This document shows positions 1-64,000 of a stretch of DNA of 64,000 nt, piece after piece (the first letter of the stretch is position 1; every line of letters begins with the position of its first letter). The position numbers and the translations under genes were made by a program. Source of the DNA: Gammaproteobacteria bacterium (GTDB lineage: Bacteria; Pseudomonadota; Gammaproteobacteria; Burkholderiales; Burkholderiaceae_C); NCBI GenBank assembly GCA_025359085.1, contig JANYHL010000096.1, positions 1 to 64,000 on the forward strand, in the 5' to 3' direction. A model generated the notes under the pieces. The model searched no databases. It was given only the letters and a program-made list of their open reading frames with translations, and was not told the origin of the DNA.

Positions 1-1108
1 CGACCGCCATCAGGCGCAAAACGTCGTCGGCGAGTTCGCGCTGGCCATCCTGCACGCCTGCGAAGCCCAGCTTGGCCGCCATGCACGCGTCCTGTGCCTG
101 GGGGTAGATGGTCTTGTAGGTTTCCAGCGCCGCGAGGGCGAGCTCCTGCTCACCGATCAAGGGCAGCAGGGCCTGTCCCAGGCAAAACAGGTTCCAGTAT
201 GCGATGTTGGCTTGCTGGTTGAACGCGTAGCGGCCTTCGCGGTCGGAGTGGTTGCAAACGTGGCTGGGGTTGAAAGCATCCAGAAATTGGAATGGACCGT
301 AGTCGATGGTCAAGCCCAGAATACTCATGTTGTCGGTGTTCATGACGCCATGGCAAAAGCCCACCGCCTGCCACTGCGCCACCATGTTCGCGGTGCGTTC
401 ACTCACCGCCTCCAGCATGGCCGCGTAGGGATTGCCTGCGAACTTGTCGCTTGCGCGACACGCGGGATAAAAGCGGTCAATGACGTAGTCGGCCAGCACC
501 TTGAGCTGCGTCGGCTGGTCATGATGGGAAAAATGCTCAAAATGACCAAACCGGATAAAGCTGGGCGCGACCCGCGTTACCACCGCTGCGGACTCGACAG
601 TTTCACGCTGTATGGGCGCATCCGAGCCGACGACACACAGTGCGCGTGAAGTGGCAATGCCCAGGCCCTGCATGGCTTCGCTGCACAAAAACTCCCGGAT
701 GCTCGAGCGCAACACGGCGCGCCCGTCGCCCATGCGCGAGTAGGGTGTCAGCCCGGAGCCCTTGAGCTGCACCTCCATGCCGCCGGTTTCCCCCAGCAAA
801 ATGGCACGGCCATCACCCAGTTGCCCGGCCCACTGGCCAAATTGATGGCCGCTGTAGACGCTGGCCAGGGGCTGTGTGCCGGTGATCGGCTGATTGCCAG
901 CCAACACCTGCAGCAGCTCGGGTGAATTCAGCCACGCCTCATTGAGGCCCAGCTCAAGAGCCACGGAACGACTGCGGCCCACCCAGTAAGGCGCGGGCAG
1001 TGGCCAGGGCGCGAGCGGTGTGTAAAAGCTTTTGCCCAGTTCGGCAAAGCTGTTGCGCCAGGTTAATCCGACGTCGAGCGCAGTCAAGTTTTGTGTAGCC
1101 AGGGTCAT
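1..1108 (-). CDS. selO: Protein adenylyltransferase SelO (YdiU), 3' end cut by window
   Basis: SelO is a pseudokinase-fold enzyme that transfers AMP from ATP to protein hydroxyl groups and takes part in redox stress responses. The minus-strand reading from ATG 1108 begins [20 protein letters not shown] and contains family landmarks: [18 protein letters not shown], the segment [20 protein letters not shown], and [19 protein letters not shown], which carries the metal-binding Asn and Asp. About 369 codons lie in the window and the frame stays open to base 1, so the C-terminal part is missing (family members are usually near 490 residues). It is divergent from the acyl-CoA ligase gene at 1287. 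Family assignment is firm; substrates in this organism are unknown. Confidence 0.93.
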
Positions 1109-1286
1109 GGCGAGAATTGTCTCGCAGCGGTGCCACGCACAGGGTTTGCAGGGTTATCGATGCGAGACGCGATGCGCTACGGGGGTGTTGGGAGCGTCAG
1201 CGCCACACGGCGCCAGGGCGTCAATGGGGTTGAAAACCGCAGTACCATGCGGGCGGACCAACAGACCCATTAAAAGGAGAAGTTTC

Positions 1287-2915
1287 ATGCTCGGGTTGAT
1301 GCAAAGCCACCAGTTGTTGATTTCGTCGCTGATCGAGTTTGCGCAACGTCATCATGGCGAAGGAGAAATCGTATCGCGACGGGTAGAAGGCGATATTCAT
1401 CGCTGCACCTATAAAGATATAGCGTCGCGGTCACGCCAGGTTGCCAACGCACTGGATGGGTTGAAACTACCATTCAGCGAGCGGGTGGCCACGCTCGCCT
1501 GGAACGGTTACCGCCATCTGGAATTGTATTTTGGTGTCAGTGGCTCAGGTCGGGTGCTGCACACGCTCAATCCCCGCCTGCACCCGGACCAGATTGTCTG
1601 GATTGCCAATCACGCCGAAGATTCCGTGCTGTGTTTCGACATGAGTTTTTTGCCGATTGTCAAAGCCATTCACGGCCGTTGCAGCACCATCAAACACTAT
1701 GTGGCGATGTGTGATGCCGACAAACTGCCAACTGACACCGGCATTCCTGGTCTGCTCAGCTATGAAGCCTGGATTGGCGCCCAATTGAGCCACTACCAGT
1801 GGCCCTCTTTTGATGAAAATTCGGCTTCCAGCATGTGCTACACCAGTGGCACCACCGGCAACCCCAAAGCCGCGCTGTACAGTCATCGCTCCACCATGCT
1901 GCATGCGCTTGCGGGAGCTTTGCCTGACGCCTTGAGCATGAGTGCGCGTGACACGGTGTTGCCGGTGGTGCCCATGTTCCACGTCAATGCCTGGGGTTTG
2001 CCGTATTCCGCCGCCATGACCGGCGCCAAACTGGTGTTTCCGGGCCCGGCCATGGACGGCAAATCGATATTCGAGTTGATCGAGAGCGAGCGCGTGTCGT
2101 TTGCGGCCGGTGTACCCACCGTGTGGCAGATGATGCTCAGCCATATGCACAGCGGCGGTTTGCGTTTCAGCACACTCAAGCGCACGGTCATTGGTGGCTC
2201 GGCCTGCCCGCCGGCCATGATCACGGCGTTCAATGATGTCTACGGGGTGGAGGTACTGCATGCCTGGGGTATGACCGAAATGTCGCCATTGGGGACGGTT
2301 TGCACCCTCAAGAACAAGCATCTTGCCATGACGTCCGAGGAGAAAATGAAGGTCCGACTCAAGCAAGGACGGGGCATTTTTGGCGTGGACATGAAGATTG
2401 TCGATGGCAATGGTGATGAGCTCCCCTGGGACGGCAAAGCGTACGGTGATTTGCTGGTCAAGGGTCCGTGGATCATCAACGACTATTTCAAAGGCGAGGG
2501 TGGCTCGCCCTTGGTGGACGGCTGGTTCCCGACCGGCGACGTTGCCACCATCGATGCCGACGGCTACATGCAGATCACCGACCGCAGCAAAGACGTTATC
2601 AAATCAGGCGGCGAATGGATCAGCTCCATTGACGTGGAAAACATTGCCATGGCGCACCCGGCCGTGGCGATGGCGGCTTGTATTGGCGTGACGCATCCCA
2701 AGTGGGATGAGCGGCCCATCATCGCCGTGATGAAAAAGCCGGGCGTGGAGGTGTCGCGCGACGAGCTGCTGGCGTTTTATGAAGGCAAAACCGCCAAATG
2801 GCAAATACCGGACGATGTCGTGTTTGTGGATGCGATCCCGCTCGGTGGCACCGGCAAGATGCAGAAGAGCAAGTTGCGTGAATTGCTCAAGGATTACAAA
2901 CTGCCCGCTGTCTGA
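1287..2915 (+). CDS. Long/medium-chain acyl-CoA ligase (AMP-forming)
   Basis: This enzyme activates a carboxylic acid to its CoA thioester through an acyl-adenylate. The 542-residue product from ATG 1287 shows the AMP-binding P-loop [10 protein letters not shown], the motif [12 protein letters not shown], the hinge region [20 protein letters not shown] with [15 protein letters not shown], and the C-terminal lysine in [11 protein letters not shown]. The frame is open 85 codons further upstream, but ATG 1287 has AAAAGGAGA seven to ten bases before it and the upstream residues look non-coding. It sits 121 bp before a Liv-type transporter and a beta-oxidation set, so it probably activates the acid which that transporter brings in. 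The chain length or ring type of the substrate cannot be read from sequence. Confidence 0.92.
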
Positions 2916-3036
2916 GGGCTGAATTGAGATGTGTCGCCTGGGTGATTCATCGTACGGGAAATCCCTCATGGGTCAAGGGGCAAATGCTTGTACGCTGGAG
3001 CGATGTTGATGGATCAAAAACCCAGGAGATTTTTAT

Positions 3037-4275
3037 ATGAAATTGGTAAGGAATGTTGTCACTGCCACGGTAGCTGCCTTATGCGTCGGTGGTGCGTTGG
3101 CCCAGAGTGGAACAAGCGTCAAGATCGCTTTTATTGATCCACTGTCGGGCCCGTTTGCCAATGTGGGGCAAAACCAGCTCAAAAGCTGGCAATTTGTGGC
3201 CGAGCGCTTGAGTGGCGCCAAAAACCCGGCGGGGGTGAATTTTGAAGTTACCGGTTTTGACAACAAGGGCTCGCCGCAGGAAAGCTTGAATTCACTCAAG
3301 GCGGCCATCGACCAGGGCTTTCGCTATGTGACCCAGGGCAACGGCTCAGGCGCCGGTCTGGCGATTTCTGATGCCGTGTCCAAACACAATGCGCGCAATC
3401 CGGGCAAAGAAGTGGTGTATCTCAATTACGCCGCGGTTGATCCGTCCATGACCAACGAAAAATGCGACTACTGGCACTTCCGTCTGGATGCGGACACCAG
3501 CATGAAGATGGAGGCCTTGACCACCTTCATGAAAGACCAGCCCAACGTCAAGAAGGTGTATTTACTCAATCAGAACTACTCACACGGACAGCAAGTCGCC
3601 AAGTATTTCAAGGACGGTATTGCCCGCAAACGCCCGGATGTGAAAATCGTGGGCGATGACCTGCATCCGATTGGTCAGGTCAAGGACTTTGCACCGTATG
3701 TTGCCAAGATCAAGCAATCTGGCGCTGACACCATCGTGACCGGCAACTGGGGCGCCGATTTGACGCTGTTCGTCAAGGCCCTCAATGATGCGGGCCTCAA
3801 ATTGCCGATGTACACCTATTACGCACAAGTCACCGGCACGCCGACCGCGCTGGCTGCGGGTGGCGGGGACAGCGAGGTGTATGTCATTGCCTACGGTCAC
3901 GCCAACCACACCGGCGAAGTCGCTGCGATTTCGGCAGATTTCAAGAAAAAATTCAACGACGACTACTACACCCTGGCCACTTACAACGGCATCAACCTGA
4001 TGGCTGCGGCGATTGTCAAAGCCAAGTCCAGCGACCCAGTCAAAGTGGCAGCTGCGCTGGAGGGCTTGACGGTCAAAAGCTTTGCCGGTGAAGTGCAAAT
4101 GCGCAAGTCAGATCACCAGTTGCAGCAGTCCATGTTTGTGACCAAGTGGCAAAAAGTAGACAAGAAAAATCCTTACAGCGTTGAGAACACCGGCTACACC
4201 TTTGCGCCGGTCAAGCAGATGGACGCGTTCATTGCCAGCACGCCAACCAGCTGCCAAATGAAGCGCCCGGCCTAA
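3037..4275 (+). CDS. Liv-type ABC transporter substrate-binding protein, copy 1
   Basis: Periplasmic type I binding protein (LivK/peripla_BP_6 family), 412 residues. A Sec signal peptide is visible (MKLVRNVVTATVAALCVGG, then ALAQ|S). The mature part has the family opening VKIAFIDPLSGPFANVGQNQ and YLLNQNYSHGQQVAKYF. It starts at ATG 3037 after CCAGGAGATTTTTAT. The next gene is a close paralogue with nearly the same ribosome-binding context and the same C-terminal ending STPTSCQMKRP, so the pair arose by tandem duplication. Because it is flanked by acyl-CoA ligase and beta-oxidation genes, the ligand may be a fatty, alicyclic or aromatic acid, not a branched-chain amino acid; that is inference. 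Confidence 0.9.
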   Translation: MKLVRNVVTATVAALCVGGALAQSGTSVKIAFIDPLSGPFANVGQNQLKSWQFVAERLSGAKNPAGVNFEVTGFDNKGSPQESLNSLKAAIDQGFRYVTQGNGSGAGLAISDAVSKHNARNPGKEVVYLNYAAVDPSMTNEKCDYWHFRLDADTSMKMEALTTFMKDQPNVKKVYLLNQNYSHGQQVAKYFKDGIARKRPDVKIVGDDLHPIGQVKDFAPYVAKIKQSGADTIVTGNWGADLTLFVKALNDAGLKLPMYTYYAQVTGTPTALAAGGGDSEVYVIAYGHANHTGEVAAISADFKKKFNDDYYTLATYNGINLMAAAIVKAKSSDPVKVAAALEGLTVKSFAGEVQMRKSDHQLQQSMFVTKWQKVDKKNPYSVENTGYTFAPVKQMDAFIASTPTSCQMKRPA

Positions 4276-4325
4276 GACCAGTGACCCTGGACGGTTGTTG
4301 ATTGACTAGAACCAAGGAGATTTTT

Positions 4326-5561
4326 ATGAAATTTGTAATAAACGTTGTTGCAGCTGCGGCTGCGGTATTTTGTGCCGGCAGCGCGCTTGCCCAAAAGGGC
4401 GAGACCGTCAAAATTGCCATGATTGAGGGTCTGTCCGGGCCCATGGCCAACGTGGGCCAGAACCAGCTGAAAAACTGGCAGTTCCTTGCCGACCCCGCCA
4501 ACGGCGTCAGGAACCCGGCAGGCGTGAAATTTGAAATCGTTGGCATGGACAGCAAAGGGTCGCCACAAGAAGCACTCAACACCTTCAAAGCGGCGGTCGA
4601 CCAGGGCTTTCGTTACATCGCGCAGGGAAACGGTTCCGGCGCGGCGCTTGCCTTGTCCGATGCAGTCGCCAAGCACAATGAGCGCAACCCTGGTAAGGAA
4701 GTGGTCTACCTCAATTACTCCGCAGTGGATCCGTCCTTGACCAATGACAAATGCAATTATTGGCACTTCCGGCTGGATGCAGACACGTCGCAGAAAATGG
4801 AGGCGCTGACCAGCTTCATAAAAGACAAGCCCGAAGTCAAAAAGGTCTACTTGCTTAACCAGAATTACTCACACGGCCAGCAGGTCAGCAAGTATTTCAA
4901 GGAAGGGATGGCCCGCAAGCGGCCCGATGCCCAGATGGTCGGCGATGATCTGGTGCCTATGGGTCAGGTCAAGGACTTTTCTCCCTATGTCGCCAAGATC
5001 AAGGCGTCGGGGGCCGACACCATCGTGACTGGCAATTGGGGGCAAGACCTGACGCTGTTCGTCAAGGCATTGAACGACTCTGGGCTCAAGCTGCCTATGT
5101 ATACCTACTATGCCGGTGTGTCGGGCACGCCCACCGCGCTGGCCGCAGGCGGTGAAGGCGAGATTTATCAGATCGCGTACAACCATTCCAATTACACAGG
5201 GCCGATGGGCAAACTGGCGAACGACTTCCAGAAGAAGTTTGGCGATGACTTCTACACCTTCTCCATCTACAACGGCCTCGTGCTTTTAAGTGAAGGCATG
5301 GCCAAGGCAAAGTCCACCGACCCGGTCAAGGTGGCCGCCGCGATGGAGGGGCTGAAGTTCCAGGGCTTCAATGGCGATTCCGAGATGCGCAAGTCAGACC
5401 ACCAGATGCAGCAGGGCTTGTACATCTCCAAATGGCAAAAAGTGGACAAAAAGAACCCCTATAGTGCGGAAAAAACAGGCTACACCTTTGCGCCTGTCAA
5501 ATACATTGAGGCGTATGTGGCCAGTACGCCGACCAGTTGCCAGATGAAGCGCCCAGGCTAA
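4326..5561 (+). CDS. Liv-type ABC transporter substrate-binding protein, copy 2
   Basis: Second tandem copy of the periplasmic binding protein, 411 residues with signal peptide MKFVINVVAAAAAVFCAGS and cleavage after ALA. I chose ATG 4326 because AAGGAGATTTTT precedes it and the signal peptide then starts normally; an in-frame start at 4302 would add eight residues. Long blocks match copy 1, for example KVYLLNQNYSHGQQV and ADTIVTGNWG, while ligand-side stretches differ (YYAGVSGTPTAL against YYAQVTGTPTAL). A terminator-like hairpin follows the stop codon. Two binding proteins feeding one permease set would widen the substrate range. Confidence 0.9.
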   Translation: MKFVINVVAAAAAVFCAGSALAQKGETVKIAMIEGLSGPMANVGQNQLKNWQFLADPANGVRNPAGVKFEIVGMDSKGSPQEALNTFKAAVDQGFRYIAQGNGSGAALALSDAVAKHNERNPGKEVVYLNYSAVDPSLTNDKCNYWHFRLDADTSQKMEALTSFIKDKPEVKKVYLLNQNYSHGQQVSKYFKEGMARKRPDAQMVGDDLVPMGQVKDFSPYVAKIKASGADTIVTGNWGQDLTLFVKALNDSGLKLPMYTYYAGVSGTPTALAAGGEGEIYQIAYNHSNYTGPMGKLANDFQKKFGDDFYTFSIYNGLVLLSEGMAKAKSTDPVKVAAAMEGLKFQGFNGDSEMRKSDHQMQQGLYISKWQKVDKKNPYSAEKTGYTFAPVKYIEAYVASTPTSCQMKRPG

Positions 5562-5642
5562 ACCGGCCAACAGCTGAACCCAAGGTGACCTTGGTCGTTA
5601 CCTTGGCGTTCATTGCCGGCGCTTGATGGCCGGTTTTCTTTT
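5560..5642 (+). terminator. Terminator-like structure between binding protein and permease genes
   Basis: The bases AAACCGGCC at 5560-5568 overlap the stop codon and pair exactly with GGCCGGTTT at 5628-5636, which is followed by TCTTTT. A smaller palindrome, CCAAGGT/ACCTTGG, sits at 5580-5594 inside the loop. The arrangement could cut back transcription of the membrane components relative to the binding proteins, as is usual for such transporters. The long loop makes it a weaker terminator candidate. Confidence 0.5.
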
Positions 5643-5698
5643 GTATCAGCCATGCGGGTTTTTGCTTTGGCTTTTGTTCATTACTTCACAGGTACTGC

Positions 5699-6646
5699 AT
5701 GGAGTTCTATACCATTTCACTGCTGAATGGCATCAGCTACGGCATGCTGTTGTTCATGCTGAGTTCCGGGCTGACGCTGATCTTCAGCATGATGGGCGTT
5801 CTCAACTTTGCCCATGCCTCCTTTTACATGTTGGGCGCCTACTTCGCGTACACGGTCACGTCGCTGCTGGGTTTCTGGGCGGCACTGTTGGTAGCGCCGG
5901 TCTTGGTCGGGCTGGTGGGCGCTGCCTTTGAGAAATATTTCTTGCGCCGGGTTCACAAGTTTGGGCACGTCCCTGAATTGCTGATCACCTTTGGTTTGAG
6001 TTACATCATTCTGGAATTGGTGCAACTGGTGTGGGGACGCAGTTCGGTGGACTACCGGGTGCCGGTGGCGCTGGATGGCCCCTTGTTTACTCTCTTTGGT
6101 ACCCAGTTTCCGATGTACCGCGGCTTCATGATGGGGGTAGCGCTGTTGATGTTGATGGCCATCTGGCTGTTGCTTACCCGCACGCGGATCGGGCTCGTGA
6201 TTCAGGCGGCCTTGACGCACCCGGAAATGGTGGAAGCTTTGGGGCATAACGTGCCGCGCGTCTTCATGCTGGTATTCGGCGGTGGCTGTGCGCTGGCTGG
6301 CCTGGCGGGTGTGATTGGTGGCAATGCCTATGTGACGGAGCCAAGCATGGCTTTCTCGGTGGGCGGTGTCATTTTTGTGGTGGTCGTCGTCGGCGGCATG
6401 GGCTCCTTGGCGGGTGCTTTTCTGGCATCCCTGCTCATTGGCGTGCTGCAGACTTTTGCGGTGGCCATTGATGCATCCCTGATGTCGGCGCTGCAGGTGG
6501 TTGGGGTGACATTGACGCCCTCAACATTCGGCTACGCATTGTGGAAGCTCAAGCTCAGCCAGGTGGCGCCCATCTTGCCTTATCTGTTTTTGGTGCTGAT
6601 CCTTATTTTTCGGCCCAAGGGTCTTCTTGGCACGCGGGAGGGCTGA
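5699..6646 (+). CDS. Liv-type ABC transporter permease (LivH-like)
   Basis: Inner-membrane permease of the LivH family, 315 residues, about eight hydrophobic segments. It opens MEFYTISLLNGISYGMLLFM and contains the family blocks GVLNFAHASFYMLGAY and the coupling region GLVIQAALTHPEMVEALGHN, followed by VVVVGGMGSLAGAFLASLLI. ATG 5699 has no strong Shine-Dalgarno sequence. It lies three bases before the LivM-like gene. It should form a heterodimer with that protein and be powered by the two ATPases downstream. Confidence 0.92.
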   Translation: MEFYTISLLNGISYGMLLFMLSSGLTLIFSMMGVLNFAHASFYMLGAYFAYTVTSLLGFWAALLVAPVLVGLVGAAFEKYFLRRVHKFGHVPELLITFGLSYIILELVQLVWGRSSVDYRVPVALDGPLFTLFGTQFPMYRGFMMGVALLMLMAIWLLLTRTRIGLVIQAALTHPEMVEALGHNVPRVFMLVFGGGCALAGLAGVIGGNAYVTEPSMAFSVGGVIFVVVVVGGMGSLAGAFLASLLIGVLQTFAVAIDASLMSALQVVGVTLTPSTFGYALWKLKLSQVAPILPYLFLVLILIFRPKGLLGTREG

Positions 6647-6649
6647 TCC

Positions 6650-7939
6650 ATGAGCAACAAGGTTTATCAGTTCAAACCGTTTAATGTCGGTCGTGTCGTA
6701 ATCTGGTCCCTGTTTGCCCTGGTCTTGCTGACGGCGCCCCTGTTGTTTACCAGCAGTCTGAGCCAGACCATGCTCAGCCAGATGGGCATCGCCATCATTG
6801 TTTGCCTGAGCTACAACATTTTGCTGGGGCAGGGTGGCATGCTGAGTTTTGGTCATGCGGTTTATTCAGGTATGGGCTCTTTTCTGGCCATTCACACCTT
6901 GAATCAGGTGAGTGGTGGTTTTCCCTTGCCGGTGAGTCTGGTTCCTATTGCGGGTGGCCTTGCCAGCATGATGCTCGCCATCCTGTTGGGTTGGGTCACC
7001 ACCAAGAAAGCAGCCACACCGTTTGCCATGATCACGTTGGGCATTGGCGAGCTGGTGTGGGCCATGTCCTTGATGTTTCCGGAATTTTTTGGCGGTGAAG
7101 GTGGCGTGTCGGGTAACCGCGTGGCAGGCGTCAAGACTTTCGGTATCAGCTACGGACCGCAGATCGAGTTGTATTACCTGATTGCCGTCTACACCTTTGT
7201 CTGCACCGGCCTGATGTTTGCGTTTACCCGCACGCCGCTGGGGCGCATGCTCAACGCCGTGCGTGACAACCCCGAACGCGTGGAATTTGTGGGCTTTGAC
7301 ACGCAGAAAGTGCGCTACATCGCCTTCATTATTGCGGCTTTCTTTGCCGGCATTTCGGGTGGACTGGCCGCCTTGAACTTTGAAATCGTCACCTCGGAAG
7401 TGGTCAGCGGTTACCGTTCGGGCGCGTACCTGCTATTTACGTTTCTGGGCGGCGCAACCTTCTTCTTCGGACCGATCATTGGCGCCATTTTGATGGTGCT
7501 CGCGTTTGTGCTTCTGTCCGAGTTCACCAAGGCGTGGCTGTTGTACCTGGGCCTGGTTTTTCTGTTCATGGTGATGTACGCGCCGGGTGGCGTTGCCTCT
7601 CTGCTTATGATGAATCTGCGGGTAGCCAAATTTGGTCATTTGCGAAAGCTCTGGGTCAGCTATCTGGCCTTGGGGTTGACGGCACTGGTCGTGCTGCTGG
7701 GGGCAGCGGCGATGATCGAGATGCTCTATCACCTGCAGCTCAACGCGGCACTCGGGCCTGAGTTGAACTTTCTGGGCGGCACCCTGAACTCGAAAAGTCT
7801 CAACAGCTGGTTTGGCGCCGGGTTTGTGATGTTGACCGGTTTGGGCCTGTTTGAAATCTGCCGCCGTCAGTTCGCACGCGAGTGGGGGCAGATTCAAGAG
7901 AGCATTGAGAAAGAAATCAAACGGATGGAATCGCTATGA
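6650..7939 (+). CDS. Liv-type ABC transporter permease (LivM-like) with C-terminal extension
   Basis: Inner-membrane permease of the LivM family, 429 residues. The conserved core includes CLSYNILLGQGGMLSFGHAV, the coupling segment LGRMLNAVRDNPERVEFVGF and GGATFFFGPIIGAI. After the normal end of the family core (about residue 325) there are roughly 100 more residues with two further hydrophobic segments and a charged C-terminal helix ending IQESIEKEIKRMESL. The start ATG 6650 follows the LivH-like stop by three bases, and the end overlaps the LivG-like gene by four (ATGA), so the genes are translationally coupled. Confidence 0.9.
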   Translation: MSNKVYQFKPFNVGRVVIWSLFALVLLTAPLLFTSSLSQTMLSQMGIAIIVCLSYNILLGQGGMLSFGHAVYSGMGSFLAIHTLNQVSGGFPLPVSLVPIAGGLASMMLAILLGWVTTKKAATPFAMITLGIGELVWAMSLMFPEFFGGEGGVSGNRVAGVKTFGISYGPQIELYYLIAVYTFVCTGLMFAFTRTPLGRMLNAVRDNPERVEFVGFDTQKVRYIAFIIAAFFAGISGGLAALNFEIVTSEVVSGYRSGAYLLFTFLGGATFFFGPIIGAILMVLAFVLLSEFTKAWLLYLGLVFLFMVMYAPGGVASLLMMNLRVAKFGHLRKLWVSYLALGLTALVVLLGAAAMIEMLYHLQLNAALGPELNFLGGTLNSKSLNSWFGAGFVMLTGLGLFEICRRQFAREWGQIQESIEKEIKRMESL

Positions 7940-8706
7940 CCTTTGCTCTGGAACTCAAGGACTTGCGCAAAAGTTTTGGCAAGACGGCCATTATTCGTGG
8001 CATCAATCTGGCAGTGCCCCAAGGCGAGCGGGTCGGCATCATTGGCCCCAATGGCGCGGGCAAATCAACCTTGTTCAACCTGATCAGTGGCCGTTTCGAA
8101 CCCACCAGTGGTAATGTATTTCTGAATGGCCAGCGTCTGAACGGGAAAAAACCGTTTGAAATCAATCGCCTGGGTTTGAGTCGCAGTTTTCAGATTACCA
8201 ATATTTTCCCGAAACTCAGTGTGTTTGAGAATTTGCGCTGCGGTGTACTGTGGAGTCTGGGCTACCGGTACACTTTTTTGAAGTTTTTGGCCGACCTGGA
8301 CGACGCCAATGAGCGGGCTGATGAATTGATGAAAATGGTCAAACTGGATAAAAAGCATGACGTGCTGGCGATCAATCTGACCTATGCCGAGCAGCGTGCG
8401 CTTGAGATCGGTGTCACCATCGCCGGCGGCGCCAGCGTCATTTTGCTTGATGAGCCGACCGCCGGGATGAGCAAGTCAGAGACCAGCCGGTTCATCAAGC
8501 TGATCAAAGAGGTGACGGTGGGTAAAACCCTGTTGACGGTGGAGCACGATATGGGCGTGGTGTTTGGCCTAGCCGACAAAATCGCAGTCGTGGTGTACGG
8601 CGAATTATTGGCGTACGACACCCCCGAGGCAGTGCGCGCCAACCCGCTGGTGCAAGAGGCCTACCTTGGCTCCTCCGTGGCCGACTTGCAGGCAGGGGGG
8701 CACTAA
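7936..8706 (+). CDS. Liv-type ABC transporter ATP-binding protein (LivG-like)
   Basis: Cytoplasmic ATPase subunit, 256 residues. It has a canonical Walker A GPNGAGKST, the signature-like segment LTYAEQRALEIG in place of LSGGQ (common in Liv-G proteins), Walker B VILLDEPTAGMS and switch histidine in TVEHDM. The four-base overlap with the preceding permease gene and the two-base gap to the next ATPase place it firmly in the operon. It pairs with the LivF-like protein in the nucleotide-binding dimer. Confidence 0.93.
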   Translation: MTFALELKDLRKSFGKTAIIRGINLAVPQGERVGIIGPNGAGKSTLFNLISGRFEPTSGNVFLNGQRLNGKKPFEINRLGLSRSFQITNIFPKLSVFENLRCGVLWSLGYRYTFLKFLADLDDANERADELMKMVKLDKKHDVLAINLTYAEQRALEIGVTIAGGASVILLDEPTAGMSKSETSRFIKLIKEVTVGKTLLTVEHDMGVVFGLADKIAVVVYGELLAYDTPEAVRANPLVQEAYLGSSVADLQAGGH

Positions 8707-8708
8707 AT

Positions 8709-9404
8709 ATGTTGAAAATAGAAAATCTTCACGCCTTTTATGGCAAGAGCCATGTGTTGCACGGTGTTCATTTTGATGTTTCGGCCGGTGAAATCGTCTC
8801 GCTTTTAGGGCGCAACGGGTCCGGACGCTCCACCACCGCCAAGGCCATCATGGGCCTGGTTGATTGTGAAGGCTCCTTGCTGTGGCGCGGGCAGGAGTTG
8901 CTGGGAAAGAAGACCTTTGAGATTGCGCATTTAGGGTTGGGCTACGTTCCTGAGAGCCGTGATATTTTCCCCAACTTGACAGTGGAACAAAATTTGTACC
9001 TGGGGCAGAAGAATGCCCGTAAAGCGGGGCGTTGGTCATTGGATGACATGTACCAGATGTTTCCCCGGCTCAAGGAGCGACAAAACATGCTGGCCGGTGT
9101 GATGTCGGGGGGCGAGCAACAGATGCTCACGCTGTGTCGGTCCCTCATGGGCGACCCTGATTTGATCATCATTGACGAGCCGACCGAAGGCTTGGCGCCC
9201 AAAATTGTCGAACTCGTGGCGCACTACCTCAAAGAGCTGAAAAAACGGGGCATTTCGGTGTTGCTGATCGAGCAGAAACTGACCATTGCCATGGATATTT
9301 CTGATCGCTGTCTGGTCATGGGCCACGGCAGTATTGTGTTCAGCGGCACCCCGGACGAATTGCGCAAAGACAGCTACACCCGCAAGGAATGGCTGGAGGT
9401 GTAA
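8709..9404 (+). CDS. Liv-type ABC transporter ATP-binding protein (LivF-like), Walker A Lys replaced by Arg
   Basis: Second ATPase subunit, 231 residues. The signature MSGGEQQML, Walker B DLIIIDEPTEGLAP and the switch segment LLIEQKL are normal. The Walker A reads GRNGSGRSTT: the invariant lysine of GxxGxGK(S/T) is an arginine, encoded by CGC near 8826. Either the arginine is tolerated, or only the LivG-like site hydrolyses ATP efficiently. The start ATG 8709 follows the LivG-like stop immediately. It is the last transporter gene before the beta-oxidation genes. Confidence 0.92.
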   Translation: MLKIENLHAFYGKSHVLHGVHFDVSAGEIVSLLGRNGSGRSTTAKAIMGLVDCEGSLLWRGQELLGKKTFEIAHLGLGYVPESRDIFPNLTVEQNLYLGQKNARKAGRWSLDDMYQMFPRLKERQNMLAGVMSGGEQQMLTLCRSLMGDPDLIIIDEPTEGLAPKIVELVAHYLKELKKRGISVLLIEQKLTIAMDISDRCLVMGHGSIVFSGTPDELRKDSYTRKEWLEV

Positions 9405-9509
9405 GCGCTTTGTCCCACCTGCGACAAACCCGAAGTGGACTGCTGGGTATAGTTGACCTTTGTAACTTATCGCACGATCGTTCTATTTTTATTACCGAGG
9501 AATGCAAGC

Positions 9510-11609
9510 ATGACCGCTGACTACAAAGTTCATGGCGATATCGCCGTGATTACGCTCAACAACCCGCCCGTCAATGGCCTGGGTTATGCCACCCGGGTGG
9601 CACTCACTGACGGTTTGTCCAAAGCCAATGACGATGTGGCCGTGAAAGCCATCGTCATCACCGGCGCGGGTACAGCGTTCTCGGGTGGTGCCGACATCAA
9701 GGAATTTGGCAGCCCCAAAGCCTTGCAGGAGCCCAATCTGCTGAGCGTGATTCTGACGATTGAGAACTCAGCCAAGCCGGTCATCGCCGCCATTCACTCG
9801 GTTTGCATGGGTGGCGGGCTGGAATTGTCGTTGGGCTGTCATTACCGCATTGCCGCCCCCGGTTGTAGCGTGGCGCTGCCCGAAGTCAAGCTCGGTTTGC
9901 TGCCCGGTGCGGGCGGCACGCAACGGCTGCCGCGCGCGCTGGGCGTGGAGCCTGCGCTGAACATGATTGTCAGCGGCGAGCCGGTCAAGAGCGAGTTGCT
10001 GGCCATGCTGCCGGGGCAACAGTTGTTCAACAAAATGGCCAGTTCAGCCGAGTCCTTGTTGTCAGAAGCCTTGGCTTACGCCAGCGAGGTCGCCCAGATT
10101 CGGCCGCTGCCTCTGGTGCGCAACCTGCCTTGCAAACACCCGCAAGGCGATGCCTATTTTCAGTTTGCCCGCAATATGGTGGGGGGCATGTCGAAGAACT
10201 TCCCGGCGCCGCTCAAATGCGTGGATGCGGTGGAGGCCGCTGCCAAGAAAAAGTTTGATGACGGCCTGCTCACCGAGCGCGAACTCTTCATCAACCTGAT
10301 GTGGACCCCCGAGAGCCGGTCCTTGCGGCACATTTTCATGGCCCAGCGTGCAGCATCCAAAATTCCCGATGTGCCTGCCGACACGCCGCAACGTGCGATC
10401 AACGCCATAGCGGTGATTGGTGCCGGCACGATGGGGGGCGGTATCTCGATGAACTTTTTGAACGCCGGCATCGCAGTGAAGATGCTGGAAATGAAGCAGG
10501 ACGCGCTCGACCGCGGTGTTGCCACCATTCGCAAGAATTACGAAGCCCAGGTCAAAAAAGGCAAGCTCAAGCAGGACAAATACGAGCAGCGCATTAGCCT
10601 GCTGAGTACCACGCTGAGCTACGACGATCTCAAAGACGCCGACATGGTGATCGAGGCGGTGTTCGAAGAAATTGGCGTCAAGGAAGCCGTATTCAAAGAG
10701 CTTGACCGTGTCATGAAACCGGGTGCGATCCTGGCCAGCAACACCTCGACGCTGGATGTGAACAAAATCGCTTCGTTCACCAAGCGCCCGCAAGACGTGG
10801 TCGGCATGCACTTTTTCAGCCCGGCCAATGTGATGAAGCTGCTTGAAGTGATACGTGGTGCCAAGACCGCCAAGGACGTGCTCGCCACGGTGATGGCGCT
10901 GGCCAAGAAAATCAAAAAAACTGCGGTGGTGTCCGGTGTGTGCGATGGCTTCATTGGCAACCGCATGATCGAGCAATATGGCCGTCAAGGCGGCTTTCTG
11001 CTTGACGAGGGTTGCACCCCGGCGCAGGTCGACAAGGCGGTTGAAAAATTTGGCTTTGCCATGGGCCCGTTCCGCATGGGCGACCTGGCGGGCAACGACA
11101 TTGGCTGGGCCATCCGCAAACGCCGCTACCTTGAAAAACCCAATATGAAGTACAGCAAGACGGCGGATTTGTTGTGTGAAAAAGGCCGCTTTGGCCAGAA
11201 GACCGGTGCGGGCTGGTATGACTATGTGGCTGGCAAACGCGACGCGATTCCCAATGCCGAAGTGGTGAAGATGATTGAAGACCACCGCGCCTCACTGGGG
11301 ATCACGCCGCGCAAAATTTCTGACGAAGAAATCGTGCAACGCCTGGTGTATTCGCTGGTCAATGAAGCGGCTCACATTCTGGAAGATGGCATTGCCTCCA
11401 AAGCCAGTGACATCGACATGGTGTATTTGATGGGCTACGGTTTCCCCATCTGGCGCGGCGGCCCGATGAACTACGCCGATGAAGTGGGCTTGTTCAATGT
11501 GGTGCAAGCCATGCACCGCTTTGCCCAGAACCCGCTGGACGATGCCCGGTTTTGGCAACCTGCGCCCTTGCTTGCCAAACTGGCGGCTGAAGGCAAAACA
11601 TTCAATTGA
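9510..11609 (+). CDS. Bifunctional enoyl-CoA hydratase / 3-hydroxyacyl-CoA dehydrogenase (FadB-like)
   Basis: Carries two successive beta-oxidation steps in one 699-residue chain. The N-terminal crotonase domain has SGGADIKEF (oxyanion hole) and both catalytic glutamates, in [10 protein letters not shown] and VALPEVKLG. The dehydrogenase domain starts near residue 300 with the NAD-binding [12 protein letters not shown], the catalytic histidine in [11 protein letters not shown] and a C-terminal helical domain. ATG 9510 was chosen over an in-frame extension to 9453 because the crotonase domain begins immediately and GAGGAATGCAAGC precedes it. It is followed by the thiolase gene as in classical fadBA pairs. 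Confidence 0.94.
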
Positions 11610-11679
11610 AAACTTGTGGGGCAGACCGCAGCCACACGGAGTGGGCCAGCGCTGTCCCCAACACTTTAGAAAGATCAAA

Positions 11680-12855
11680 ATGACTGCAGCCGTAATCGTT
11701 TCCACCGCCCGCACGCCGCTCGCCAAGAGCTGGAAGGGTTCTTTCAACATGACCCATGGCGCCACGCTGGGGGGTCACGCCGTCGAACATGCCATCAAGC
11801 GCGCCGGTATTGAGGCCGCTGAGGTTGAAGACGTCCTGATGGGCTGTGCCACCCCCGAAGGTGCCACCGGTGCCAATATCGCGCGCCAGATCGCCCTGCG
11901 CGCCGGTTGTCCGGTGACTGTGCCGGGCATGACGGTTAATCGTTTTTGCTCCTCCGGTCTGCAAACGATTGCCCTGGCTTCGCAACGCATCATTGCAGGC
12001 GAGGGTGATATTTTTGTCGCCGGTGGCGTGGAAGCGATCTCCTGCGTCCAGCAAGAGATGAACCAGCACATGCTGGCCGATCCCTGGCTGGTGAAAAACA
12101 AGCCCGAGATTTACCTCAACATGCTGCAAACGGCCGAGATCGTGGCCAAGCGCTACAACATCAGCCGCGACGCGATGGACGAGTATGGCGCCGCCAGCCA
12201 GCAGCGTGCCACCGCCGCATTGGCCGCGGGCCTGTTCAACGACGAGATTGCCCCGATCAGCGTGATCATGGGCGTGGCCGACAAGGTGATGGGCCTGACG
12301 ACCAAAAAAGTAACCGTCAGCCAGGACGAAGGCATTCGCGCGGGGACCACCAAAGAAGGCATCAGCGGGCTGCGCTCGGCCGTGCCGGGCGGCCTGATCA
12401 CGGCGGGCAATGCCAGCCAGTTCTCCGACGGGGGTGGCGCCGTCGTGGTGATGCACGAATCGGTTGCCGCGAAAAAAGGCCTCAAGCCGCTGGGCCGTTT
12501 CCTCGGCTTTGCCGTGGCCGGCTGCGAGCCCGACGAAATGGGCATTGGCCCCGCATTTGCCATCCCCAAGGTGCTGGCACGTCTGGGTTTGAAGATGGAC
12601 GACATCGACCTGTGGGAGCTTAACGAAGCCTTTGCGGTGCAAGTGATTTACTGCCGCGACCGGCTGGGCATTCCCCATGACCGGCTGAATGTCAACGGCG
12701 GCGCGATTGCCGTGGGCCATCCCTACGGTGTCAGTGGTCAGCGCTTGACCGGTCACGCCCTGATCGAGGGCAAGCGCCGCGGTGCCAAACGCGTTTGCGT
12801 CACCATGTGCATTGGTGGCGGTATGGGCGCAGCGGGCATTTTTGAGGTGCTGTAA
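11680..12855 (+). CDS. Acetyl-CoA acyltransferase (thiolase)
   Basis: Cleaves 3-ketoacyl-CoA with CoA to give acetyl-CoA and a shortened acyl-CoA. The 391-residue protein begins [20 protein letters not shown] and carries the three thiolase catalytic motifs: nucleophile cysteine in [11 protein letters not shown], histidine in [16 protein letters not shown] and C-terminal cysteine in [13 protein letters not shown]. An in-frame extension runs back into the preceding gene and was rejected. The 70-bp spacing from the FadB-like gene fits one operon. Confidence 0.94.
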
Positions 12856-12939
12856 CCACCGGGGCCGTTAACGGCTTGGCATACAAGGGTTGGGCTGAAT
12901 CTTTGGAGCGGCCCACCCTTTTTTTGATTGGATGCGACG

Positions 12940-14793
12940 ATGTCTTTACGCTCTACGCTCGATTTTCTGCTGTACCAATGGCTTGACGCCGAAGCGCTGA
13001 ACCAGCGGCCGCGTTTCCTTGATCATTCGCGCGAGACTTTTGACGCGGTGCTTGATACCTGCGAGCGCATTGCGCGTGAAAAATACGCGCCGTTCAACCG
13101 GCTGGTGGACACGCAGGAGCCGCATTTTGACGGCCACAAAGTGATCCTGCCGCAAGCCACCCATGACGCACAAAAGGCCTACGCCGAATCCGGCATGTTG
13201 AGCGCAGCGCAAGATTTTGAGCAGGGCGGCATGCAGTTGCCGTACACGATTGAGGCGGCGGCCAATGCGTTTTTTGCCATGGCCTCGGTCAGTATCGGCT
13301 CGGGCATGCTAAGCACCGGCAATGCCAATTTGCTGATGGCGCATGGCACGCCGCTACAAAAAGGGGTGTTTGCCCGCAATGAGTTTTCCGGGCGCTTCTC
13401 GGGCACCATGTGTCTGTCTGAACCCCAGGCGGGCTCGAGCCTGAGTGACGTGGCCACGCGCGCGCTGCCGGATGGCGAGGGTTTTGCGCAAGACCCGCTC
13501 GGTGCACGCTACCGCCTGCGCGGTAACAAGATGTGGATTTCGGCCGGCGACCACGAGTTGACGGAGAACATCATTCACCTGGTGCTGGCCAAAATACCGG
13601 GGCCGGACGGTCAGCTACCGGTGGGCACGCGCGGCATTTCGCTGTTCATCGTACCCAAGAAATTGGTGAACACGGCGGGCGCGCTCACCGGCGAACGAAA
13701 CGACGTGGCGCTGGCGGGGCTGAATCACAAGCTGGGTTGGCGCGGCACGGTCAACACCTTGCTCAATTTTGGCGAAGGCAAATACCCGGTCTGCAGCACC
13801 GGCGGCCTCGATGGCAAGGGTGCTGGCGCGGTCGGTTATCTGGTGGGTCAGCCGGGCGAGGGCCTGCGCTGCATGTTTCATATGATGAACGAGGCACGCA
13901 TCGGCGTCGGCATTGCGGGCACCATGCTCGGCTTGGCAGGGTATGAAGCCTCGTTGGACTATGCCAAAAGCCGACCCCAGGGTCGCCCGGCGGGGCCTGC
14001 TGGCAAGGACGCTAGCCAGCCGCAAGTGCCCATCATTGAACACGCCGACGTTAAGCGCATGTTGCTGGCGCAAAAATCTTATTGTGAAGGTGCGCTGGCG
14101 CTGGCCTTGTACTGCGCCCGGCTGGTCGATGAGCAACACAGCGGCACACCTGAGGCAGCGGATGAGGCGCGCCTGCTGCTCGAAGTCTTGACCCCGATTG
14201 CCAAGAGCTGGCCAAGTGAATGGTGTCTGGAGGCCAACTCGCTGGCGATCCAGGTCCACGGGGGCTATGGCTACACGCGTGACTTCCCGGTAGAACAGTA
14301 TTGGCGCGACAACCGCCTGAACATGATCCACGAAGGCACACACGGCATCCAGGCCATGGATTTGCTCGGACGCAAAGTGCTGATGGAAGGGGGGCGCGGG
14401 CTGGCGCTGCTGGCGGGGCGCATCCAGGCCACCGCCGCGCAGGCGCAAAAGAGGCCCGAGTGGGCGGCGCACGCAGCGGCTTTGACCGCTGCCTGGCAGC
14501 AGATCACCGACGCCACCCGGGCGGCCTGGGCCACCGGCAAGCCGGGCGACGCCCTGGCCAATGCAGTGCCGTATCTGCAGGCTTTTGGCCACACCGTGCT
14601 GGCCTGGATCTGGCTTGATGTGGCGCTAACCCCGCACGGCCTTGATGATGCAAAATCAATAGCTGCAAACATAGGCAGGACAAGGGCTACAGCCTATTTT
14701 TATCATTATGAACTGCCGAAAATCGGCGCCTGGCTGCAGGTGGTCACCAACCGCGACCAGACCTGCGCCGACATGCCGACAGACGCGTTTTAA
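12940..14793 (+). CDS. Large acyl-CoA dehydrogenase with C-terminal domain (DmdC/FadE type)
   Basis: FAD enzyme that introduces the 2,3 double bond in an acyl-CoA. At 617 residues it belongs to the long class with an extra C-terminal domain. Visible motifs are GTMCLSEPQAGSSLSDV (FAD/substrate loop), KMWISAGDHE and the base-bearing loop IHEGTHGIQAMDLLGRKV, followed by VHGGYGYTRDFPVEQYWRD-type sequence just upstream. ATG 12940 gives the normal N terminus; a TTG four codons earlier is possible. Near its 3' end (about 14651-14708) the gene contains a copy of the dispersed repeat family, translated as part of the C-terminal domain. Confidence 0.92.
   Translation: MSLRSTLDFLLYQWLDAEALNQRPRFLDHSRETFDAVLDTCERIAREKYAPFNRLVDTQEPHFDGHKVILPQATHDAQKAYAESGMLSAAQDFEQGGMQLPYTIEAAANAFFAMASVSIGSGMLSTGNANLLMAHGTPLQKGVFARNEFSGRFSGTMCLSEPQAGSSLSDVATRALPDGEGFAQDPLGARYRLRGNKMWISAGDHELTENIIHLVLAKIPGPDGQLPVGTRGISLFIVPKKLVNTAGALTGERNDVALAGLNHKLGWRGTVNTLLNFGEGKYPVCSTGGLDGKGAGAVGYLVGQPGEGLRCMFHMMNEARIGVGIAGTMLGLAGYEASLDYAKSRPQGRPAGPAGKDASQPQVPIIEHADVKRMLLAQKSYCEGALALALYCARLVDEQHSGTPEAADEARLLLEVLTPIAKSWPSEWCLEANSLAIQVHGGYGYTRDFPVEQYWRDNRLNMIHEGTHGIQAMDLLGRKVLMEGGRGLALLAGRIQATAAQAQKRPEWAAHAAALTAAWQQITDATRAAWATGKPGDALANAVPYLQAFGHTVLAWIWLDVALTPHGLDDAKSIAANIGRTRATAYFYHYELPKIGAWLQVVTNRDQTCADMPTDAF
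14651..14708 (+). repeat. Dispersed repeat family, copy A (inside acyl-CoA dehydrogenase gene)
   Basis: The stretch CAAAATCAATAGCTGC followed by ACAAGGGCTACAGCCTATTT matches the copy at 41568-41632 (ACAAGGGCTACAGCCT) and, more loosely, those at 16695, 26065 and 61862. It lies in the reading frame and encodes part of the C-terminal domain, roughly residues 571-590. Confidence 0.55.
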
Positions 14794-14843
14794 GGTGCTG
14801 CAGCACGCCCGGGGTGCGTCACAGGGTGCTGACAGCCCTCACC

Positions 14844-15806
14844 ATGACTCACACCCGTAACCCGCGCGCTTTGCTGACGCCCGCCATGCACAGCGTGCTG
14901 GACCGCATGGCGCGTGCCAAGCAGGTGCCATTGCATGCCCTCACGCCGGTGCAAGCCAGAATTGCCTATGAGGCGGGGGCCGGTGTGCTGGAAGTTCCCT
15001 CGCCCAAACTGCAGCGGGTCGAGAGTTTTGTTTTTCCGGCACGCGATGGCTACGGCGTGCCGGTGCGGCTCTATGCCCCCAGCACCGAGAAGCTGCCGGT
15101 ATTGGTTTATTTCCATGGCGGCGGCTTCACCCTTGGCAGCATCGCCACGCACGATGTGCTGTGCCGCACGCTGAGCCATCTGGCGCATTGCGCGGTGCTG
15201 TCGGTGGCTTACCGGCTGGCACCTGAGCACCGGTTCCCAGTGGCGCACCATGATGCCTGGGATGCGGTGCAATGGGTCGCCGGTCACGGTGCCAGCCTGG
15301 GCCTGGATACTCTGCGTCTCGCCGTGGGGGGCGACAGCGCCGGGGGCACGCTGGCCGCGGCCTGCGCCTTGCAGGCCAGAGACGTGGGCCTGCCACTGGC
15401 TCTGCAATTGCTCTTTTACCCTGGTTGCACCGCGCACCAGGACACACCCTCGCACAAAACCTTCGCCCAGGGTTTTATGCTGGAAGAACCGCACATCCGT
15501 TATTTTTTTGATCACTACATTCCCACTTTGAGCGATCGCGATGACTGGTGTTTTGCACCGCTGAACGCAGCCGATGTCGATGGCGTCGCGCCCGCCTGGT
15601 TTGGCCTGGCGGAATGCGACCCACTGGTGGACGAAGGCGTAGCTTACGCCGACAAATTGCGCGCTGCGGCGGTGCCGGTCGATCTGGAAATTTACCGAGG
15701 CGTGGTGCACGGCTTTGCCATGATGGGACGCGCCATTGCCGAGGCGCGTCGCGCCCATCTGGATGCTGCACGCGCGCTGCAACACGCCTTTCAGACCCCT
15801 TTTTGA
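14844..15806 (+). CDS. Alpha/beta hydrolase, hormone-sensitive-lipase (type IV) esterase
   Basis: Predicted carboxylesterase, 320 residues. It shows the HSL-family oxyanion motif FHGGGFTLGS, the nucleophile elbow GGDSAGGTLA, the acidic residue in AECDPLVDEG and the catalytic histidine in GVVHGFAMMG. ATG 14844 is preferred to a GTG at 14814. It is 50 bp after the dehydrogenase gene and 13 bp before the thioesterase fusion. It may hydrolyse an ester precursor of the acid degraded by the operon, or act as a general detoxifying esterase. Confidence 0.88.
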   Translation: MTHTRNPRALLTPAMHSVLDRMARAKQVPLHALTPVQARIAYEAGAGVLEVPSPKLQRVESFVFPARDGYGVPVRLYAPSTEKLPVLVYFHGGGFTLGSIATHDVLCRTLSHLAHCAVLSVAYRLAPEHRFPVAHHDAWDAVQWVAGHGASLGLDTLRLAVGGDSAGGTLAAACALQARDVGLPLALQLLFYPGCTAHQDTPSHKTFAQGFMLEEPHIRYFFDHYIPTLSDRDDWCFAPLNAADVDGVAPAWFGLAECDPLVDEGVAYADKLRAAAVPVDLEIYRGVVHGFAMMGRAIAEARRAHLDAARALQHAFQTPF

Positions 15807-15819
15807 TCTTATTCACGCC

Positions 15820-16689
15820 ATGACAAATACCAGCCGCCAGCAGTTCCGCTTTTCCCACCGCCTGCGTGTGCGCTGGGCGGAGGTGGATATGCAAAAAATC
15901 GTTTTCAACGCGCATTACCTGATGTATTTCGACACCGCCATGGCCGACTACTGGCGCGCTCTGGCGCTGCCGTATGAGGCCACTTTTGCGGCACTGCAGG
16001 GCGACTTGTACGTCAAGAAAGCCAGCGTGGAATTTCACGCCTCGGCCCGGGTCGATGACCAATTGGACGTGACGCTCCAATGCACGCGCATCGGCAGCTC
16101 GTCCATTGTCTTTACCGGGTCTATTTTTCGAGGCGAAGAGCATCTGGTTAGCTGCGAGCTGATTTACGTGTTTGCTGATCCCGCCACACAATCTTCCCGG
16201 CCGGTCCCGGCGTCCTTGCGTGACGTCCTGCTGGGGTATGAGGCAGGCCAGGAGATGCAGGATATCGCGCTGGGCGATTGGCCCACGCTGGCCGAAGGGG
16301 CGCGCTGGGTCAGGCACGAGGTATTTGTGCAAGAGCAGCGAATTCCGATTGCGATGGAGCAGGACGAGGCGGATGCAGATGCCGTTCATGTGCTCATTCG
16401 TAACCGGCTGGGCCTGCCCGTGGCCACCGGGCGGCTCCTGCAGCCGACGCCGGGCATGGGTCAAATTGGCCGCCTGGCGGTGAACCGGGTGTTGCGCGGC
16501 TCGAATCTTGGCCGCGCCGCGCTGCAAGCCTTGCTGGCTGCCGCCGCCCAGCGGGGTGACCGCGAAGTGATGTTGCACGCCCAAAGCAGTGCCCAAGGTT
16601 TTTATGCCGCACAAGGGTTTGTGCCGCGCGGCAAACCTTTTGCCGAAGCCGGGATTCCCCACATTGAGATGGTGCGTGCCTTGACGTGA
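15820..16689 (+). CDS. Fusion of 4-hydroxybenzoyl-CoA-type thioesterase and GNAT acetyltransferase
   Basis: A 289-residue two-domain protein. Residues 1-140 form a hotdog acyl-CoA thioesterase: VRWAEVDMQKIVFNAHYLMY carries the catalytic aspartate and the HxxYxxY pattern of the FcbC/YbgC group. From about residue 150 a GNAT domain begins (RHEVFVQEQRIPIAMEQDEA, then GRLAVNRVLRGSNLGRAALQ, the acetyl-CoA loop), resembling the ElaA group. The frame runs through both domains without a break. It is the last gene of the beta-oxidation block and probably releases or recycles stalled acyl-CoA; the role of the acetyltransferase half is unknown. Confidence 0.88.
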   Translation: MTNTSRQQFRFSHRLRVRWAEVDMQKIVFNAHYLMYFDTAMADYWRALALPYEATFAALQGDLYVKKASVEFHASARVDDQLDVTLQCTRIGSSSIVFTGSIFRGEEHLVSCELIYVFADPATQSSRPVPASLRDVLLGYEAGQEMQDIALGDWPTLAEGARWVRHEVFVQEQRIPIAMEQDEADADAVHVLIRNRLGLPVATGRLLQPTPGMGQIGRLAVNRVLRGSNLGRAALQALLAAAAQRGDREVMLHAQSSAQGFYAAQGFVPRGKPFAEAGIPHIEMVRALT

Positions 16690-16694
16690 AGTTA

Positions 16695-16760
16695 AATTAC
16701 TATTGTTTTAATAGCTAGTGACGCTTTATTTGTATGGGCTAGAGGCCGATTTAATATAAA
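16695..16760 (+). repeat. Dispersed repeat family, copy B
   Basis: This AT-rich intergenic stretch contains TTTTAATAGCTAGTGACGCT and ATGGGCTAGAGGCCGATTT. It matches the reverse complements of the copies at 26065 and 61862 (GGGGGCTAGAGGCC in the latter). It sits between the thioesterase fusion and aroD. Confidence 0.6.
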
Positions 16761-16871
16761 TTTTTGGCTGAAATGCTTTTTTGCAGTCCGGCACTGATTG
16801 ACTCTTCAGATGACGTAAAGTGCCCGCCTGTGTCCCTGTTGCGCTGGCAGGTTTTTATTGAGGAATTTTCT

Positions 16872-17705
16872 GTGCAATCCTTTAAGACTATCGAGTTACA
16901 TGGCCAACCCATTGCGGGGGGCAAGTTCCCGCTGATCTGCATCCCGCTGATCGGGTGTACGTTTGACGAACTGATGGCCGAACTCGCTCTTGTCTTGCCA
17001 AAAAAGCCGGACGTGCTGGAGTGGCGGGTTGATTTCTTTGAGCAAATTGGCGATGTAGCCGCCGTCATTGCAGCGGTGAAAGCTATCAAAAGCGAAGCGG
17101 GTGAAATCCCCTTGTTGTTCACTCGCCGCTCCACGATGGAGGGCGGTGAAGAAATCGCCTTGAATGAAGACCAGGTCATTGCCTTGTACGTGGCGGTGTG
17201 TGCGAGCCAAAGCATTGATTTGATCGACTACGAGATGGCCAATGACACTGCCAACATCGCTCGGGTGCGCGCGGCAGCTAAGTCCAACGACATCAAGTTG
17301 GTGCTGTCCTTTCACAATTTCTCATGCACGCCGGGGCTGGATACATTGGTGGATAAGTTTCTGACCGCCCAACAGTTGGGCGCCGACGTGGCCAAAGTGG
17401 CTGTCATGCCGCACGATCAGGACGATGTGCTGACGCTGCTCGCCGCTACCCGGCAAGCCAGCAAAAAGCTGCATATCCCGCTCGTTAGTATGTCGATGGG
17501 AGCGTATGGGTCAGTCACCCGCTTTTTTGGCTGGATCTTTGGCTCAGCCCTGACTTTTGCAATAGGCGCCCATAGTTCAGCACCTGGGCAGGTGCCGATC
17601 GAAGACCTGAATACAGTGCTCGGTATTTTGCAAAGGTCCAGGGGCGTCCAGTCAGCTTGGCCGGCGTATGGGTATCCCATGAAGGCAAACGCTGAGCCCA
17701 AATAA
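16872..17705 (+). CDS. aroD: Type I 3-dehydroquinate dehydratase
   Basis: Third step of the shikimate pathway: Schiff-base dehydration of 3-dehydroquinate. The 277-residue protein has all type I residues: glutamate and arginine in LEWRVDFFE, histidine in LSFHNFS, the Schiff-base lysine in DVAKVAVMPH and arginine in SMGAYGSVTRFFG. The frame is open to 16764, but I prefer GTG 16872, which has AGGAA ten bases before it and gives the normal N-terminal length. Many beta-proteobacteria use type II AroQ; a type I enzyme may be an additional, catabolic or borrowed copy. Confidence 0.9.
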   Translation: MQSFKTIELHGQPIAGGKFPLICIPLIGCTFDELMAELALVLPKKPDVLEWRVDFFEQIGDVAAVIAAVKAIKSEAGEIPLLFTRRSTMEGGEEIALNEDQVIALYVAVCASQSIDLIDYEMANDTANIARVRAAAKSNDIKLVLSFHNFSCTPGLDTLVDKFLTAQQLGADVAKVAVMPHDQDDVLTLLAATRQASKKLHIPLVSMSMGAYGSVTRFFGWIFGSALTFAIGAHSSAPGQVPIEDLNTVLGILQRSRGVQSAWPAYGYPMKANAEPK

Positions 17706-17778
17706 AGACCATGCGCAACCGATGCGGCAACGATTTTTATTTACTACATTTTTGCTAGCAGCAAAGCCACTTTTTACG

Positions 17779-17863
17779 TGGTGCCCGGGGCCGGAATCGA
17801 ACCGGCACGCCTTGCGGCGCGGGATTTTGAGTCCCGTGCGTCTACCAATTCCACCACCCGGGC
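17779..17863 (-). tRNA. tRNA-Leu (anticodon CAA)
   Basis: The minus strand folds as an 85-base class II tRNA. Acceptor GCCCGGG (17857-17863) pairs with CCCGGGC before the discriminator A, and CCA is encoded (17779-17781). The anticodon arm is CGGGA-CTCAAAA-TCCCG, giving CAA, which reads UUG. The T arm contains GGTTCGATTCC and there is a variable arm. Its 5' end is only 40 bp from the divergent cysM start codon. Confidence 0.96.
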
Positions 17864-17903
17864 GACGCTTTGTGCAGCCGCGAATTATGGCACAGTGTGG
17901 GGT

Positions 17904-18806
17904 ATGAAATATCCAACTATAGAAGATTCCATCGGAAAAACCCCCTCGGTCCGCTTGCAACGCATCGGTGCACAAGACAACGCCAGCCGTGGCAATGTGA
18001 TATTGGGCAAACTGGAGGGCAACAACCCCGCTGGCTCGGTCAAGGATCGACCCGCTTTGTCCATGATCCAGCGGGCGCAGGAGCGTGGCGAGATCAAGCC
18101 GGGAGACACCTTGATTGAAGCCACCTCGGGCAATACCGGCATCGCACTGGCCATGGCTGCCGCCATCAAGGGTTACCGCATGATTTTGATCATGCCCGAA
18201 GACCTGTCGATCGAACGCGCGCAAACCATGAAAGCGTTTGGTGCCGAGTTGATCCTCACGCCCAAGAGCGGGGGCATCGAGTATTCACGCGATCTGGCTG
18301 AGCAAATGCAACGCGATGGCAAAGGCCACGTCCTGGATCAGTTCTCCAATGCCGACAATCCGCGCATTCATTTTGAGACCACGGGTCCCGAAATATGGGC
18401 TGACACCAAGGGGCAAATCACCCATTTTGTGAGCGCCATGGGGACCACCGGCACCATCACCGGCGTTTCGCAATTTTTGAAAAAGAAAAACCAGGCCATC
18501 AAAATTATTGGCGTGCAGCCCAACGAGGGTTCCCGTATTCCAGGCATCCGCAAGTGGCCCCAAGCGTATTTGCCCAAGATTTACGATCCAGCCAATGTGG
18601 ATGAGTTGGTCTACGTGAGTCAGGAGGATGCTGAAGACATGTGTCGACGATTGGCGCGCGAAGAAGGCATTTTTGCCGGGATTTCAGCCGCTGGTGCGTG
18701 CTGGGTAGCGCAAGAAATTGCCAAGCGTGAATCCAATGCAACCATTATGTTCATTGTGTGCGACCGTGGCGACCGTTACCTTTCCACCGGCGTCTTTCCG
18801 GCCTGA
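17904..18806 (+). CDS. cysM: Cysteine synthase B (O-acetylserine sulfhydrylase B)
   Basis: PLP enzyme that makes cysteine from O-acetylserine and sulfide or thiosulfate. The 300-residue product contains the PLP-lysine motif KLEGNNPAGSVKDRPALSMI, which is the CysM form (GNNPAGSVKDR), and the phosphate loop EATSGNTGIAL. ATG 17904 is used; a longer in-frame reading back to 17778 would cross the tRNA on the other strand. tusA follows 43 bp downstream, so the pair groups sulfur assimilation with sulfur relay. Confidence 0.95.
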   Translation: MKYPTIEDSIGKTPSVRLQRIGAQDNASRGNVILGKLEGNNPAGSVKDRPALSMIQRAQERGEIKPGDTLIEATSGNTGIALAMAAAIKGYRMILIMPEDLSIERAQTMKAFGAELILTPKSGGIEYSRDLAEQMQRDGKGHVLDQFSNADNPRIHFETTGPEIWADTKGQITHFVSAMGTTGTITGVSQFLKKKNQAIKIIGVQPNEGSRIPGIRKWPQAYLPKIYDPANVDELVYVSQEDAEDMCRRLAREEGIFAGISAAGACWVAQEIAKRESNATIMFIVCDRGDRYLSTGVFPA

Positions 18807-18849
18807 CCTTTAAAATCTCCCCAACCTCAAGGGATTTCAAGGAAATTTG

Positions 18850-19077
18850 ATGCAAATCGACAAAGAACTCGACGCCCGCGGTCTGAACTGCCCGCTGCCC
18901 ATCCTCAAAGCCAAAAAAGCATTGAGCGACATGCAAAGCGGGCAGACCCTGCGTGTGGTGGCGACGGACGCTGGCTCGGTGCGTGACTTTCAGGCGTTTT
19001 CCAAGCAGACAGGCAACGATCTGCTGGTGCAGCAGACGGTGGGCGCCGACTATATTCACGTGATGCGCAGGCGCTAA
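18850..19077 (+). CDS. tusA: Sulfurtransferase TusA family protein
   Basis: Small (75-residue) sulfur-carrier protein that accepts persulfide sulfur from a cysteine desulfurase and passes it on, for example for tRNA thiolation. The diagnostic motif DARGLNCPLPILKAKKAL contains the CPxP active-site cysteine. A TTG lies directly before ATG 18850; the ATG with AAGGAAATTTG upstream is the likely start. It probably shares transcripts with cysM and ends before a palindromic repeat that separates it from the convergent valS. Confidence 0.93.
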   Translation: MQIDKELDARGLNCPLPILKAKKALSDMQSGQTLRVVATDAGSVRDFQAFSKQTGNDLLVQQTVGADYIHVMRRR

Positions 19078-19099
19078 CCCCAATGCTGTTCACTTAAGC

Positions 19100-19157
19100 C
19101 CGTTCGCCCTGAGCCTGTCGAAGGGCTGCCAGGCTTCGACAGGCTCAGCCCGAACGG
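19100..19157. repeat. Palindromic intergenic element between convergent tusA and valS
   Basis: Arms of 24 bp (19100-19123 and 19134-19157) are reverse complements except for three adjacent bases (CGTTCGCCCTGAGCCTGTCG against its partner with GGG). The ten-base loop reads GGCTGCCAGG. It can fold on either strand and may act as a bidirectional terminator. It looks like a mobile palindrome of REP type more than a simple terminator, because there is no T tract. Confidence 0.75.
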
Positions 19158-19187
19158 TGATAGGGCGTTATCTGAACAGTATTGGCG

Positions 19188-22100
19188 CTAACCCAGTCGT
19201 GCGAGCTGGTCCTTTATTTTGGCGAGGGTCGCCCCAAAATCAGTCATGCGTTTGCGCTCTTGGTCGATGATGGCCGCAGGTGCCCGAGCGACAAAAGCCT
19301 CATTGCCCAGCTTGCCTTCTGTCTTGGCGATTTCGCCTTGCAGGCGCGCGGCTTCTTTACCCAGGCGCAGCTTTTCGGCGGCGACGTCTACTTCCATGAA
19401 CAGGCAAATGCGGGCGCCACCCACCACGGCCACGGGAGCGGCTTGAGCGGCGCCAGCCCAGGCCGTTTCGTCGTCAAACACGCGAACCTCGCTCAGCTTG
19501 GCGAGCGCCTTGAGAACCGGCGCCGATTCGGTCAAAAAGGCCGCTTCATCGGCCTGATTGGCGATCACAAACAGCGGCAGCCGGGTGGCCGGTGACACGT
19601 TCATCTCGCCGCGCAGGTTACGGCAGGCATCCACCAACAGCTTGAGTTTGCCCACGTAGGCCAGCGCGGCCTCGTCAATGCGCTCGGGCTGGCTGACCGG
19701 GTAGTTGGCAATGGCCACCGATTCACCGGCACGTCCGGCCACCGGCGCCACTTTTTGCCACAGCTCTTCGGTCACGAAGGGAATGACCGGGTGCGCCAGC
19801 CGCAAGATTGTCTCTAAAGTGCGGATCAGGGTGCGGCGCGTGGCGCGCTTTTGCGCCTCATTGCCTTGTTGAATCTGTACTTTGGCGATTTCAAGATACC
19901 AGTCGCAGAACTCGTTCCAGACGAAGTCATAGATCGTGCTGGCGACGTTGTCGAGCCGGTAGTCTGCAAAGCCTTTCGCCACTTCAGCCTCGGTGGGCTG
20001 CAGCAGCGAGACGATCCAGCGGTCAGCCGCGCTGAACGTCAGGTAGGCAGGCGCGTCACCGCCGCTTGTGCATTCGGCAGCGCTGTGCTCGTTCAAACCG
20101 CAATCCTGGCCCTCGCAGTTCATCAGCACAAAGCGGCTGGCGTTCCACAGCTTGTTGCAGAAATTGCGGTAGCCTTCGCAGCGTTTGGCATCGAAATTGA
20201 TACTGCGACCGAGCGACGCGAGCGAGGCAAAGGTGAAGCGCAGGGCATCGGCGCCAAAGGCCGGGATACCAGTCGGGAACTCTTTTTCGGTGTTCTTGCG
20301 CACCTGCGGCGCAGTCTCGGTTTTGCGCAGGCCTTCGGAGCGCTTGACCAGTAGCTCGGGCAGCGCAATGCCGTCGATCAGGTCCACCGGGTCGAGCACA
20401 TTGCCCTCGGACTTGCTCATCTTGTGGCCCTGGGCGTCGCGCACCAGGCCGTGGATGTAGACGTGTTTGAACGGCACTTTGCCGGTGAAGTGGGTGGTCA
20501 TCATGATCATCCGGGCGACCCAGAAGAAGATGATGTCGTAGCCTGTGACTAATACGGAGCTTGGCAGGTAGAGGTCGATGTCGTTCAAGTTGCCCGCTGT
20601 TGCCCCGCGCTGGGACAAGGCGGACTCGTTCGCACTCATACTCGCTGCGCTCGCCAAATCGTCGCGCCCGAGCCCGCCTTGCCCCAGCGCTGCGTTGTTG
20701 CTTTCGGGCCAGCCCATGGTGCTGAAAGGAACCAAGGCAGAGGAGTACCAGGTGTCCAGCACGTCTTCATCGCGGCGCAGGGTTTTGCCGGGCGCTTTGG
20801 CTTGCGCTTCTTCCTCGTTGCGCGCCACGATCACGTTGCCGATTTCGTCGTACCAGGCCGGAATCTGGTGGCCCCACCAGAGTTGGCGGCTGATGCACCA
20901 GTCCTGGATGTTGTTCATCCACTGGCTGTAGGTGTTGACCCAATTCTCCGGCACAAACTTCACGTCACCGGACTGCACGGCGTCAATGGCTTTTTGCGCG
21001 ATCGATTTGCCGGTGGGGTCCATCGGGCTAACTTTGCTCATGGCGACAAACCACTGGTCGGTCAGCATCTTCTCGATAACCTGGCCGGTGCGGGCACAGC
21101 GCGGCACCATCAGCTTGTGTTTTTTGACCTCGACCAAGAGGCCTTCAGCCTCAAGGTCTGCTACCACCGCCTTTCGGGCCACGAAGCGATCCAAGCCCTG
21201 GTACTTTTCTGGCATGAGCATGGGTGAGCCCTTAATCCATGTGTCCATGTGGACACCCTTGTCAGAGGGAACGCTGCCTAAACTTTGAATGAAGTACCTT
21301 TCGTCATCAGATTTTGGATAGGAAAGAATAGATTGAGGTGTGAGGTAAACATCAGCGGCAGCTTGAATTTTTGCATCTAGTGTGAGAATGCAAACTTGAG
21401 CTAGTTCTTTATGGCGCTGACTCACGGCGTAGTCGTTCTCGTCGTGCGCAGGCGTGACTTTCACCACCCCGGTGCCAAAGGCTTTGTCCACGTAGTCGTC
21501 AGCGATCACGGGGATGGTGCGGTCGCACAGGGGCAGGGTGACGTGCTTGCCGATCAAGTGCATGTAACGCTCGTCTTGTGGGTGCACCATCACCGCCACG
21601 TCGCCCAGCATGGTCTCAGGCCGGGTGGTCGCCACCACCAGGCCGGGCGCCAGTTCGCCACCCACCAACTGCGGCCCGTCGGCAAAGGGATAAAGGATGT
21701 GCCACAGGAAGCCGTGTTCCTCTTCGCTCTCCACTTCCAGATCGCTCACTGCGCTTTGCAGCACCGGGTCCCAGTTCACCAGCCGCTTGCCACGGTAAAT
21801 CAGGCCTTGCTCATACAACTGGACAAAGGTTTCGGTCACCGTCGTGGACAGCTTCGGGTCCATGGTGAAGTACTCGCGGCTCCAGTCCACGCTGTCGCCC
21901 ATGCGGCGCATCTGGGTGGTGATGGTGTTGCCGGACTTTTCTTTCCATTCCCACACCTTGCTGACAAAGTTTTTGCGGCCCAAATCGTGGCGACTGACTT
22001 TTTGGTCCTGCAGTTGGCGTTCCACCACGATTTGCGTGGCGATGCCGGCGTGGTCGGTGCCCGGAATCCACACCGTGTTGTCGCCGCGCATGCGGTGGTA

Positions 22101-22346
22101 GCGGGTCAGCGAATCCATGATGGTCTGGTTGAACGCGTGCCCCATGTGCAGCGTGCCGGTCACGTTGGGCGGTGGCAACTGGATGGCAAAGGACGCGGCG
22201 CCGTCTTTTGGCTGACCGGTGCCCCGGTAGCCTGCGTGCGCGTAGTTGCGGCGCTCCCATTCCGGGCCCCAATGAGCTTCGATAGCAGCAGGCTCAAAAG
22301 ATTTGGACAGGCTGTTGAGGCCGGGTTGTTGCAGTGCGTCGTTCAT
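19188..22346 (-). CDS. valS: Valyl-tRNA synthetase with in-frame insertions
   Basis: Charges tRNA-Val. The product from ATG 22346 ([20 protein letters not shown]) is 1052 residues, about 100 longer than typical bacterial ValS. HMGH lies near residues 67-70 and KMSKS near 642-646; the CP1 editing domain ([18 protein letters not shown]) and a C-terminal coiled coil are present. Extra sequence occurs at about residues 311-373 (AT-rich DNA) and 553-580, the latter encoded by a 22-bp imperfect inverted repeat. A longer reading to 22505 starts with residues unlike ValS and was rejected. Both catalytic motifs are intact, so the enzyme is expected to work. Confidence 0.95.
20607..20690. repeat. Palindromic element embedded in frame in valS
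   Basis: Arms 20607-20628 and 20669-20690 are reverse complements at 20 of 22 positions (GCGCTGGGACAAGGCGGACT... against AGCCCGCCTTGCCCCAGCGC). The 84-bp element has no stop codon in the valS frame and is translated as a Gly/Ala/Ser-rich segment (ALGQGG... to ...ESALSQR) between [19 protein letters not shown] and the conserved [17 protein letters not shown] block. Confidence 0.8.
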
Positions 22347-22552
22347 GGTGTCTTTGGCTGTTTCGCTGGCACGCCCGGACCGGGCAAGTGGCTGCGAACG
22401 CGGCACTGGGATAGCAATGCCGCAGGGGAGGGAGGTTGAATCAGTCTGGATTTTATTCGACACCGGCTCGCCCCTGGAGGGCCGGCTGAATGCCTTGCTC
22501 ACCAAACGCGACCTGGTGTCTATGCCTGTTGCTGTTTGTTGATAATTATTAA

Positions 22553-22661
22553 AAATTGTTTTTTCATAGTTAAAAACAATTTATGGCATTGATGCAGCCA
22601 ATTAGACGGCGGTCCCGATCCCAGCTAAGCTGTTGCCGTCTTTGGCAAACAATTGTTTAAA
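22553..22661 (+). promoter_or_regulatory. Candidate operator and promoter of the rubrerythrin operon
   Basis: The 357-bp gap between divergent valS and rubrerythrin has no gene. An 11-bp perfect inverted repeat (AAATTGTTTTT at 22553-22563, AAAAACAATTT at 22572-22582) and a 12-bp palindrome AAACAATTGTTT (22647-22658) share the half-site AAACAATT. The second overlaps a possible -10 (TTTAAA, 22656) placed 17 bp after TTGCCG (22633). This would suit a redox- or iron-responsive repressor such as a Fur/PerR-family protein, but the regulator is not identifiable from here. Confidence 0.45.
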
Positions 22662-22703
22662 GCACGCGCCTTAAATTTTTTTTAACTCATGAAGGAGATT
22701 TCC

Positions 22704-23126
22704 ATGGCAGCACTTAAAGGCTCCAAGACGGAAGACAACCTGAAAGCCGCTTTCGCAGGCGAGTCCCAGGCCAACCGCCGTTATTTGTATTTCGCAAACA
22801 AGGCAGACGTGGAAGGTCAGCCCGACGTGGCTGCGCTGTTCCGTTCCACCGCCGAGGGTGAAACCGGCCACGCGCACGGCCACCTGGAGTGGTTGGAAAC
22901 CTGTGGCGACCCGGCCACCGGCCTGCCCTTTGGCGGCACCCGTGACAACCTCAAGTCCGCCGTGGCGGGCGAAACCCACGAGTACACCGACATGTACCCT
23001 GGCATGGCCAAGACTGCGCGTGACGAAGGTCATGACGAGGTGGCAGACTGGTTCGAGACCTTGGCCAAGGCCGAGCGCTCGCACGCCAATCGCTACACCA
23101 AGGCCTTGGGCGAACTGGTTGATTGA
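22704..23126 (+). CDS. Rubrerythrin (ferritin-like di-iron domain, no rubredoxin domain)
   Basis: Di-iron peroxidase-type protein of 140 residues. The four-helix bundle has the paired metal-ligand motifs AFAGESQANRRY, EGETGHAHGH, AVAGETHEYTDMY and KAERSHANRY. The usual C-terminal rubredoxin domain is absent, so electrons must come from a partner. ATG 22704 follows GAAGGAGATTTCC, an excellent ribosome-binding site. The next gene, a double [4Fe-4S] protein, is a likely electron donor. Confidence 0.92.
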   Translation: MAALKGSKTEDNLKAAFAGESQANRRYLYFANKADVEGQPDVAALFRSTAEGETGHAHGHLEWLETCGDPATGLPFGGTRDNLKSAVAGETHEYTDMYPGMAKTARDEGHDEVADWFETLAKAERSHANRYTKALGELVD

Positions 23127-23219
23127 TCGCGGTTGATTCGTCTGTGTTGGGCGTTGCGAGCAGCGTCCAATGCAGAATATTCAAAACCTGACAATAAAAA
23201 TCATCCACGGGATTTCATC

Positions 23220-24569
23220 ATGGCACGCGAAGGCAATTTATCAGCTCCCACCCGCCACCCGATCGACTGGAAGGGGCCGGACTACTACGATGAAGCGGCC
23301 ACGCTCCACGAGCTGGAGCGCATTTTTGACATCTGCCATGGTTGTCGTCGCTGCGTCAGCCTGTGCGGTTCCTTCCCCACGCTGTTTGATCTGGTCGACC
23401 AGAGCAAGACCCAGGAAGTGGATGGGGTCGACAAAAAAGACTATTGGAAGGTGGTGGACCAGTGCTACCTGTGCGACCTGTGCTACATGACCAAATGCCC
23501 GTACGTGCCACCGCACCAGTTCAACCTCGACTTTCCGCACACCATGCTGCGCGCCAAGGCGATCAAGTTCAAAAAAGGGGAGGTGTCGACCGCCGAGAAG
23601 TTTCTGGCCTCCACCGATGTCCACGGCCAGTTGGCGGGTATCCCGATCGTGGTGCAGGTGGCCAACGCGGTCAACCGAACCAAGCTGGCACGCAGTGTGA
23701 TGGAAAGCGTGGCGGGCGTCGATAAAAACGCCTGGCTGCCGTCGCTGGCGACCAAGAAGTTCCGCTCCGGGACGCCACCGGCCAAGGCCACGGTAGTGAC
23801 AGACGGTGAAAAGACACCGGGCAAGGTCGCCATTTTTGCCACCTGTTTCATCAATTACAACGAGCCCGGCATTGGCCTGGATTTGCTCAAAATCCTGGAT
23901 CACAACGAGGTGCCGTATGTGATCGTCGAGAAAGAAAAATGCTGCGGTATGCCCAAGCTCGAACTGGGTGACCTGGAATCGGTCAATTCCAGCAAGGAAG
24001 CCAATATTCCAGTGCTGGCCCGTTACGCCAAAGACGGTTATGCCATTCTGGCGGCGGTGCCCAGTTGTGCCCTGATGTTCAAGCAGGAAATCCCCTTGAT
24101 GTACCCGGATGAGCCGGATGTGCAACTGGTCAAGGACGCCATGTGGGACCCCTTTGAATACCTGATGCAGCGCAAGCGCGATGGTCTGTTGAAAGCTGAT
24201 TTCCCGGTGCCACTGGGCAACGTGAGCTATCAGATTCCGTGTCACGGGCGGGTGCAGAACATCGGCAAGAAAACAGAAGAAATGCTCAAGATGATTCCGG
24301 GCACCACGGTCAATACCTTTGAGCGTTGCTCGGGTCATGCCGGTACCTTCGGCGTCAAGAAAGCGCATCATGAGCAGGCCATGAAGATCGGCAAGCCGCT
24401 GTTCAAAGGCATGGCGGCCATGAAAGACGGCAGCAAGCCTGATTTCATCAGCTCCGATTGCCCGCTGGGCGGCCACCATATTGCGCAGGGTTTTGAGGTG
24501 AATCAGCTCGGCACGCCCGAATTGCTGCACCCCTTGAGCCTGGTCGCCAAGGCGTATGGTTTGAAGTGA
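23220..24569 (+). CDS. (Fe-S)-binding oxidoreductase with two CCG domains (GlpC/HdrD-like)
   Basis: Predicted electron-transfer protein, 449 residues. Two [4Fe-4S] sites are visible near the N terminus (CHGCRRCVSLCGSFP and CYLCDLCYMTKCPY). Two cysteine-rich CCG domains follow: EKCCGMPKLELGDL in the first; the second has CHGRVQNIG and FERCSGHAGTFG. No FAD or NAD site is visible, so it probably links a quinone or ferredoxin pool to rubrerythrin. ATG 23220 starts MAREGNLSAPTRH; the frame is open further upstream without a good start. Together with its neighbours it forms a recurring rubrerythrin/Fe-S/DUF3501 trio. Confidence 0.9.
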   Translation: MAREGNLSAPTRHPIDWKGPDYYDEAATLHELERIFDICHGCRRCVSLCGSFPTLFDLVDQSKTQEVDGVDKKDYWKVVDQCYLCDLCYMTKCPYVPPHQFNLDFPHTMLRAKAIKFKKGEVSTAEKFLASTDVHGQLAGIPIVVQVANAVNRTKLARSVMESVAGVDKNAWLPSLATKKFRSGTPPAKATVVTDGEKTPGKVAIFATCFINYNEPGIGLDLLKILDHNEVPYVIVEKEKCCGMPKLELGDLESVNSSKEANIPVLARYAKDGYAILAAVPSCALMFKQEIPLMYPDEPDVQLVKDAMWDPFEYLMQRKRDGLLKADFPVPLGNVSYQIPCHGRVQNIGKKTEEMLKMIPGTTVNTFERCSGHAGTFGVKKAHHEQAMKIGKPLFKGMAAMKDGSKPDFISSDCPLGGHHIAQGFEVNQLGTPELLHPLSLVAKAYGLK

Positions 24570-24598
24570 AAAATAATGGTTGATAGTAGGGATATTCA

Positions 24599-25189
24599 AT
24601 GCAAATGACCGGAAACATTACCCCCGACAGTCTGATGTCGCTGGAGGCCTACAGCAAGTGGCGCAAGGCCCACAAGCCGGACGTCATGGCGCACCGCAAG
24701 TTGCGCAGCGTGCGCCTGGGCGAGTTCATCAACCTGCAGTTCGAGAGCGAGATGACCATTCGCTACCAGATTCAGGAGATGTTGCGGATCGAAAAATTGT
24801 TTGAAGAAGACGCCATCCAGCAAGAGATTGACGCCTACGCACCGCTGGTGCCCGCCGGCAGCAACTGGAAAGCCACCGTCATGCTGGAGTACCCCGATGT
24901 GAATGAACGCAAGCGTGAGCTGGCGCGCCTGATCGGAGTCGAGGACCATTTGTTTGTGGAAGTTGAAGGCCAGGCACGCGTGTATGCCATTGCCGACGAG
25001 GACATGGAGCGCGAAAACGACGAAAAAACCTCTGCGGTGCACTTTGTGCGCTTTGAGTTGAGCTCGGCCATGTGCGCAGCCGTCAAGGCCGGGGCCAGTG
25101 TCAAGCTCGGCTGCGACCACACGCATTACCCGGCGCACGTCACTATTTCACCAGACACGCTGGCCTCGCTGGCCGGTGACCTCAAGTAG
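24599..25189 (+). CDS. DUF3501 family protein
   Basis: Conserved protein of 196 residues without a proven function. Family landmarks are ITPDSLMSLEAYSKWRKAHK, the strongly conserved TIRYQIQEMLRIEKLFEE and IADEDMERENDEKTSAVHF. It has no cysteine cluster or signal peptide; the sequence is acidic and soluble. It follows the Fe-S gene by 29 bp and is followed by a clear terminator, so the three genes form one transcript. The consistent company of rubrerythrin and CCG proteins suggests a structural or assembly role in that peroxide-reducing system. Confidence 0.88.
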   Translation: MQMTGNITPDSLMSLEAYSKWRKAHKPDVMAHRKLRSVRLGEFINLQFESEMTIRYQIQEMLRIEKLFEEDAIQQEIDAYAPLVPAGSNWKATVMLEYPDVNERKRELARLIGVEDHLFVEVEGQARVYAIADEDMERENDEKTSAVHFVRFELSSAMCAAVKAGASVKLGCDHTHYPAHVTISPDTLASLAGDLK

Positions 25190-25223
25190 CGGGTACTCTC
25201 CACTGTCACCTGTCACGATAATC

Positions 25224-25253
25224 AAGGCTTCTTCATGAAGCCTTTTCTGTTTT
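25224..25253 (+). terminator. Rho-independent terminator after DUF3501 gene
   Basis: AAGGCTTC (25224-25231), loop TTCAT, GAAGCCTT (25237-25244), then TTCTGTTTT. The eight-base-pair stem is perfect and lies 35 bp after the DUF3501 stop, closing the rubrerythrin operon. Confidence 0.85.
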
Positions 25254-25282
25254 AACGCGCCTTTGAAGCGAGTTCGTCCGCC

Positions 25283-26062
25283 ATGCTGTTTTTGCTGTCC
25301 CCCGCCAAGTCTCTTGACTTTGAAAAACCTGCCGCTCCTGTGCCCCACACGCAGCCGCTATTTGTCCCTCAAGCGACCGAATTGATCAATATCCTGAAGA
25401 AGAAATCGCCGCACCAAATTGCCTCCCTGATGAGCCTGAGCGACACCCTGGCCGGCCTGAACGTGGCGCGCTACCAAGCCTGGGTTCCAAAATTTACCGC
25501 CAAAAACGCCAAACAAACCGTCCTGGCCTTCAATGGCGATGTCTATGAAGGGCTCGACGCCAAGAGCTTGCCCGCTGACGATTTGAAGTGGTTGCAAGCG
25601 CATGTTTGTATCCTGAGCGGCTTGTACGGCGTGCTGCGCCCGCTCGACTACATCCAGCCCTACCGGCTGGAAATGAGTACAAAATTAGCCAACCTGCAGG
25701 GCAAAGACCTGTACCAATTCTGGGCTGCACAAATCTCGGACTACCTCAATACCCGCTTGCACAAGGAGACTGCGCCGGTCGTGGTGAATCTGGCATCAAC
25801 AGAGTATTTCAAGGCGGTGGACCGCAAGGCGTTGCAGGCCCGGGTGGTGGAATGTGTTTTTCAGGAGCTTCGCGGCGGCCAGTACAAGATAATCAGCTTT
25901 TACGCCAAACGGGCGCGTGGACTGATGGCGCGTTATGCCGCCCAGCATCGGTTGACCCAGCCCAAACAGCTGCAAGGCTTTGACGCGGAGGGCTACGCCT
26001 TTGACGCCGTGGCCTCCGAGCCGGACCGACTGGTCTTCCGGCGTTCGCAGCCTTTGTCCTGA
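25283..26062 (+). CDS. yaaA: Peroxide stress protein YaaA
   Basis: YaaA lowers free intracellular iron and limits DNA damage during hydrogen peroxide stress; it has a DNA-binding helix-hairpin-helix fold. The 259-residue protein opens with the family signature MLFLLSPAKSLDFEKPA and contains YLQAHVCILSGLYGVLRPLD-type sequence (WLQAHVCILSGLYGVLRPLD) and FYAKRARGLMARY. It follows the rubrerythrin operon but after a terminator, so it is probably transcribed on its own. The position beside peroxide-defence genes agrees with its role. Confidence 0.95.
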   Translation: MLFLLSPAKSLDFEKPAAPVPHTQPLFVPQATELINILKKKSPHQIASLMSLSDTLAGLNVARYQAWVPKFTAKNAKQTVLAFNGDVYEGLDAKSLPADDLKWLQAHVCILSGLYGVLRPLDYIQPYRLEMSTKLANLQGKDLYQFWAAQISDYLNTRLHKETAPVVVNLASTEYFKAVDRKALQARVVECVFQELRGGQYKIISFYAKRARGLMARYAAQHRLTQPKQLQGFDAEGYAFDAVASEPDRLVFRRSQPLS

Positions 26063-26064
26063 AT

Positions 26065-26125
26065 TTATAACAAATCAGGCGCTAGCCCCCGTGAAATAAG
26101 CGTATGCAGCTATGAAAATAAGATC
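26065..26125 (-). repeat. Dispersed repeat family, copy C
   Basis: GGCGCTAGCCCCCGTG then ATGCAGCTATGAAAATAAGA resembles, in reverse orientation, copies B and A (AGCTGC and GCGCTAG cores) and shares CTAGCCCCCGTGRAATA with copy E at 61862. It fills the gap after yaaA and provides the start codon region of the following hydrolase gene. Confidence 0.6.
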
Positions 26126-27086
26126 GAATGGGATTGACCTTGAAGTCGATGACAGCGGCCAAGACCCGGCGGGGCCAGTGCGCCCGGTGGTCTTGCTGAT
26201 CATGGGGCTGGGCATGCAGCTCGTGGCCTGGCCAGCGCAGTTCGTTCAAGCCTTGGTGGATGCCGGTTACCGCGTCATCCGCCACGACAACCGCGACGTT
26301 GGCTTGAGCCACCATTTTGATGCCCTGGGCAAACCGCACCTGCTCTGGCAGGGCCTCAAATACAAGCTGGGATGGAGGCCGCGTGCGCCCTACAGCTTGG
26401 CGGACATGGCGACCGATTCGCTCGGCGTGCTGGACGCGCTGGGGATTGAAAAGGCCCATGTGCTGGGTGTCAGCATGGGCGGCATGATTGCGCAGCGCAT
26501 GGCGCTGGCCGCGCCCGAGCGGGTGCTGAGTTTGAGCAGCGTCATGAGCACCAGCGGCGCCAAAGGCCTGGGGCAAGCGCGGCCCGCGGTGACGCGCGTT
26601 TTGCTCAGCCGACCCCGGGGCCGTGATCCGCAGGCGGTGCTGAACCATTACGTCCGCTTGTTCAAGGCTATTGGCAGCCCGGGCTTTCCGACGCCGGATC
26701 AGGACCTGCGCGAGCGTATTCTGCTGGGGATTCAACGCGGCTATTACCCGGTGGGCACGCTGCGGCAAATGCTGGCCATCATGGCCGACCAGACCCGTGC
26801 CGCCCAGTTGCGTCGCATCACCTTGCCGACGCTGGTGCTGCATGGCAAGGCCGATCCGCTGTTGCCCTTTGCCCATGGCGAGGACACCGCGCGGCGCATC
26901 ACCGGTGCCAGATTGGTCGGTATTGAAGGCATGGGACACGACTTGCCGCCCGGTGTGGTGGCGCTGTTGCTGGCGGCGCTGATCCCTCACCTGAAAGCCG
27001 CCGATGTTGGCGGCCCGAGCGCATCCGAAGCGCAGACCCAAACCCATGCTCCCTCCCACGTTTCAAATCAAAGTCCATCGCCATGA
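26112..27086 (+). CDS. Alpha/beta hydrolase (esterase/peptidase-like)
   Basis: Serine hydrolase of 324 residues. It has the oxyanion segment [14 protein letters not shown], an early Asp in [10 protein letters not shown], the nucleophile elbow [11 protein letters not shown] and C-terminal acid and histidine in [10 protein letters not shown] and GMGHDLPP. The start ATG 26112 lies inside repeat copy C, so the native leader may have been altered. The stop overlaps the queF start by four bases (ATGA). The tail beyond residue 300 is low-complexity. Substrate unknown. Confidence 0.85.
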
Positions 27087-27973
27087 ACTCGCCACAACAC
27101 TCCCCCTTGGGCCAAACTACGGTCTACCTTGACCAATACGATGCTGCTCTGCTGTTTCCGATAGCGCGCGCGATCAAGCGCGCAGAGATCGGCCTGAGCG
27201 GGGCGCTGCCCTTTTTGGGGGCCGATATGTGGTCTGCCTTTGAGCTGAGCTGGCTCAATCTGCGCGGCAAGCCGCAGGTGGCGCTGGCGCACTTCACGGT
27301 GCCGTGCGAGACGCCCAACATCATCGAGAGCAAGTCTTTCAAGCTCTACCTCAATAGTTTCAACAACAGCCGCTTTGCCGATGTTGACGCGGTGAAAGCC
27401 CGGTTGCGCGCCGACCTGAGCGAAGCGGTCTGGCGTGCTGTCGATAAACATGCTTCACACGCTGCTGCAGCATCAGCGTTGGACGCCAGCGCACCCCCCA
27501 GCATCGGCGTCACCCTGCTGCTGCCCGAGCTGTTTGACCGTGAACCCATTCAAGAGCTGGACGGCCTGAGTCTGGACCGGCTCGATGTCGAATGCACCCA
27601 CACCACCCCGGCGCCTCAGTTGTTGCGGGTCGTGCCGGACGAAGCGCCGGTGAGCGAGGTGCTGGTAAGCAACCTGCTCAAGAGCAATTGCCCTGTGACC
27701 GGCCAGCCCGACTGGGCCAGTGTGCAGATCAGCTACAGCGGCGCGCCGATTGACCAGGAACGCTTGCTGCAATACCTGGTGAGCTTTTGCAACCACAATG
27801 AGTTTCATGAGCAGTGCGTGGAGCGCATCTTCATGGACCTCTGGGCGCGCTGCCAGCCCACCCGGCTGGCGGTCTATGCGCGCTACACACGCCGCGGTGG
27901 GCTCGACATTAACCCGTTTCGCACCAGCTACGCGCAGGCGCTACCGGCCAACGTCCGCATGGCGCGGCAGTAG
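27083..27973 (+). CDS. queF: NADPH-dependent 7-cyano-7-deazaguanine reductase
   Basis: Reduces preQ0 to preQ1 in queuosine biosynthesis. The 296-residue length is the long, YqcD-unlike bimodular form with two tunnelling-fold halves. Seen motifs are [17 protein letters not shown] (NADPH/substrate region) and the catalytic cysteine in [19 protein letters not shown], with the C-terminal [20 protein letters not shown]. It is coupled to the upstream hydrolase by a four-base overlap. No other queuosine gene is in the window. Confidence 0.96.
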
Positions 27974-28093
27974 AAAGTTGCGCGGGCCTGAGGTTTCCGC
28001 TCCTTAGGCATCATCTTCGGCGCCGGGGCTTGCACGGTCAGGAAGCTGCGTCCATCGTCCGCTCTGGCCCGGTGTATCTTGATGAGGTCAAGT

Positions 28094-28645
28094 TCACAGT
28101 GCGTGTTTTTTCACCCAGGCCACGTACTTGTCCATCCAGCTTTGCAAGAACTTGTGGCTTTCGGAGCCAATATTTCCCGACGCGTCAAACAATCCATCCT
28201 TGGCATGGATGAAGGCTTCAGGCTGGCCCAGCGTCGGGACGTCAAGGTACGCCAGCACATTGCGCAAATGTTGCTGTGCCAGGGCCGTACCAATGGCGCC
28301 CACTGAAACGCCCAGCACACCGGCTGGTTTGCCGGCCCAGGCGCTCTGCCCATACGGGCGCGAGGCGTGGTCAATCGCGTTCTTGAGAACGCCCGGGATC
28401 GAGCGGTTGTACTCAGCCGTCACGAACAAAAGGCCCTGAGCGCTCGCGAGGTCGCTCTTGAGTCGCTTGACTGACTCAGCCTGGTTGGCGTCATCGTCCT
28501 GGTTGTAAAGTGGCAAGTCGCCGATATTTACCTGCTTGAACGAGAACTCCGAAGGGGCCAATTTCACAATGGCGCTGGCCAGCTTGCGATTGAATGAGTC
28601 TCGCCGAAGGCTGCCGACGATAACTGCTATCTGGAATTTGTCCAT
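28094..28645 (-). CDS. NADPH-dependent FMN reductase family protein
   Basis: Flavodoxin-fold quinone/chromate/azo reductase of 183 residues. The FMN phosphate loop reads IVGSLRRDSFNRKLA, followed by TAEYNRSIPGVLKNAIDHAS and GKPAGVLGVSVGAIG, the standard pattern of the ChrR/YieF group. ATG 28645 is preceded on the minus strand by CGGAGATATTC. It stands alone, convergent with queF. Likely protects against redox cycling or electrophiles. Confidence 0.92.
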   Translation of the reverse strand: MDKFQIAVIVGSLRRDSFNRKLASAIVKLAPSEFSFKQVNIGDLPLYNQDDDANQAESVKRLKSDLASAQGLLFVTAEYNRSIPGVLKNAIDHASRPYGQSAWAGKPAGVLGVSVGAIGTALAQQHLRNVLAYLDVPTLGQPEAFIHAKDGLFDASGNIGSESHKFLQSWMDKYVAWVKKHAL

Positions 28646-29046
28646 GAATATCTCCGTTGAATGTGAAGCGTGTCAAGGTACAAGGAATTTGAACTTGCTT
28701 CTGTGCGGTAGGTAACACCAGCCGACGCACAAGAGAACGCAAGGGCCCGATTCGACGTCGCCCGGCAGGCCCTTGACCGTGCGACCGTACCTATCCGCGG
28801 GCTTTACTTTCTTGCCAAATTCATTGTCAGGTCTGCACTGGCAACAGGCCGTATTCTGGCCGACCCAGCCTTTGTTGGCCACCGCACAGACTTTTGGCCG
28901 TGCTGTGGGTATCGTCGAAAGTGTTGTGCCACACAACTACCCGTTCCACCCAGTCCGTGTTGTAGGTTCGACCAATGTTGCGTCCCATCTGGAGACCTCA
29001 TGCAAAATCAGTAGTGTCCCAAGCAATGAAACAAAGGACCGTCACC
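28646..29046. other. 400-bp gap without a supported gene
   Basis: Divergent intergenic region between the FMN reductase and the hydrolase. It must carry both promoters. Short open frames exist on both strands but show no recognisable domain, no good ribosome-binding site and a Cys/Trp/Pro-rich composition typical of non-coding DNA. I see no repeat or RNA structure in it. Confidence 0.5.
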
Positions 29047-29868
29047 ATGCCTAGCATCATCACCGTCGATCAAACCGAGCTTTATGTCAAGGATTGGGGA
29101 AGCGGACAACCCGTCATTCTGATTCACGGATGGCCGCTGTCTTCTGACACTTGGGACGACCAGGCGATGGCGCTTGCTCAAGCTGGCTACCGCGCCATCG
29201 CCTATGACCGGCGCGGTTTTGGTCGTTCCTCACAACCGTGGAGCGGCTACGACTACGACACTTTGGCGGACGATCTCGCTGCAGTGATCGAGCAAACCGG
29301 GGCCAAAGATGCGGTCATTGTGGGTTTCTCGATGGGCGGTGGTGAAGTCGCCCGCTACATGTCGCGCCACAAGGGCAAGTCGGTGGTCAAGGCGGTGCTG
29401 GTCGCGGCCAGCTTGCCCTACCGGTTAAAGACCAGCGACAACCCCCTGGGCGCACAGCAAGCTGCGTTTGACAAGACGGCACAGGCGCTCAAGGACGACC
29501 GTCCCCAATTTCTGGCTGGCTTCTTCGAAAAATTCTTTGGCGTCACCCCGGACGCCAAACCGGTGAGTGACGAACTGCTTGCATGGGCCCGTAGCGTGTC
29601 GATGCAAGCCAGCTTGAAAGCCACGCTGGGCTGTGCCAAGTCATTCACGAGCACTGACTTTCGCCCCGAACTGGCGGCGTTCAAGGTACCCACCCTCATC
29701 ATTCATGGCATTGACGACCAGATCGTGCCCATCGACGCGTCAAGCCGCCTCACGGCCAAAGGGATTGCAAGCTCAACCTTACTTGAATACGCGGGCGCCC
29801 CCCATGGCTTGTTCGCCACCCACAAGGCGCGCTTGACCACGGATTTGCTTGAATTTTTGGGTCATTAA
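29047..29868 (+). CDS. Alpha/beta hydrolase (non-haem chloroperoxidase/arylesterase type)
   Basis: Serine hydrolase of 273 residues. It shows the oxyanion HGWPLSSDTWDDQ, YDRRGFGRSSQPW, the nucleophile elbow VGFSMGGGEVARY, acid in HGIDDQIVP and histidine in GAPHGLFATH, the pattern of cofactor-free haloperoxidases and related esterases. ATG 29047 has AAAGGACCGTCACC upstream; a longer reading from 28975 is possible but unsupported. Only 15 bp separate it from fumC, so co-transcription is likely. Confidence 0.92.
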   Translation: MPSIITVDQTELYVKDWGSGQPVILIHGWPLSSDTWDDQAMALAQAGYRAIAYDRRGFGRSSQPWSGYDYDTLADDLAAVIEQTGAKDAVIVGFSMGGGEVARYMSRHKGKSVVKAVLVAASLPYRLKTSDNPLGAQQAAFDKTAQALKDDRPQFLAGFFEKFFGVTPDAKPVSDELLAWARSVSMQASLKATLGCAKSFTSTDFRPELAAFKVPTLIIHGIDDQIVPIDASSRLTAKGIASSTLLEYAGAPHGLFATHKARLTTDLLEFLGH

Positions 29869-29883
29869 CCTGGTCTGGTCGGC

Positions 29884-31334
<1,451 letters not shown>

Positions 31335-31338
<4 letters not shown>

Positions 31339-32702
31339 ATTTCAAGCCCATGGAAGCCGTGCATGCGCTGACGAACCCGCTGGGTGCTCTTGCTCGCGCT
31401 ATTGTCCCCTTGGTCGGCTTGGCGCTGCTGTCTCTGGCCGGCTGCGGTGAAATGGCCAGTTTGCCGGTGTCGGCTGGCACGGGGCCCCACCCTGATCTGC
31501 CCTCGCCCCGCCAGTCCTTGATCCCGACCGTGAACATTGCCCCGGCGAAGGGCTGGCCGCTTGGTGCGACGCCGCAGGCGGCAGCGGGCACCCGCGTGGC
31601 GGTCTTTGCCAGTGGGCTGGATCATCCACGCTGGCTGTACGTGCTGCCCAACGGCGATGTGCTGGTGGCAGAAACCAATGCGCCACCCAAGCCAGGAGAT
31701 GCTTCGGGGCTCAAGGGCTGGGTGATGGGCCTGATGATGAAGTGGGCTGGCGCTGGCGGGCCCAGCGCCAACCGCATCACTTTGCTGCGCGACACCGATG
31801 GCGATGGGGTGGCAGACCTGCGCTCGGTTCTGCTGGAAGACATGAATTCACCTTTCGGCATGGCGTTGGTGGGCAACAATCTCTTTGTGGCCAACACGGA
31901 CGCCGTGCTGCGCTTTCCCTACGCCAGCGGCGACACGCGCATCACCACCAGGGGCGTCAAGGTGGTGGATCTGCCGGGCGGCCCGATCAACCACCATTGG
32001 ACCAAGAACCTGATTGCAAGCCCGGACGGCAGCAAACTGTTTGTTACTGTGGGTTCCAATAGCAACGTGGCCGAACGGGGCATGGCGGTGGAAGCCGAGC
32101 GGGCAGCCATCTGGCAAGTGGACACCCAAAGCGGCACACACCGACTTTTTGCCTCCGGCCTGCGCAACCCGGTTGGCCTGGCCTGGGAACCTCACACGGG
32201 TGCCTTGTGGACGGTGGTGAACGAGCGGGACGAACTCGGCAGCGATCTCGTGCCGGACTACATGACCGCGGTGCGTGATGGCGCCTTTTACGGTTGGCCC
32301 TATAGCTACTACGGCCAGCACCTGGATGTGCGGGTGAAACCGCAGCAGCCCGGCTTGGTCGCCACTGCCGTTGCTCCGGACTATGCCTTGGGGCCTCACA
32401 CCGCCCCGCTGGGCTTGGCATGGGCTGCTGGCACCTCCCTGCCCACCGCCTTTGCCAACGGCATGTTCATTGGCCAGCATGGCTCATGGAACCGAAGGCC
32501 GCACAGCGGCTACAAGGTCATATTTGTGCCTTTCGAGGCTGGCAAACCGGTCGGCAAGCCGATTGACGTGCTGACGGGATTTCTCAGCGAGCAAGGCACA
32601 GCCTATGGCCGACCCGTGGGTGTGGCGCTGGACAAGCAGGGCGCTTTGCTGGTGGCCGACGACGTCGGCAATGTGGTCTGGCGTGTGACCTCACGGCGCT
32701 AA
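31335..32702 (+). CDS. PQQ-dependent sugar dehydrogenase-like lipoprotein (sorbosone dehydrogenase family)
   Basis: Predicted periplasmic six-bladed beta-propeller aldose dehydrogenase, 455 residues. The N terminus ends with the lipobox LSLAGC (near residue 37), so it is probably lipid-anchored. Propeller signatures are [40 protein letters not shown] (conserved histidine region), [15 protein letters not shown] and GQHGSWNR. It would oxidise a sugar or alcohol with PQQ and pass electrons to the respiratory chain. Cofactor use is inferred. It is translationally coupled to fumC, an unusual partner. Confidence 0.87.
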
Positions 32703-32722
32703 GACTGTCGCAAGCCAGCAGA

Positions 32723-32839
32723 TCAGACATCCGGGTCCCGCGCCTGCGCTCGGCTGGCCTCGTTTTCACCCCACATGGCGTTCAAAATGGCCAGCAATAC
32801 CGCAAAACCTACACCCAAAACCCAGGCAAAATACCACAT
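32723..32839 (-). CDS. cydX: Cytochrome bd oxidase small subunit CydX
   Basis: A 38-residue single-helix protein that stabilises the haem groups of cytochrome bd. It reads MWYFAWVLGVGFAVLLAILN and continues AMWGENEASRAQ, matching the CydX/YbgT pattern (MWYFAWILG...ALWGE-like). The start is ATG 32839, 57 bp after the cydB stop, and the stop TGA is at 32723-32725. It was too short for routine ORF calling but lies in the expected place at the end of cydPAB. Confidence 0.93.
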   Translation of the reverse strand: MWYFAWVLGVGFAVLLAILNAMWGENEASRAQARDPDV

Positions 32840-32896
32840 GTGATGTTCTCTCTGACGGTCAATCCGCCTTGTAGTGACAGTTGGAATAGCAGGTGA

Positions 32897-34033
32897 TCAA
32901 TACGCGCCATGCTCGTTGTCCTTGACCAAGTCCGCCGTCACTTTGCCACGCATCACGCGGTAAGCCCACGAGGTATAAATCACGATCAACGGCATCAAGA
33001 TCAAGGTGGCCCCCAACATGATGCCCAGCGTCAAGTGGCTCGACACGCTGTCCCATACGGTCAGGCTGGCCGATGGCATGGTGCTTGACGGCATGATGAA
33101 GGGAAACATGGAACCTCCCGCCGTGCCGATGACACCCAACAAGGCCAGCGCTGAGCACATAAAGGCAGTCAATGTGCGGCGCAAACGCAACTGCACAACC
33201 GCCAGCAAGGCACCCAGCACCCCCAGAACTGGCAGTACCCACAACAACGGTTGGTAGGCATAATTGGCCATCCAGGCACCCGTTTCCCGCACCACGGTCT
33301 TACGCAGCGGGTCGGGCAACGCGCCGGTGTCAATGACGGACGTGATACGGTAGCCGTCCATGAATTGCAGCCAGACACCCGCCGCGACGAACGCCAGCAC
33401 CATGACAAACGCGGCGCCAAGCGCACCTTTGATGGCGCGTGTCTGAATCACCCCTTCGGTGCGATGCGCCAGATAGACGCCACCGTGCATTGTGATCATG
33501 GCGCTGCTCACCACCCCGGCCAGCAAGGCAAACGGATTGAGCAATTGCCAGAAGCTGCCGCTGTAGCTGGAAGCCAGGTAGCTGTCAAACTGGAACGGCA
33601 CGCCCTGCAGCAAGTTGCCAAATGCCACACCAAAAATGAAGGGTGGCACGGCGCCGCCAATAAACAGCCCCCAGTCCCACGCGCTGCGCCAGGGGGCATT
33701 GGGAATCTTGTTGCGGTAGTCAAACCCCACCGGGCGCAAGAACAGCGCCCACAGCACCACCAGCATGGCCCAATAGAAACCGCTGAACGCGGCGGCATAG
33801 ACCAGCGGCCAAGCCGCAAACAAAGCACCACCCGCGGTAATGAACCAGACCTGGTTGCCCTCCCAGTGGGGTGCCACGGTCGTGATGACCAGCTGCCGCT
33901 CCAGATCACTGCGGCCGACAAACGGCAGCAGGGTGCCCACCCCCATGTCGTGGCCGTCCATGATGGCAAAGCCGACCAGCAGCACGCCCATCAGCAGCCA
34001 CCAGATTATCTTGAGGGTTGCGTAATCCAGCAT
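32897..34033 (-). CDS. cydB: Cytochrome bd ubiquinol oxidase subunit II
   Basis: Structural partner of CydA in the high-affinity quinol oxidase, 378 residues and about eight membrane helices. The start ATG 34033 gives the family N terminus MLDYATLKIIWWLLMGVLLV; GAGGAACATGTG precedes it. Conserved segments are FAIMDGHDMGVGTLLPFVGR, HWEGNQVWFITAGGALFAAWP and the C-terminal SWAYRVMRGKVT. An in-frame extension to 34126 lies inside cydA and was rejected. Gap to the cydA stop: ten bases. Confidence 0.96.
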   Translation of the reverse strand: MLDYATLKIIWWLLMGVLLVGFAIMDGHDMGVGTLLPFVGRSDLERQLVITTVAPHWEGNQVWFITAGGALFAAWPLVYAAAFSGFYWAMLVVLWALFLRPVGFDYRNKIPNAPWRSAWDWGLFIGGAVPPFIFGVAFGNLLQGVPFQFDSYLASSYSGSFWQLLNPFALLAGVVSSAMITMHGGVYLAHRTEGVIQTRAIKGALGAAFVMVLAFVAAGVWLQFMDGYRITSVIDTGALPDPLRKTVVRETGAWMANYAYQPLLWVLPVLGVLGALLAVVQLRLRRTLTAFMCSALALLGVIGTAGGSMFPFIMPSSTMPSASLTVWDSVSSHLTLGIMLGATLILMPLIVIYTSWAYRVMRGKVTADLVKDNEHGAY

Positions 34034-34043
34034 CACATGTTCC

Positions 34044-35618
34044 TCAGGCAGGTGTCGCTGCAAGGCGAATGGGGGCTTCGTTTTGATAGCGGCCCGTTCC
34101 CAGGCTGCCAGGGCCGAGGCGGGCAAACTTGACCATCAGAAACATCTCGACCACCAGCAGCGCGGTGTAAAAACCGATGAAACCAGCCAGCGAGCCATAC
34201 AAACTGTTCACGCTCTGCGCTGACACCGACAGGTGCGTGGGCAGCACACCGTAAATCGTCCACGGCTGGCGACCATATTCGGCCACAAACCAGCCCAGTT
34301 CACAGGCAAGCCAGGGTGCGGGCAGCATCCACAAGGCCCAACGGAGCAGCCAGGTTTTTTGCATGTTGGCCGACTTGATGGTGCTCCAGAAGGCCACACC
34401 AAACAGCGCCAGCATGGCAAAGCCCAAGCCAACCATAATGCGAAAGCCCCAAAACATCGGCATGACGCGCGGCACCGTGTCGTTGACGGCGCGCTCGATG
34501 ATCTCAGGCGTAGCCTGCTTCACATCACTTACATATTTTTTCAGCAACAAGCCAAAACCGAGGTCCGCCTGGTAGCGCTCGAAAGCGAGTTTGGCCGCAG
34601 AATCGTCACGGTTGGCACGCAGGGCTTCCAGCGCGTTGACGGCCTGGACACCGCGCAGGATGCGCGCCCGGTTTTTGTCTTTGATCTGGTGAATGCCTGG
34701 AACTTCCTTGGTGAGAGAGCGGGTGCCGATCAGGCCCATCACCCAGGGGATTTCAATTTCCCAGTCGTTTTTTTGCGCCGCTTCGTTGATGCTGGCCATG
34801 ATCGTGAGCCCTGCGGGTGCGGGCTTGGTTTCCCACATCGCCTCCATGGCGGCCAACTTGGTCTGCTGGGATTCCCCGACCGTGTAGCCGGATTCATCGC
34901 CCAGTACGATTACGCTCAATGCCGAAGCCAGGCCAAAGGCGGCGGCGACGCGAAAGCTGCGCTTGGCAAACTCGACGTCGCGCTTCTTCAACAAATACCA
35001 ACTTGAAATTGACAGCACAAACATGGAACCCGTCACATAGCCGGCCGATACGGTATGGACAAACTTGGCCTGCGCGTCGGGGTTGAATACGATGGCCCAG
35101 AAATCAACCATTTCCATGCGCATGGTCTGGTAGTTGAATTCGGCACCCACCGGGTTTTGCATCCAGCCGTTGGCTATCAAAATCCACAGCGCGCTCAAGT
35201 TGGAGGCAATTGCCAACAGCAGCGTCACCAGCAAGTGCTGTTGTCTGGACAATCGATTCCAACCGTAGAAGAACAGCCCGAGCATGGTGGATTCAAGGAA
35301 GAAGGCCATCATGCCTTCAATCGCCAGCGGAACGCCAAAAATATCACCCACATAGTGCGAGTAGTAGGCCCAGTTGGTACCAAACTGAAATTCCAGCGTG
35401 AGACCGGTGGTGACACCCAGTGCAAAGTTGATGCCAAACAACTTGCCCCAAAAGCGGGTCATGTCCTTCCAGACCACGTTGCCGGTCATCACATAGACAC
35501 TTTCCATGATGAACAACAACCAGACCATGCCGACGGTCAATGGCACAAACAAAAAGTGATAGAGCGCCGTGATGGCGAACTGCAACCGAGACAAGTCCAC
35601 CAGTTGTTCAGAGATCAA
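34044..35618 (-). CDS. cydA: Cytochrome bd ubiquinol oxidase subunit I
   Basis: Catalytic subunit that binds haems b558, b595 and d and oxidises quinol with reduction of oxygen to water. The 524-residue protein begins MISEQLVDLSRLQFAITALY with haem-ligand histidine in YHFLFVPLTVG, GWMQNPVG, the Q-loop region and the highly conserved GRQPWTIYGVLPT. The long Q-loop suits the E. coli-type (L) subfamily. The start overlaps cydP by four bases (ATGA). Operon order cydP-cydA-cydB-cydX indicates a microaerobic or stress-tolerant respiratory branch. Confidence 0.97.
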   Translation of the reverse strand: MISEQLVDLSRLQFAITALYHFLFVPLTVGMVWLLFIMESVYVMTGNVVWKDMTRFWGKLFGINFALGVTTGLTLEFQFGTNWAYYSHYVGDIFGVPLAIEGMMAFFLESTMLGLFFYGWNRLSRQQHLLVTLLLAIASNLSALWILIANGWMQNPVGAEFNYQTMRMEMVDFWAIVFNPDAQAKFVHTVSAGYVTGSMFVLSISSWYLLKKRDVEFAKRSFRVAAAFGLASALSVIVLGDESGYTVGESQQTKLAAMEAMWETKPAPAGLTIMASINEAAQKNDWEIEIPWVMGLIGTRSLTKEVPGIHQIKDKNRARILRGVQAVNALEALRANRDDSAAKLAFERYQADLGFGLLLKKYVSDVKQATPEIIERAVNDTVPRVMPMFWGFRIMVGLGFAMLALFGVAFWSTIKSANMQKTWLLRWALWMLPAPWLACELGWFVAEYGRQPWTIYGVLPTHLSVSAQSVNSLYGSLAGFIGFYTALLVVEMFLMVKFARLGPGSLGTGRYQNEAPIRLAATPA

Positions 35619-35785
35619 GGGTTTTTCCCTTCGGCAGGTTTTGCAACCGGTAGCAGGAACTGGGCTGCAACGCTGTCCCCGTCGACGTGAACCCGCTGTT
35701 CACGCACGAAACCCCACCACAGTGCCGTCAGCACGGCGAGCTTAAGCAGTAGCACTACGGCCAGCTTTCTTGCCAGAGAGCTCAT
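35615..35785 (-). CDS. cydP: Cytochrome oxidase small subunit CydP
   Basis: Small (56-residue) single-pass membrane protein from ATG 35785: MSSLARKLAVVLLLKLAVLT, then ALWWGFVREQRVHVD. Its position directly before cydA with a four-base overlap, its size and the WWGFVR motif fit the CydP family described beside bd oxidases of beta-proteobacteria. A reading from 35842 would add 19 residues; GAGCTCATCAATGG-type context around 35785 and the family N terminus favour the short form. Confidence 0.8.
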   Translation of the reverse strand: MSSLARKLAVVLLLKLAVLTALWWGFVREQRVHVDGDSVAAQFLLPVAKPAEGKNP

Positions 35786-35989
35786 CAATGGTTCATCACA
35801 GTCAAGTGTTTCTATCCAGAGAATAAAACCAAAAGATAGCATGATCTGCCCATTGTTGCGCCTGGTCTGTGCGAAAACGCACAGAGAAAATTTTGCATAT
35901 TTCGTAGCATGGACCTTGAGTTAACGCTGAACTCGCTGGCCGGTCGGTTGGGGCGGCAGAAAAAAATCAATTAACCAAGGAAAATAACC

Positions 35990-36295
35990 ATGCCAGAGTT
36001 CGCATCCCCCTTTTCAGGCTTGGCTAAGGACAAAAAACTTGATCATGAAGAGCTCGTCAGAGCCATCCGTTTTATGGTGGCCGCAGAGTACGAAGCCGTT
36101 CAACTGTACATGCAGCTGGCCGAGTCAATCGACCACCCGCTCGCCATCAAAGTGCTCACGGAAATCGCAGATGAGGAACGCGTGCACGCGGGGGAGTTTC
36201 TCAGACTGCTGCGTGAGCTTGCGCCAGATGAAGCAATACTCTATGCCAAGGGGGCCAAAGAGGTCGAAGAAGAAATCAAGAAAATGAAGCCGTGA
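35990..36295 (+). CDS. Short ferritin-like protein (demi-ferritin / rubrerythrin-type, encapsulin-cargo-like)
   Basis: Two-helix iron protein of 101 residues that would dimerise to build a four-helix di-iron site. Ligand motifs are RFMVAAEYEAVQLYMQLAES and EIADEERVHAGEFLRLL (ExxH). It opens MPEFASPFSGLAKDKKLDHE, a pattern I associate with stand-alone or encapsulin-linked demi-ferritins. The C terminus KEVEEEIKKMKP is a charged helix without an obvious encapsulin-loading peptide, and no encapsulin gene is in the window. The start has AAGGAAAATAACC upstream. Its stop overlaps a catalase-like frame (TGATG). Confidence 0.85.
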   Translation: MPEFASPFSGLAKDKKLDHEELVRAIRFMVAAEYEAVQLYMQLAESIDHPLAIKVLTEIADEERVHAGEFLRLLRELAPDEAILYAKGAKEVEEEIKKMKP

Positions 36296-36510
36296 TGGCA
36301 AAGTCTTCCCAACACCCAGAGCCAGGCAAGCACAATGGCTCCCATTCAGCCACGGGCGGTGAGTTGCAGCAGGAAGCGGGTGCTGCGCACCCGGCGCTGA
36401 CCCGCAACCAGGGTTTGGCCCTCTCTGATAATCAAAATTCACTCCGGGCAAATGCACGCGGCCCCATACTGCAGGGAGATTTCATCGTGGGTAAAAAAAT
36501 TGTTTATTAG
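36295..36510 (+). pseudogene. Truncated catalase (KatE-type), N-terminal stub only
   Basis: A 71-codon frame whose second half, LTRNQGLALSDNQNSLRANA plus RGPILQGDFIVGKKIVY, matches the N terminus of large-subunit catalases (NQG...DNQNSL...RGP.L..DF). The alignment stops where the catalase would continue into the haem-distal histidine region, and TAG follows. No frame downstream restores catalase sequence, so at least 600 codons are missing. The start ATG overlaps the ferritin-like stop (TGATG), so the original pair was translationally coupled. Just after the stop, GGGACAAGTCGCTACGCGAA resembles the repeat at 45583-45691 and may mark the break. Confidence 0.75.
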
Positions 36511-36566
36511 GGACAAGTCGCTACGCGAAACTCGCATGGGCTTTCACAGTGCGGCAATGAGCGCGG

Positions 36567-36713
36567 ATGGCGGCGACCGGGCAATTGGCGGGAACACCGC
36601 CGGGGTTGTTTGAGGCCATGGTCAACATCAGTATCAATGACATTGACGCATTGTTGGCTGCCGCCAAGCCCCGTCAGTGGCAGCGCGAAAAGCCGGTTCG
36701 AACCTTGGCCTAG
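36567..36713 (+). other. 48-codon open frame, possible gene remnant
   Basis: ATG 36567 to TAG 36711-36713 encodes a peptide with normal composition (GQLAGTPPGLFEAMVNISIN, then DIDALLAAAKPRQWQREKP). It lies between the catalase stub and the lipid kinase, in a different frame from an upstream extension of the kinase, and looks more protein-like than that extension. I do not recognise it. It may be the end of a gene whose front was deleted together with the catalase body. Confidence 0.35.
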
Positions 36714-36720
36714 CGAGCAA

Positions 36721-37719
36721 GTGTTGCGCCCCCCAGAATCTCAACCGCCGCGCGTCCCGGAAATAGATCGTGCGGCACCGCTGTTGTTCATCATCAATGC
36801 GGCTTCGGGTCATCACGATTCAGATGCCACACGCCAGTTGATCGAAACAGCCTTGCGCACCAACGGCAGAACCGGTGAGTTGCTGTTTGCCCGCCCGCAG
36901 GACTTGGCACGCGTTGCCCAGCAGGCTGCCGCGACGGCGTGTGCCCGACACAGCGCCGTGGTTGCCGTGGGGGGTGATGGCACCATCAACTCGGTGGCGC
37001 AGGCCGCGCACGCCCTGGGTTGCCCCATGGGCGTGCTGCCGCAGGGCACTTTCAACTACTTTGCCCGTACGCACGGCATTCCCAACGAAGCCGCGCTGGC
37101 GGCGCAGACCCTGCTAAGTTGTGAACCCGTGCCGGTGCAGGTGGGTTTGATCAACGAGCGCGTGTTTCTGGTCAACGCCAGCCTCGGCTTGTATCCCGAG
37201 TTGCTGCAGGATCGTGAGGCCTACAAGACGCGCTTTGGCCGCAGTCGGGTGGTGGCGTTCGCCGCCGCGTTGGTGACCTTGCTGGGCCGACACCGCCAGT
37301 TGCGGCTTCGCATCGAACGCGGCACCCAGGTCCGCAATGTGACGACACCGACGCTCTTTGTTGGCAATAACCAGCTGCAACTCGAACAGGTCGGCCTGGC
37401 GCAGGCCAGCGCGCTCGATCACGGTTTCCTGGCTGCCGTGATGCTGCGGCCCATCGGCTCGCTGGCGATGCTCTGGCTGCTGTTGCGCGGGTCCTTTGGT
37501 ATCCTGGGCGAGGCCGACACGGTGGAAAGCTTCCAGTTCCATCGCATGCGCGTCAAGCCCCGGCTGGCCTGGGTCGCAGGCAGTGTCAAGGTGGCTTTCG
37601 ACGGCGAGGTGAGCTGGATGCACGCGCCGATTGAGTTCCGGGTGTCACCCAAGCCGCTTTACCTGATCAAGCCGATGAGCGCAGACCGGGCAACCGGCCG
37701 CGCCGGGGACCCTGTATGA
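36721..37719 (+). CDS. YegS/DagK-type lipid kinase
   Basis: Diacylglycerol-kinase-catalytic-domain protein, about 332 residues, that phosphorylates a membrane lipid. Diagnostic motifs: VVAVGGDGTINSVAQ (nucleotide site) and GVLPQGTFNYFARTHGIP, then VKVAFDGEVSW near the C terminus. The start is uncertain: the frame is open to TTG 36610, but those residues (Trp/Cys/Pro/Ser-rich) look non-coding, and GTG 36721 or TTG 36724 fits the domain start. The stop overlaps the phosphoesterase gene by four bases. With PAP2 downstream it forms a lipid-phosphate cassette. Confidence 0.85.
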   Translation: MLRPPESQPPRVPEIDRAAPLLFIINAASGHHDSDATRQLIETALRTNGRTGELLFARPQDLARVAQQAAATACARHSAVVAVGGDGTINSVAQAAHALGCPMGVLPQGTFNYFARTHGIPNEAALAAQTLLSCEPVPVQVGLINERVFLVNASLGLYPELLQDREAYKTRFGRSRVVAFAAALVTLLGRHRQLRLRIERGTQVRNVTTPTLFVGNNQLQLEQVGLAQASALDHGFLAAVMLRPIGSLAMLWLLLRGSFGILGEADTVESFQFHRMRVKPRLAWVAGSVKVAFDGEVSWMHAPIEFRVSPKPLYLIKPMSADRATGRAGDPV

Positions 37720-38534
37720 GTGTCCTGCTGCAGATATCCGACCCCCATTTCGGCACCGAGCAGGCGGTAGTTGTTGACGCTTTGGTGGCACTGTCACAAC
37801 AGCAGCAGCCCGATCTGCTGGTGCTCTCGGGCGACATCACCCAACGCGCCCGGCGTGCCCAGTTCGCTGCAGCGCGAGCCTTCACTGATCGGCTCGGTGT
37901 GCCGCTGCTGAGCATTGCAGGCAATCACGATATTCCCTTGTTTGACCTGGGCCAGCGCCTTTTCCATTCATACGCCCATTACAGCGAGGCGTTTGGCAGC
38001 GAGTTGGAACGTGTGCATTGCTCGCGCGATTTGCTGGTGCTGTGCGTCAACACCACGCGCTGGTACCTGCACACGAACGGAGAGGTGTCGTTGGCGCAGA
38101 TCGAGCGGGTGGCCAGGCGCCTGGACAGTGCAGAGCCGCGGCAATTGCGGGTGGTGGTGGTGCATCAACCCGTTGCCGTGCTGCGCGCCGGGGAAGAACA
38201 CAATCTGCTGCGCGGCCACGCCGCCGCCCTGCTGAGTTGGGCCGCCGCTGGCTGCGACCTGGTCATGGGCGGCCACATTCACCTGCCTTACGTGGTGCCG
38301 TTGGCGGGACTGGCGCGGCCCATGTGGGCAGTGCAAGCCGGCACCGCCGTATCCAAACGGGTGCGCGACGGCGCGCCGAACTCGGTTAATTTGTTGCGTT
38401 GGCGTGGTGCTACCGCGCCCGGCTGCTGCCTGATCGAGCAATGGGACTACAGCGCCCCGGTCCAAGCCTTTGTCCGCAGCCGTGTCACCGAAGTCAGTCC
38501 GGCGCGCGCCGGGGGAACTGCCCGTGAACGCTGA
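37716..38534 (+). CDS. Calcineurin-like metallophosphoesterase (class III cNMP phosphodiesterase type)
   Basis: Binuclear-metal phosphoesterase, 272 residues. All metal ligands of the family are visible: ISDPHFG (DxH), LSGDITQ (GD), IAGNHDIP (GNHD), VVVHQPV (H) and MGGHIHLPY (GHxH). The order and spacing fit class III cyclic-nucleotide phosphodiesterases and UDP-diacylglucosamine-type enzymes. Placed between a lipid kinase and a PAP2 phosphatase, with overlaps on both sides, it more likely acts on a lipid headgroup or phosphodiester than on cAMP; that is inference. Confidence 0.9.
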   Translation: MSVLLQISDPHFGTEQAVVVDALVALSQQQQPDLLVLSGDITQRARRAQFAAARAFTDRLGVPLLSIAGNHDIPLFDLGQRLFHSYAHYSEAFGSELERVHCSRDLLVLCVNTTRWYLHTNGEVSLAQIERVARRLDSAEPRQLRVVVVHQPVAVLRAGEEHNLLRGHAAALLSWAAAGCDLVMGGHIHLPYVVPLAGLARPMWAVQAGTAVSKRVRDGAPNSVNLLRWRGATAPGCCLIEQWDYSAPVQAFVRSRVTEVSPARAGGTARER

Positions 38535-39339
38535 CGCAGGGCGACTCGGGCAGTTCGCGCTTTGGGTCGCTCAGCATGCGCTGCCCTTTTTTTTCTTGCT
38601 GCTGACGCTGTTGCTGGTGGCGACCTGCGTCGGCTGGTGCTTGCTGCGGCGCGCCAACCCGCATCGCGCACTGTCTGCGGGTTCGCCCGGGCTTGCCATC
38701 GGTCGACGCATCGCAGTTGGTTTTTTCGTCATCCTGGCAGGCGCCGCGGTCTTCGTCGGGTTGGCTGCAAATCTGGGTGCTGGAGCAGCATTGAGCCGGG
38801 CTGACCAGGCGCTCACCGATGCGTTGCGCTTCAGCGTGGCTCCGTCGACGCAACAGGTGTTTGCGGCACTCACGCACCTGGCCGATCCCATCACGCTCAC
38901 ACTGTTGGGCATCGGCATCGCCGTTGTGCTGGTTGCCCACGGGCAGCGCGGGCTGGCACTCGGCTGGGCGGTCGCGCTGGCGGGCAACGGCTGGCTGAAC
39001 CAGACCCTCAAGCAACTTGTGGGCCGCGTCCGGCCCGTGGAGCCGCACAACCTGGTGCAGGCAGCCGGATTGAGCTTTCCCAGTGGCCACAGCTCCGGTG
39101 CGGTGGTGGCCTATGGCATGCTGGCCTACTTGGCGCTGCGACTGCTGCCCCAGCGCTGGCAGTTGCCAGTGCTGCTGGCTGCGGTCACGCTGGTCGTCAC
39201 GGTTGGCGCCAGCCGCTTGTTCCTGCGCGTGCATTTTGCCAGCGACGTACTCGCCGGTTTTGCCACCGGGGCGGCCTGGCTCGCGTTGTGCATCACGGGT
39301 ATGGAGCTCGTGCGTTGGTGGAACTCAGGCCGGGCCTGA
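38524..39339 (+). CDS. PAP2-family membrane phosphatase
   Basis: Membrane phosphatase of about 271 residues and six helices. The three PAP2 signature blocks are present: KQLVGRVRPVEP, LSFPSGHSSGAVVAYGM and SRLFLRVHFASDVLAG, with both catalytic histidines. I chose GTG 38524, preceded by GGGGGAACTGCCC; it overlaps the phosphoesterase gene by 11 bases. A start at 38470 is possible. It would dephosphorylate a lipid phosphate or undecaprenyl pyrophosphate on the periplasmic side, reversing or following the kinase reaction two genes upstream. Confidence 0.88.
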   Translation: MNADAGRLGQFALWVAQHALPFFFLLLTLLLVATCVGWCLLRRANPHRALSAGSPGLAIGRRIAVGFFVILAGAAVFVGLAANLGAGAALSRADQALTDALRFSVAPSTQQVFAALTHLADPITLTLLGIGIAVVLVAHGQRGLALGWAVALAGNGWLNQTLKQLVGRVRPVEPHNLVQAAGLSFPSGHSSGAVVAYGMLAYLALRLLPQRWQLPVLLAAVTLVVTVGASRLFLRVHFASDVLAGFATGAAWLALCITGMELVRWWNSGRA

Positions 39340-39358
39340 TTGCCGGTGTCCGTCGTGC

Positions 39359-39928
39359 TCAGACTTCAGCCTGCGCAATGCGCATGATTTCTTTGGCAAT
39401 GTCTTCGGGCGACAGCACAAAATCAATGCAGCCGCTGTCAATGGCGCTTTCGGGCATGTCGGGCTGGCCCGCTGTGTCAGGTTTTTGCGCGATGGTGATG
39501 CCACCCACTTCCTTGATGCCACGCAGTGCGGCGGCGCCGTCGCCGTCGTAGCCCGACACAATCACGGCAATCAGCTTGCCGTCCCAGTACTGGGTGAGGG
39601 ACTTCAAAAAAACCGTGATCACATCCGGCCAGCCGCGCGGTTTGGAGATGGGTCTGAGCTGGAATGCTTCGCCATCAACATGCAAATCGCGGTTGGCCGG
39701 GATGATGTAGACATGGTTGGGCTCGATCAGCAGGTTTTCGGTGATCAGCTCCACCGGCATGCTGGAAAAGCGCGGCAGCACCTCATGCAACTGGGTGGGC
39801 ATTATGGTGATGTGGTTGACGATGACAATCGCCACCCCCATGTCCTTGGGCAGGTTTTTCAGCAGTCGAATGTAGGCGTCCAGCCCACCGGCCGAACCAC
39901 CGATGCAAACAATCGGAAAGTTTTTCAT
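39359..39928 (-). CDS. Stand-alone CheB-type methylesterase domain
   Basis: A 189-residue protein made only of the CheB C-terminal methylesterase domain. The catalytic triad positions are seen in CIGGSAGGLDA (Ser), IVNHITIMP (His) and GYDGDGAAAL (Asp). The receiver domain of ordinary CheB is missing, so activity is not under CheA phosphorylation in the standard way. The start overlaps the upstream histidine kinase by four bases. In many hybrids this domain is fused to CheR and PAS; here a CheR-PAS remnant lies just upstream. Confidence 0.9.
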   Translation of the reverse strand: MKNFPIVCIGGSAGGLDAYIRLLKNLPKDMGVAIVIVNHITIMPTQLHEVLPRFSSMPVELITENLLIEPNHVYIIPANRDLHVDGEAFQLRPISKPRGWPDVITVFLKSLTQYWDGKLIAVIVSGYDGDGAAALRGIKEVGGITIAQKPDTAGQPDMPESAIDSGCIDFVLSPEDIAKEIMRIAQAEV

Positions 39929-41469
39929 TTGGGCTCCGGTGCAACGGCCCGCGCCAGGTCGGCACGGCGCGCAATGGGTGGCTTGACCCGTTCCGTGTTG
40001 GGCGGATTGTCTTCGACATTCAGCAGGTTGCGCGGTGCGGCCTTCTGCTGAACCGTTGCTTTCAGCGGCCCTGACGCTTGCTCCTGTGCGCCGGTGGGCA
40101 GTGGCGCTGCGAGGTTCAGATCAAACCAGAACTCACTGCCGATGCCAACGCGGCTTTGGACGCCGATTTCGCCGTTCATCATTTCAACCAGCCGCTTGCA
40201 AACCACCAAGCCAATGCCGGTGCCCTCCTGCGTGCCACTCTCCTGGCCGAGTCGATTGAAGGGCTGGAACAATTGGTCCAGCTTGTCTGGCGGCAAGCCC
40301 GCGCCGGTGTCAATCACGCGGATGCGGATGCGCCCCGCGGCGGGGATGCTGCAGGTCACGTCGACCGTGCCGCCAGCGCGGTTGTATTTGATCGCGTTGC
40401 TAACTAAATTAATGATCACTTGCTTCAAGCGGGTGTGGTCGGCTTGAACAAAACACGCGCTCTCAAAGGGTGCAAAGCTGACGCCGATGCCGCTTTTTTG
40501 CGCCTGCGGCTCAATCATGGCCTGGCAATCGGAGAATTTCTCAGACAGCGAAACCGGTTCCATCGACAACGACAGCTTGCCCGACTCGACTTGGACCAGG
40601 TCAAGGATTTCGTTGATCAGCGTCAGCAAATACCAGCCACCGCTCAGAATCTGTTGCAGGCTGGCGTGCTGGCTGGGCGTGGGCGCAGGCGTGCCCGATT
40701 CGAGCAACTGTGTAAAGCCCAAAATGGCATTCAGCGGCGAGCGTAGCTCATGGCTCATGTTGGACAAAAATTCGGACTTGGCAAGATTGGCTTTGTCCGC
40801 TAAAAACAGGGCACTCTCCAGCTTGAGCTTGCTCTCCTGCAGCGATTGATCCAGCAATTTGCGAGATGAGATGTCGCTCAGCACCACGCGCAAGACGGGC
40901 GCGCCCTCTGTTTCATGCGAGACGGTGGCGGTCAAACCGACCCAGAGCGCGCTGCCCTCACTGTGCAGCATTTGCAACTCGCAGGTCTGGGCTTCACCCG
41001 TTGCCATGAGTTGCCTGCGGCACTGGTAGAAGACGTCTTGTTGGGTTTTGACGATAAAGCGGCTGATGGGTCGCTTGACCAGTGCGCTACGCGACACGCC
41101 GAATAGGGTGGCTGCGGTCAGGTTGGCCTCCAGAATCAGCCCTTCGGCGCTGACCGTCAGGTAACCGACCGGCGCCAGGTCATACAGGTCGAAATAGCGG
41201 GCGCGGGACGCTTCGAGGGCTTGTTGCACCCGGCCCAGTTCGTCGTTTTGCATCTCCAGCTCTGCTTGATGCACGGCCAGTTCGTGCATCAGCTGCCGCG
41301 TGTCCTCTAAGGACGGCGCTTGCAGGCTCAGAGGCAACTTCGCCAATTTGGCAAGCGCCAAATCTTCGGCCCGTCGGCGCATCTCGGACGTTGGGTTTAA
41401 CGTTGGCTGGTGCATGGCAGATGCATGGCGATCGACCGGGGTGGCGGGGTCTCTATCCTTGCAATCCAT
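39925..41469 (-). CDS. PAS-domain sensor histidine kinase
   Basis: Cytoplasmic histidine kinase of 514 residues without membrane segments. Order: a coiled-coil region (residues about 35-85, RQLMHELAVHQAELEMQNDE), a PAS domain (about 90-215, YDLAPVGYLTVSAEGLILEA), HisKA with the phosphorylated histidine in NMSHELRSPLNAILG, and a HATPase domain (INLVSNAIKYN, DTGAGLPPD, GTGIGLVVCKRL). There is no receiver domain. ATG 41469 follows CAGGAGTTATTCTC; the longer frame to 41586 starts inside a repeat. It is coupled to the CheB domain protein and probably forms a signalling unit with it. Confidence 0.9.
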   Translation of the reverse strand: MDCKDRDPATPVDRHASAMHQPTLNPTSEMRRRAEDLALAKLAKLPLSLQAPSLEDTRQLMHELAVHQAELEMQNDELGRVQQALEASRARYFDLYDLAPVGYLTVSAEGLILEANLTAATLFGVSRSALVKRPISRFIVKTQQDVFYQCRRQLMATGEAQTCELQMLHSEGSALWVGLTATVSHETEGAPVLRVVLSDISSRKLLDQSLQESKLKLESALFLADKANLAKSEFLSNMSHELRSPLNAILGFTQLLESGTPAPTPSQHASLQQILSGGWYLLTLINEILDLVQVESGKLSLSMEPVSLSEKFSDCQAMIEPQAQKSGIGVSFAPFESACFVQADHTRLKQVIINLVSNAIKYNRAGGTVDVTCSIPAAGRIRIRVIDTGAGLPPDKLDQLFQPFNRLGQESGTQEGTGIGLVVCKRLVEMMNGEIGVQSRVGIGSEFWFDLNLAAPLPTGAQEQASGPLKATVQQKAAPRNLLNVEDNPPNTERVKPPIARRADLARAVAPEPK

Positions 41470-41567
41470 GAGAATAACTCCTGCATTTTGTTGATGAATC
41501 ATTCTAGCCGCTGCGAGGTGGGGGCCCTGACGCTGCGGCACCGCTGCCTTTTCATTTACGATGCTAT

Positions 41568-41632
41568 CTAAGTTATAGCATAACACGAAGATAGCACAAG
41601 GGCTACAGCCTCATTTTGCTTATAGCTCTGGT
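41568..41632 (+). repeat. Dispersed repeat family, copy D
   Basis: Contains GCACAAGGGCTACAGCCTCA, matching copy A (ACAAGGGCTACAGCCTATTT), plus TATAGC palindromic pieces (GCTATCTAAGTTATAGC at 41568). It lies between the histidine kinase and the CheR-PAS remnant. Confidence 0.55.
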
Positions 41633-41636
41633 AAGT

Positions 41637-42380
41637 TCAGCGTTTAGTCGGAGGGGCCTCGCATGCACGCTCGGTGGTGGCAATGGCGTACACCTGACCC
41701 GCCTCGTTGAGCAGCGCGGTGGCGGTGAGCGACACCGCCAATGTGTGGCCATCTTTGCTCAGGCGCTGGGTTTGGTAGGGTTCCAGCCTTTGCGCCAGAC
41801 TGAGCTGGTGCACCTTGAGCAGGGCCTCTTCCTGCAAGGCTTTCGGAATCCGTTCGCGCACATTCATTTTCAGCGCTTCAGCCTCGCTCCAGCCAAACAG
41901 GCGCTCGGCCCCCGGGTTCCAGGCGGTGATGTTGCCATTGAGTTCTTGCACCGTGATGGCGTCATGCGCATCGCGCACAACCACCGCCAGGCGCAGCAGT
42001 TTATTGGCCATTTGCAGCGCCTCGCGCGTGCGCCTGATATCGGTGTTTTCAACAAAAGTAATCACCGCGCCTTCAATCACGTTGTCGAGCGTGCGGTAAG
42101 GCAGGATGCGCAGGGTGTAGCTCTTGCCGTCGCTGGCCTGCACTTCCACCTCTTTGGGAACCAGGGTTTGCAGCACGGCTTGCACGTCTGCCACCAGGTT
42201 GCTGTAGCCCACCAGGTTGCTCACCACATGGGCCACTGGCCGACCCACGTCGCTCAAAATCAGGTTGGTGATATGGGCGGCGGTCGGGGTAAAGCGCAGG
42301 ATGCGCAAGTTGTGATCAACAAAAACAGTGCCAATGCCGGTGCCCGCCAGCAGGTTGTTCATGTCGTTGTTGGCACGCGA
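41637..42380 (-). pseudogene. 3' remnant of a CheB/CheR/PAS hybrid gene
   Basis: The frame entering at 42380 begins SRANNDMNNLLAGTGIGTVF and continues VDHNLRILRFTPTAA, which is the coiled coil/PAS junction typical of large CheB-CheR-PAS fusion proteins. A second PAS domain follows (AVVVRDAHDAITVQELNGNI, AWNPGAERLFGWSEAEALKM) to the stop at 41637. The CheB, CheR and coiled-coil parts that should precede are absent: at 42380/42381 the sequence changes directly into dinB. Short in-frame starts exist inside but no ribosome-binding site is evident. Confidence 0.8.
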
Positions 42381-42799
42381 TAGACCTCGTCCACGCCTCG
42401 GTCTTCCATTAACGGGGCGATGTCGGTGACGATGGCCTTGAAGGCGCGTGAATATTTGCGGTATTCGGCAAAGTCCACCGGCAACAGAATGGCCTGCGGG
42501 CACAGTTTGGCGGCTTTCATCAGGCCCAGTGCCGAGCCCACCCCAAACTGGCGCGCCGCATAGGTGGCGGTGGTGACGACGCCGCGCCCGGTGTAGCCCT
42601 GCAAGCGGGGAAAGGCGTCCAGCGCGATGCGCGCCAGGGCGGTGTGTTGTTGGGTCTGGCGCAGCGTTTCGTCTGCGGCGCGACGGGCGCCGCCGATGAC
42701 CACCGGCAAGCCCTGCAATTGGGGGTAACGCAGCAGTTCCACCGAGGCATAAAAGGCATCCATGTCAAGGTGGGCAATGCGACGTATTTTTTCGCTCAT
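42381..42799 (-). pseudogene. 5' remnant of Y-family DNA polymerase (DinB/Pol IV-like)
   Basis: From ATG 42799 the frame reads MSEKIRRIAHLDMDAFYASV with the catalytic DxD, GRGVVTTATYAARQFGVGSA (incoming-nucleotide region) and EDRGVDEVY with the second catalytic Asp-Glu. It breaks inside the next codon at 42381 and would end after four foreign residues at 42359. Only about 139 of roughly 380 residues remain; the thumb and little-finger domains are gone, so polymerase function is lost. The retained part starts normally, which shows this was once a functional gene. Confidence 0.85.
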
Positions 42800-42901
42800 G
42801 GGTGAAGGATAGCGCGATGCAATATTGCTTTGGGTCAAGCAGTAACACCCCTAGAATGACTATGCTGCAGTGCAGCAGCTATTTACCCAACTGGAACCGG
42901 T

Positions 42902-45580
42902 ATGGACAAGCACTTTCTCACGCCACTTTTTTCACCTCGCTCGATCGCCGTTTTTATTGGCAAGGTCGACGATCCTTCGACCCAGACTGCGCAGGCGCAG
43001 GCTTTGCACCGGGCGATTCGGGCACAGCGCTTTGTCGGCACGCTGGTGTTTCTGGATATCAACTTCAGCGGCACCCTGGCCGATCTGGCGCATACCGAGG
43101 CGGATCTGGCGATCATTGCCTTGCCTGCGGATGAAGTGGCCGCCGCCCTGGAGATTGCCGGTCGTATCAAATGCCGTGCCGCGCTGGTGATCTCCAGCGG
43201 CATTGACGCCGCGTTGGCCGCCGAGCTGAACAAAATTGCACGCCGTGACGGCATGCAATTGTTGGGGCCCAATTGCCTGGGTTTTCAGCGCCCCCATCTG
43301 CAGCTCAATGCCAGTGTGGCGGGGGCTTTGAGCGCACCCGGGCCGCTGGCTCTGGTGTCGCAATCAGGTGCCTTGACGTCGTCCATTCTGGACTGGGCGC
43401 AAAAGAACGGCGTGGGGTTTTCGACCGTGGTGTCGCTGGGCCCCAATACCGCCGTGGACATGGCCCAGGTGCTCGATTTTCTGGCATCCGATGCCCATAC
43501 GCACAGCATCGTGGTCTATCTGGAGGGCATCAGCAACGCGCGCCGTTTCATGAGTGCGCTGCGCGCGGCGGCCAATGTCAAACCGGTGGTGGTGCTCAAG
43601 GGCGGCCGCCGGGCCGCCGGCAACCGGGCGGCACTCACCCATTCGGGCACGATTGTTGGCAGTGACGATGTGTTTGACGCCGCCTTGCGCCGGGCCGGCG
43701 CGGTGCGGGTGCGCTCGTTTGTGGCGCTGTTTTCGGCGGCCAAATGTTTGGCTTCCCGCTACCGGCCGGTCGGGCGCCGCCTGGCCATCGTGACCAATGG
43801 CGGCGGGCCCGGCGTGTTGGCGGCTGACTGGGTGACTGAAATCAACCTGCAACTGGCCAGCCTCACCCCTGAACAGGCGCAAGCCCTCAAGCCTCAATTG
43901 CCGCCACTGGCTTCGCTGTGTGATCTGATTGATATTTCGGAAGAAGCCGGTGCTGAGCATTTCAAGGCCGCGGTGCAGGCGGCGGCCAGCGCACCGCAGG
44001 TTGATGGCGTGTTGGCCATTTGTTCCCCTAAAGTGGATGTTGACATTGCGATCATTGCCACGGCGCTGGCTGAGGCCAACAAACAGCTGGGCAAGCCTTT
44101 GTTTACCTGCCTGATGGGGGATGCGACCGTGGGCGACGCCAGACGCATCTTGAGCGATGCGGTGATTCCGACCTTTCGCACGCCGGAGGCGGCGGTGGGC
44201 GCTTTCGGCAACATTGCGGCCTTTTACCAGAACCAGCAACTGCTGCAGCAAACGCCACCGCCGATGTCAGACCTGGCCAAACCCGACATCGAGGGTGCCC
44301 GCATGTTGATTGAGAGCGTGCTGGCCGAGCGGCGCAAGGTGCTCACCGAGATGGAGTCCAAGTCGCTGCTGGCCGCGTTTCATATTCCGGTGACCAAGAC
44401 CATTCTGGCGCGCAGCGTCAACGAGGCGATCATGATCGCCACCCAGTTGGGGTTTCCGGTGGCACTCAAGATTGACTCGCCCGACATCAGCCACAAGTCA
44501 GATGTGCAGGGTGTGGCGCTGAATATCATCAACGCCGTGGGAGTGCGTGACACCTACATCGACATGATGGATGCGGTGGCCCGGCTGCAACCGCAAGCGC
44601 GCATCAATGGCGTCACGATTCAGAACATGTCGAGCCAGAAGCGCGGGCGCGAAGTCTATGTAGGAATGGTCACCGATGAGCCGTTTGGCCCGGTGATCGC
44701 GTTTGGGTCGGGTGGCACCATGATCGAACTGATCAATGACCGTGTCATGGAGTTGCCGCCGCTGAATCAATTTTTGGCGCGCCGGTTGATTGAGCGCGCC
44801 CGCGTGGCCGAGACGCTGGCTGAGTGGCGCGGTGCGGCACCGGTGAATATGGAAGCGCTGGAGCAGATATTGTTGCGGGTGTCTGAGATGGTGTGTGAGT
44901 TGCCGCAACTGCGCGAGATGGACATCAACCCCATCATCGTGGACGAAACCGGCGCCGTGGCGGTGGATGCGCGCATTGTGATCGACAACACGCCGCCGTC
45001 AGCGCGTCATTACAACCACCTGGCGATCCTGCCGTATCCGTCGCGCTACGAACAGGTATGGCCGCTGAAGGGCGGCGGCGATTACACGGTGCGCCCGGTG
45101 CACCCGGATGACGCCAGCATGTTGCAGGAGTTTGTGCGCAAGCTCTCGCCCGAGAGTCGTTACTTCCGTTTTGTCTCCTCCATGCAGGAGTTGCCGGCAA
45201 CCATGCTGTCGCGTTTTACGCTGATCGACTACGACCGCGAAATGGCCTTGGTGGCGGTTTACCGGGAGCGGCGCGTCGGCCCCGGCGGTGAAGTCAGCGA
45301 GGTGCCGCGCATCGTGGGTGTGTCGCGCTACATCACCAACCCGGATCGCTCCACCTGCGAGTTCTCTTTGGTCGTGTCCGATGACTTCAAAGGCCAGGGC
45401 CTGGGGTCGCGCCTGATGCTGTCGGTCATGGAGGTGGCCCGCGACAAAGGCTTGTCCGAGATTGAGGGCTTGGTGCTGGCCAAAAACCCGACCATGCTCA
45501 AACTGATGAAGGGTTTGGGTTTTGTGATCAAACCGTTCCCGGAGGATGCCGATTTCAAGCTGGTGACGCAGGTTCTCTGA
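42902..45580 (+). CDS. Pat/YfiQ-like protein lysine acetyltransferase (NDP-forming acyl-CoA synthetase + GNAT)
   Basis: 892-residue fusion. Residues 1-465 are a CoA-binding/ligase part (LLGPNCLGFQ, LVSQSGALTSSILDWA, and LTHSGTIVGSDD with a histidine near 247 at the place of the phosphorylated His of ADP-forming acyl-CoA synthetases). About 480-700 is an ATP-grasp domain (PVALKIDSPDISHKSDVQGV, REMDINPIIVDE). From about 720 a GNAT domain follows (YTVRPVHPDDASMLQEFV, DDFKGQGLGSRLMLSVM). Pat proteins acetylate and silence acyl-CoA synthetases, so the ligase at 1287 could be a target. Here the histidine is retained, unlike in some Pat enzymes. Confidence 0.88.
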   Translation: MDKHFLTPLFSPRSIAVFIGKVDDPSTQTAQAQALHRAIRAQRFVGTLVFLDINFSGTLADLAHTEADLAIIALPADEVAAALEIAGRIKCRAALVISSGIDAALAAELNKIARRDGMQLLGPNCLGFQRPHLQLNASVAGALSAPGPLALVSQSGALTSSILDWAQKNGVGFSTVVSLGPNTAVDMAQVLDFLASDAHTHSIVVYLEGISNARRFMSALRAAANVKPVVVLKGGRRAAGNRAALTHSGTIVGSDDVFDAALRRAGAVRVRSFVALFSAAKCLASRYRPVGRRLAIVTNGGGPGVLAADWVTEINLQLASLTPEQAQALKPQLPPLASLCDLIDISEEAGAEHFKAAVQAAASAPQVDGVLAICSPKVDVDIAIIATALAEANKQLGKPLFTCLMGDATVGDARRILSDAVIPTFRTPEAAVGAFGNIAAFYQNQQLLQQTPPPMSDLAKPDIEGARMLIESVLAERRKVLTEMESKSLLAAFHIPVTKTILARSVNEAIMIATQLGFPVALKIDSPDISHKSDVQGVALNIINAVGVRDTYIDMMDAVARLQPQARINGVTIQNMSSQKRGREVYVGMVTDEPFGPVIAFGSGGTMIELINDRVMELPPLNQFLARRLIERARVAETLAEWRGAAPVNMEALEQILLRVSEMVCELPQLREMDINPIIVDETGAVAVDARIVIDNTPPSARHYNHLAILPYPSRYEQVWPLKGGGDYTVRPVHPDDASMLQEFVRKLSPESRYFRFVSSMQELPATMLSRFTLIDYDREMALVAVYRERRVGPGGEVSEVPRIVGVSRYITNPDRSTCEFSLVVSDDFKGQGLGSRLMLSVMEVARDKGLSEIEGLVLAKNPTMLKLMKGLGFVIKPFPEDADFKLVTQVL

Positions 45581-45582
45581 TC

Positions 45583-45691
45583 AGTTGAGGACAGAGCTGG
45601 CTCGCTTCGCGTAGCTGCGGACTGTCCCGCAAGTTTTCATGATAGTTGAGGACAGCGCTGGCTCGCTTCGCGTAGCTGCGGTCTGTCCCGC
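45583..45691. repeat. Two 48-bp direct repeats between convergent pat and lldD
   Basis: Copies at 45583-45630 and 45644-45691 share AGTTGAGGACAG, CTGGCTCGCTTCGCGTAGCT and CTGTCCCGC with two mismatches. Each copy can fold, with GGACAG pairing to CTGTCC across the GCTTCGCG core. They fill nearly the whole gap between the two stop codons and may serve as a bidirectional terminator. A related but degenerate stretch (reverse orientation) occurs at 36511-36540 beside the catalase stub. Confidence 0.8.
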
Positions 45692-45697
45692 TATCTT

Positions 45698-46846
45698 TCA
45701 GTAAGTTACCGGTAGCAGAATGCTTTGGTCGACGGCGTTGATATCGGTGCGCCCGCAAAAGGCCATGGTCAGGTCAAGCTCTTTGTGGATGATTTCCAGC
45801 GCTTTGCTGACGCCTGTTTCACCCAGGGCGCCCAGGCCGTAAACGAAGGCGCGGCCGATGTACACGCCGCGCGCACCCAGGGCACGGGCCTTGAGTACGT
45901 CTTGTCCGCTGCGCACACCGCCGTCCATGTGAATTTCAATGTCCTTGCCCACGGCTTCAACAATGCGGGGCAGGGCGCGGATGCTGCTTTCAGCGCCATC
46001 GAGCTGGCGGCCGCCGTGGTTGGAGACAATCAACGCGTCGGCTCCGGCGTTGACGGCGAGGCGTGCATCTTCGGGGTCCTGGATTCCCTTGAGAATCAAT
46101 TTGCCACCCCAAAGCTTCTTGATCCATTCCACATCGTTCCAGTTCAGCGTTGGGTCAAATTGTTGGGCGGACCACTGCGTTAATGAGCTCATGTCGTCGA
46201 CACCGGTCACATGGCCGACGACATTGCCAAATCCGCGTCGTCGGGTGCCCAGCATGCCCAAAGCCCAGCGCGGCTTGGTCATCATGTTAAGAATATTGGG
46301 CAAGGTCAACTTCGGGGGCGCGCTGAGACCGTTTTTCAGGTCCTTGTGACGCTGGCCCATGATTTGCAGGTCCAGGGTCAGCACCAGCGCCGAGCAATGG
46401 GCGGCGCGCGCGCGCTCAATCAGACGTTCCATAAAGCCCCGGTCGCGGATGACGTAAACCTGGAACCAGAAGGGGTGGTTGTCGGTGCCTGCCGCGACGT
46501 CTTCAATCGAGCAGATGCTCATGGTGGAGAGGGTGAATGGCACACCAAATTTTTTGGCGGCGCGGGCCGCCAGAATTTCACCGTCGGCGTACTGCATGCC
46601 GGTCAACCCAATCGGCGCCAGGGCGACCGGCATGGTCACCGGTTGCCCGACCATGGTGCTGGCGGTGCTTCGGTTGTCCATGTTGATGGCAACTCGCTGG
46701 CGCAGTTTGATGCGCTGGAAATCAGACTCGTTGGCCCGGTAGGTGCTTTCGGTCCAGGAGCCGGAGTCGGCGTAGTCGTAGAACATGCGCGGAACGCGTT
46801 GTTGCGCCAGAACGCGCAGGTCTTCGATATTGGTGATGATGGACAT
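45698..46846 (-). CDS. lldD: FMN-dependent alpha-hydroxy-acid dehydrogenase (L-lactate dehydrogenase type)
   Basis: Oxidises L-lactate or a related 2-hydroxy acid and passes electrons to the respiratory chain. The 382-residue protein from ATG 46846 begins MSIITNIEDLRVLAQQRVPR and carries FYDYADSGSWTE, FMN-binding LAPIGLTGMQYADGE, the catalytic histidine/arginine motif VSNHGGRQLDGAES and EIHMDGGVRSGQDVLKA. AAAGGAAAGTCTC precedes the start. A longer frame to 47041 has no family similarity. It could equally be a glycolate- or mandelate-type enzyme. Confidence 0.9.
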   Translation of the reverse strand: MSIITNIEDLRVLAQQRVPRMFYDYADSGSWTESTYRANESDFQRIKLRQRVAINMDNRSTASTMVGQPVTMPVALAPIGLTGMQYADGEILAARAAKKFGVPFTLSTMSICSIEDVAAGTDNHPFWFQVYVIRDRGFMERLIERARAAHCSALVLTLDLQIMGQRHKDLKNGLSAPPKLTLPNILNMMTKPRWALGMLGTRRRGFGNVVGHVTGVDDMSSLTQWSAQQFDPTLNWNDVEWIKKLWGGKLILKGIQDPEDARLAVNAGADALIVSNHGGRQLDGAESSIRALPRIVEAVGKDIEIHMDGGVRSGQDVLKARALGARGVYIGRAFVYGLGALGETGVSKALEIIHKELDLTMAFCGRTDINAVDQSILLPVTY

Positions 46847-47045
46847 GAGACTTTCCTTTGGGGTGCCTGGATGGTAAGGGCGATCGCGACGGAGGGATTT
46901 GAAGCAAAATCCCTGACAGACGTGGGCGGCAAACGCCGGATGGACGAGGCCCAAAATAGGGGCGGCCACGGTACGCCAAATCAGAAGGCGCACTACATAC
47001 GGCACAAGACTGCACGCAAAACGGGGCAATCCGTTAGACAAAGCA

Positions 47046-47079
47046 AAGCGGGTTTCAAGAAAATCCTTGAAACCCGCTT
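47046..47079 (-). terminator. Terminator downstream of tRNA-Pro
   Basis: A perfect 14-bp stem (47046-47059 with 47066-47079, arm AAGCGGGTTTCAAG) with a six-base loop lies seven bases beyond the tRNA 3' end on the minus strand and is followed by TGCTTTGT. It would end the tRNA transcript before lldD. Confidence 0.85.
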
Positions 47080-47085
47080 ATTCAT

Positions 47086-47162
<77 letters not shown>

Positions 47163-47216
47163 ACAAGCTAGCATTGTAAGGGCTTGCGGTGCTGATTCCC
47201 CGGTTACCATTCAACA

Positions 47217-47981
47217 ATGTCGTCTCAAATCCCGTCGCTGCCATGGCTGGACCCCGGTCAAGATTTTCCTCCAGTGAGTCAAGCCTGGGACGAAAACTCT
47301 CCCGCTCCTGGCCTTTTGGCTGCAGGCGGCGTGCTGGAGATCGAAACTTTGCGCCGCGCCTACAGCCAGGGCATCTTTCCCTGGTATAGCGAAGGGCAGC
47401 CTACGTTGTGGTGGAGCCCGAATCCAAGAATGGTGCTGGAGGTCGCTAATTTTCGCTTGCAACCTTCTTTCAAAAAAAGGATACGGCAATTTTGTCAGAG
47501 GCCGGATTGTGAAATTCGGATCGACTCGGCCTTTGAAAAAGTCATTCAGGCCTGTGCCAGCAGTGAGCGTGTCGACCAGGCCGGTACCTGGATCGTGCCG
47601 GACATGATCGCCGCCTACGGCAAGCTGCACCGCGCCGGCTTGGCCCACAGCGTGGAAACCTGGATCAATGGCGAGCTGGCTGGAGGCTTGTACTGCGTGG
47701 CGCTGGGACAAGCCGTGTTTGGTGAGTCCATGTTCAGCCGCGTCAATGACGCCTCCAAGATTGCCTTGGCGGCCTTGGTGGGGTTTTGTCGTCATCATGG
47801 CATCGGCCAGATTGATTGCCAGCAAAACACGCACCACCTGGCTTCTTTTGGAGCGGGTGAGATTCCACGCGATTTATTTTTGAAGCGGGTCGCAGCTGCG
47901 CTCGATCAAGCCGGGCCAGATTGGGATTTTGACTGCCAATTCTGGCAACAATTGCTGCCCCCCGGGTCCAAACCAACGTGA
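47217..47981 (+). CDS. aat: Leucyl/phenylalanyl-tRNA-protein transferase
   Basis: Adds Leu or Phe from aminoacyl-tRNA to proteins with N-terminal Lys or Arg, marking them for ClpAP through the N-degron pathway. The 254-residue protein shows the signature [20 protein letters not shown] followed by [21 protein letters not shown], then [19 protein letters not shown] and [14 protein letters not shown]. The start ATG 47217 fits the family length. It lies ten bases before bpt, so both N-degron transferases are made from one transcript. Confidence 0.97.
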
Positions 47982-47991
47982 AGTCAATGAA

Positions 47992-48753
47992 ATGCAATTC
48001 AACGAACTCCCGCTGAACGCGCTGCAGTTTTATGCCACCTCAACCTACCCCTGCAGCTATCTGCCGGGCAAGCAGGCTCGCTCCCAAGTGGCGGCGCCCA
48101 GTCATTTGGTCAATGACGTCAGCTACGCTGAATTGGTCCGCCAGGGATTCAGACGCAGCGGTTTGTTTACCTATCGACCCTATTGTGATAATTGCCGTGC
48201 TTGTACTCCGGTGCGGATACGGGCCAATGAATTCCAACCGGACAGAAGTCAGCGTCGGGCCTGGTTGCGCCACGGCGACCTGCAGGCGAGGGTGCTCAAA
48301 CTCTGTTTTGTACAAGAACATTACGACCTGTATCTGCGCTACCAGACCTCGCGCCATGCCGGTGGCGGAATGGATCAGGACAGTGTCGATCAATACACCC
48401 AATTTTTACTGCAAAGCCATGTCAATTCGCAACTGATTGAGTTTCGGGAAACATTGGCTGATGGCACGCCAGGAGGCTTGAAAATGGTCTCAATTATCGA
48501 TGTGCTTGATGATGGGCTATCGGCGGTCTATACATTTTACGAGCCCCAGCCCTCTCACAGTTTGGGCACCTACGGCGTTCTGTGGCAAATTGCCGAAGCT
48601 AAAAAATTGGGGTTGGCGCATGTTTACTTGGGTTTCTGGATCAAGGACAGTCAAAAAATGAATTACAAGGCGCGGTTCCGTCCCCTGCAATTTTTTGTAT
48701 CGGGGGTGTGGGTTGACAGCTGTCCGTCCTCATCAGAATCGTTCTTGTCCTGA
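47992..48753 (+). CDS. bpt: Aspartate/glutamate leucyltransferase (Bpt)
   Basis: Transfers Leu to proteins with N-terminal Asp or Glu; bacterial homologue of eukaryotic arginyltransferase. From ATG 47992 the 253-residue protein reads [20 protein letters not shown] and contains the conserved cysteine cluster [16 protein letters not shown], then [20 protein letters not shown] and [20 protein letters not shown]. The frame is open into aat, but that extension does not match the family. Together with aat it completes the recognition branch for both basic and acidic residues. Confidence 0.95.
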
Positions 48754-48832
48754 GTCAAAGTTCTACGCAGAGGGGGTTACCCCTGTTCTTCATTTCACAA
48801 GATAAAATGAATACAGCCATTCAGAAGAAATC

Positions 48833-49624
48833 ATGTCAAAAATAGAGTCCAACACTCCCAGCACCCCAACCGTCCAAGTGATTGAGCGCATGTTTGCTTT
48901 GATGGATGTACTGGCATCACGAAAAGACTCAATTTCGCTCAAGGAGATCAGCGAGAAAACTGGTCTGCACCCCTCCACCACCCACCGCTTGTTAAATGAC
49001 TTGGCCATCGGTCGTTTTGTAGATCGGTCGCAGCCCGGTAGCTATCGACTCGGTATGCGCTTGCTCGAATTGGGAAACCTTGTCAAAAATCGGCTTAATG
49101 TGCGTGATGCAGCGCTGGTACCGATGCGCAAATTGCATAAATTAACTCAGCAACCTGTCAATTTAAGCATGCGCCAAGGCGACGAAATTATTTACATTGA
49201 ACGGGCTTTCAGCGAGCGCTCGGGCATGCAGGTGGTGCGCGCCATTGGCGGGCGTGCTCCGCTGCACCTGACCTCGGTCGGAAAATTGTTTCTGGCGATG
49301 GATGATCCCCAGCGGGTCCGGGCGTACGCCACACGCACCGGCTTGAGCGGCCACACCAAAAATAGCTTGACGGAATTATCAGCGTTGGAGAGAGAACTCT
49401 CGAAAGTGCAGCAGTACGGTTACGCACATGACAACGAAGAACTTGAACTTGGTGTTCGGTGCATGGCCTCAGGCATCTACGATGATCAAGGCACGCTGGT
49501 GGCCGGCCTGTCAATTTCTGCCCCAGCCGGTCGCTTGGAAGACGAGTGGTTGCCAAAGCTTCAGGCCACCACCCGCGAAATCTCCACAACTTTAGGATTT
49601 AAATCTGACCCCAGGAGCGCTTGA
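48833..49624 (+). CDS. IclR-family transcriptional regulator
   Basis: DNA-binding regulator of 263 residues. The winged helix-turn-helix occupies about residues 15-80 (VQVIERMFALMDVLASRKDS, LKEISEKTGLHPSTTHRLLN). The effector-binding domain follows with GDEIIYIERAF, PLHLTSVGKLFLA and YGYAHDNEELELGVRCMASG, ending VAGLSISAPAGRLE. It stands alone between bpt and the convergent pbpG. The effector and target genes cannot be read from the context; a catabolic operon is usual for this family. Confidence 0.92.
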   Translation: MSKIESNTPSTPTVQVIERMFALMDVLASRKDSISLKEISEKTGLHPSTTHRLLNDLAIGRFVDRSQPGSYRLGMRLLELGNLVKNRLNVRDAALVPMRKLHKLTQQPVNLSMRQGDEIIYIERAFSERSGMQVVRAIGGRAPLHLTSVGKLFLAMDDPQRVRAYATRTGLSGHTKNSLTELSALERELSKVQQYGYAHDNEELELGVRCMASGIYDDQGTLVAGLSISAPAGRLEDEWLPKLQATTREISTTLGFKSDPRSA

Positions 49625-49635
49625 CGCCTGAGCCG

Positions 49636-50721
49636 CTATTGAAAATGAATGATCTTTTCACCCGCAGCGCTTGCTAAAGGTACCGAGGTCGATCTTCCTG
49701 CCGACCTGGACTCCACCCAGCGGCGAACACGCTCGGCGTCGGCAATACGACTGAGTTTTCCGGCTGAATCCAGAAAAACCATGATCAACTTGCGGCCAGC
49801 AATTTTGGTTTGCATGACCAGGCATCGACCGGCTTCAGAGATGTAGCCGGTTTTTTGCAGACCGATGTCCCAGGACGGATTCTTGACCAGCCGGTTGGTG
49901 TTGTTGAATTGCAGCGTTCGGTTGCCAACGGCCACTTGGTAATCAGGTGAAGTGGTCAATTCGCGCAGGATCGGATCGCTATGCGCAATGTTGACCAATT
50001 TGGCCAGGTCGCGGGCGCTGGACTGATTCTTACTGGAGAGTCCGGTCGGCTCCACATATTGGGTATCGCTCATGCCAATCGATAGCGCCTTCGCATTCAT
50101 TAACCCTACAAAAATGGACAAGCCGCCCGGATAGCTGCGAGCCAGCGCATGCGCTGCACGGTTTTCACTTGACATCAAAGCCAGGTGCAAGAGTTCACCC
50201 CGGGTCAATTCTGTACCGACTCCCAGACGCGACTTACTGCCCTTTTCGGTATCCACATCGGCCTGAGAAATAGTGATCATCTGGTCCATGGGTAGTTTTG
50301 CTTCCCGCAAGACCAGTCCGGTCATGAGTTTGGTGAGAGAAGCAATTGGCAAGACCGCCTGTTCATTTTTACTGAACAGCACTTCATTGGTCTCTTGGTC
50401 GATCACCAGTGCCACGCTGGACTTCAAATCAAGGCTGTCAGTTGCGCCGTGCAGACCGGCCATTTGTCCAAACGATGGCTTCAGAGGCGCCGCGGTTGCA
50501 TGGCTGACCGTCTTGTGTTTTGTGGCAACAAAGGTTTTGGAAACTTTTCGTTTGGCACTGATGCTGCTCTTGGAAAACCTGGAGGACTTAGAGGATTTGG
50601 CAACGATCGTGCTCTTGGCAGATTTGGCAAGCTGACGTTTTTTCTGGGCGGCGTCCGCTTGCGGTAACGAGACGGCAAAAATGAAAAGCGTCAGGCCAAA
50701 GAAAAATAGTATTTTGCGCAC
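49636..50721 (-). CDS. pbpG: D-alanyl-D-alanine endopeptidase (PBP7/8-like)
   Basis: Periplasmic peptidoglycan endopeptidase of the S11 family. All three active-site motifs are visible: SxxK in IASLTKLMTGL, SxN in LMSSENRAAH and KTG in GLQKTGYISEAG. A signal peptide (ILFFFGLTLFIFAVSLPQAD, cleaved near AQA-type residues) precedes a Ser/Lys-rich linker of about 50 residues (KSAKST...SKSSRFSKSS). I use GTG 50721 because TTTGGAGACAAT lies before it; the frame is open to 50820. Expected product 361 residues. Confidence 0.9.
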   Translation of the reverse strand: MRKILFFFGLTLFIFAVSLPQADAAQKKRQLAKSAKSTIVAKSSKSSRFSKSSISAKRKVSKTFVATKHKTVSHATAAPLKPSFGQMAGLHGATDSLDLKSSVALVIDQETNEVLFSKNEQAVLPIASLTKLMTGLVLREAKLPMDQMITISQADVDTEKGSKSRLGVGTELTRGELLHLALMSSENRAAHALARSYPGGLSIFVGLMNAKALSIGMSDTQYVEPTGLSSKNQSSARDLAKLVNIAHSDPILRELTTSPDYQVAVGNRTLQFNNTNRLVKNPSWDIGLQKTGYISEAGRCLVMQTKIAGRKLIMVFLDSAGKLSRIADAERVRRWVESRSAGRSTSVPLASAAGEKIIHFQ

Positions 50722-50802
50722 ATTGTCTCCAAATGAAATCTGTCGAAACATAGGCTTGCACCCAATTTCATGTCTATTTCTCAAAGACGCAAGTTTAAAC
50801 AA

Positions 50803-50836
50803 AAAGTCGCGCAATATCAAATACTTGCGCGACTTT
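50803..50836 (-). terminator. Terminator of leuA
   Basis: A perfect 12-bp stem (AAAGTCGCGCAA at 50803-50814, TTGCGCGACTTT at 50825-50836) with a ten-base loop, followed on the minus strand by TTGTTTA after the T-rich arm end. It lies 40 bp after the leuA stop codon. Confidence 0.88.
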
Positions 50837-50876
50837 CTTAAACAATTACCAGCAAAGCAACCAATTTCCCCTGACG

Positions 50877-52415
50877 CTATCCTTGCGCGGCGACCCGATC
50901 GGCTTTGCTTTGCAGTTTACTGAGGGCACTCAGATAGGCTTTGGCGGACGCCACAATGATATCGGGGTCGGCCCCGACGCCGTTAACGACGCGCCCGCTG
51001 TGCTGCAAACGCACCGTCACCTCGCCCTGGCTTTCGGTTGAACCGCTGATGGCTGTGACTGAGTAGAGCACCATCTCGGCACCACTTTTGACCTGCGTTT
51101 CAATGGCCTTGAGCGATGCATCCACCGGGCCATCCCCGTCAGACGAACTTTTCACTTCCGTGCCGTTGATCGTGAAAACAATGCTGGCTTGGGGACGTTC
51201 GCCCGTTTCACTGTGTTGCGACAGGGATACAAAACCATACTGCTCCTTCTCGCGAGCCAGGCTTTCACTGCTGACAAGGGCCAGGATGTCTTCGTCAAAA
51301 ATCTCGCTTTTGCGATCCGCCAACTCCTTGAATCGGGCGAAGGCGGCGTTAATATCAGACTCGCTTTCCATCTGCGCACCCAAATCCTGCAAACGTTGCT
51401 TGAAGGCATTTCGGCCACTGACTTTACTCAGCACAATTTTGTTGGCGCTCCAGCCCACGTCTTCGGCACGCATGATTTCATAGGTGTCACGCGCCTTTAA
51501 AACGCCATCCTGGTGAATCCCTGCCGCGTGGGCAAACGCATTGGCACCCACAATTGCCTTGTTGGGTTGAACTGCAAAGCCGGTGATCTGGCTGACCATG
51601 CGACTGGCGGCCAAAAGCTGTGTGGTTTCGATGCCCACGACCAGGTCAAAATAGTCGCGTCGGGTCTTGATGGCCATGACGATCTCTTCCAGGCTGCAAT
51701 TGCCCGCCCGTTCACCGAGGCCATTGATGGTGCATTCGACCTGCCGGGCACCCCCAATTTGTACGCCCGCCAGGGAGTTGGCCACCGCCATGCCCAGATC
51801 GTTGTGGCAATGGACCGACCAGATGGCTTTGTCTGAATTGGGTACGCGCTCGCGCAGGGTCTTGATGAAAGTTCCATAGAGCTCAGGAATGGCGTAACCG
51901 ACGGTGTCAGGCACATTGATGGTGGTGGCACCGTCGTTGATCACGGCCTCGATGACCCGGCACAAAAAGTCCGTGTCGCTGCGGTAGGCGTCCTCCGGGC
52001 TGAATTCCACATCGGCAACCAGATTTCGGGCAAAGCGCACCGCCAGGCGGGCCTGCTCAAACACCTGGTCCGGTGTCATGCGCAGTTTTTTCTCCATGTG
52101 CAGCGCCGAGGTGGCAATAAAAGTATGGATACGCCCGCGGTTGGCGCCTTTGAGTGCTTCGGCAGCGCGTGAAATATCGCGGTCATTGGCGCGCGACAGC
52201 GAACAAATGGTGGAGTCCTTGATGGCGTTGGCAATGCCTCGTATGGCCTCGAAATCACCGTTGGAACTGGCTGCAAAACCAGCTTCAATGACGTCTACTT
52301 TCAGACGTTCCAACTGGCGTGCAATGCGCAGCTTTTCGTCTTTATTCATGGATGCGCCAGGCGACTGCTCGCCGTCACGTAATGTGGTGTCAAAAATAAT
52401 TAGTTGGTCGGCCAT
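50877..52415 (-). CDS. leuA: 2-Isopropylmalate synthase
   Basis: First committed step of leucine biosynthesis: condensation of acetyl-CoA with 2-oxoisovalerate. The 512-residue protein from ATG 52415 begins [20 protein letters not shown] (metal and acyl site) and has [19 protein letters not shown] (metal histidines), [12 protein letters not shown] and [13 protein letters not shown]. The C-terminal LeuA regulatory domain (from about residue 390) for leucine feedback is present. AGGAGAAACCAG precedes the start. Expression is controlled by an attenuator with a leucine leader peptide immediately upstream. Confidence 0.97.
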
Positions 52416-52462
52416 CTGGTTTCTCCTGTGTTCGAAAATATCCGCAATCAAAAATATCGGGG

Positions 52463-52505
52463 TAAAAAAACCAAAAGCCCGTTGCGGATGCATACGGGCT
52501 TTTGG
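52463..52505 (-). terminator. Attenuator terminator upstream of leuA
   Basis: On the minus strand CCAAAAGCCCGT (52494-52505) pairs perfectly with ACGGGCTTTTGG (52471-52482) around an 11-base loop and is followed by TTTTTTTACC, a strong intrinsic terminator 48 bp before the leuA start. The arm GCCCGT (52494-52499) can instead pair with ACGGGC in the leader coding region (52535-52540), giving an antiterminator. A second pairing, ATCCGCAA in the loop with TTGCGGAT at 52440-52447, is also possible. Confidence 0.9.
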
Positions 52506-52523
52506 TTTGGGTGCGTGCGTACG

Positions 52524-52574
52524 CTACCGTCTCCGCCCGTCAGGCAGCAGCAGGGCTAGCGACATGTTTTTCAT
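52524..52574 (-). CDS. leuL: leu operon leader peptide
   Basis: A 16-residue frame from ATG 52574 to TAG 52524-52526: MKNMSLALLLPDGRRR. It has four Leu codons, three of them consecutive (CTG CTG CTG). The antiterminator segment ACGGGC overlaps the codons just after the Leu run (Asp-Gly-Arg), exactly where a ribosome stalled for charged tRNA-Leu would leave it free. When leucine is plentiful the ribosome reaches the stop and the terminator downstream can form. Confidence 0.85.
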   Translation of the reverse strand: MKNMSLALLLPDGRRR

Positions 52575-52644
52575 AGGGTCAATGTACCACAGTTGGGCGT
52601 TTGACCTGACACTTGAGGGCTCTTTGATCAAGAAAGCCCCAACA

Positions 52645-53049
52645 ATGAATATTTCCACTTTTGCTGACTTGCTACAGGCGGCACGTCAACAAACCGAACC
52701 ACAACGCTTGCTCTTTGTTTTTGCCAGCGCTGAATTACCCACGGATGCGACGTCGGCGCAGCGAGAGCGTTTTTTGGCCGGGCAGGGCGGAGCGCTGGTG
52801 CCCATCATGTGCGTGGACAAGACACCCAATGAGCTCGGCAGTTTTGCCGATCTGACGGAGGAATCACATCAGTTTGGACAAATGTGGCAGATCGTCTTCG
52901 CCGCTGCCCTGCCTGGCCACGGTGGGCTCGCGCCAAGCAGTGCGGCTGCTGAAGCTGCGTTGCAGCGCATGGTCGAAGCGATCAAAGCGGGTAACTTGGG
53001 AACACTCATTCCATTTGACCGACAGGGCCAGGCTTTGCTGCTTGGCTAG
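52645..53049 (+). CDS. Conserved hypothetical protein
   Basis: Soluble protein of about 134 residues, beginning MNISTFADLLQAARQQTEPQ and continuing LLFVFASAELPTDATSAQRE. It contains GALVPIMCVDKTPNEL and ends AGNLGTLIPFDRQGQALLLG. No catalytic motif, signal peptide or membrane segment is seen. I recall close relatives in Comamonadaceae, sometimes labelled as ribonucleotide-reductase-related without evidence; I would not transfer that name. ATG 52645 was chosen from a longer open frame that runs antisense through leuA. It is divergent from the leu leader. Confidence 0.75.
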   Translation: MNISTFADLLQAARQQTEPQRLLFVFASAELPTDATSAQRERFLAGQGGALVPIMCVDKTPNELGSFADLTEESHQFGQMWQIVFAAALPGHGGLAPSSAAAEAALQRMVEAIKAGNLGTLIPFDRQGQALLLG

Positions 53050-53210
53050 CAGTGATAGCAGGGTGGGGCCGTAGCGCGTCAGGCATTTCTGACAGCCGTG
53101 ACCGGTGTTGTCCTACATTGACGGGGGTGTGGCGCTGATGGTTGCGCAATGAGGGTGCTTTTATAGTTCATCCAGACCTATCCCTTGTCAACTTTAACTG
53201 GAGATTCACT

Positions 53211-53525
53211 ATGTTTATTCGCACCACCCTTGCTGCCGCCATTGCTGCTGTTGTTTTATTGACTGCCCCCGGCTGTGCCGTCCAACGCGGGCAGGAAACT
53301 GTTGGCGCTTATGTTGACGACGCGGGTATCACGACACTCATTAAGGCGCGTTTCGTCGAAAGCAAACTGGTTAGCGCTGCGTCCATCAGTGTGGAAACCC
53401 TCAATGGCACCGTCATGTTGTCGGGGTTCGCCAAGAGCCTCACGGAGAAGAGCGAGGCAGAGAAGATTGCGCGTGGTGTCAACAACGTGAAATCGGTCAA
53501 GAACGAAATTACTATTCGTCCTTGA
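53211..53525 (+). CDS. BON-domain lipoprotein (OsmY-like)
   Basis: Periplasmic lipoprotein of 104 residues. The signal peptide MFIRTTLAAAIAAVVLLTAP ends in a lipobox with the cysteine of GCAVQRG. One BON domain follows (DDAGITTLIKARFVESKLVS, then VETLNGTVMLSGFAKSLTEK, NNVKSVKNEITI), the fold used for phospholipid or envelope binding. ATG 53211 has CTGGAGATTCACT upstream. Genes of this type often respond to envelope or osmotic stress; no regulatory site is evident. Confidence 0.9.
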   Translation: MFIRTTLAAAIAAVVLLTAPGCAVQRGQETVGAYVDDAGITTLIKARFVESKLVSAASISVETLNGTVMLSGFAKSLTEKSEAEKIARGVNNVKSVKNEITIRP

Positions 53526-53601
53526 GTTTTTGTGCGCGCGTTGGCGCGTGACACAGCAAGACCAGCGGTTTGAATCGTTGGCAAGCTGTGCGCCCCTTAC
53601 G

Positions 53602-53697
53602 TCGGTGGACGGCCTCCAGAGCAGCGCCAAACGCATGGATGAGATTGCCGGCGTGATTGACGGGTTGGTGTTTCAAGCCAATATTCTGGCGCTAACG
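53602..53697 (+). pseudogene. Relic of a methyl-accepting chemotaxis protein
   Basis: A short stretch in one frame reads GLQSSAKRMDEIAGVIDGLV followed by FQANILAL, the hairpin tip of the chemoreceptor signalling domain (compare I.[25 protein letters not shown]). It is cut on both sides: the preceding residues do not match and the following ones change to unrelated sequence where the rsxB 3' end begins at 53692. About 30 of the roughly 500 residues remain. Confidence 0.7.
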
Positions 53698-54393
53698 CGG
53701 CTTCCCTGCAGGGACTTGGGCGGATGCAGCGCTTGCAGTTGCCTCGCGTTTGATGCGTGCACGGGCCAGCGCTGCTTCGATGACTGCGCTTTTTTTTTGT
53801 TCCTCGGTGGCGAGGTCCGTGTGCCATAAAGGGGGTGGCACAGCAGCTCTTGCCTCAAGCTCTTTTTCTTCAGGCTTTTTAGAGCGCCAGCCCTTGTTCT
53901 GACTTCGCCGATAGCTATTAAATTCATATCGACTTTGGGCTAAATCTGCTTGCTGGCGGGACCAGGCCGCCCAGCCGGTCGCTGTTTTTGTCACGTTCTC
54001 CAGTTTGATGCAATCCACCGGGCAGACCGGCAGGCACAACTCACAACCGGTGCAGTAAGCCTCGATAACCGTATGCATCAACTTGTTGTTCCCAAAAATG
54101 GCGTCAGTGGGACACGCGTCGATGCACAGTGTGCAGCCAATGCACCAGTTTTCATCGATAAAGGCAACGTTGCGCGCTGTCTCGACGCCATAGACCGGAT
54201 TCAGCGCTTGAACCGGTCGGCCAGTGAGGGGCGCCAGCCACGCAATGCCTTGTGCGCCACCGGGCGGACACTGGTTGATGTCCGCCCTGCCGGTTGACAG
54301 CGCCTGTGCGTAGGCTGCGCAGTCGGGGTGGCCGCAGCGGGTGCACTGCGTTTGAGGCAGAACCGCCAGGATCCGGGCGGCCAGCGAATTCAT
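53692..54393 (-). CDS. rsxB: RsxB/RnfB-like ferredoxin
   Basis: Electron-transfer iron-sulfur protein of 233 residues. The N-terminal Fe-S domain has CTRCGHPDCAAYAQAL, with its fourth cysteine in INQCPPGG. A two-cluster ferredoxin domain follows (CIGCTLCIDACPTDAI and CTGCELCLPVCPVDCI). The membrane helix of full RnfB is absent and no other rnf/rsx genes are nearby, the usual state in beta-proteobacteria. The C-terminal 80 residues are charged and helical. The start codon shares one base with the phaZ stop (TAATG). Confidence 0.9.
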   Translation of the reverse strand: MNSLAARILAVLPQTQCTRCGHPDCAAYAQALSTGRADINQCPPGGAQGIAWLAPLTGRPVQALNPVYGVETARNVAFIDENWCIGCTLCIDACPTDAIFGNNKLMHTVIEAYCTGCELCLPVCPVDCIKLENVTKTATGWAAWSRQQADLAQSRYEFNSYRRSQNKGWRSKKPEEKELEARAAVPPPLWHTDLATEEQKKSAVIEAALARARIKREATASAASAQVPAGKPR

Positions 54394-55856
54394 TACTTCT
54401 TGCGCAGGGGCTTTGCAGCTACATTTTTAGTAGCGACCACCTTATGTTTGACGGGGGCTGGTGCCGGTTTTTTCTCAATTTTGGCGGAGTTGTCCAGCTT
54501 GATCTTTGGTGCCAGTGGGCGTGGTTTTGCTGTTGCAATGACTTCCGGGACGGGCTTTGTCTGTGCCCGCGCTGCGGGGGCAGCCTCGGTAGCCGCTTGG
54601 TGGCTGAGAATGAACGCTTTGACCGCCGGGTACACCATGTCACGCCAGCGCCGTCCACTGAAGATGCCAAAGTGCCCCGCACCCTCGACTTCGAGGTGTT
54701 TTTGCTCCGACTTGGGAACTCCGCTGCAGATGCCGTGCACGGCCTCGGTCTGGCCGGAGCCGGAGATGTCGTCGAGTTCGCCTTCAACCGAGAACAGGGC
54801 GGTGGTGGTGATGTCTTGCGGGCGTACCCGTTCGATTTTGCCGTCCACACCTTTGATATCCCAGGTGCCCTTGAGCAGGGAGAACTCCTGAAACACGACC
54901 CGGATGGTTTCCAGGTAGTAGTCGGCGTCCATGTCCAGCACGGCGTTGTACTCGTCATAGAACTTGCGGTGCGCTTCGGTGCTCGCGTCGTCGCCCTTGA
55001 TCAGGTCCTTGAAATAATCGTAATGGCTTTTGGCATGGTTGCTCGGGTTCATGGCGACAAAGCCGGTGTGCTGCAGGAAACCGGGGTAGACCCGTCGACC
55101 CGCCCCTGCAAAATTGGTAGGAACGCGGTAAATCACGTTGTTCTCAAACCATTCAAAGCTCTTGTTCATCGCCAGGTTGTTCACTGCCGTGGGCGATTTG
55201 CGGGCGTCAATGGGACCCCCCATCATGGTCATGCTCAAGGGTGTCAACTCGCCGCGGCTGGCCATCAGGGAGACCGCAGCCAGTACCGGCACGGTGGGCT
55301 GGCACACGCTCACCACATGGCAACTGCCGTAAATGCCTTGCAGATGGCGGATGAATTCCTGCACATAATTCACATAATCATCCAGGTGAAATTCACCTTC
55401 TGCCAACGGAATCAGGCGCGCATTCTTCCAGTCGGTGATGTAGACCTTGTGATCTTTGAGCATGGTCTTGACGGTATCGCGCAGCAGCGTGGCGTAGTGA
55501 CCCGACAGCGGCGCCACAATCAAAACAGCAGGCTGATTCTTCAGCTTGCTCAAGGTTGCCTGATCGTCGGTGAAACGTTTGAAGCGACGCAATTCACAAA
55601 ACGGCTTGTCAAGCTCTGTACGCTCATGAATGGCGACAATGACGCCATCGACATCGACGGTGCGCAGGCCAAACTCCGGTTTTTCGTAATCTTTGCCCAA
55701 ACGATGCATCAAGTCATAGCCAGCAGAAATGCGTTGGGCAAACGGGTTTTGCCCCAACAGCGACAGCGGGTTACCGTAGACTTTGGAGGCAGAATGCGCC
55801 AAGTCAGAGAAAGGCTCCATCAAGGAGCGTTGCGTTTCGTAGATTTTGTACAGCAC
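54393..55856 (-). CDS. phaZ: Intracellular poly(3-hydroxybutyrate) depolymerase with basic tail
   Basis: Mobilises stored PHB granules. The alpha/beta-hydrolase core has YLIVAPLSGHYATLLRDTVK-type sequence (VLIVAPLSGHYATLLRDTVK), the catalytic cysteine in SVCQPTVPVLAAVSLM and the histidine in GAGHFGIFSGRRWRDMVYP. The start is probably GTG 55856, giving MLYKIYETQRSLMEP, the family N terminus; the frame is open to 56015. After about residue 420 there is a Lys/Ala/Pro-rich tail ending KNVAAKPLRKK, similar in composition to PHA-granule or DNA-binding tails. Product 487 residues. Confidence 0.92.
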   Translation of the reverse strand: MLYKIYETQRSLMEPFSDLAHSASKVYGNPLSLLGQNPFAQRISAGYDLMHRLGKDYEKPEFGLRTVDVDGVIVAIHERTELDKPFCELRRFKRFTDDQATLSKLKNQPAVLIVAPLSGHYATLLRDTVKTMLKDHKVYITDWKNARLIPLAEGEFHLDDYVNYVQEFIRHLQGIYGSCHVVSVCQPTVPVLAAVSLMASRGELTPLSMTMMGGPIDARKSPTAVNNLAMNKSFEWFENNVIYRVPTNFAGAGRRVYPGFLQHTGFVAMNPSNHAKSHYDYFKDLIKGDDASTEAHRKFYDEYNAVLDMDADYYLETIRVVFQEFSLLKGTWDIKGVDGKIERVRPQDITTTALFSVEGELDDISGSGQTEAVHGICSGVPKSEQKHLEVEGAGHFGIFSGRRWRDMVYPAVKAFILSHQAATEAAPAARAQTKPVPEVIATAKPRPLAPKIKLDNSAKIEKKPAPAPVKHKVVATKNVAAKPLRKK

Positions 55857-56097
55857 GATGAATTCACTTTCGAAAAATGTTGCAGTGCAATATAACAGTT
55901 TTGACGGACTTTTCGCAGGAGTAAAAGCAGCAATTTCCCAGCTATTCGTCAGTTTTTGCAAGGATTCATGCCTTCGGGCGCTCCGCTTGAGAAACTCTTT
56001 ATAAAGGAAATCCAACTACCATGCAGGCTGGGTTAGCTGTGTGGTTTTTGTTGCGGGTACACCATTGCCAGGGTGATCGCTGTTTTTTGGAGATTTA

Positions 56098-56961
56098 ATG
56101 GCTGATAGTTCAAGGAGTAGCGCTTTTGCTGGCGTTCAAACGCTAAAAAAAACAAGCAGAATGCCGGTCTTTTTTCTGGGCCACGGTAGCCCCATGAATG
56201 CGATTGAAGACAACGAATATCGTCGTAGCTGGCAGGCGCTGGGGGCCCAATTTGGTGTGCAGTGGCCCATTCCCCAGCTTATTGTGTGCGTCTCTGCCCA
56301 TTGGCTCACCAAGGGCTGGTGGCTGACCGCCATGGCTGAGCCCAAAACCATTCATGATTTCGGCGGCTTTCCCCCCGCGCTTTTCGATCAGCATTACCCG
56401 GCGCCGGGTTTTCCGCAAGCCGCGCAGGAAATCAGCCAGTGCTTGCGTCAGCCGGGCTGCGCCAAGCCAGTGGCACTCGACTTTCAGGACTGGGGCCTGG
56501 ACCATGGTGCGTGGTCCGTGCTCAAGCCGATGTTTCCACAGGCGGATATTCCTGTGATTCAACTCAGCCTGGATTACAGCCGCCCCGCGGCTGAACACTA
56601 TGCGCTGGGCCAGCAGCTCAGGGGCTTGCGCGATCTGGGCGTGTTGATTGTGGGTAGCGGCAATATCGTCCACAACTTGCGCACCCTGAAGATGGGAACC
56701 GGATCGAATCAGGCCTATGACTGGGCGCTTGAATTCGACCAAACCATTGCCGACTATCTGCAGAACGGGAATCTGGCTGCGTTACAGAATTTCCAGGCGC
56801 TCGGGGCGGTTGCAAAACAGTCACATCCCAGCCATGAGCATTTTTTGCCCCTGCTTTATGCGGCCGGCGCCGTCGATACCAGCGAGGCCCCCGCGTTCTT
56901 CAATACCAGTTTTCAGGCGGCTTCGATCTCGATGCGTTCGGTTATCTGGGATACCCGGTGA
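56098..56961 (+). CDS. DODA-type extradiol aromatic ring-opening dioxygenase (YgiD-like)
   Basis: LigB-superfamily enzyme, 287 residues. Metal-binding and catalytic histidines are seen in FFLGHGSPMNAIEDN, CVSAHWLTKG, DWGLDHGAWSVLKP and SGNIVHNLR. YgiD of E. coli opens 4,5-DOPA. ATG 56098 has TTGGAGATTTA in front; an internal ATG 56161 would match shorter homologues. The 3' end overlaps the convergent FGGY kinase gene by 20 bases. Physiological substrate unknown. Confidence 0.9.
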   Translation: MADSSRSSAFAGVQTLKKTSRMPVFFLGHGSPMNAIEDNEYRRSWQALGAQFGVQWPIPQLIVCVSAHWLTKGWWLTAMAEPKTIHDFGGFPPALFDQHYPAPGFPQAAQEISQCLRQPGCAKPVALDFQDWGLDHGAWSVLKPMFPQADIPVIQLSLDYSRPAAEHYALGQQLRGLRDLGVLIVGSGNIVHNLRTLKMGTGSNQAYDWALEFDQTIADYLQNGNLAALQNFQALGAVAKQSHPSHEHFLPLLYAAGAVDTSEAPAFFNTSFQAASISMRSVIWDTR

Positions 56962-58498
56962 TCGCCCGAATATCGCGATACAAGGGTTGCAGCCGCTGGT
57001 ACATGCGGCAGTAGACGCGCCGGTAGAGTTGTTCGTAAGTGCGGGCGTGAGTGGGCTCGGGCTCGAACACCTGGCCGATGCGGGTCATCTCAGCAACGGC
57101 GGTGGCAAAGTCAGGATGCAGTTTCAGCCCCACGGCGGCCAGCATCGCGGCGCCCAGGCCGCTGGTCTCGTACAAATGCGGTCGCTCGCATGGCAGGTTG
57201 AAGACATTGGCCGTGATTTGCATCGCCGCGTCGCTTTGCGAGCCGCCGCCCGACACCCGCACGCGCGTGATGCGTTGGCCACCGCGTTTTTCGATGCGCT
57301 CCTTGCCTTCACGCAGGGCGTAAGCCAGTCCTTCCAGAATGGCGCGGTACAGATGAGCGCGGGTGTGCACGTCGCCAAAGCCGATCACCGCGCCCTTGGC
57401 TTCCGGGCCGGGCACCTTGATCCCGGGGTTCCAGAATGGTTGCAGCATCAGACCCTGCGAGCCCGGCGGCACGCTGTTGACCAATTCGTCAAACAGACTC
57501 TCGGGGGTCACGCCGCGCGCCAGCGCCGTCTGCTGCTCATGCAGGCCAAATTGTTCCTTGAACCAGCTCACCATCCAGAAACCGCGCGTGATCTGGATTT
57601 CGGTGTTGTAGTGGCCCGGCACCGCCGCCTGGTAGGGCGGAATGAAGCGCGTGGCCTCCAGGTAGCGCGGCGTGGTGGTGTTGATGGTGGCGGCGGTGCC
57701 ATAAGACAGGCAGGCAATCTCGGGCGTCAGGCAGCCCGCACCGATGACCTCGCAGGCCTTGTCGGCCGCACCGGCGATCACCGGCAAGCCGGCGGGAATG
57801 CCGGTCGCCAACGCGGCCTGCGCACTGACCTGGCCCATGATGCTGCCCGGCGGCACCAGCTCGGGCAACATCGATGGCTTGATGGGCATGGCCTGCCACT
57901 TCCAGTCGTGCTTGGCGGCCCAGCAGCCCTTTTTATAGTCAAACGGTATATAGCCCACTTGCGACGCGATGGAGTCGATAAAACGGCCGGTAAGGCGGTA
58001 GTTGAGGTAGCCCGACAGCAGCAGGTATTTGTCAGTCTGGGCCCAGAGGTCGGGTTGGTTCTGCGCGATCCAGTTGGCCTCGGCCTCTTTCTGGAAGTGG
58101 CGCACGGTGTCACGCATGCCCATGGCGCGAAAGGCAGCGTCCCACCACCACGCTAATTTTGGAATCTGGTCAGCGCGGCGCTGGTCCAACCAGATCATGG
58201 CGGGGCGCAGGGGCTGGCCCTGCGGGTCGAGCGCGATGGTGGTGCCGCGCTGGGTGGTGATGACCACGCCCGCAACAGCGCTCTTGGGTACGCTGGTGTG
58301 GGCCCAAAGTTGCTGGCAGGCCTGGCACAGCGACTGCCAGAAAGCATCAGGGTCGTTCTCCATCCAGCCCGGTTCGGGTGACTGGTAGCTGTCGATGGTG
58401 ACCTGCGCCTTGTCCACCAAGTTGCCTTGCAGATCGAACAGCAGGGCGCGCACGCTTTGGGTGCCGTTGTCGATGGCCAGCAAGTAGGGTTTGCTCAT
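56942..58498 (-). CDS. FGGY-family carbohydrate kinase
   Basis: Sugar or polyol kinase, 518 residues. It opens with the phosphate loop YLLAIDNGTQSVRALLFDLQ and has MIWLDQRRADQ, YGTAATINTTTPRY and the C-terminal FGGY signature region VSGGGSQSDAAMQITANVFN. It lacks the glycerol-kinase-specific segments, so it is not a plain GlpK; the layout beside an AGPS-like FAD oxidase recalls E. coli ygcE/ygcU. The gap to glpD is nine bases, so kinase and dehydrogenase are co-expressed. Probable substrate: a glycerol-like polyol or ketose. Confidence 0.88.
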   Translation of the reverse strand: MSKPYLLAIDNGTQSVRALLFDLQGNLVDKAQVTIDSYQSPEPGWMENDPDAFWQSLCQACQQLWAHTSVPKSAVAGVVITTQRGTTIALDPQGQPLRPAMIWLDQRRADQIPKLAWWWDAAFRAMGMRDTVRHFQKEAEANWIAQNQPDLWAQTDKYLLLSGYLNYRLTGRFIDSIASQVGYIPFDYKKGCWAAKHDWKWQAMPIKPSMLPELVPPGSIMGQVSAQAALATGIPAGLPVIAGAADKACEVIGAGCLTPEIACLSYGTAATINTTTPRYLEATRFIPPYQAAVPGHYNTEIQITRGFWMVSWFKEQFGLHEQQTALARGVTPESLFDELVNSVPPGSQGLMLQPFWNPGIKVPGPEAKGAVIGFGDVHTRAHLYRAILEGLAYALREGKERIEKRGGQRITRVRVSGGGSQSDAAMQITANVFNLPCERPHLYETSGLGAAMLAAVGLKLHPDFATAVAEMTRIGQVFEPEPTHARTYEQLYRRVYCRMYQRLQPLYRDIRAITGYPR

Positions 58499-58507
58499 GG
58501 TGTCTAG

Positions 58508-60097
58508 TCAGTTGAGGATAATTGATGGGGGTAGTTGATAGTGCGCGGCAATCAGCGTGCGGTAGCGCGCCATCTCGGTCTGCCATTGCGCGTCGTTCCA
58601 GTTCAGGTGCGGCTCACACAGCGAGCGAATGCGCGCCAGATGGTCCAGGCCGCCGCGCGGCAACAGAATACCCAGTCGCGTGCGGCGCAGCAGCAGATCG
58701 TCCAGGTGCACGACCGCTTCATGCTGGGCTGCCACGATCAGTTCCAGCCACAGGGTGTGGGTGCCAGGAATGGTCTGCAGGTCGGCCTCGGATGCGTGCC
58801 GGCTGAGTTCCCCGGCCCGATAGCCATAGCGCGCCGCCAGCCGATGCCGCACCGATGCGCTCCAGCCCGGATTCAGCGCACCGACCGAGGTAAACATGAC
58901 GGCGTCATCGCGCGCAAACGACTTGCCGACGTGCGGAGCAGCCAGCGCCAGCGCGTCTTGCGCCATCAGCCGAAACGTGGTGAGCTTGCCCCCGGTCAGC
59001 GTGATCAGGCCCGATTCATCCAGCACCACATGGTCCCGCGCAGCCTGCGACGCCGTGCCGCTGCCGTCATCCACGACAGGCCGTACACCGGCATAACAGG
59101 CGCTGACCTCGGCAGGTTTAAGCGTTTGCTCGGGAAACTGGTCGTTGACCGCTTCAATCAGGTAGTCCACCTCCTGCGCCGTGATGGACGCTTCAACGTC
59201 CAGATCCGCGCGGTGGTCCAAATCGGTGGTGCCGATCAGCGTGGCACCCTCCCAGGGGTAGAAGAACACGGGCCGGCCGTCGCGCGGGTGCATCAGGCTG
59301 ATCGATTGCGCCACTGGCAGCCGCCAGAACGGCACCACCAGATGACTGCCGCGCAAGGGGCGCAGCATGGGCTTGCCGCCCACCGCCGCGCGCAGCCGGT
59401 CGGCCCAGGCGCCGGTGGCGTTGACCACGGCTTGGGTACGCACTTGGTAGGACTGACCCGTCAGTTCGTCTTGCAGCGTGAGGCCTGAGACCCGGCCAGC
59501 ATCGAGTTGCAGGCCTTGTGCTGCCACGTAGTTCAGCACCCGCGCACCGGCGCGCTGTGCCTCCATCAGCACCCGCCAGACCAGCCGCGCGTCGTCGGTC
59601 TTGGCGTCTTGAAAGACAAGGGCACCGCGCATTTTGGGCGGTGCCAAGCCCGGCGCCAATGCCTGCGTGGTCGCCAGATCGGCCCAAAAATGACTGCGAA
59701 GCCCGGCCATCAGGTCGTAGATCATCAAACCTGTTTGAAACAGCCTGCGCCCTGGCTTGCGCCCCACGCAATGGGCAAACAAAAAACTCTGCGGCTCGAT
59801 CAATTCTGGCGCCTCACGCATCAGCCGCTCGCGCTCGCGCACTGAGTGCAAAGTGGTTTTGATATCCCCTTCCTTCAGGTAGCGCAGGCCACCATGCACC
59901 AGCTTGGAAGAACGGCTGGACGTGCCCCAGGCAAAGTCACGCTGCTCGATCAGCAGCACGCGCCAGCCCCGGCGCGCCGCTTGCTGGGCCACCCCGGCGC
60001 CGCTGATGCCACCGCCAATGACCACCAAGTCCCAGGTCTGGGCGTCAAGCCGGGCCAGGCTTTCAGCGCGCTGGGTGCCGGGGTTCAACTCGCCCAT
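58508..60097 (-). CDS. glpD: FAD-dependent glycerol-3-phosphate dehydrogenase
   Basis: Oxidises sn-glycerol 3-phosphate to dihydroxyacetone phosphate and reduces quinone at the inner membrane. The 529-residue protein shows the FAD site LVVIGGGISGAGVAQQAARR, the signature GTSSRSSKLVHGGLRYLKEG and TLIGTTDLDHRADLD, followed by a C-terminal alpha-helical domain. ATG 60097 overlaps the upstream oxidase gene by 13 bases. In this cluster it may act on the product of the FGGY kinase. Confidence 0.93.
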   Translation of the reverse strand: MGELNPGTQRAESLARLDAQTWDLVVIGGGISGAGVAQQAARRGWRVLLIEQRDFAWGTSSRSSKLVHGGLRYLKEGDIKTTLHSVRERERLMREAPELIEPQSFLFAHCVGRKPGRRLFQTGLMIYDLMAGLRSHFWADLATTQALAPGLAPPKMRGALVFQDAKTDDARLVWRVLMEAQRAGARVLNYVAAQGLQLDAGRVSGLTLQDELTGQSYQVRTQAVVNATGAWADRLRAAVGGKPMLRPLRGSHLVVPFWRLPVAQSISLMHPRDGRPVFFYPWEGATLIGTTDLDHRADLDVEASITAQEVDYLIEAVNDQFPEQTLKPAEVSACYAGVRPVVDDGSGTASQAARDHVVLDESGLITLTGGKLTTFRLMAQDALALAAPHVGKSFARDDAVMFTSVGALNPGWSASVRHRLAARYGYRAGELSRHASEADLQTIPGTHTLWLELIVAAQHEAVVHLDDLLLRRTRLGILLPRGGLDHLARIRSLCEPHLNWNDAQWQTEMARYRTLIAAHYQLPPSIILN

Positions 60098-61701
60098 GGT
60101 CCACCGTCCTGCAGCAGCTTGCCCGGGTTCATGATCTTTTTCGGATCAAAGTGGCGACACAGCTCGGCCAGCGTGGCCATGCCCAACGCTCCTTTCTCGT
60201 CGGCCAGGTGGGCGGCGTGGTCACGCCCGACGCCGTGCTGGTGGCTCACGGTGCCGCCGTGTGCGGCAATGGCGGCCGCGACGGCCGCCTTGAGGCGCTG
60301 CCAGCGCTCGAAATTGGGCGCAAAGCCGCCCGCTGCCGTTGCCCAGACGAACTGCGAATAAATGCTGCTGCCCTGCGGGTACAGGTGCGACAGATGGGTG
60401 AAGGCGTGCACCCGCTCGCCGCAGGGCGCAAACACATCGCGCGCGGCTTGTTCCATGGCCAGCATCAGGGGCTTGACCTGGGGCCAGTCCACTGCCGTCT
60501 CAATGGTGTCGGCCGAGTAGCCCAAGTCCCACAATGTGTTGCGCAGATAGGGTCCCTTGAAGCGGTTGGCGGCCCACTTGGCTCCCATGGCTGTGCCAAT
60601 GTAGACGGCGCCGTGCAGTGCCAGCAGGCGCCGGGCTTCCCGCAGGGCGTGCCGGGCGGTGCGGTTGTCGGCGGTCACGCCCAGCATCAGCAGGCATTGG
60701 CCTTTGCCACAGCCACGCCAGGACAAGTAGCGCTGCAGCCAGCCGATCAGGCGCGCGTGACCGGCCAGCGTGAGGTTGGTTTCGGTCTCTTGGGCGTTGG
60801 ACAGGCGCAGCAGGCTCAGGGGCGGTTTGCGCTGCACCAGTTCGCGCACAGCGCTCGCGGCGCTGTCCCAATCCGGGAAGAAGAGGGCGTGAAAGCTTTC
60901 ATGCTCCGGCAGCGGCGACACCCGCAGCGTGGCCTCGGTCAGAATGCCAAAGCGGCCTTCCGAGCCCAGCACCAGCTCACGCAGGTCTGGCCCGGCGCTG
61001 GCCGCGGGCACGGTGGGAATGATCAGTGTGCCGACCGGCGACTCCATCTTTCCGCCCGCAAACAGTTGCTCGATGCGCCCATAGCGCAGTGACTGCTGGC
61101 CGCTGGAGCGCGTCACCACCCAGCCGCCCACCGTGGAGTATTCAAACGACTGCGGAAAATGCCCCAGCGTGTAGCCGTGCGCGCGCAACTGCGCCTCGAC
61201 CAGCGGCCCGGGCGTGCCGGCGCCAAAGGTGGCCAACTGGCTTGGCTTGTCCAGGTGCAACAGGCGGCACAAACGACTCAGGTTGATGGACAGGATCGGC
61301 CGTTCGCTGCGGGGGCAGTCCAGGTGCCCGGCGACACTGGTGCCGCCGGCAAACGGGATCACGATCCAGTTATTCGCGTTGGCCAGGTCGATCAGCTCGC
61401 GTACTTGCTCGGACGATTCAGGAAAGGCGACGCCGTCGGGCACCGGGGGCAGGGCGCCAAAGCGCTTGCGAATCCAGTCGGCAAAACTTTCGCCCATCGC
61501 CATGGCAAAGCGGTTGGCGGCGTCGGTTTGAATCAGCGGGTGCGGGGGCAGGCGTGAGGCCGGAACTTGCGCCAGCAGGTCGTTGCGCGTAGCGTCACGA
61601 CCGGGCCGGCCGGGGCCCAGACGCGCGTTCAGCATGACGCTCGCGGCCTCGCTCAGGTCCATCGAGGTCGCATCGTCGCCCCAGCCATTCCATCGTCGCA
61701 T
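60085..61701 (-). CDS. FAD-binding oxidase, AGPS/YgcU/GlcD-like
   Basis: Vanillyl-alcohol-oxidase-fold flavoprotein of 538 residues. The FAD domain has VIPFAGGTSVAGHLDCP and YSTVGGWVVTRSSGQQSLRY, which in alkyldihydroxyacetonephosphate synthases is highly conserved. The C-terminal part contains HGGTVSHQHGVGRDH where AGPS has its three-histidine motif; here the middle one is Gln. In a bacterium without ether lipids this points to a dehydrogenase for a glycerol-phosphate-like or hydroxy-acid substrate. Start ATG 61701 follows CAAGGAGCAAGGC. First gene of the three-gene cluster. Confidence 0.87.
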   Translation of the reverse strand: MRRWNGWGDDATSMDLSEAASVMLNARLGPGRPGRDATRNDLLAQVPASRLPPHPLIQTDAANRFAMAMGESFADWIRKRFGALPPVPDGVAFPESSEQVRELIDLANANNWIVIPFAGGTSVAGHLDCPRSERPILSINLSRLCRLLHLDKPSQLATFGAGTPGPLVEAQLRAHGYTLGHFPQSFEYSTVGGWVVTRSSGQQSLRYGRIEQLFAGGKMESPVGTLIIPTVPAASAGPDLRELVLGSEGRFGILTEATLRVSPLPEHESFHALFFPDWDSAASAVRELVQRKPPLSLLRLSNAQETETNLTLAGHARLIGWLQRYLSWRGCGKGQCLLMLGVTADNRTARHALREARRLLALHGAVYIGTAMGAKWAANRFKGPYLRNTLWDLGYSADTIETAVDWPQVKPLMLAMEQAARDVFAPCGERVHAFTHLSHLYPQGSSIYSQFVWATAAGGFAPNFERWQRLKAAVAAAIAAHGGTVSHQHGVGRDHAAHLADEKGALGMATLAELCRHFDPKKIMNPGKLLQDGGPWAS

Positions 61702-61861
61702 GCCTTGCTCCTTGTTGCTTCAGTAGGAGGCCGACTGTAGAGCAAGGCCGCCGATTTGCCAGTTCGCGATGCCCGCCATCGATTGTTTCATCACGCCTGC
61801 AAGGGTTGGTAGGGCCAGGGGCCAGGGCAGTACCGTGTGTCGGTTTTCCAAAAAATTTAAG

Positions 61862-61920
61862 CATTTTTGGCCTCTAGCCCCCGTGGAATATAGGGTTTAA
61901 GCTATTTTAATTATAGTAAA
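61862..61920 (-). repeat. Dispersed repeat family, copy E
   Basis: Contains TTTTGGCCTCTAGCCCCCGT, the reverse complement of the GGGCTAGAGGCC core of copy B, and shares CTAGCCCCCGTG with copy C. It lies in the 295-bp gap between the FAD oxidase and the ABC transporter genes, which otherwise shows no gene. Confidence 0.6.
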
Positions 61921-61996
61921 TATTCGCTAACTCTTGACCGTCAATCGGGGTCAGGTCTTCGTTCCAACAGAGCCTGGCCATTGATTGACGCAGCGC

Positions 61997-62755
61997 TCAA
62001 TGCCCTAGAATCTTCGATAAAAAGTCTTTGCTGCGTTCGTTTTGCGGGTTGCTGAAGAAGTCGTGCGGGTTGTTTTGCTCCACGATCTGGCCCTGATCCA
62101 TGAAGATCACGCGGTCGGCCACCGCCTTGGCAAAGCCCATCTCGTGCGTGACGCACAGCATGGTGATACCTTCGCTGGCCATCTCGATCATCACGTCCAG
62201 CACTTCCTTGATCATTTCGGGGTCGAGCGCGCTGGTGGGCTCGTCAAACAGCATGATTTTGGGCTTGAGGCACAGGGCGCGCGCAATCGCCACGCGTTGT
62301 TGCTGGCCGCCGGAGAGTTGCAGCGGGTATTTTTCAGCCTGCTCGGCGATACGCACCCGGTTGAGCTGGATCATGGCTTTTTCTTCAGCCTCTTTCTTGG
62401 GCATTTTTCCGACCCACATCGGTGACAGCGTCAGGTTTTCCAGCACGGTCAGATGCGGAAACAGGTTGAATTGTTGAAACACCATGCCGACTTCCTTGCG
62501 CACCTGGTCGATCGCCTTGACATCGTCGGCGAGTTCGATTCCGTCAACAACCAGGCGCCCTTGTTGGTGCTCTTCAAGGCGGTTGATGCAGCGGATCAAG
62601 GTCGATTTCCCCGAACCCGAGGGCCCGCAAATAACAATGCGCTCGCCCTTGGCCACGGTCAGGTCAATGTCGCGCAGCACATGGAAGTTGTTGCCATACC
62701 ACTTGTTGACCTTGTCAAAGGTGATGATGGGTTGCGGGGTTGAGGTCTCGGACAT
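61997..62755 (-). CDS. aapP: Polar amino-acid ABC transporter ATP-binding protein (AapP/GlnQ type)
   Basis: ATPase of a PAAT-family importer, 252 residues. Walker [15 protein letters not shown], signature [15 protein letters not shown], Walker [17 protein letters not shown] and the switch [12 protein letters not shown] are all canonical. It follows the permease gene by 27 bases. The order binding protein-Q-M-P expected for the general L-amino-acid system is consistent with what is visible. Confidence 0.94.
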
Positions 62756-62782
62756 GATGATTTTCTTTTGGGTGAGAGAGTT

Positions 62783-63886
62783 TCAGCGCAGTTTGCTTTT
62801 GTTGACTTGCTTTTCAACCCAGCGGCTGTAGCGCGACATGGAGAAGCAAAACACAAAATAAATCAAAGCGATAAAAATGTAGCCTTCGATCGTGAACGGG
62901 CGCCAGTTGGCATCCGAGTTGAGGGCCAGGCTCATGGCGCCGGTCAACTCATACAAGCTGACGATGGTCACCAGCGAGGTGTCCTTGAAGGTTGAAATGA
63001 AGTTGTTCATGATGCCCGGTACCACCATCGCCAGCGCTTGCGGCAGCACAATCTTGCGCTGGGTTTGCCAGTACGACAGCCCCAGGGTGGCGGCCGCTTC
63101 TACCTGGCCCTTGGGAATGGCCTGCAGTCCCCCTCGAATCACCTCGGCCGAATAGGCCGCCGCAAACAGGGTGATGCCCACCAGCACGCGGATCAGCACG
63201 TCGATCTTGAAGCCTTGCGGCATGAACAGTGGAAACATGAAGGAAGCCATGAACAGCACCGAGATCAGTGGCACGCCGCGGATGAGCTCGACATAGATGG
63301 TGCAAAAACTGCGGATGGCCGGTAGATCAGAGCGTCGTCCCATCGCCACCAGCAGTGCAATCGGAAACGACAACACCAAGGACAAGGAAGCCAGCAGAAT
63401 GGTCAGTGGCAAGCCACCCCAGCGGTCAGTTTCAACCCGGCTCAAGCCGAGGGTGTTGCCATACATCAGGGTAAAGAAGACCGCCAGCACTACCAGCCAC
63501 AACAGCGGCAGCCAGGTTTTCCAGCACATGCGCATGCAGCTCGCCACCAGCAAACCGGTCAGCAGGGTGGTGGCAATCAACGGGCGCCATTGCTCCTCAT
63601 ACGGGTAGCGACCAAACAGGATGAGGCGGTATTTCTCGGTGATCACGCCCCAGCAGGCCCCGACACCGTCGACCCGGCAGGCCTCGTAATTGGGCCGCCA
63701 GACGGCTTTGAACACCGCCCAGTTCAGGAATTGCGGCACCAGCCACAAAAAGACGACGCCAATCACCACGGTGGCCAGGGTGGTTTTCCAGTCAGCCAAT
63801 AAGTTGGCCTTGACCCAGGCGAGCGGGCCTTCGGTGTTGACCGGGGCCGGGCGCGCCGCGATGGGTTTGAAAGTTGTTGCTGTCAT
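62783..63886 (-). CDS. aapM: Polar amino-acid ABC transporter permease (AapM type)
   Basis: Inner-membrane permease, 367 residues, longer than ordinary HisM proteins because of an extra N-terminal membrane region, as in AapM/BztC. It starts MTATTFKPIAARPAPVNTEG with VKANLLADWKTTLATVVIGV; the permease domain includes IRSFCTIYVELIRGVPLISV and the EAA-like coupling block GGLQAIPKGQVEAAATLGLS. The preceding gene is the companion permease. Likely substrates are glutamate, glutamine, aspartate or a broad set. Confidence 0.93.
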   Translation of the reverse strand: MTATTFKPIAARPAPVNTEGPLAWVKANLLADWKTTLATVVIGVVFLWLVPQFLNWAVFKAVWRPNYEACRVDGVGACWGVITEKYRLILFGRYPYEEQWRPLIATTLLTGLLVASCMRMCWKTWLPLLWLVVLAVFFTLMYGNTLGLSRVETDRWGGLPLTILLASLSLVLSFPIALLVAMGRRSDLPAIRSFCTIYVELIRGVPLISVLFMASFMFPLFMPQGFKIDVLIRVLVGITLFAAAYSAEVIRGGLQAIPKGQVEAAATLGLSYWQTQRKIVLPQALAMVVPGIMNNFISTFKDTSLVTIVSLYELTGAMSLALNSDANWRPFTIEGYIFIALIYFVFCFSMSRYSRWVEKQVNKSKLR

Positions 63887-63901
63887 GGTGCGGGCTCTGG
63901 G

Positions 63902-64000
63902 TCAACGTTCTTTGATGGCGGAGCGGCTGTTGTACCAGTTCATCAGCATGGCGGTGCCCAGCGAGGTCGTCAGGTAAACCAGCATTACCAATGAAATGCA
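63902..64000 (-). CDS. aapQ: Polar amino-acid ABC transporter permease (AapQ type), C-terminal end only
   Basis: The last 32 codons before TGA (63902-63904) read ISLVMLVYLTTSLGTAMLMN then WYNSRSAIKER, a final membrane helix and basic tail typical of PAAT permeases such as AapQ. The rest lies beyond the window. The stop is 15 bases before the aapM start, so it is the preceding gene of the same operon. Identification rests mainly on context. Confidence 0.75.
   Translation of the reverse strand, partial: CISLVMLVYLTTSLGTAMLMNWYNSRSAIKER

What the first reader, a model, noticed from the sequence alone, without database searches (positions are those of the whole stretch)
52416..52574. Complete leucine attenuator in front of leuA, with a 16-residue leader peptide
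Seen: a leader frame MKNMSLALLLPDGRRR with three consecutive CTG Leu codons; a perfect 12-bp terminator stem followed by seven Ts; and a GCCCGT terminator arm that can pair instead with ACGGGC inside the leader just after the Leu codons. These are the parts of classical ribosome-mediated attenuation, in the right order. An additional ATCCGCAA/TTGCGGAT pairing near the ribosome-binding site could add a translational layer. The leader is too short for normal gene callers.
Basis: partly seen in the sequence, partly recalled or inferred. Interest (0 to 1): 0.7.

Follow-up and report, generated by a model that had tools for sequence, protein, structure and literature searches.

The report
Leaderless leucine attenuator before leuA
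In front of the leucine-synthesis gene leuA lies a leucine-sensing RNA switch whose tiny peptide gene appears to begin at the very first base of its messenger RNA, an arrangement that relatives in many bacterial families share.

Summary
Leader ORF MKNMSLALLLPDGRRR (52574-52524), a 12-bp terminator stem plus 7 T, and an ACGGGC/GCCCGT antiterminator precede leuA (ATG 52415). It is most likely a leucine attenuator: leader and promoter box recur in 71 of 106 distinct leuA loci of the family, the terminator covaries, and CTA, rare in leuA, dominates the leader Leu codons (168/329 against 12/2621). In other families of the order a promoter-blind scan finds a -10 ending 6-10 nt before ATG in 49 of 54 leaders, 24 families. 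Outside the family intrinsic terminators are scarce (2/53) and a C-rich, G-poor stretch follows the leader stop. Leader-peptide attenuation is known, and leaderless leaders are known in Sinorhizobium and Streptomyces: a new variant of a known kind. Nothing was measured.

The parts
52581..52589 (-). extended -10 promoter element TGGTACATT (TG 52589-52588, hexamer 52586-52581); predicted +1 is A52574
   Evidence: Ends 6 nt before the leader ATG; 6, 7 or 8 nt in 71 motif-selected loci; promoter-blind scan 59 of 64 with the innermost ATG, the other 5 having the box before an in-frame upstream ATG; only match of TGTGNTAHANTN{6,8}ATG in the genome
52524..52574 (-). leader peptide ORF MKNMSLALLLPDGRRR, Leu codons CTA, CTG, CTG, CTG; no Shine-Dalgarno
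   Evidence: SD core 0 of 71 leaders against 67 of 71 leuA starts
52535..52540 (-). region 2, ACGGGC, antiterminator 5' arm inside the leader ORF
   Evidence: 97.3% of cells pair with region 3, but the core hardly varies, so there is no covariation evidence
52494..52508 (-). region 3, terminator 5' arm AAACCAAAAGCCCGT; its GCCCGT also pairs with region 2
52464..52482 (-). region 4, terminator 3' arm ACGGGCTTTTGGTTT (52482-52468) and run of seven T (52470-52464)
   Evidence: compensatory changes at two pairs of the stem in relatives
52482..52489 (-). ATCCGCAA, terminator loop and first base of the 3' arm, partner of region 5
52440..52447 (-). region 5, TTGCGGAT, downstream partner between terminator and leuA ribosome-binding site
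   Evidence: In relatives the own partner beats permuted partners: mean 6.85 against 5.10 (sd 0.12), 0 of 500 permutations as high, 103 loci
52423..52427 (-). leuA Shine-Dalgarno AGGAG
   Evidence: Sequence
50877..52415 (-). leuA, 2-isopropylmalate synthase, 512 aa
   Evidence: NCBIfam TIGR00973 leuA_bact equivalog, 693 bits, cut-off 598.7

Best explanation
This is a ribosome-mediated, leucine-responsive transcription attenuator of leuA whose leader peptide is read from a leaderless mRNA. RNA polymerase starts at or within a few bases of A52574, so the 5' end of the RNA is the leader AUG and ribosomes load on that AUG without a Shine-Dalgarno (inferred from promoter spacing, not measured). With enough Leu-tRNA the ribosome reaches the stop codon, covers ACGGGC, and the 52508-52468 terminator forms. 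With too little Leu-tRNA the ribosome waits at the CTA/CTG codons, ACGGGC stays free, pairs with GCCCGT and transcription runs into leuA. With no ribosome, in about two thirds of the relatives ACGGGC is predicted to be held by an upstream protector hairpin, so termination would be the default. In read-through RNA of many relatives the terminator loop/3' arm can pair with a segment further downstream, which fits the antiterminated fold; what that helix does is not known.
For: Conservation: 71 of 106 distinct family loci with leader and promoter box; of the 35 others a covariance model finds the element in 21 at E <= 2.2e-7, 17 of them about 1.8 kb further upstream. Codon: CTA 168 of 329 leader Leu codons against 12 of 2621 in leuA; 71 of 71 leaders have at least one. 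Geometry: GGGC at leader nucleotide 39 or 42 in 64 of 71 (36 in the window); modelled stalls with codon index 7 or 8 in the A site give the antiterminator in 71 of 71, indices 11 and later mask it in at least 69 of 71. Terminator covariation: A-U to C-G in 14 and G-C to A-U in 15 of 67 distinct sequences. Leaderless: -10 box 6-8 nt before ATG, C at -1 in 61 of 71, no SD; other families 49 of 54 at 6-10 nt, -35 TTGC/TTGA 17-18 bp before the -10 in 44 of the 49, equal-width control windows 0-3 of 53. In Burkholderia cenocepacia a TA-rich promoter motif lies directly upstream of mapped leaderless genes (PMC4603805, passages read).
Against: No transcription start, peptide or leucine response has been measured. 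The antiterminator core hardly varies, so comparison neither supports nor denies that pairing, and its outer pair is broken in 8 of 67 sequences. The terminator is 6-7 kcal/mol more stable than the antiterminated fold on average in 43 loci and about 11 in the window, so the switch must be kinetic. The protector is predicted in only 47 of 71 loci. The -10 box was part of the selection; only searches are promoter-blind. Three loci found by the model (L023, L078, L101) have no -10 box in place. Of the terminator's covariation measures, two exceed all shuffles and two do not. In Rfam no leader family reaches its gathering score.
Confidence: 0.82

Rival explanations
1. Same attenuator, but the leader is made from an ordinary mRNA with a longer 5' UTR starting at a promoter further upstream; the TACATT box is a chance or minor promoter.
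For: No consensus sigma-70 promoter was found in 52400-52900 by the scan; no -35 is conserved in the family.
Against: Spacing of 6-8 nt in the family and 6-10 nt in 24 other families, mostly with a -35 at 17-18 bp; SD cores before 0 of 71 and 2 of 53 leaders.
Confidence: 0.12
2. The conserved TGTGNTACA stretch is an operator for a regulator and not a promoter.
For: TGT-N3-ACA is palindromic in the window and many relatives.
Against: The palindrome decays in relatives (TGCTAAAGT, TGATAAAGT, TGCTAGAGT) while TA...T stays; other families have TATATT/TATAGT instead.
Confidence: 0.03
3. Only a terminator that lowers leuA expression; the ORF is not translated or not regulatory.
For: Apart from the Leu run and the codons over the antiterminator arm the peptide varies; no translation data.
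Against: CTA enrichment, Leu positions fixed relative to the antiterminator arm, Leu-rich ORF present in other families.
Confidence: 0.03

Closest known systems
Enterobacterial leu attenuator (Rfam RF00512 Leu_leader; its details are recalled, from no call)
   Same: Short leader with Leu codons including rare CTA, competing antiterminator and terminator in front of leuA
   Different: No match to RF00512 even at E up to 5; leader here predicted to start at the 5' end of the RNA; extra conserved helix downstream of the terminator
Sinorhizobium meliloti trpL attenuator (PMC7298713, passages read)
   Same: 5' end of the attenuator RNA is the ATG of the leader ORF; leaderless
   Different: Senses tryptophan; Alphaproteobacteria; different peptide and RNA
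Streptomyces lividans leuL1 before leuA (PMC8079986, passages read)
   Same: Leu-rich leader before leuA, transcribed leaderless
   Different: Actinobacteria; authors report no typical Rho-independent terminator; related actinobacterial leuA regions carry the LEU pseudoknot element (PMC1262725, passages read)
Campylobacter jejuni leuL (PMC3847290 and PMC11955535, passages read)
   Same: Leu leader before leuABCD using rare Leu codons CUA, CUC, CUG
   Different: Epsilonproteobacteria; start codon seen by initiation-site profiling; the passages read do not call it leaderless

Membership tests
Ribosome-mediated transcription attenuator (leucine) | Short ORF rich in codons of the end-product amino acid | tested here: met
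Ribosome-mediated transcription attenuator (leucine) | Intrinsic terminator between leader and structural gene | tested here: met
   covariation
Ribosome-mediated transcription attenuator (leucine) | Alternative antiterminator pairing whose availability depends on ribosome position | tested here: inconclusive
   Fits in modelled folds; no covariation support because the core hardly varies
Ribosome-mediated transcription attenuator (leucine) | Read-through rises when charged Leu-tRNA falls | not testable with these tools
   Needs RNA or reporter measurements
Leaderless leader-peptide mRNA | -10 box placed so that +1 falls on the start codon; no Shine-Dalgarno | tested here: met
Leaderless leader-peptide mRNA | Mapped 5' end at the start codon | not testable with these tools
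   No transcriptome data on hand
Rfam RF00512 Leu_leader | Score at or above gathering threshold | tested here: not met
   No RF00512 hit; best other hit there Thr_leader, 28.3 bits against a gathering score of 55

The most novel reading that the evidence does not exclude
A leaderless leucine leader peptide in front of leuA is ancestral in the Betaproteobacteria and reaches other orders of the class. Most families terminate transcription without an intrinsic terminator, perhaps through Rho loading on the C-rich stretch after the leader stop codon. The window's family has swapped this for an intrinsic terminator plus a covarying helix downstream of it that locks the antiterminated fold or acts on leuA translation, while keeping initiation on the 5' AUG.
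Probability: 0.35. Interest if true: 0.75.

Novelty: new variant of a known kind. Interest (0 to 1): 0.55.

Why it matters
Leaderless translation is usually treated as marginal in these proteobacteria (recalled). A regulatory leader that keeps its AUG at the promoter-defined start across some two dozen families suggests that leaderless initiation is under selection here, possibly because it ties the sensing ribosome to the polymerase from the first base. The same locus appears in two termination modes in related families, so a change of one attenuator from non-intrinsic to intrinsic termination could be studied directly. The conserved helix downstream of a terminator is not part of the textbook model and invites a test.

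Tried and rejected
Reading the feature on the + strand: rejected, leader and leuA are on the minus strand. Rfam as a source of a name: no leader family at gathering score in the window or any family in 20 other-family loci; the sub-threshold Thr_leader hit (28.3 bits) is far below its cut-off. Other leaders of the same design in the genome: the pattern has one match, this locus (the pattern read backwards, as a control, also matched once). Covariance model R1 outside the family: 0 of 40 loci, so an R1 search underestimates breadth; its order-wide run found 19 of 399 genomes, 12 of them of the family, three of the other seven only over the terminator half. The downstream helix does not form by itself in the window's antiterminated fold (locus L001), although it does in 30 of 43 tested loci. 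Two mistakes of mine, mended: L135 was first framed on the wrong end of leuA, and L255 was fetched from the wrong end. re-reads L135 and reads the right stretch, L271. Literature: listings; no paper on a leuA leader in Betaproteobacteria appeared among them (searches were aimed nearest to that). Corynebacterium glutamicum leader peptides before trpE, leuA, ilvB and aroF are mentioned in PMC3890552 (passages). Vitreschak 2004 on proteobacterial attenuators was seen only as a reference, not read.

Full report
What is there. On the minus strand, 5' to 3': an extended -10 box TGGTACATT (52589-52581), six bases, the leader ATG at 52574, sixteen codons MKNMSLALLLPDGRRR, TAG ending at 52524, a terminator (5' arm 52508-52494, 3' arm 52482-52468, T run 52470-52464), TTGCGGAT at 52447-52440, AGGAG at 52427-52423 and leuA ATG at 52415. 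The downstream protein is LeuA (TIGR00973 equivalog). The strand folds far better than shuffles (z -4.3 and -5.1). When the terminator 3' arm is not yet made, the best fold pairs ACGGGC with GCCCGT, but that fold is no more stable than shuffles (z -0.8).

Relatives in the family. 106 are distinct in the bases before leuA. 71 of 106 have a leader of fewer than 25 codons with at least 3 Leu preceded by TGNTANNNT; the box ends 6 nt (41), 7 nt (29) or 8 nt (1) before the start codon, where 2-14 were allowed. That motif was part of the selection, so I repeated the scan without it: of 106 loci, 64 have an ATG ORF of 10-34 codons with at least 4 Leu in 8 codons. Taking the innermost ATG, 59 of 64 have TANRNT ending 6-8 nt upstream, and the other 5 have the box in place before an in-frame upstream ATG; taking the outermost ATG, 54 of 64. 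Other windows of the same width hold 0-7. A Shine-Dalgarno core lies before 0 of 71 leaders and 67 of 71 leuA starts. C precedes the ATG in 61 of 71, and no -35 element is conserved.

Of the 35 loci without the motif hit, model R1 (built on 68 of the 71; L030, L091 and L107 were left out for unusual length) finds the element in 21 at E <= 2.2e-7 and weakly in two more, L097 and L110. In 17 of the 21 it lies about 1.8 kb upstream, and in all 17, and in L097 and L110, a second type of leuA (PRK03739/TIGR00970 type in L080; 66-76% identical in the others) lies between. Not all fit: L023, L078 and L101 have no -10 box in place, and in L052, L063, L064, L087 and L119 the spacing is 10 nt. Of the 12 loci with no match, nine (L002, L010, L014, L016, L024 to L028) have only 1.5 kb of flank; for one of them, L027, the same genome shows the element further upstream (L113).

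Leucine sensing. CTA is 168 of 329 leader Leu codons and 12 of 2621 Leu codons of the same leuA genes; 71 of 71 leaders have at least one CTA and 67 have two or more. The window is one of the four with a single CTA. The GGGC of region 2 begins at leader nucleotide 39 or 42 in 64 of 71, at 36 in the window. I modelled ribosomes with each codon in the A site, masking 12 nt beyond its first base: at codon index 7 and 8 (ATG is 0) the antiterminator forms in 71 of 71, at 9 in 63, at 10 in 27 with 43 masked, at 13 in none. With no ribosome, region 2 pairs upstream (protector) in 47 of 71. The terminator covaries: column pairs 114-143 and 115-142 change together in 14 and 15 of 67 distinct sequences with one break (14 and 16 of 68 rows). 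Changed cells and covariation score exceed 500 of 500 shuffles; the number of changed pairs and of pair types does not, and shuffles ignore relatedness. The antiterminator pairs in 97.3% of cells, but its core hardly varies because both arms serve two helices, so comparison is silent on it; its outer pair is broken in 8 of 67.

The downstream helix. For each, the nine bases before the terminator's GGGC were matched with bases 10-60 beyond it. In 63 of 103 distinct loci the own partner scores 7 or more, where swapped nonamers give about 10; the mean is 6.85 against 5.10 (sd 0.12) when nonamers are permuted, 0 of 500 as high; in 47 of 103 the own nonamer is in the top 5% of swaps. Forty loci do not show it. 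Pairs change together at several positions (C-G, T-A, A-T, rows chosen for score 7 or more, so illustrative only). The helix uses the loop and first bases of the terminator 3' arm. When the antiterminator is enforced it forms unaided in 30 of 43 tested loci, and keeping region 5 single costs about 7 kcal/mol on average, although not in the window itself. It could hold read-through RNA in the antiterminated fold, form a pseudoknot with the terminator, or act on leuA translation; I cannot decide.

Beyond the family. I took 100 leuA upstream regions from 42 other families of the order (100 of the 152 genomes outside the family with a match). One (L145) is only 71 bases long and one (L135) was first read on the wrong end. 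As first run, 56 have a Leu-rich short ORF, 53 of them with ATG; with L135 re-read it is 57 and 54. With no promoter condition, 49 of 54 have TANRNT ending 6-10 nt before the ATG (6: 19, 7: 18, 8: 4, 9: 6, 10: 2), in 24 families; windows of equal width further upstream hold 0-3 of 53. TTGC or TTGA stands 17-18 bp before the -10 in 44 of 49. SD cores: 2 of 53 leaders, 39 of 53 leuA in a slightly wider stretch. The five that fail are L144, L146, L162, L209 (whose second ATG fits) and L135 (TATTCT, 7 nt before ATG, just outside the pattern). Forty-three of 100 regions showed no such ORF, among them both f9 regions and the one f4 region. Among 40 regions from other families of the class (one refetched), 19 have an ATG Leu-rich ORF and 8 of these have the box at 6-8 nt, so 11 do not.

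Outside the family only 2 of 53 leaders have an intrinsic-terminator-like site by a strict rule; a looser scan marked 4 of 40 loci. 41 of 53 have at least three times as much C as G in the 20 bases after the stop (controls 1-3 of 49-53), and 46 of 53 match GCGC...GCGC over the last codons (not tested against codon bias). This looks like a different termination mode, perhaps Rho-dependent, which is inference. That these leaders and those of the family descend from one ancestor is also inference: position and promoter agree, the peptides' ends differ.

Known work. Leader-peptide attenuation is textbook. Leaderless leaders are in print for S. meliloti trpL and S. lividans leuL1. B. cenocepacia has mapped leaderless genes with the promoter directly upstream, but the paper's main text does not mention leuA. 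My searches nearest to a betaproteobacterial leuA leader listed none; most subscription journals are absent from that library.

Verdict. The finding is sound and its plain reading is ordinary. The leaderless start, its breadth across families, and the covarying helix past the terminator are what deserve attention.

Noticed in passing
L080:734-2473 and the 16 other loci with the element about 1.8 kb upstream, also L097 and L110: In Polaromonas, Variovorax, Ramlibacter and other loci the attenuator stands before a second-type leuA (PRK03739-like) that lies directly upstream of the usual leuA, so two isopropylmalate synthases would share one leucine switch.
   Followed up: yes
L131-L230, upstream of leuA: Outside the family many leaders end in LLLR-x-AR, their last codons can form a GCGC-NNN-GCGC hairpin, and a C-rich, G-poor stretch follows the stop codon, mostly without an intrinsic terminator.
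   Followed up: partly
L131-L230, between -35 and -10 of the leader promoter: Many promoters carry GGAAAAAGCC or similar in the spacer just before the -10 box (seen by eye, not counted).
   Followed up: no
window 52524-52509: After the leader stop a GC-rich run (CGCACGCGC in most relatives of alignment A1, by eye) is conserved and could form a very small hairpin ahead of the terminator.
   Followed up: no
L123-L126: Four genomes of another family (f9, genus g143) carry a related leader (MDTR...GRR) in front of second-type leuA (67-70% identical to that of L080); two of them had only weak matches to the usual LeuA.
   Followed up: partly
window 52645 onward, + strand: A divergent open frame (MNISTFADLLQAARQQ...) may begin 71 bases from the leader ATG, so its promoter would share this short interval.
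   Followed up: no
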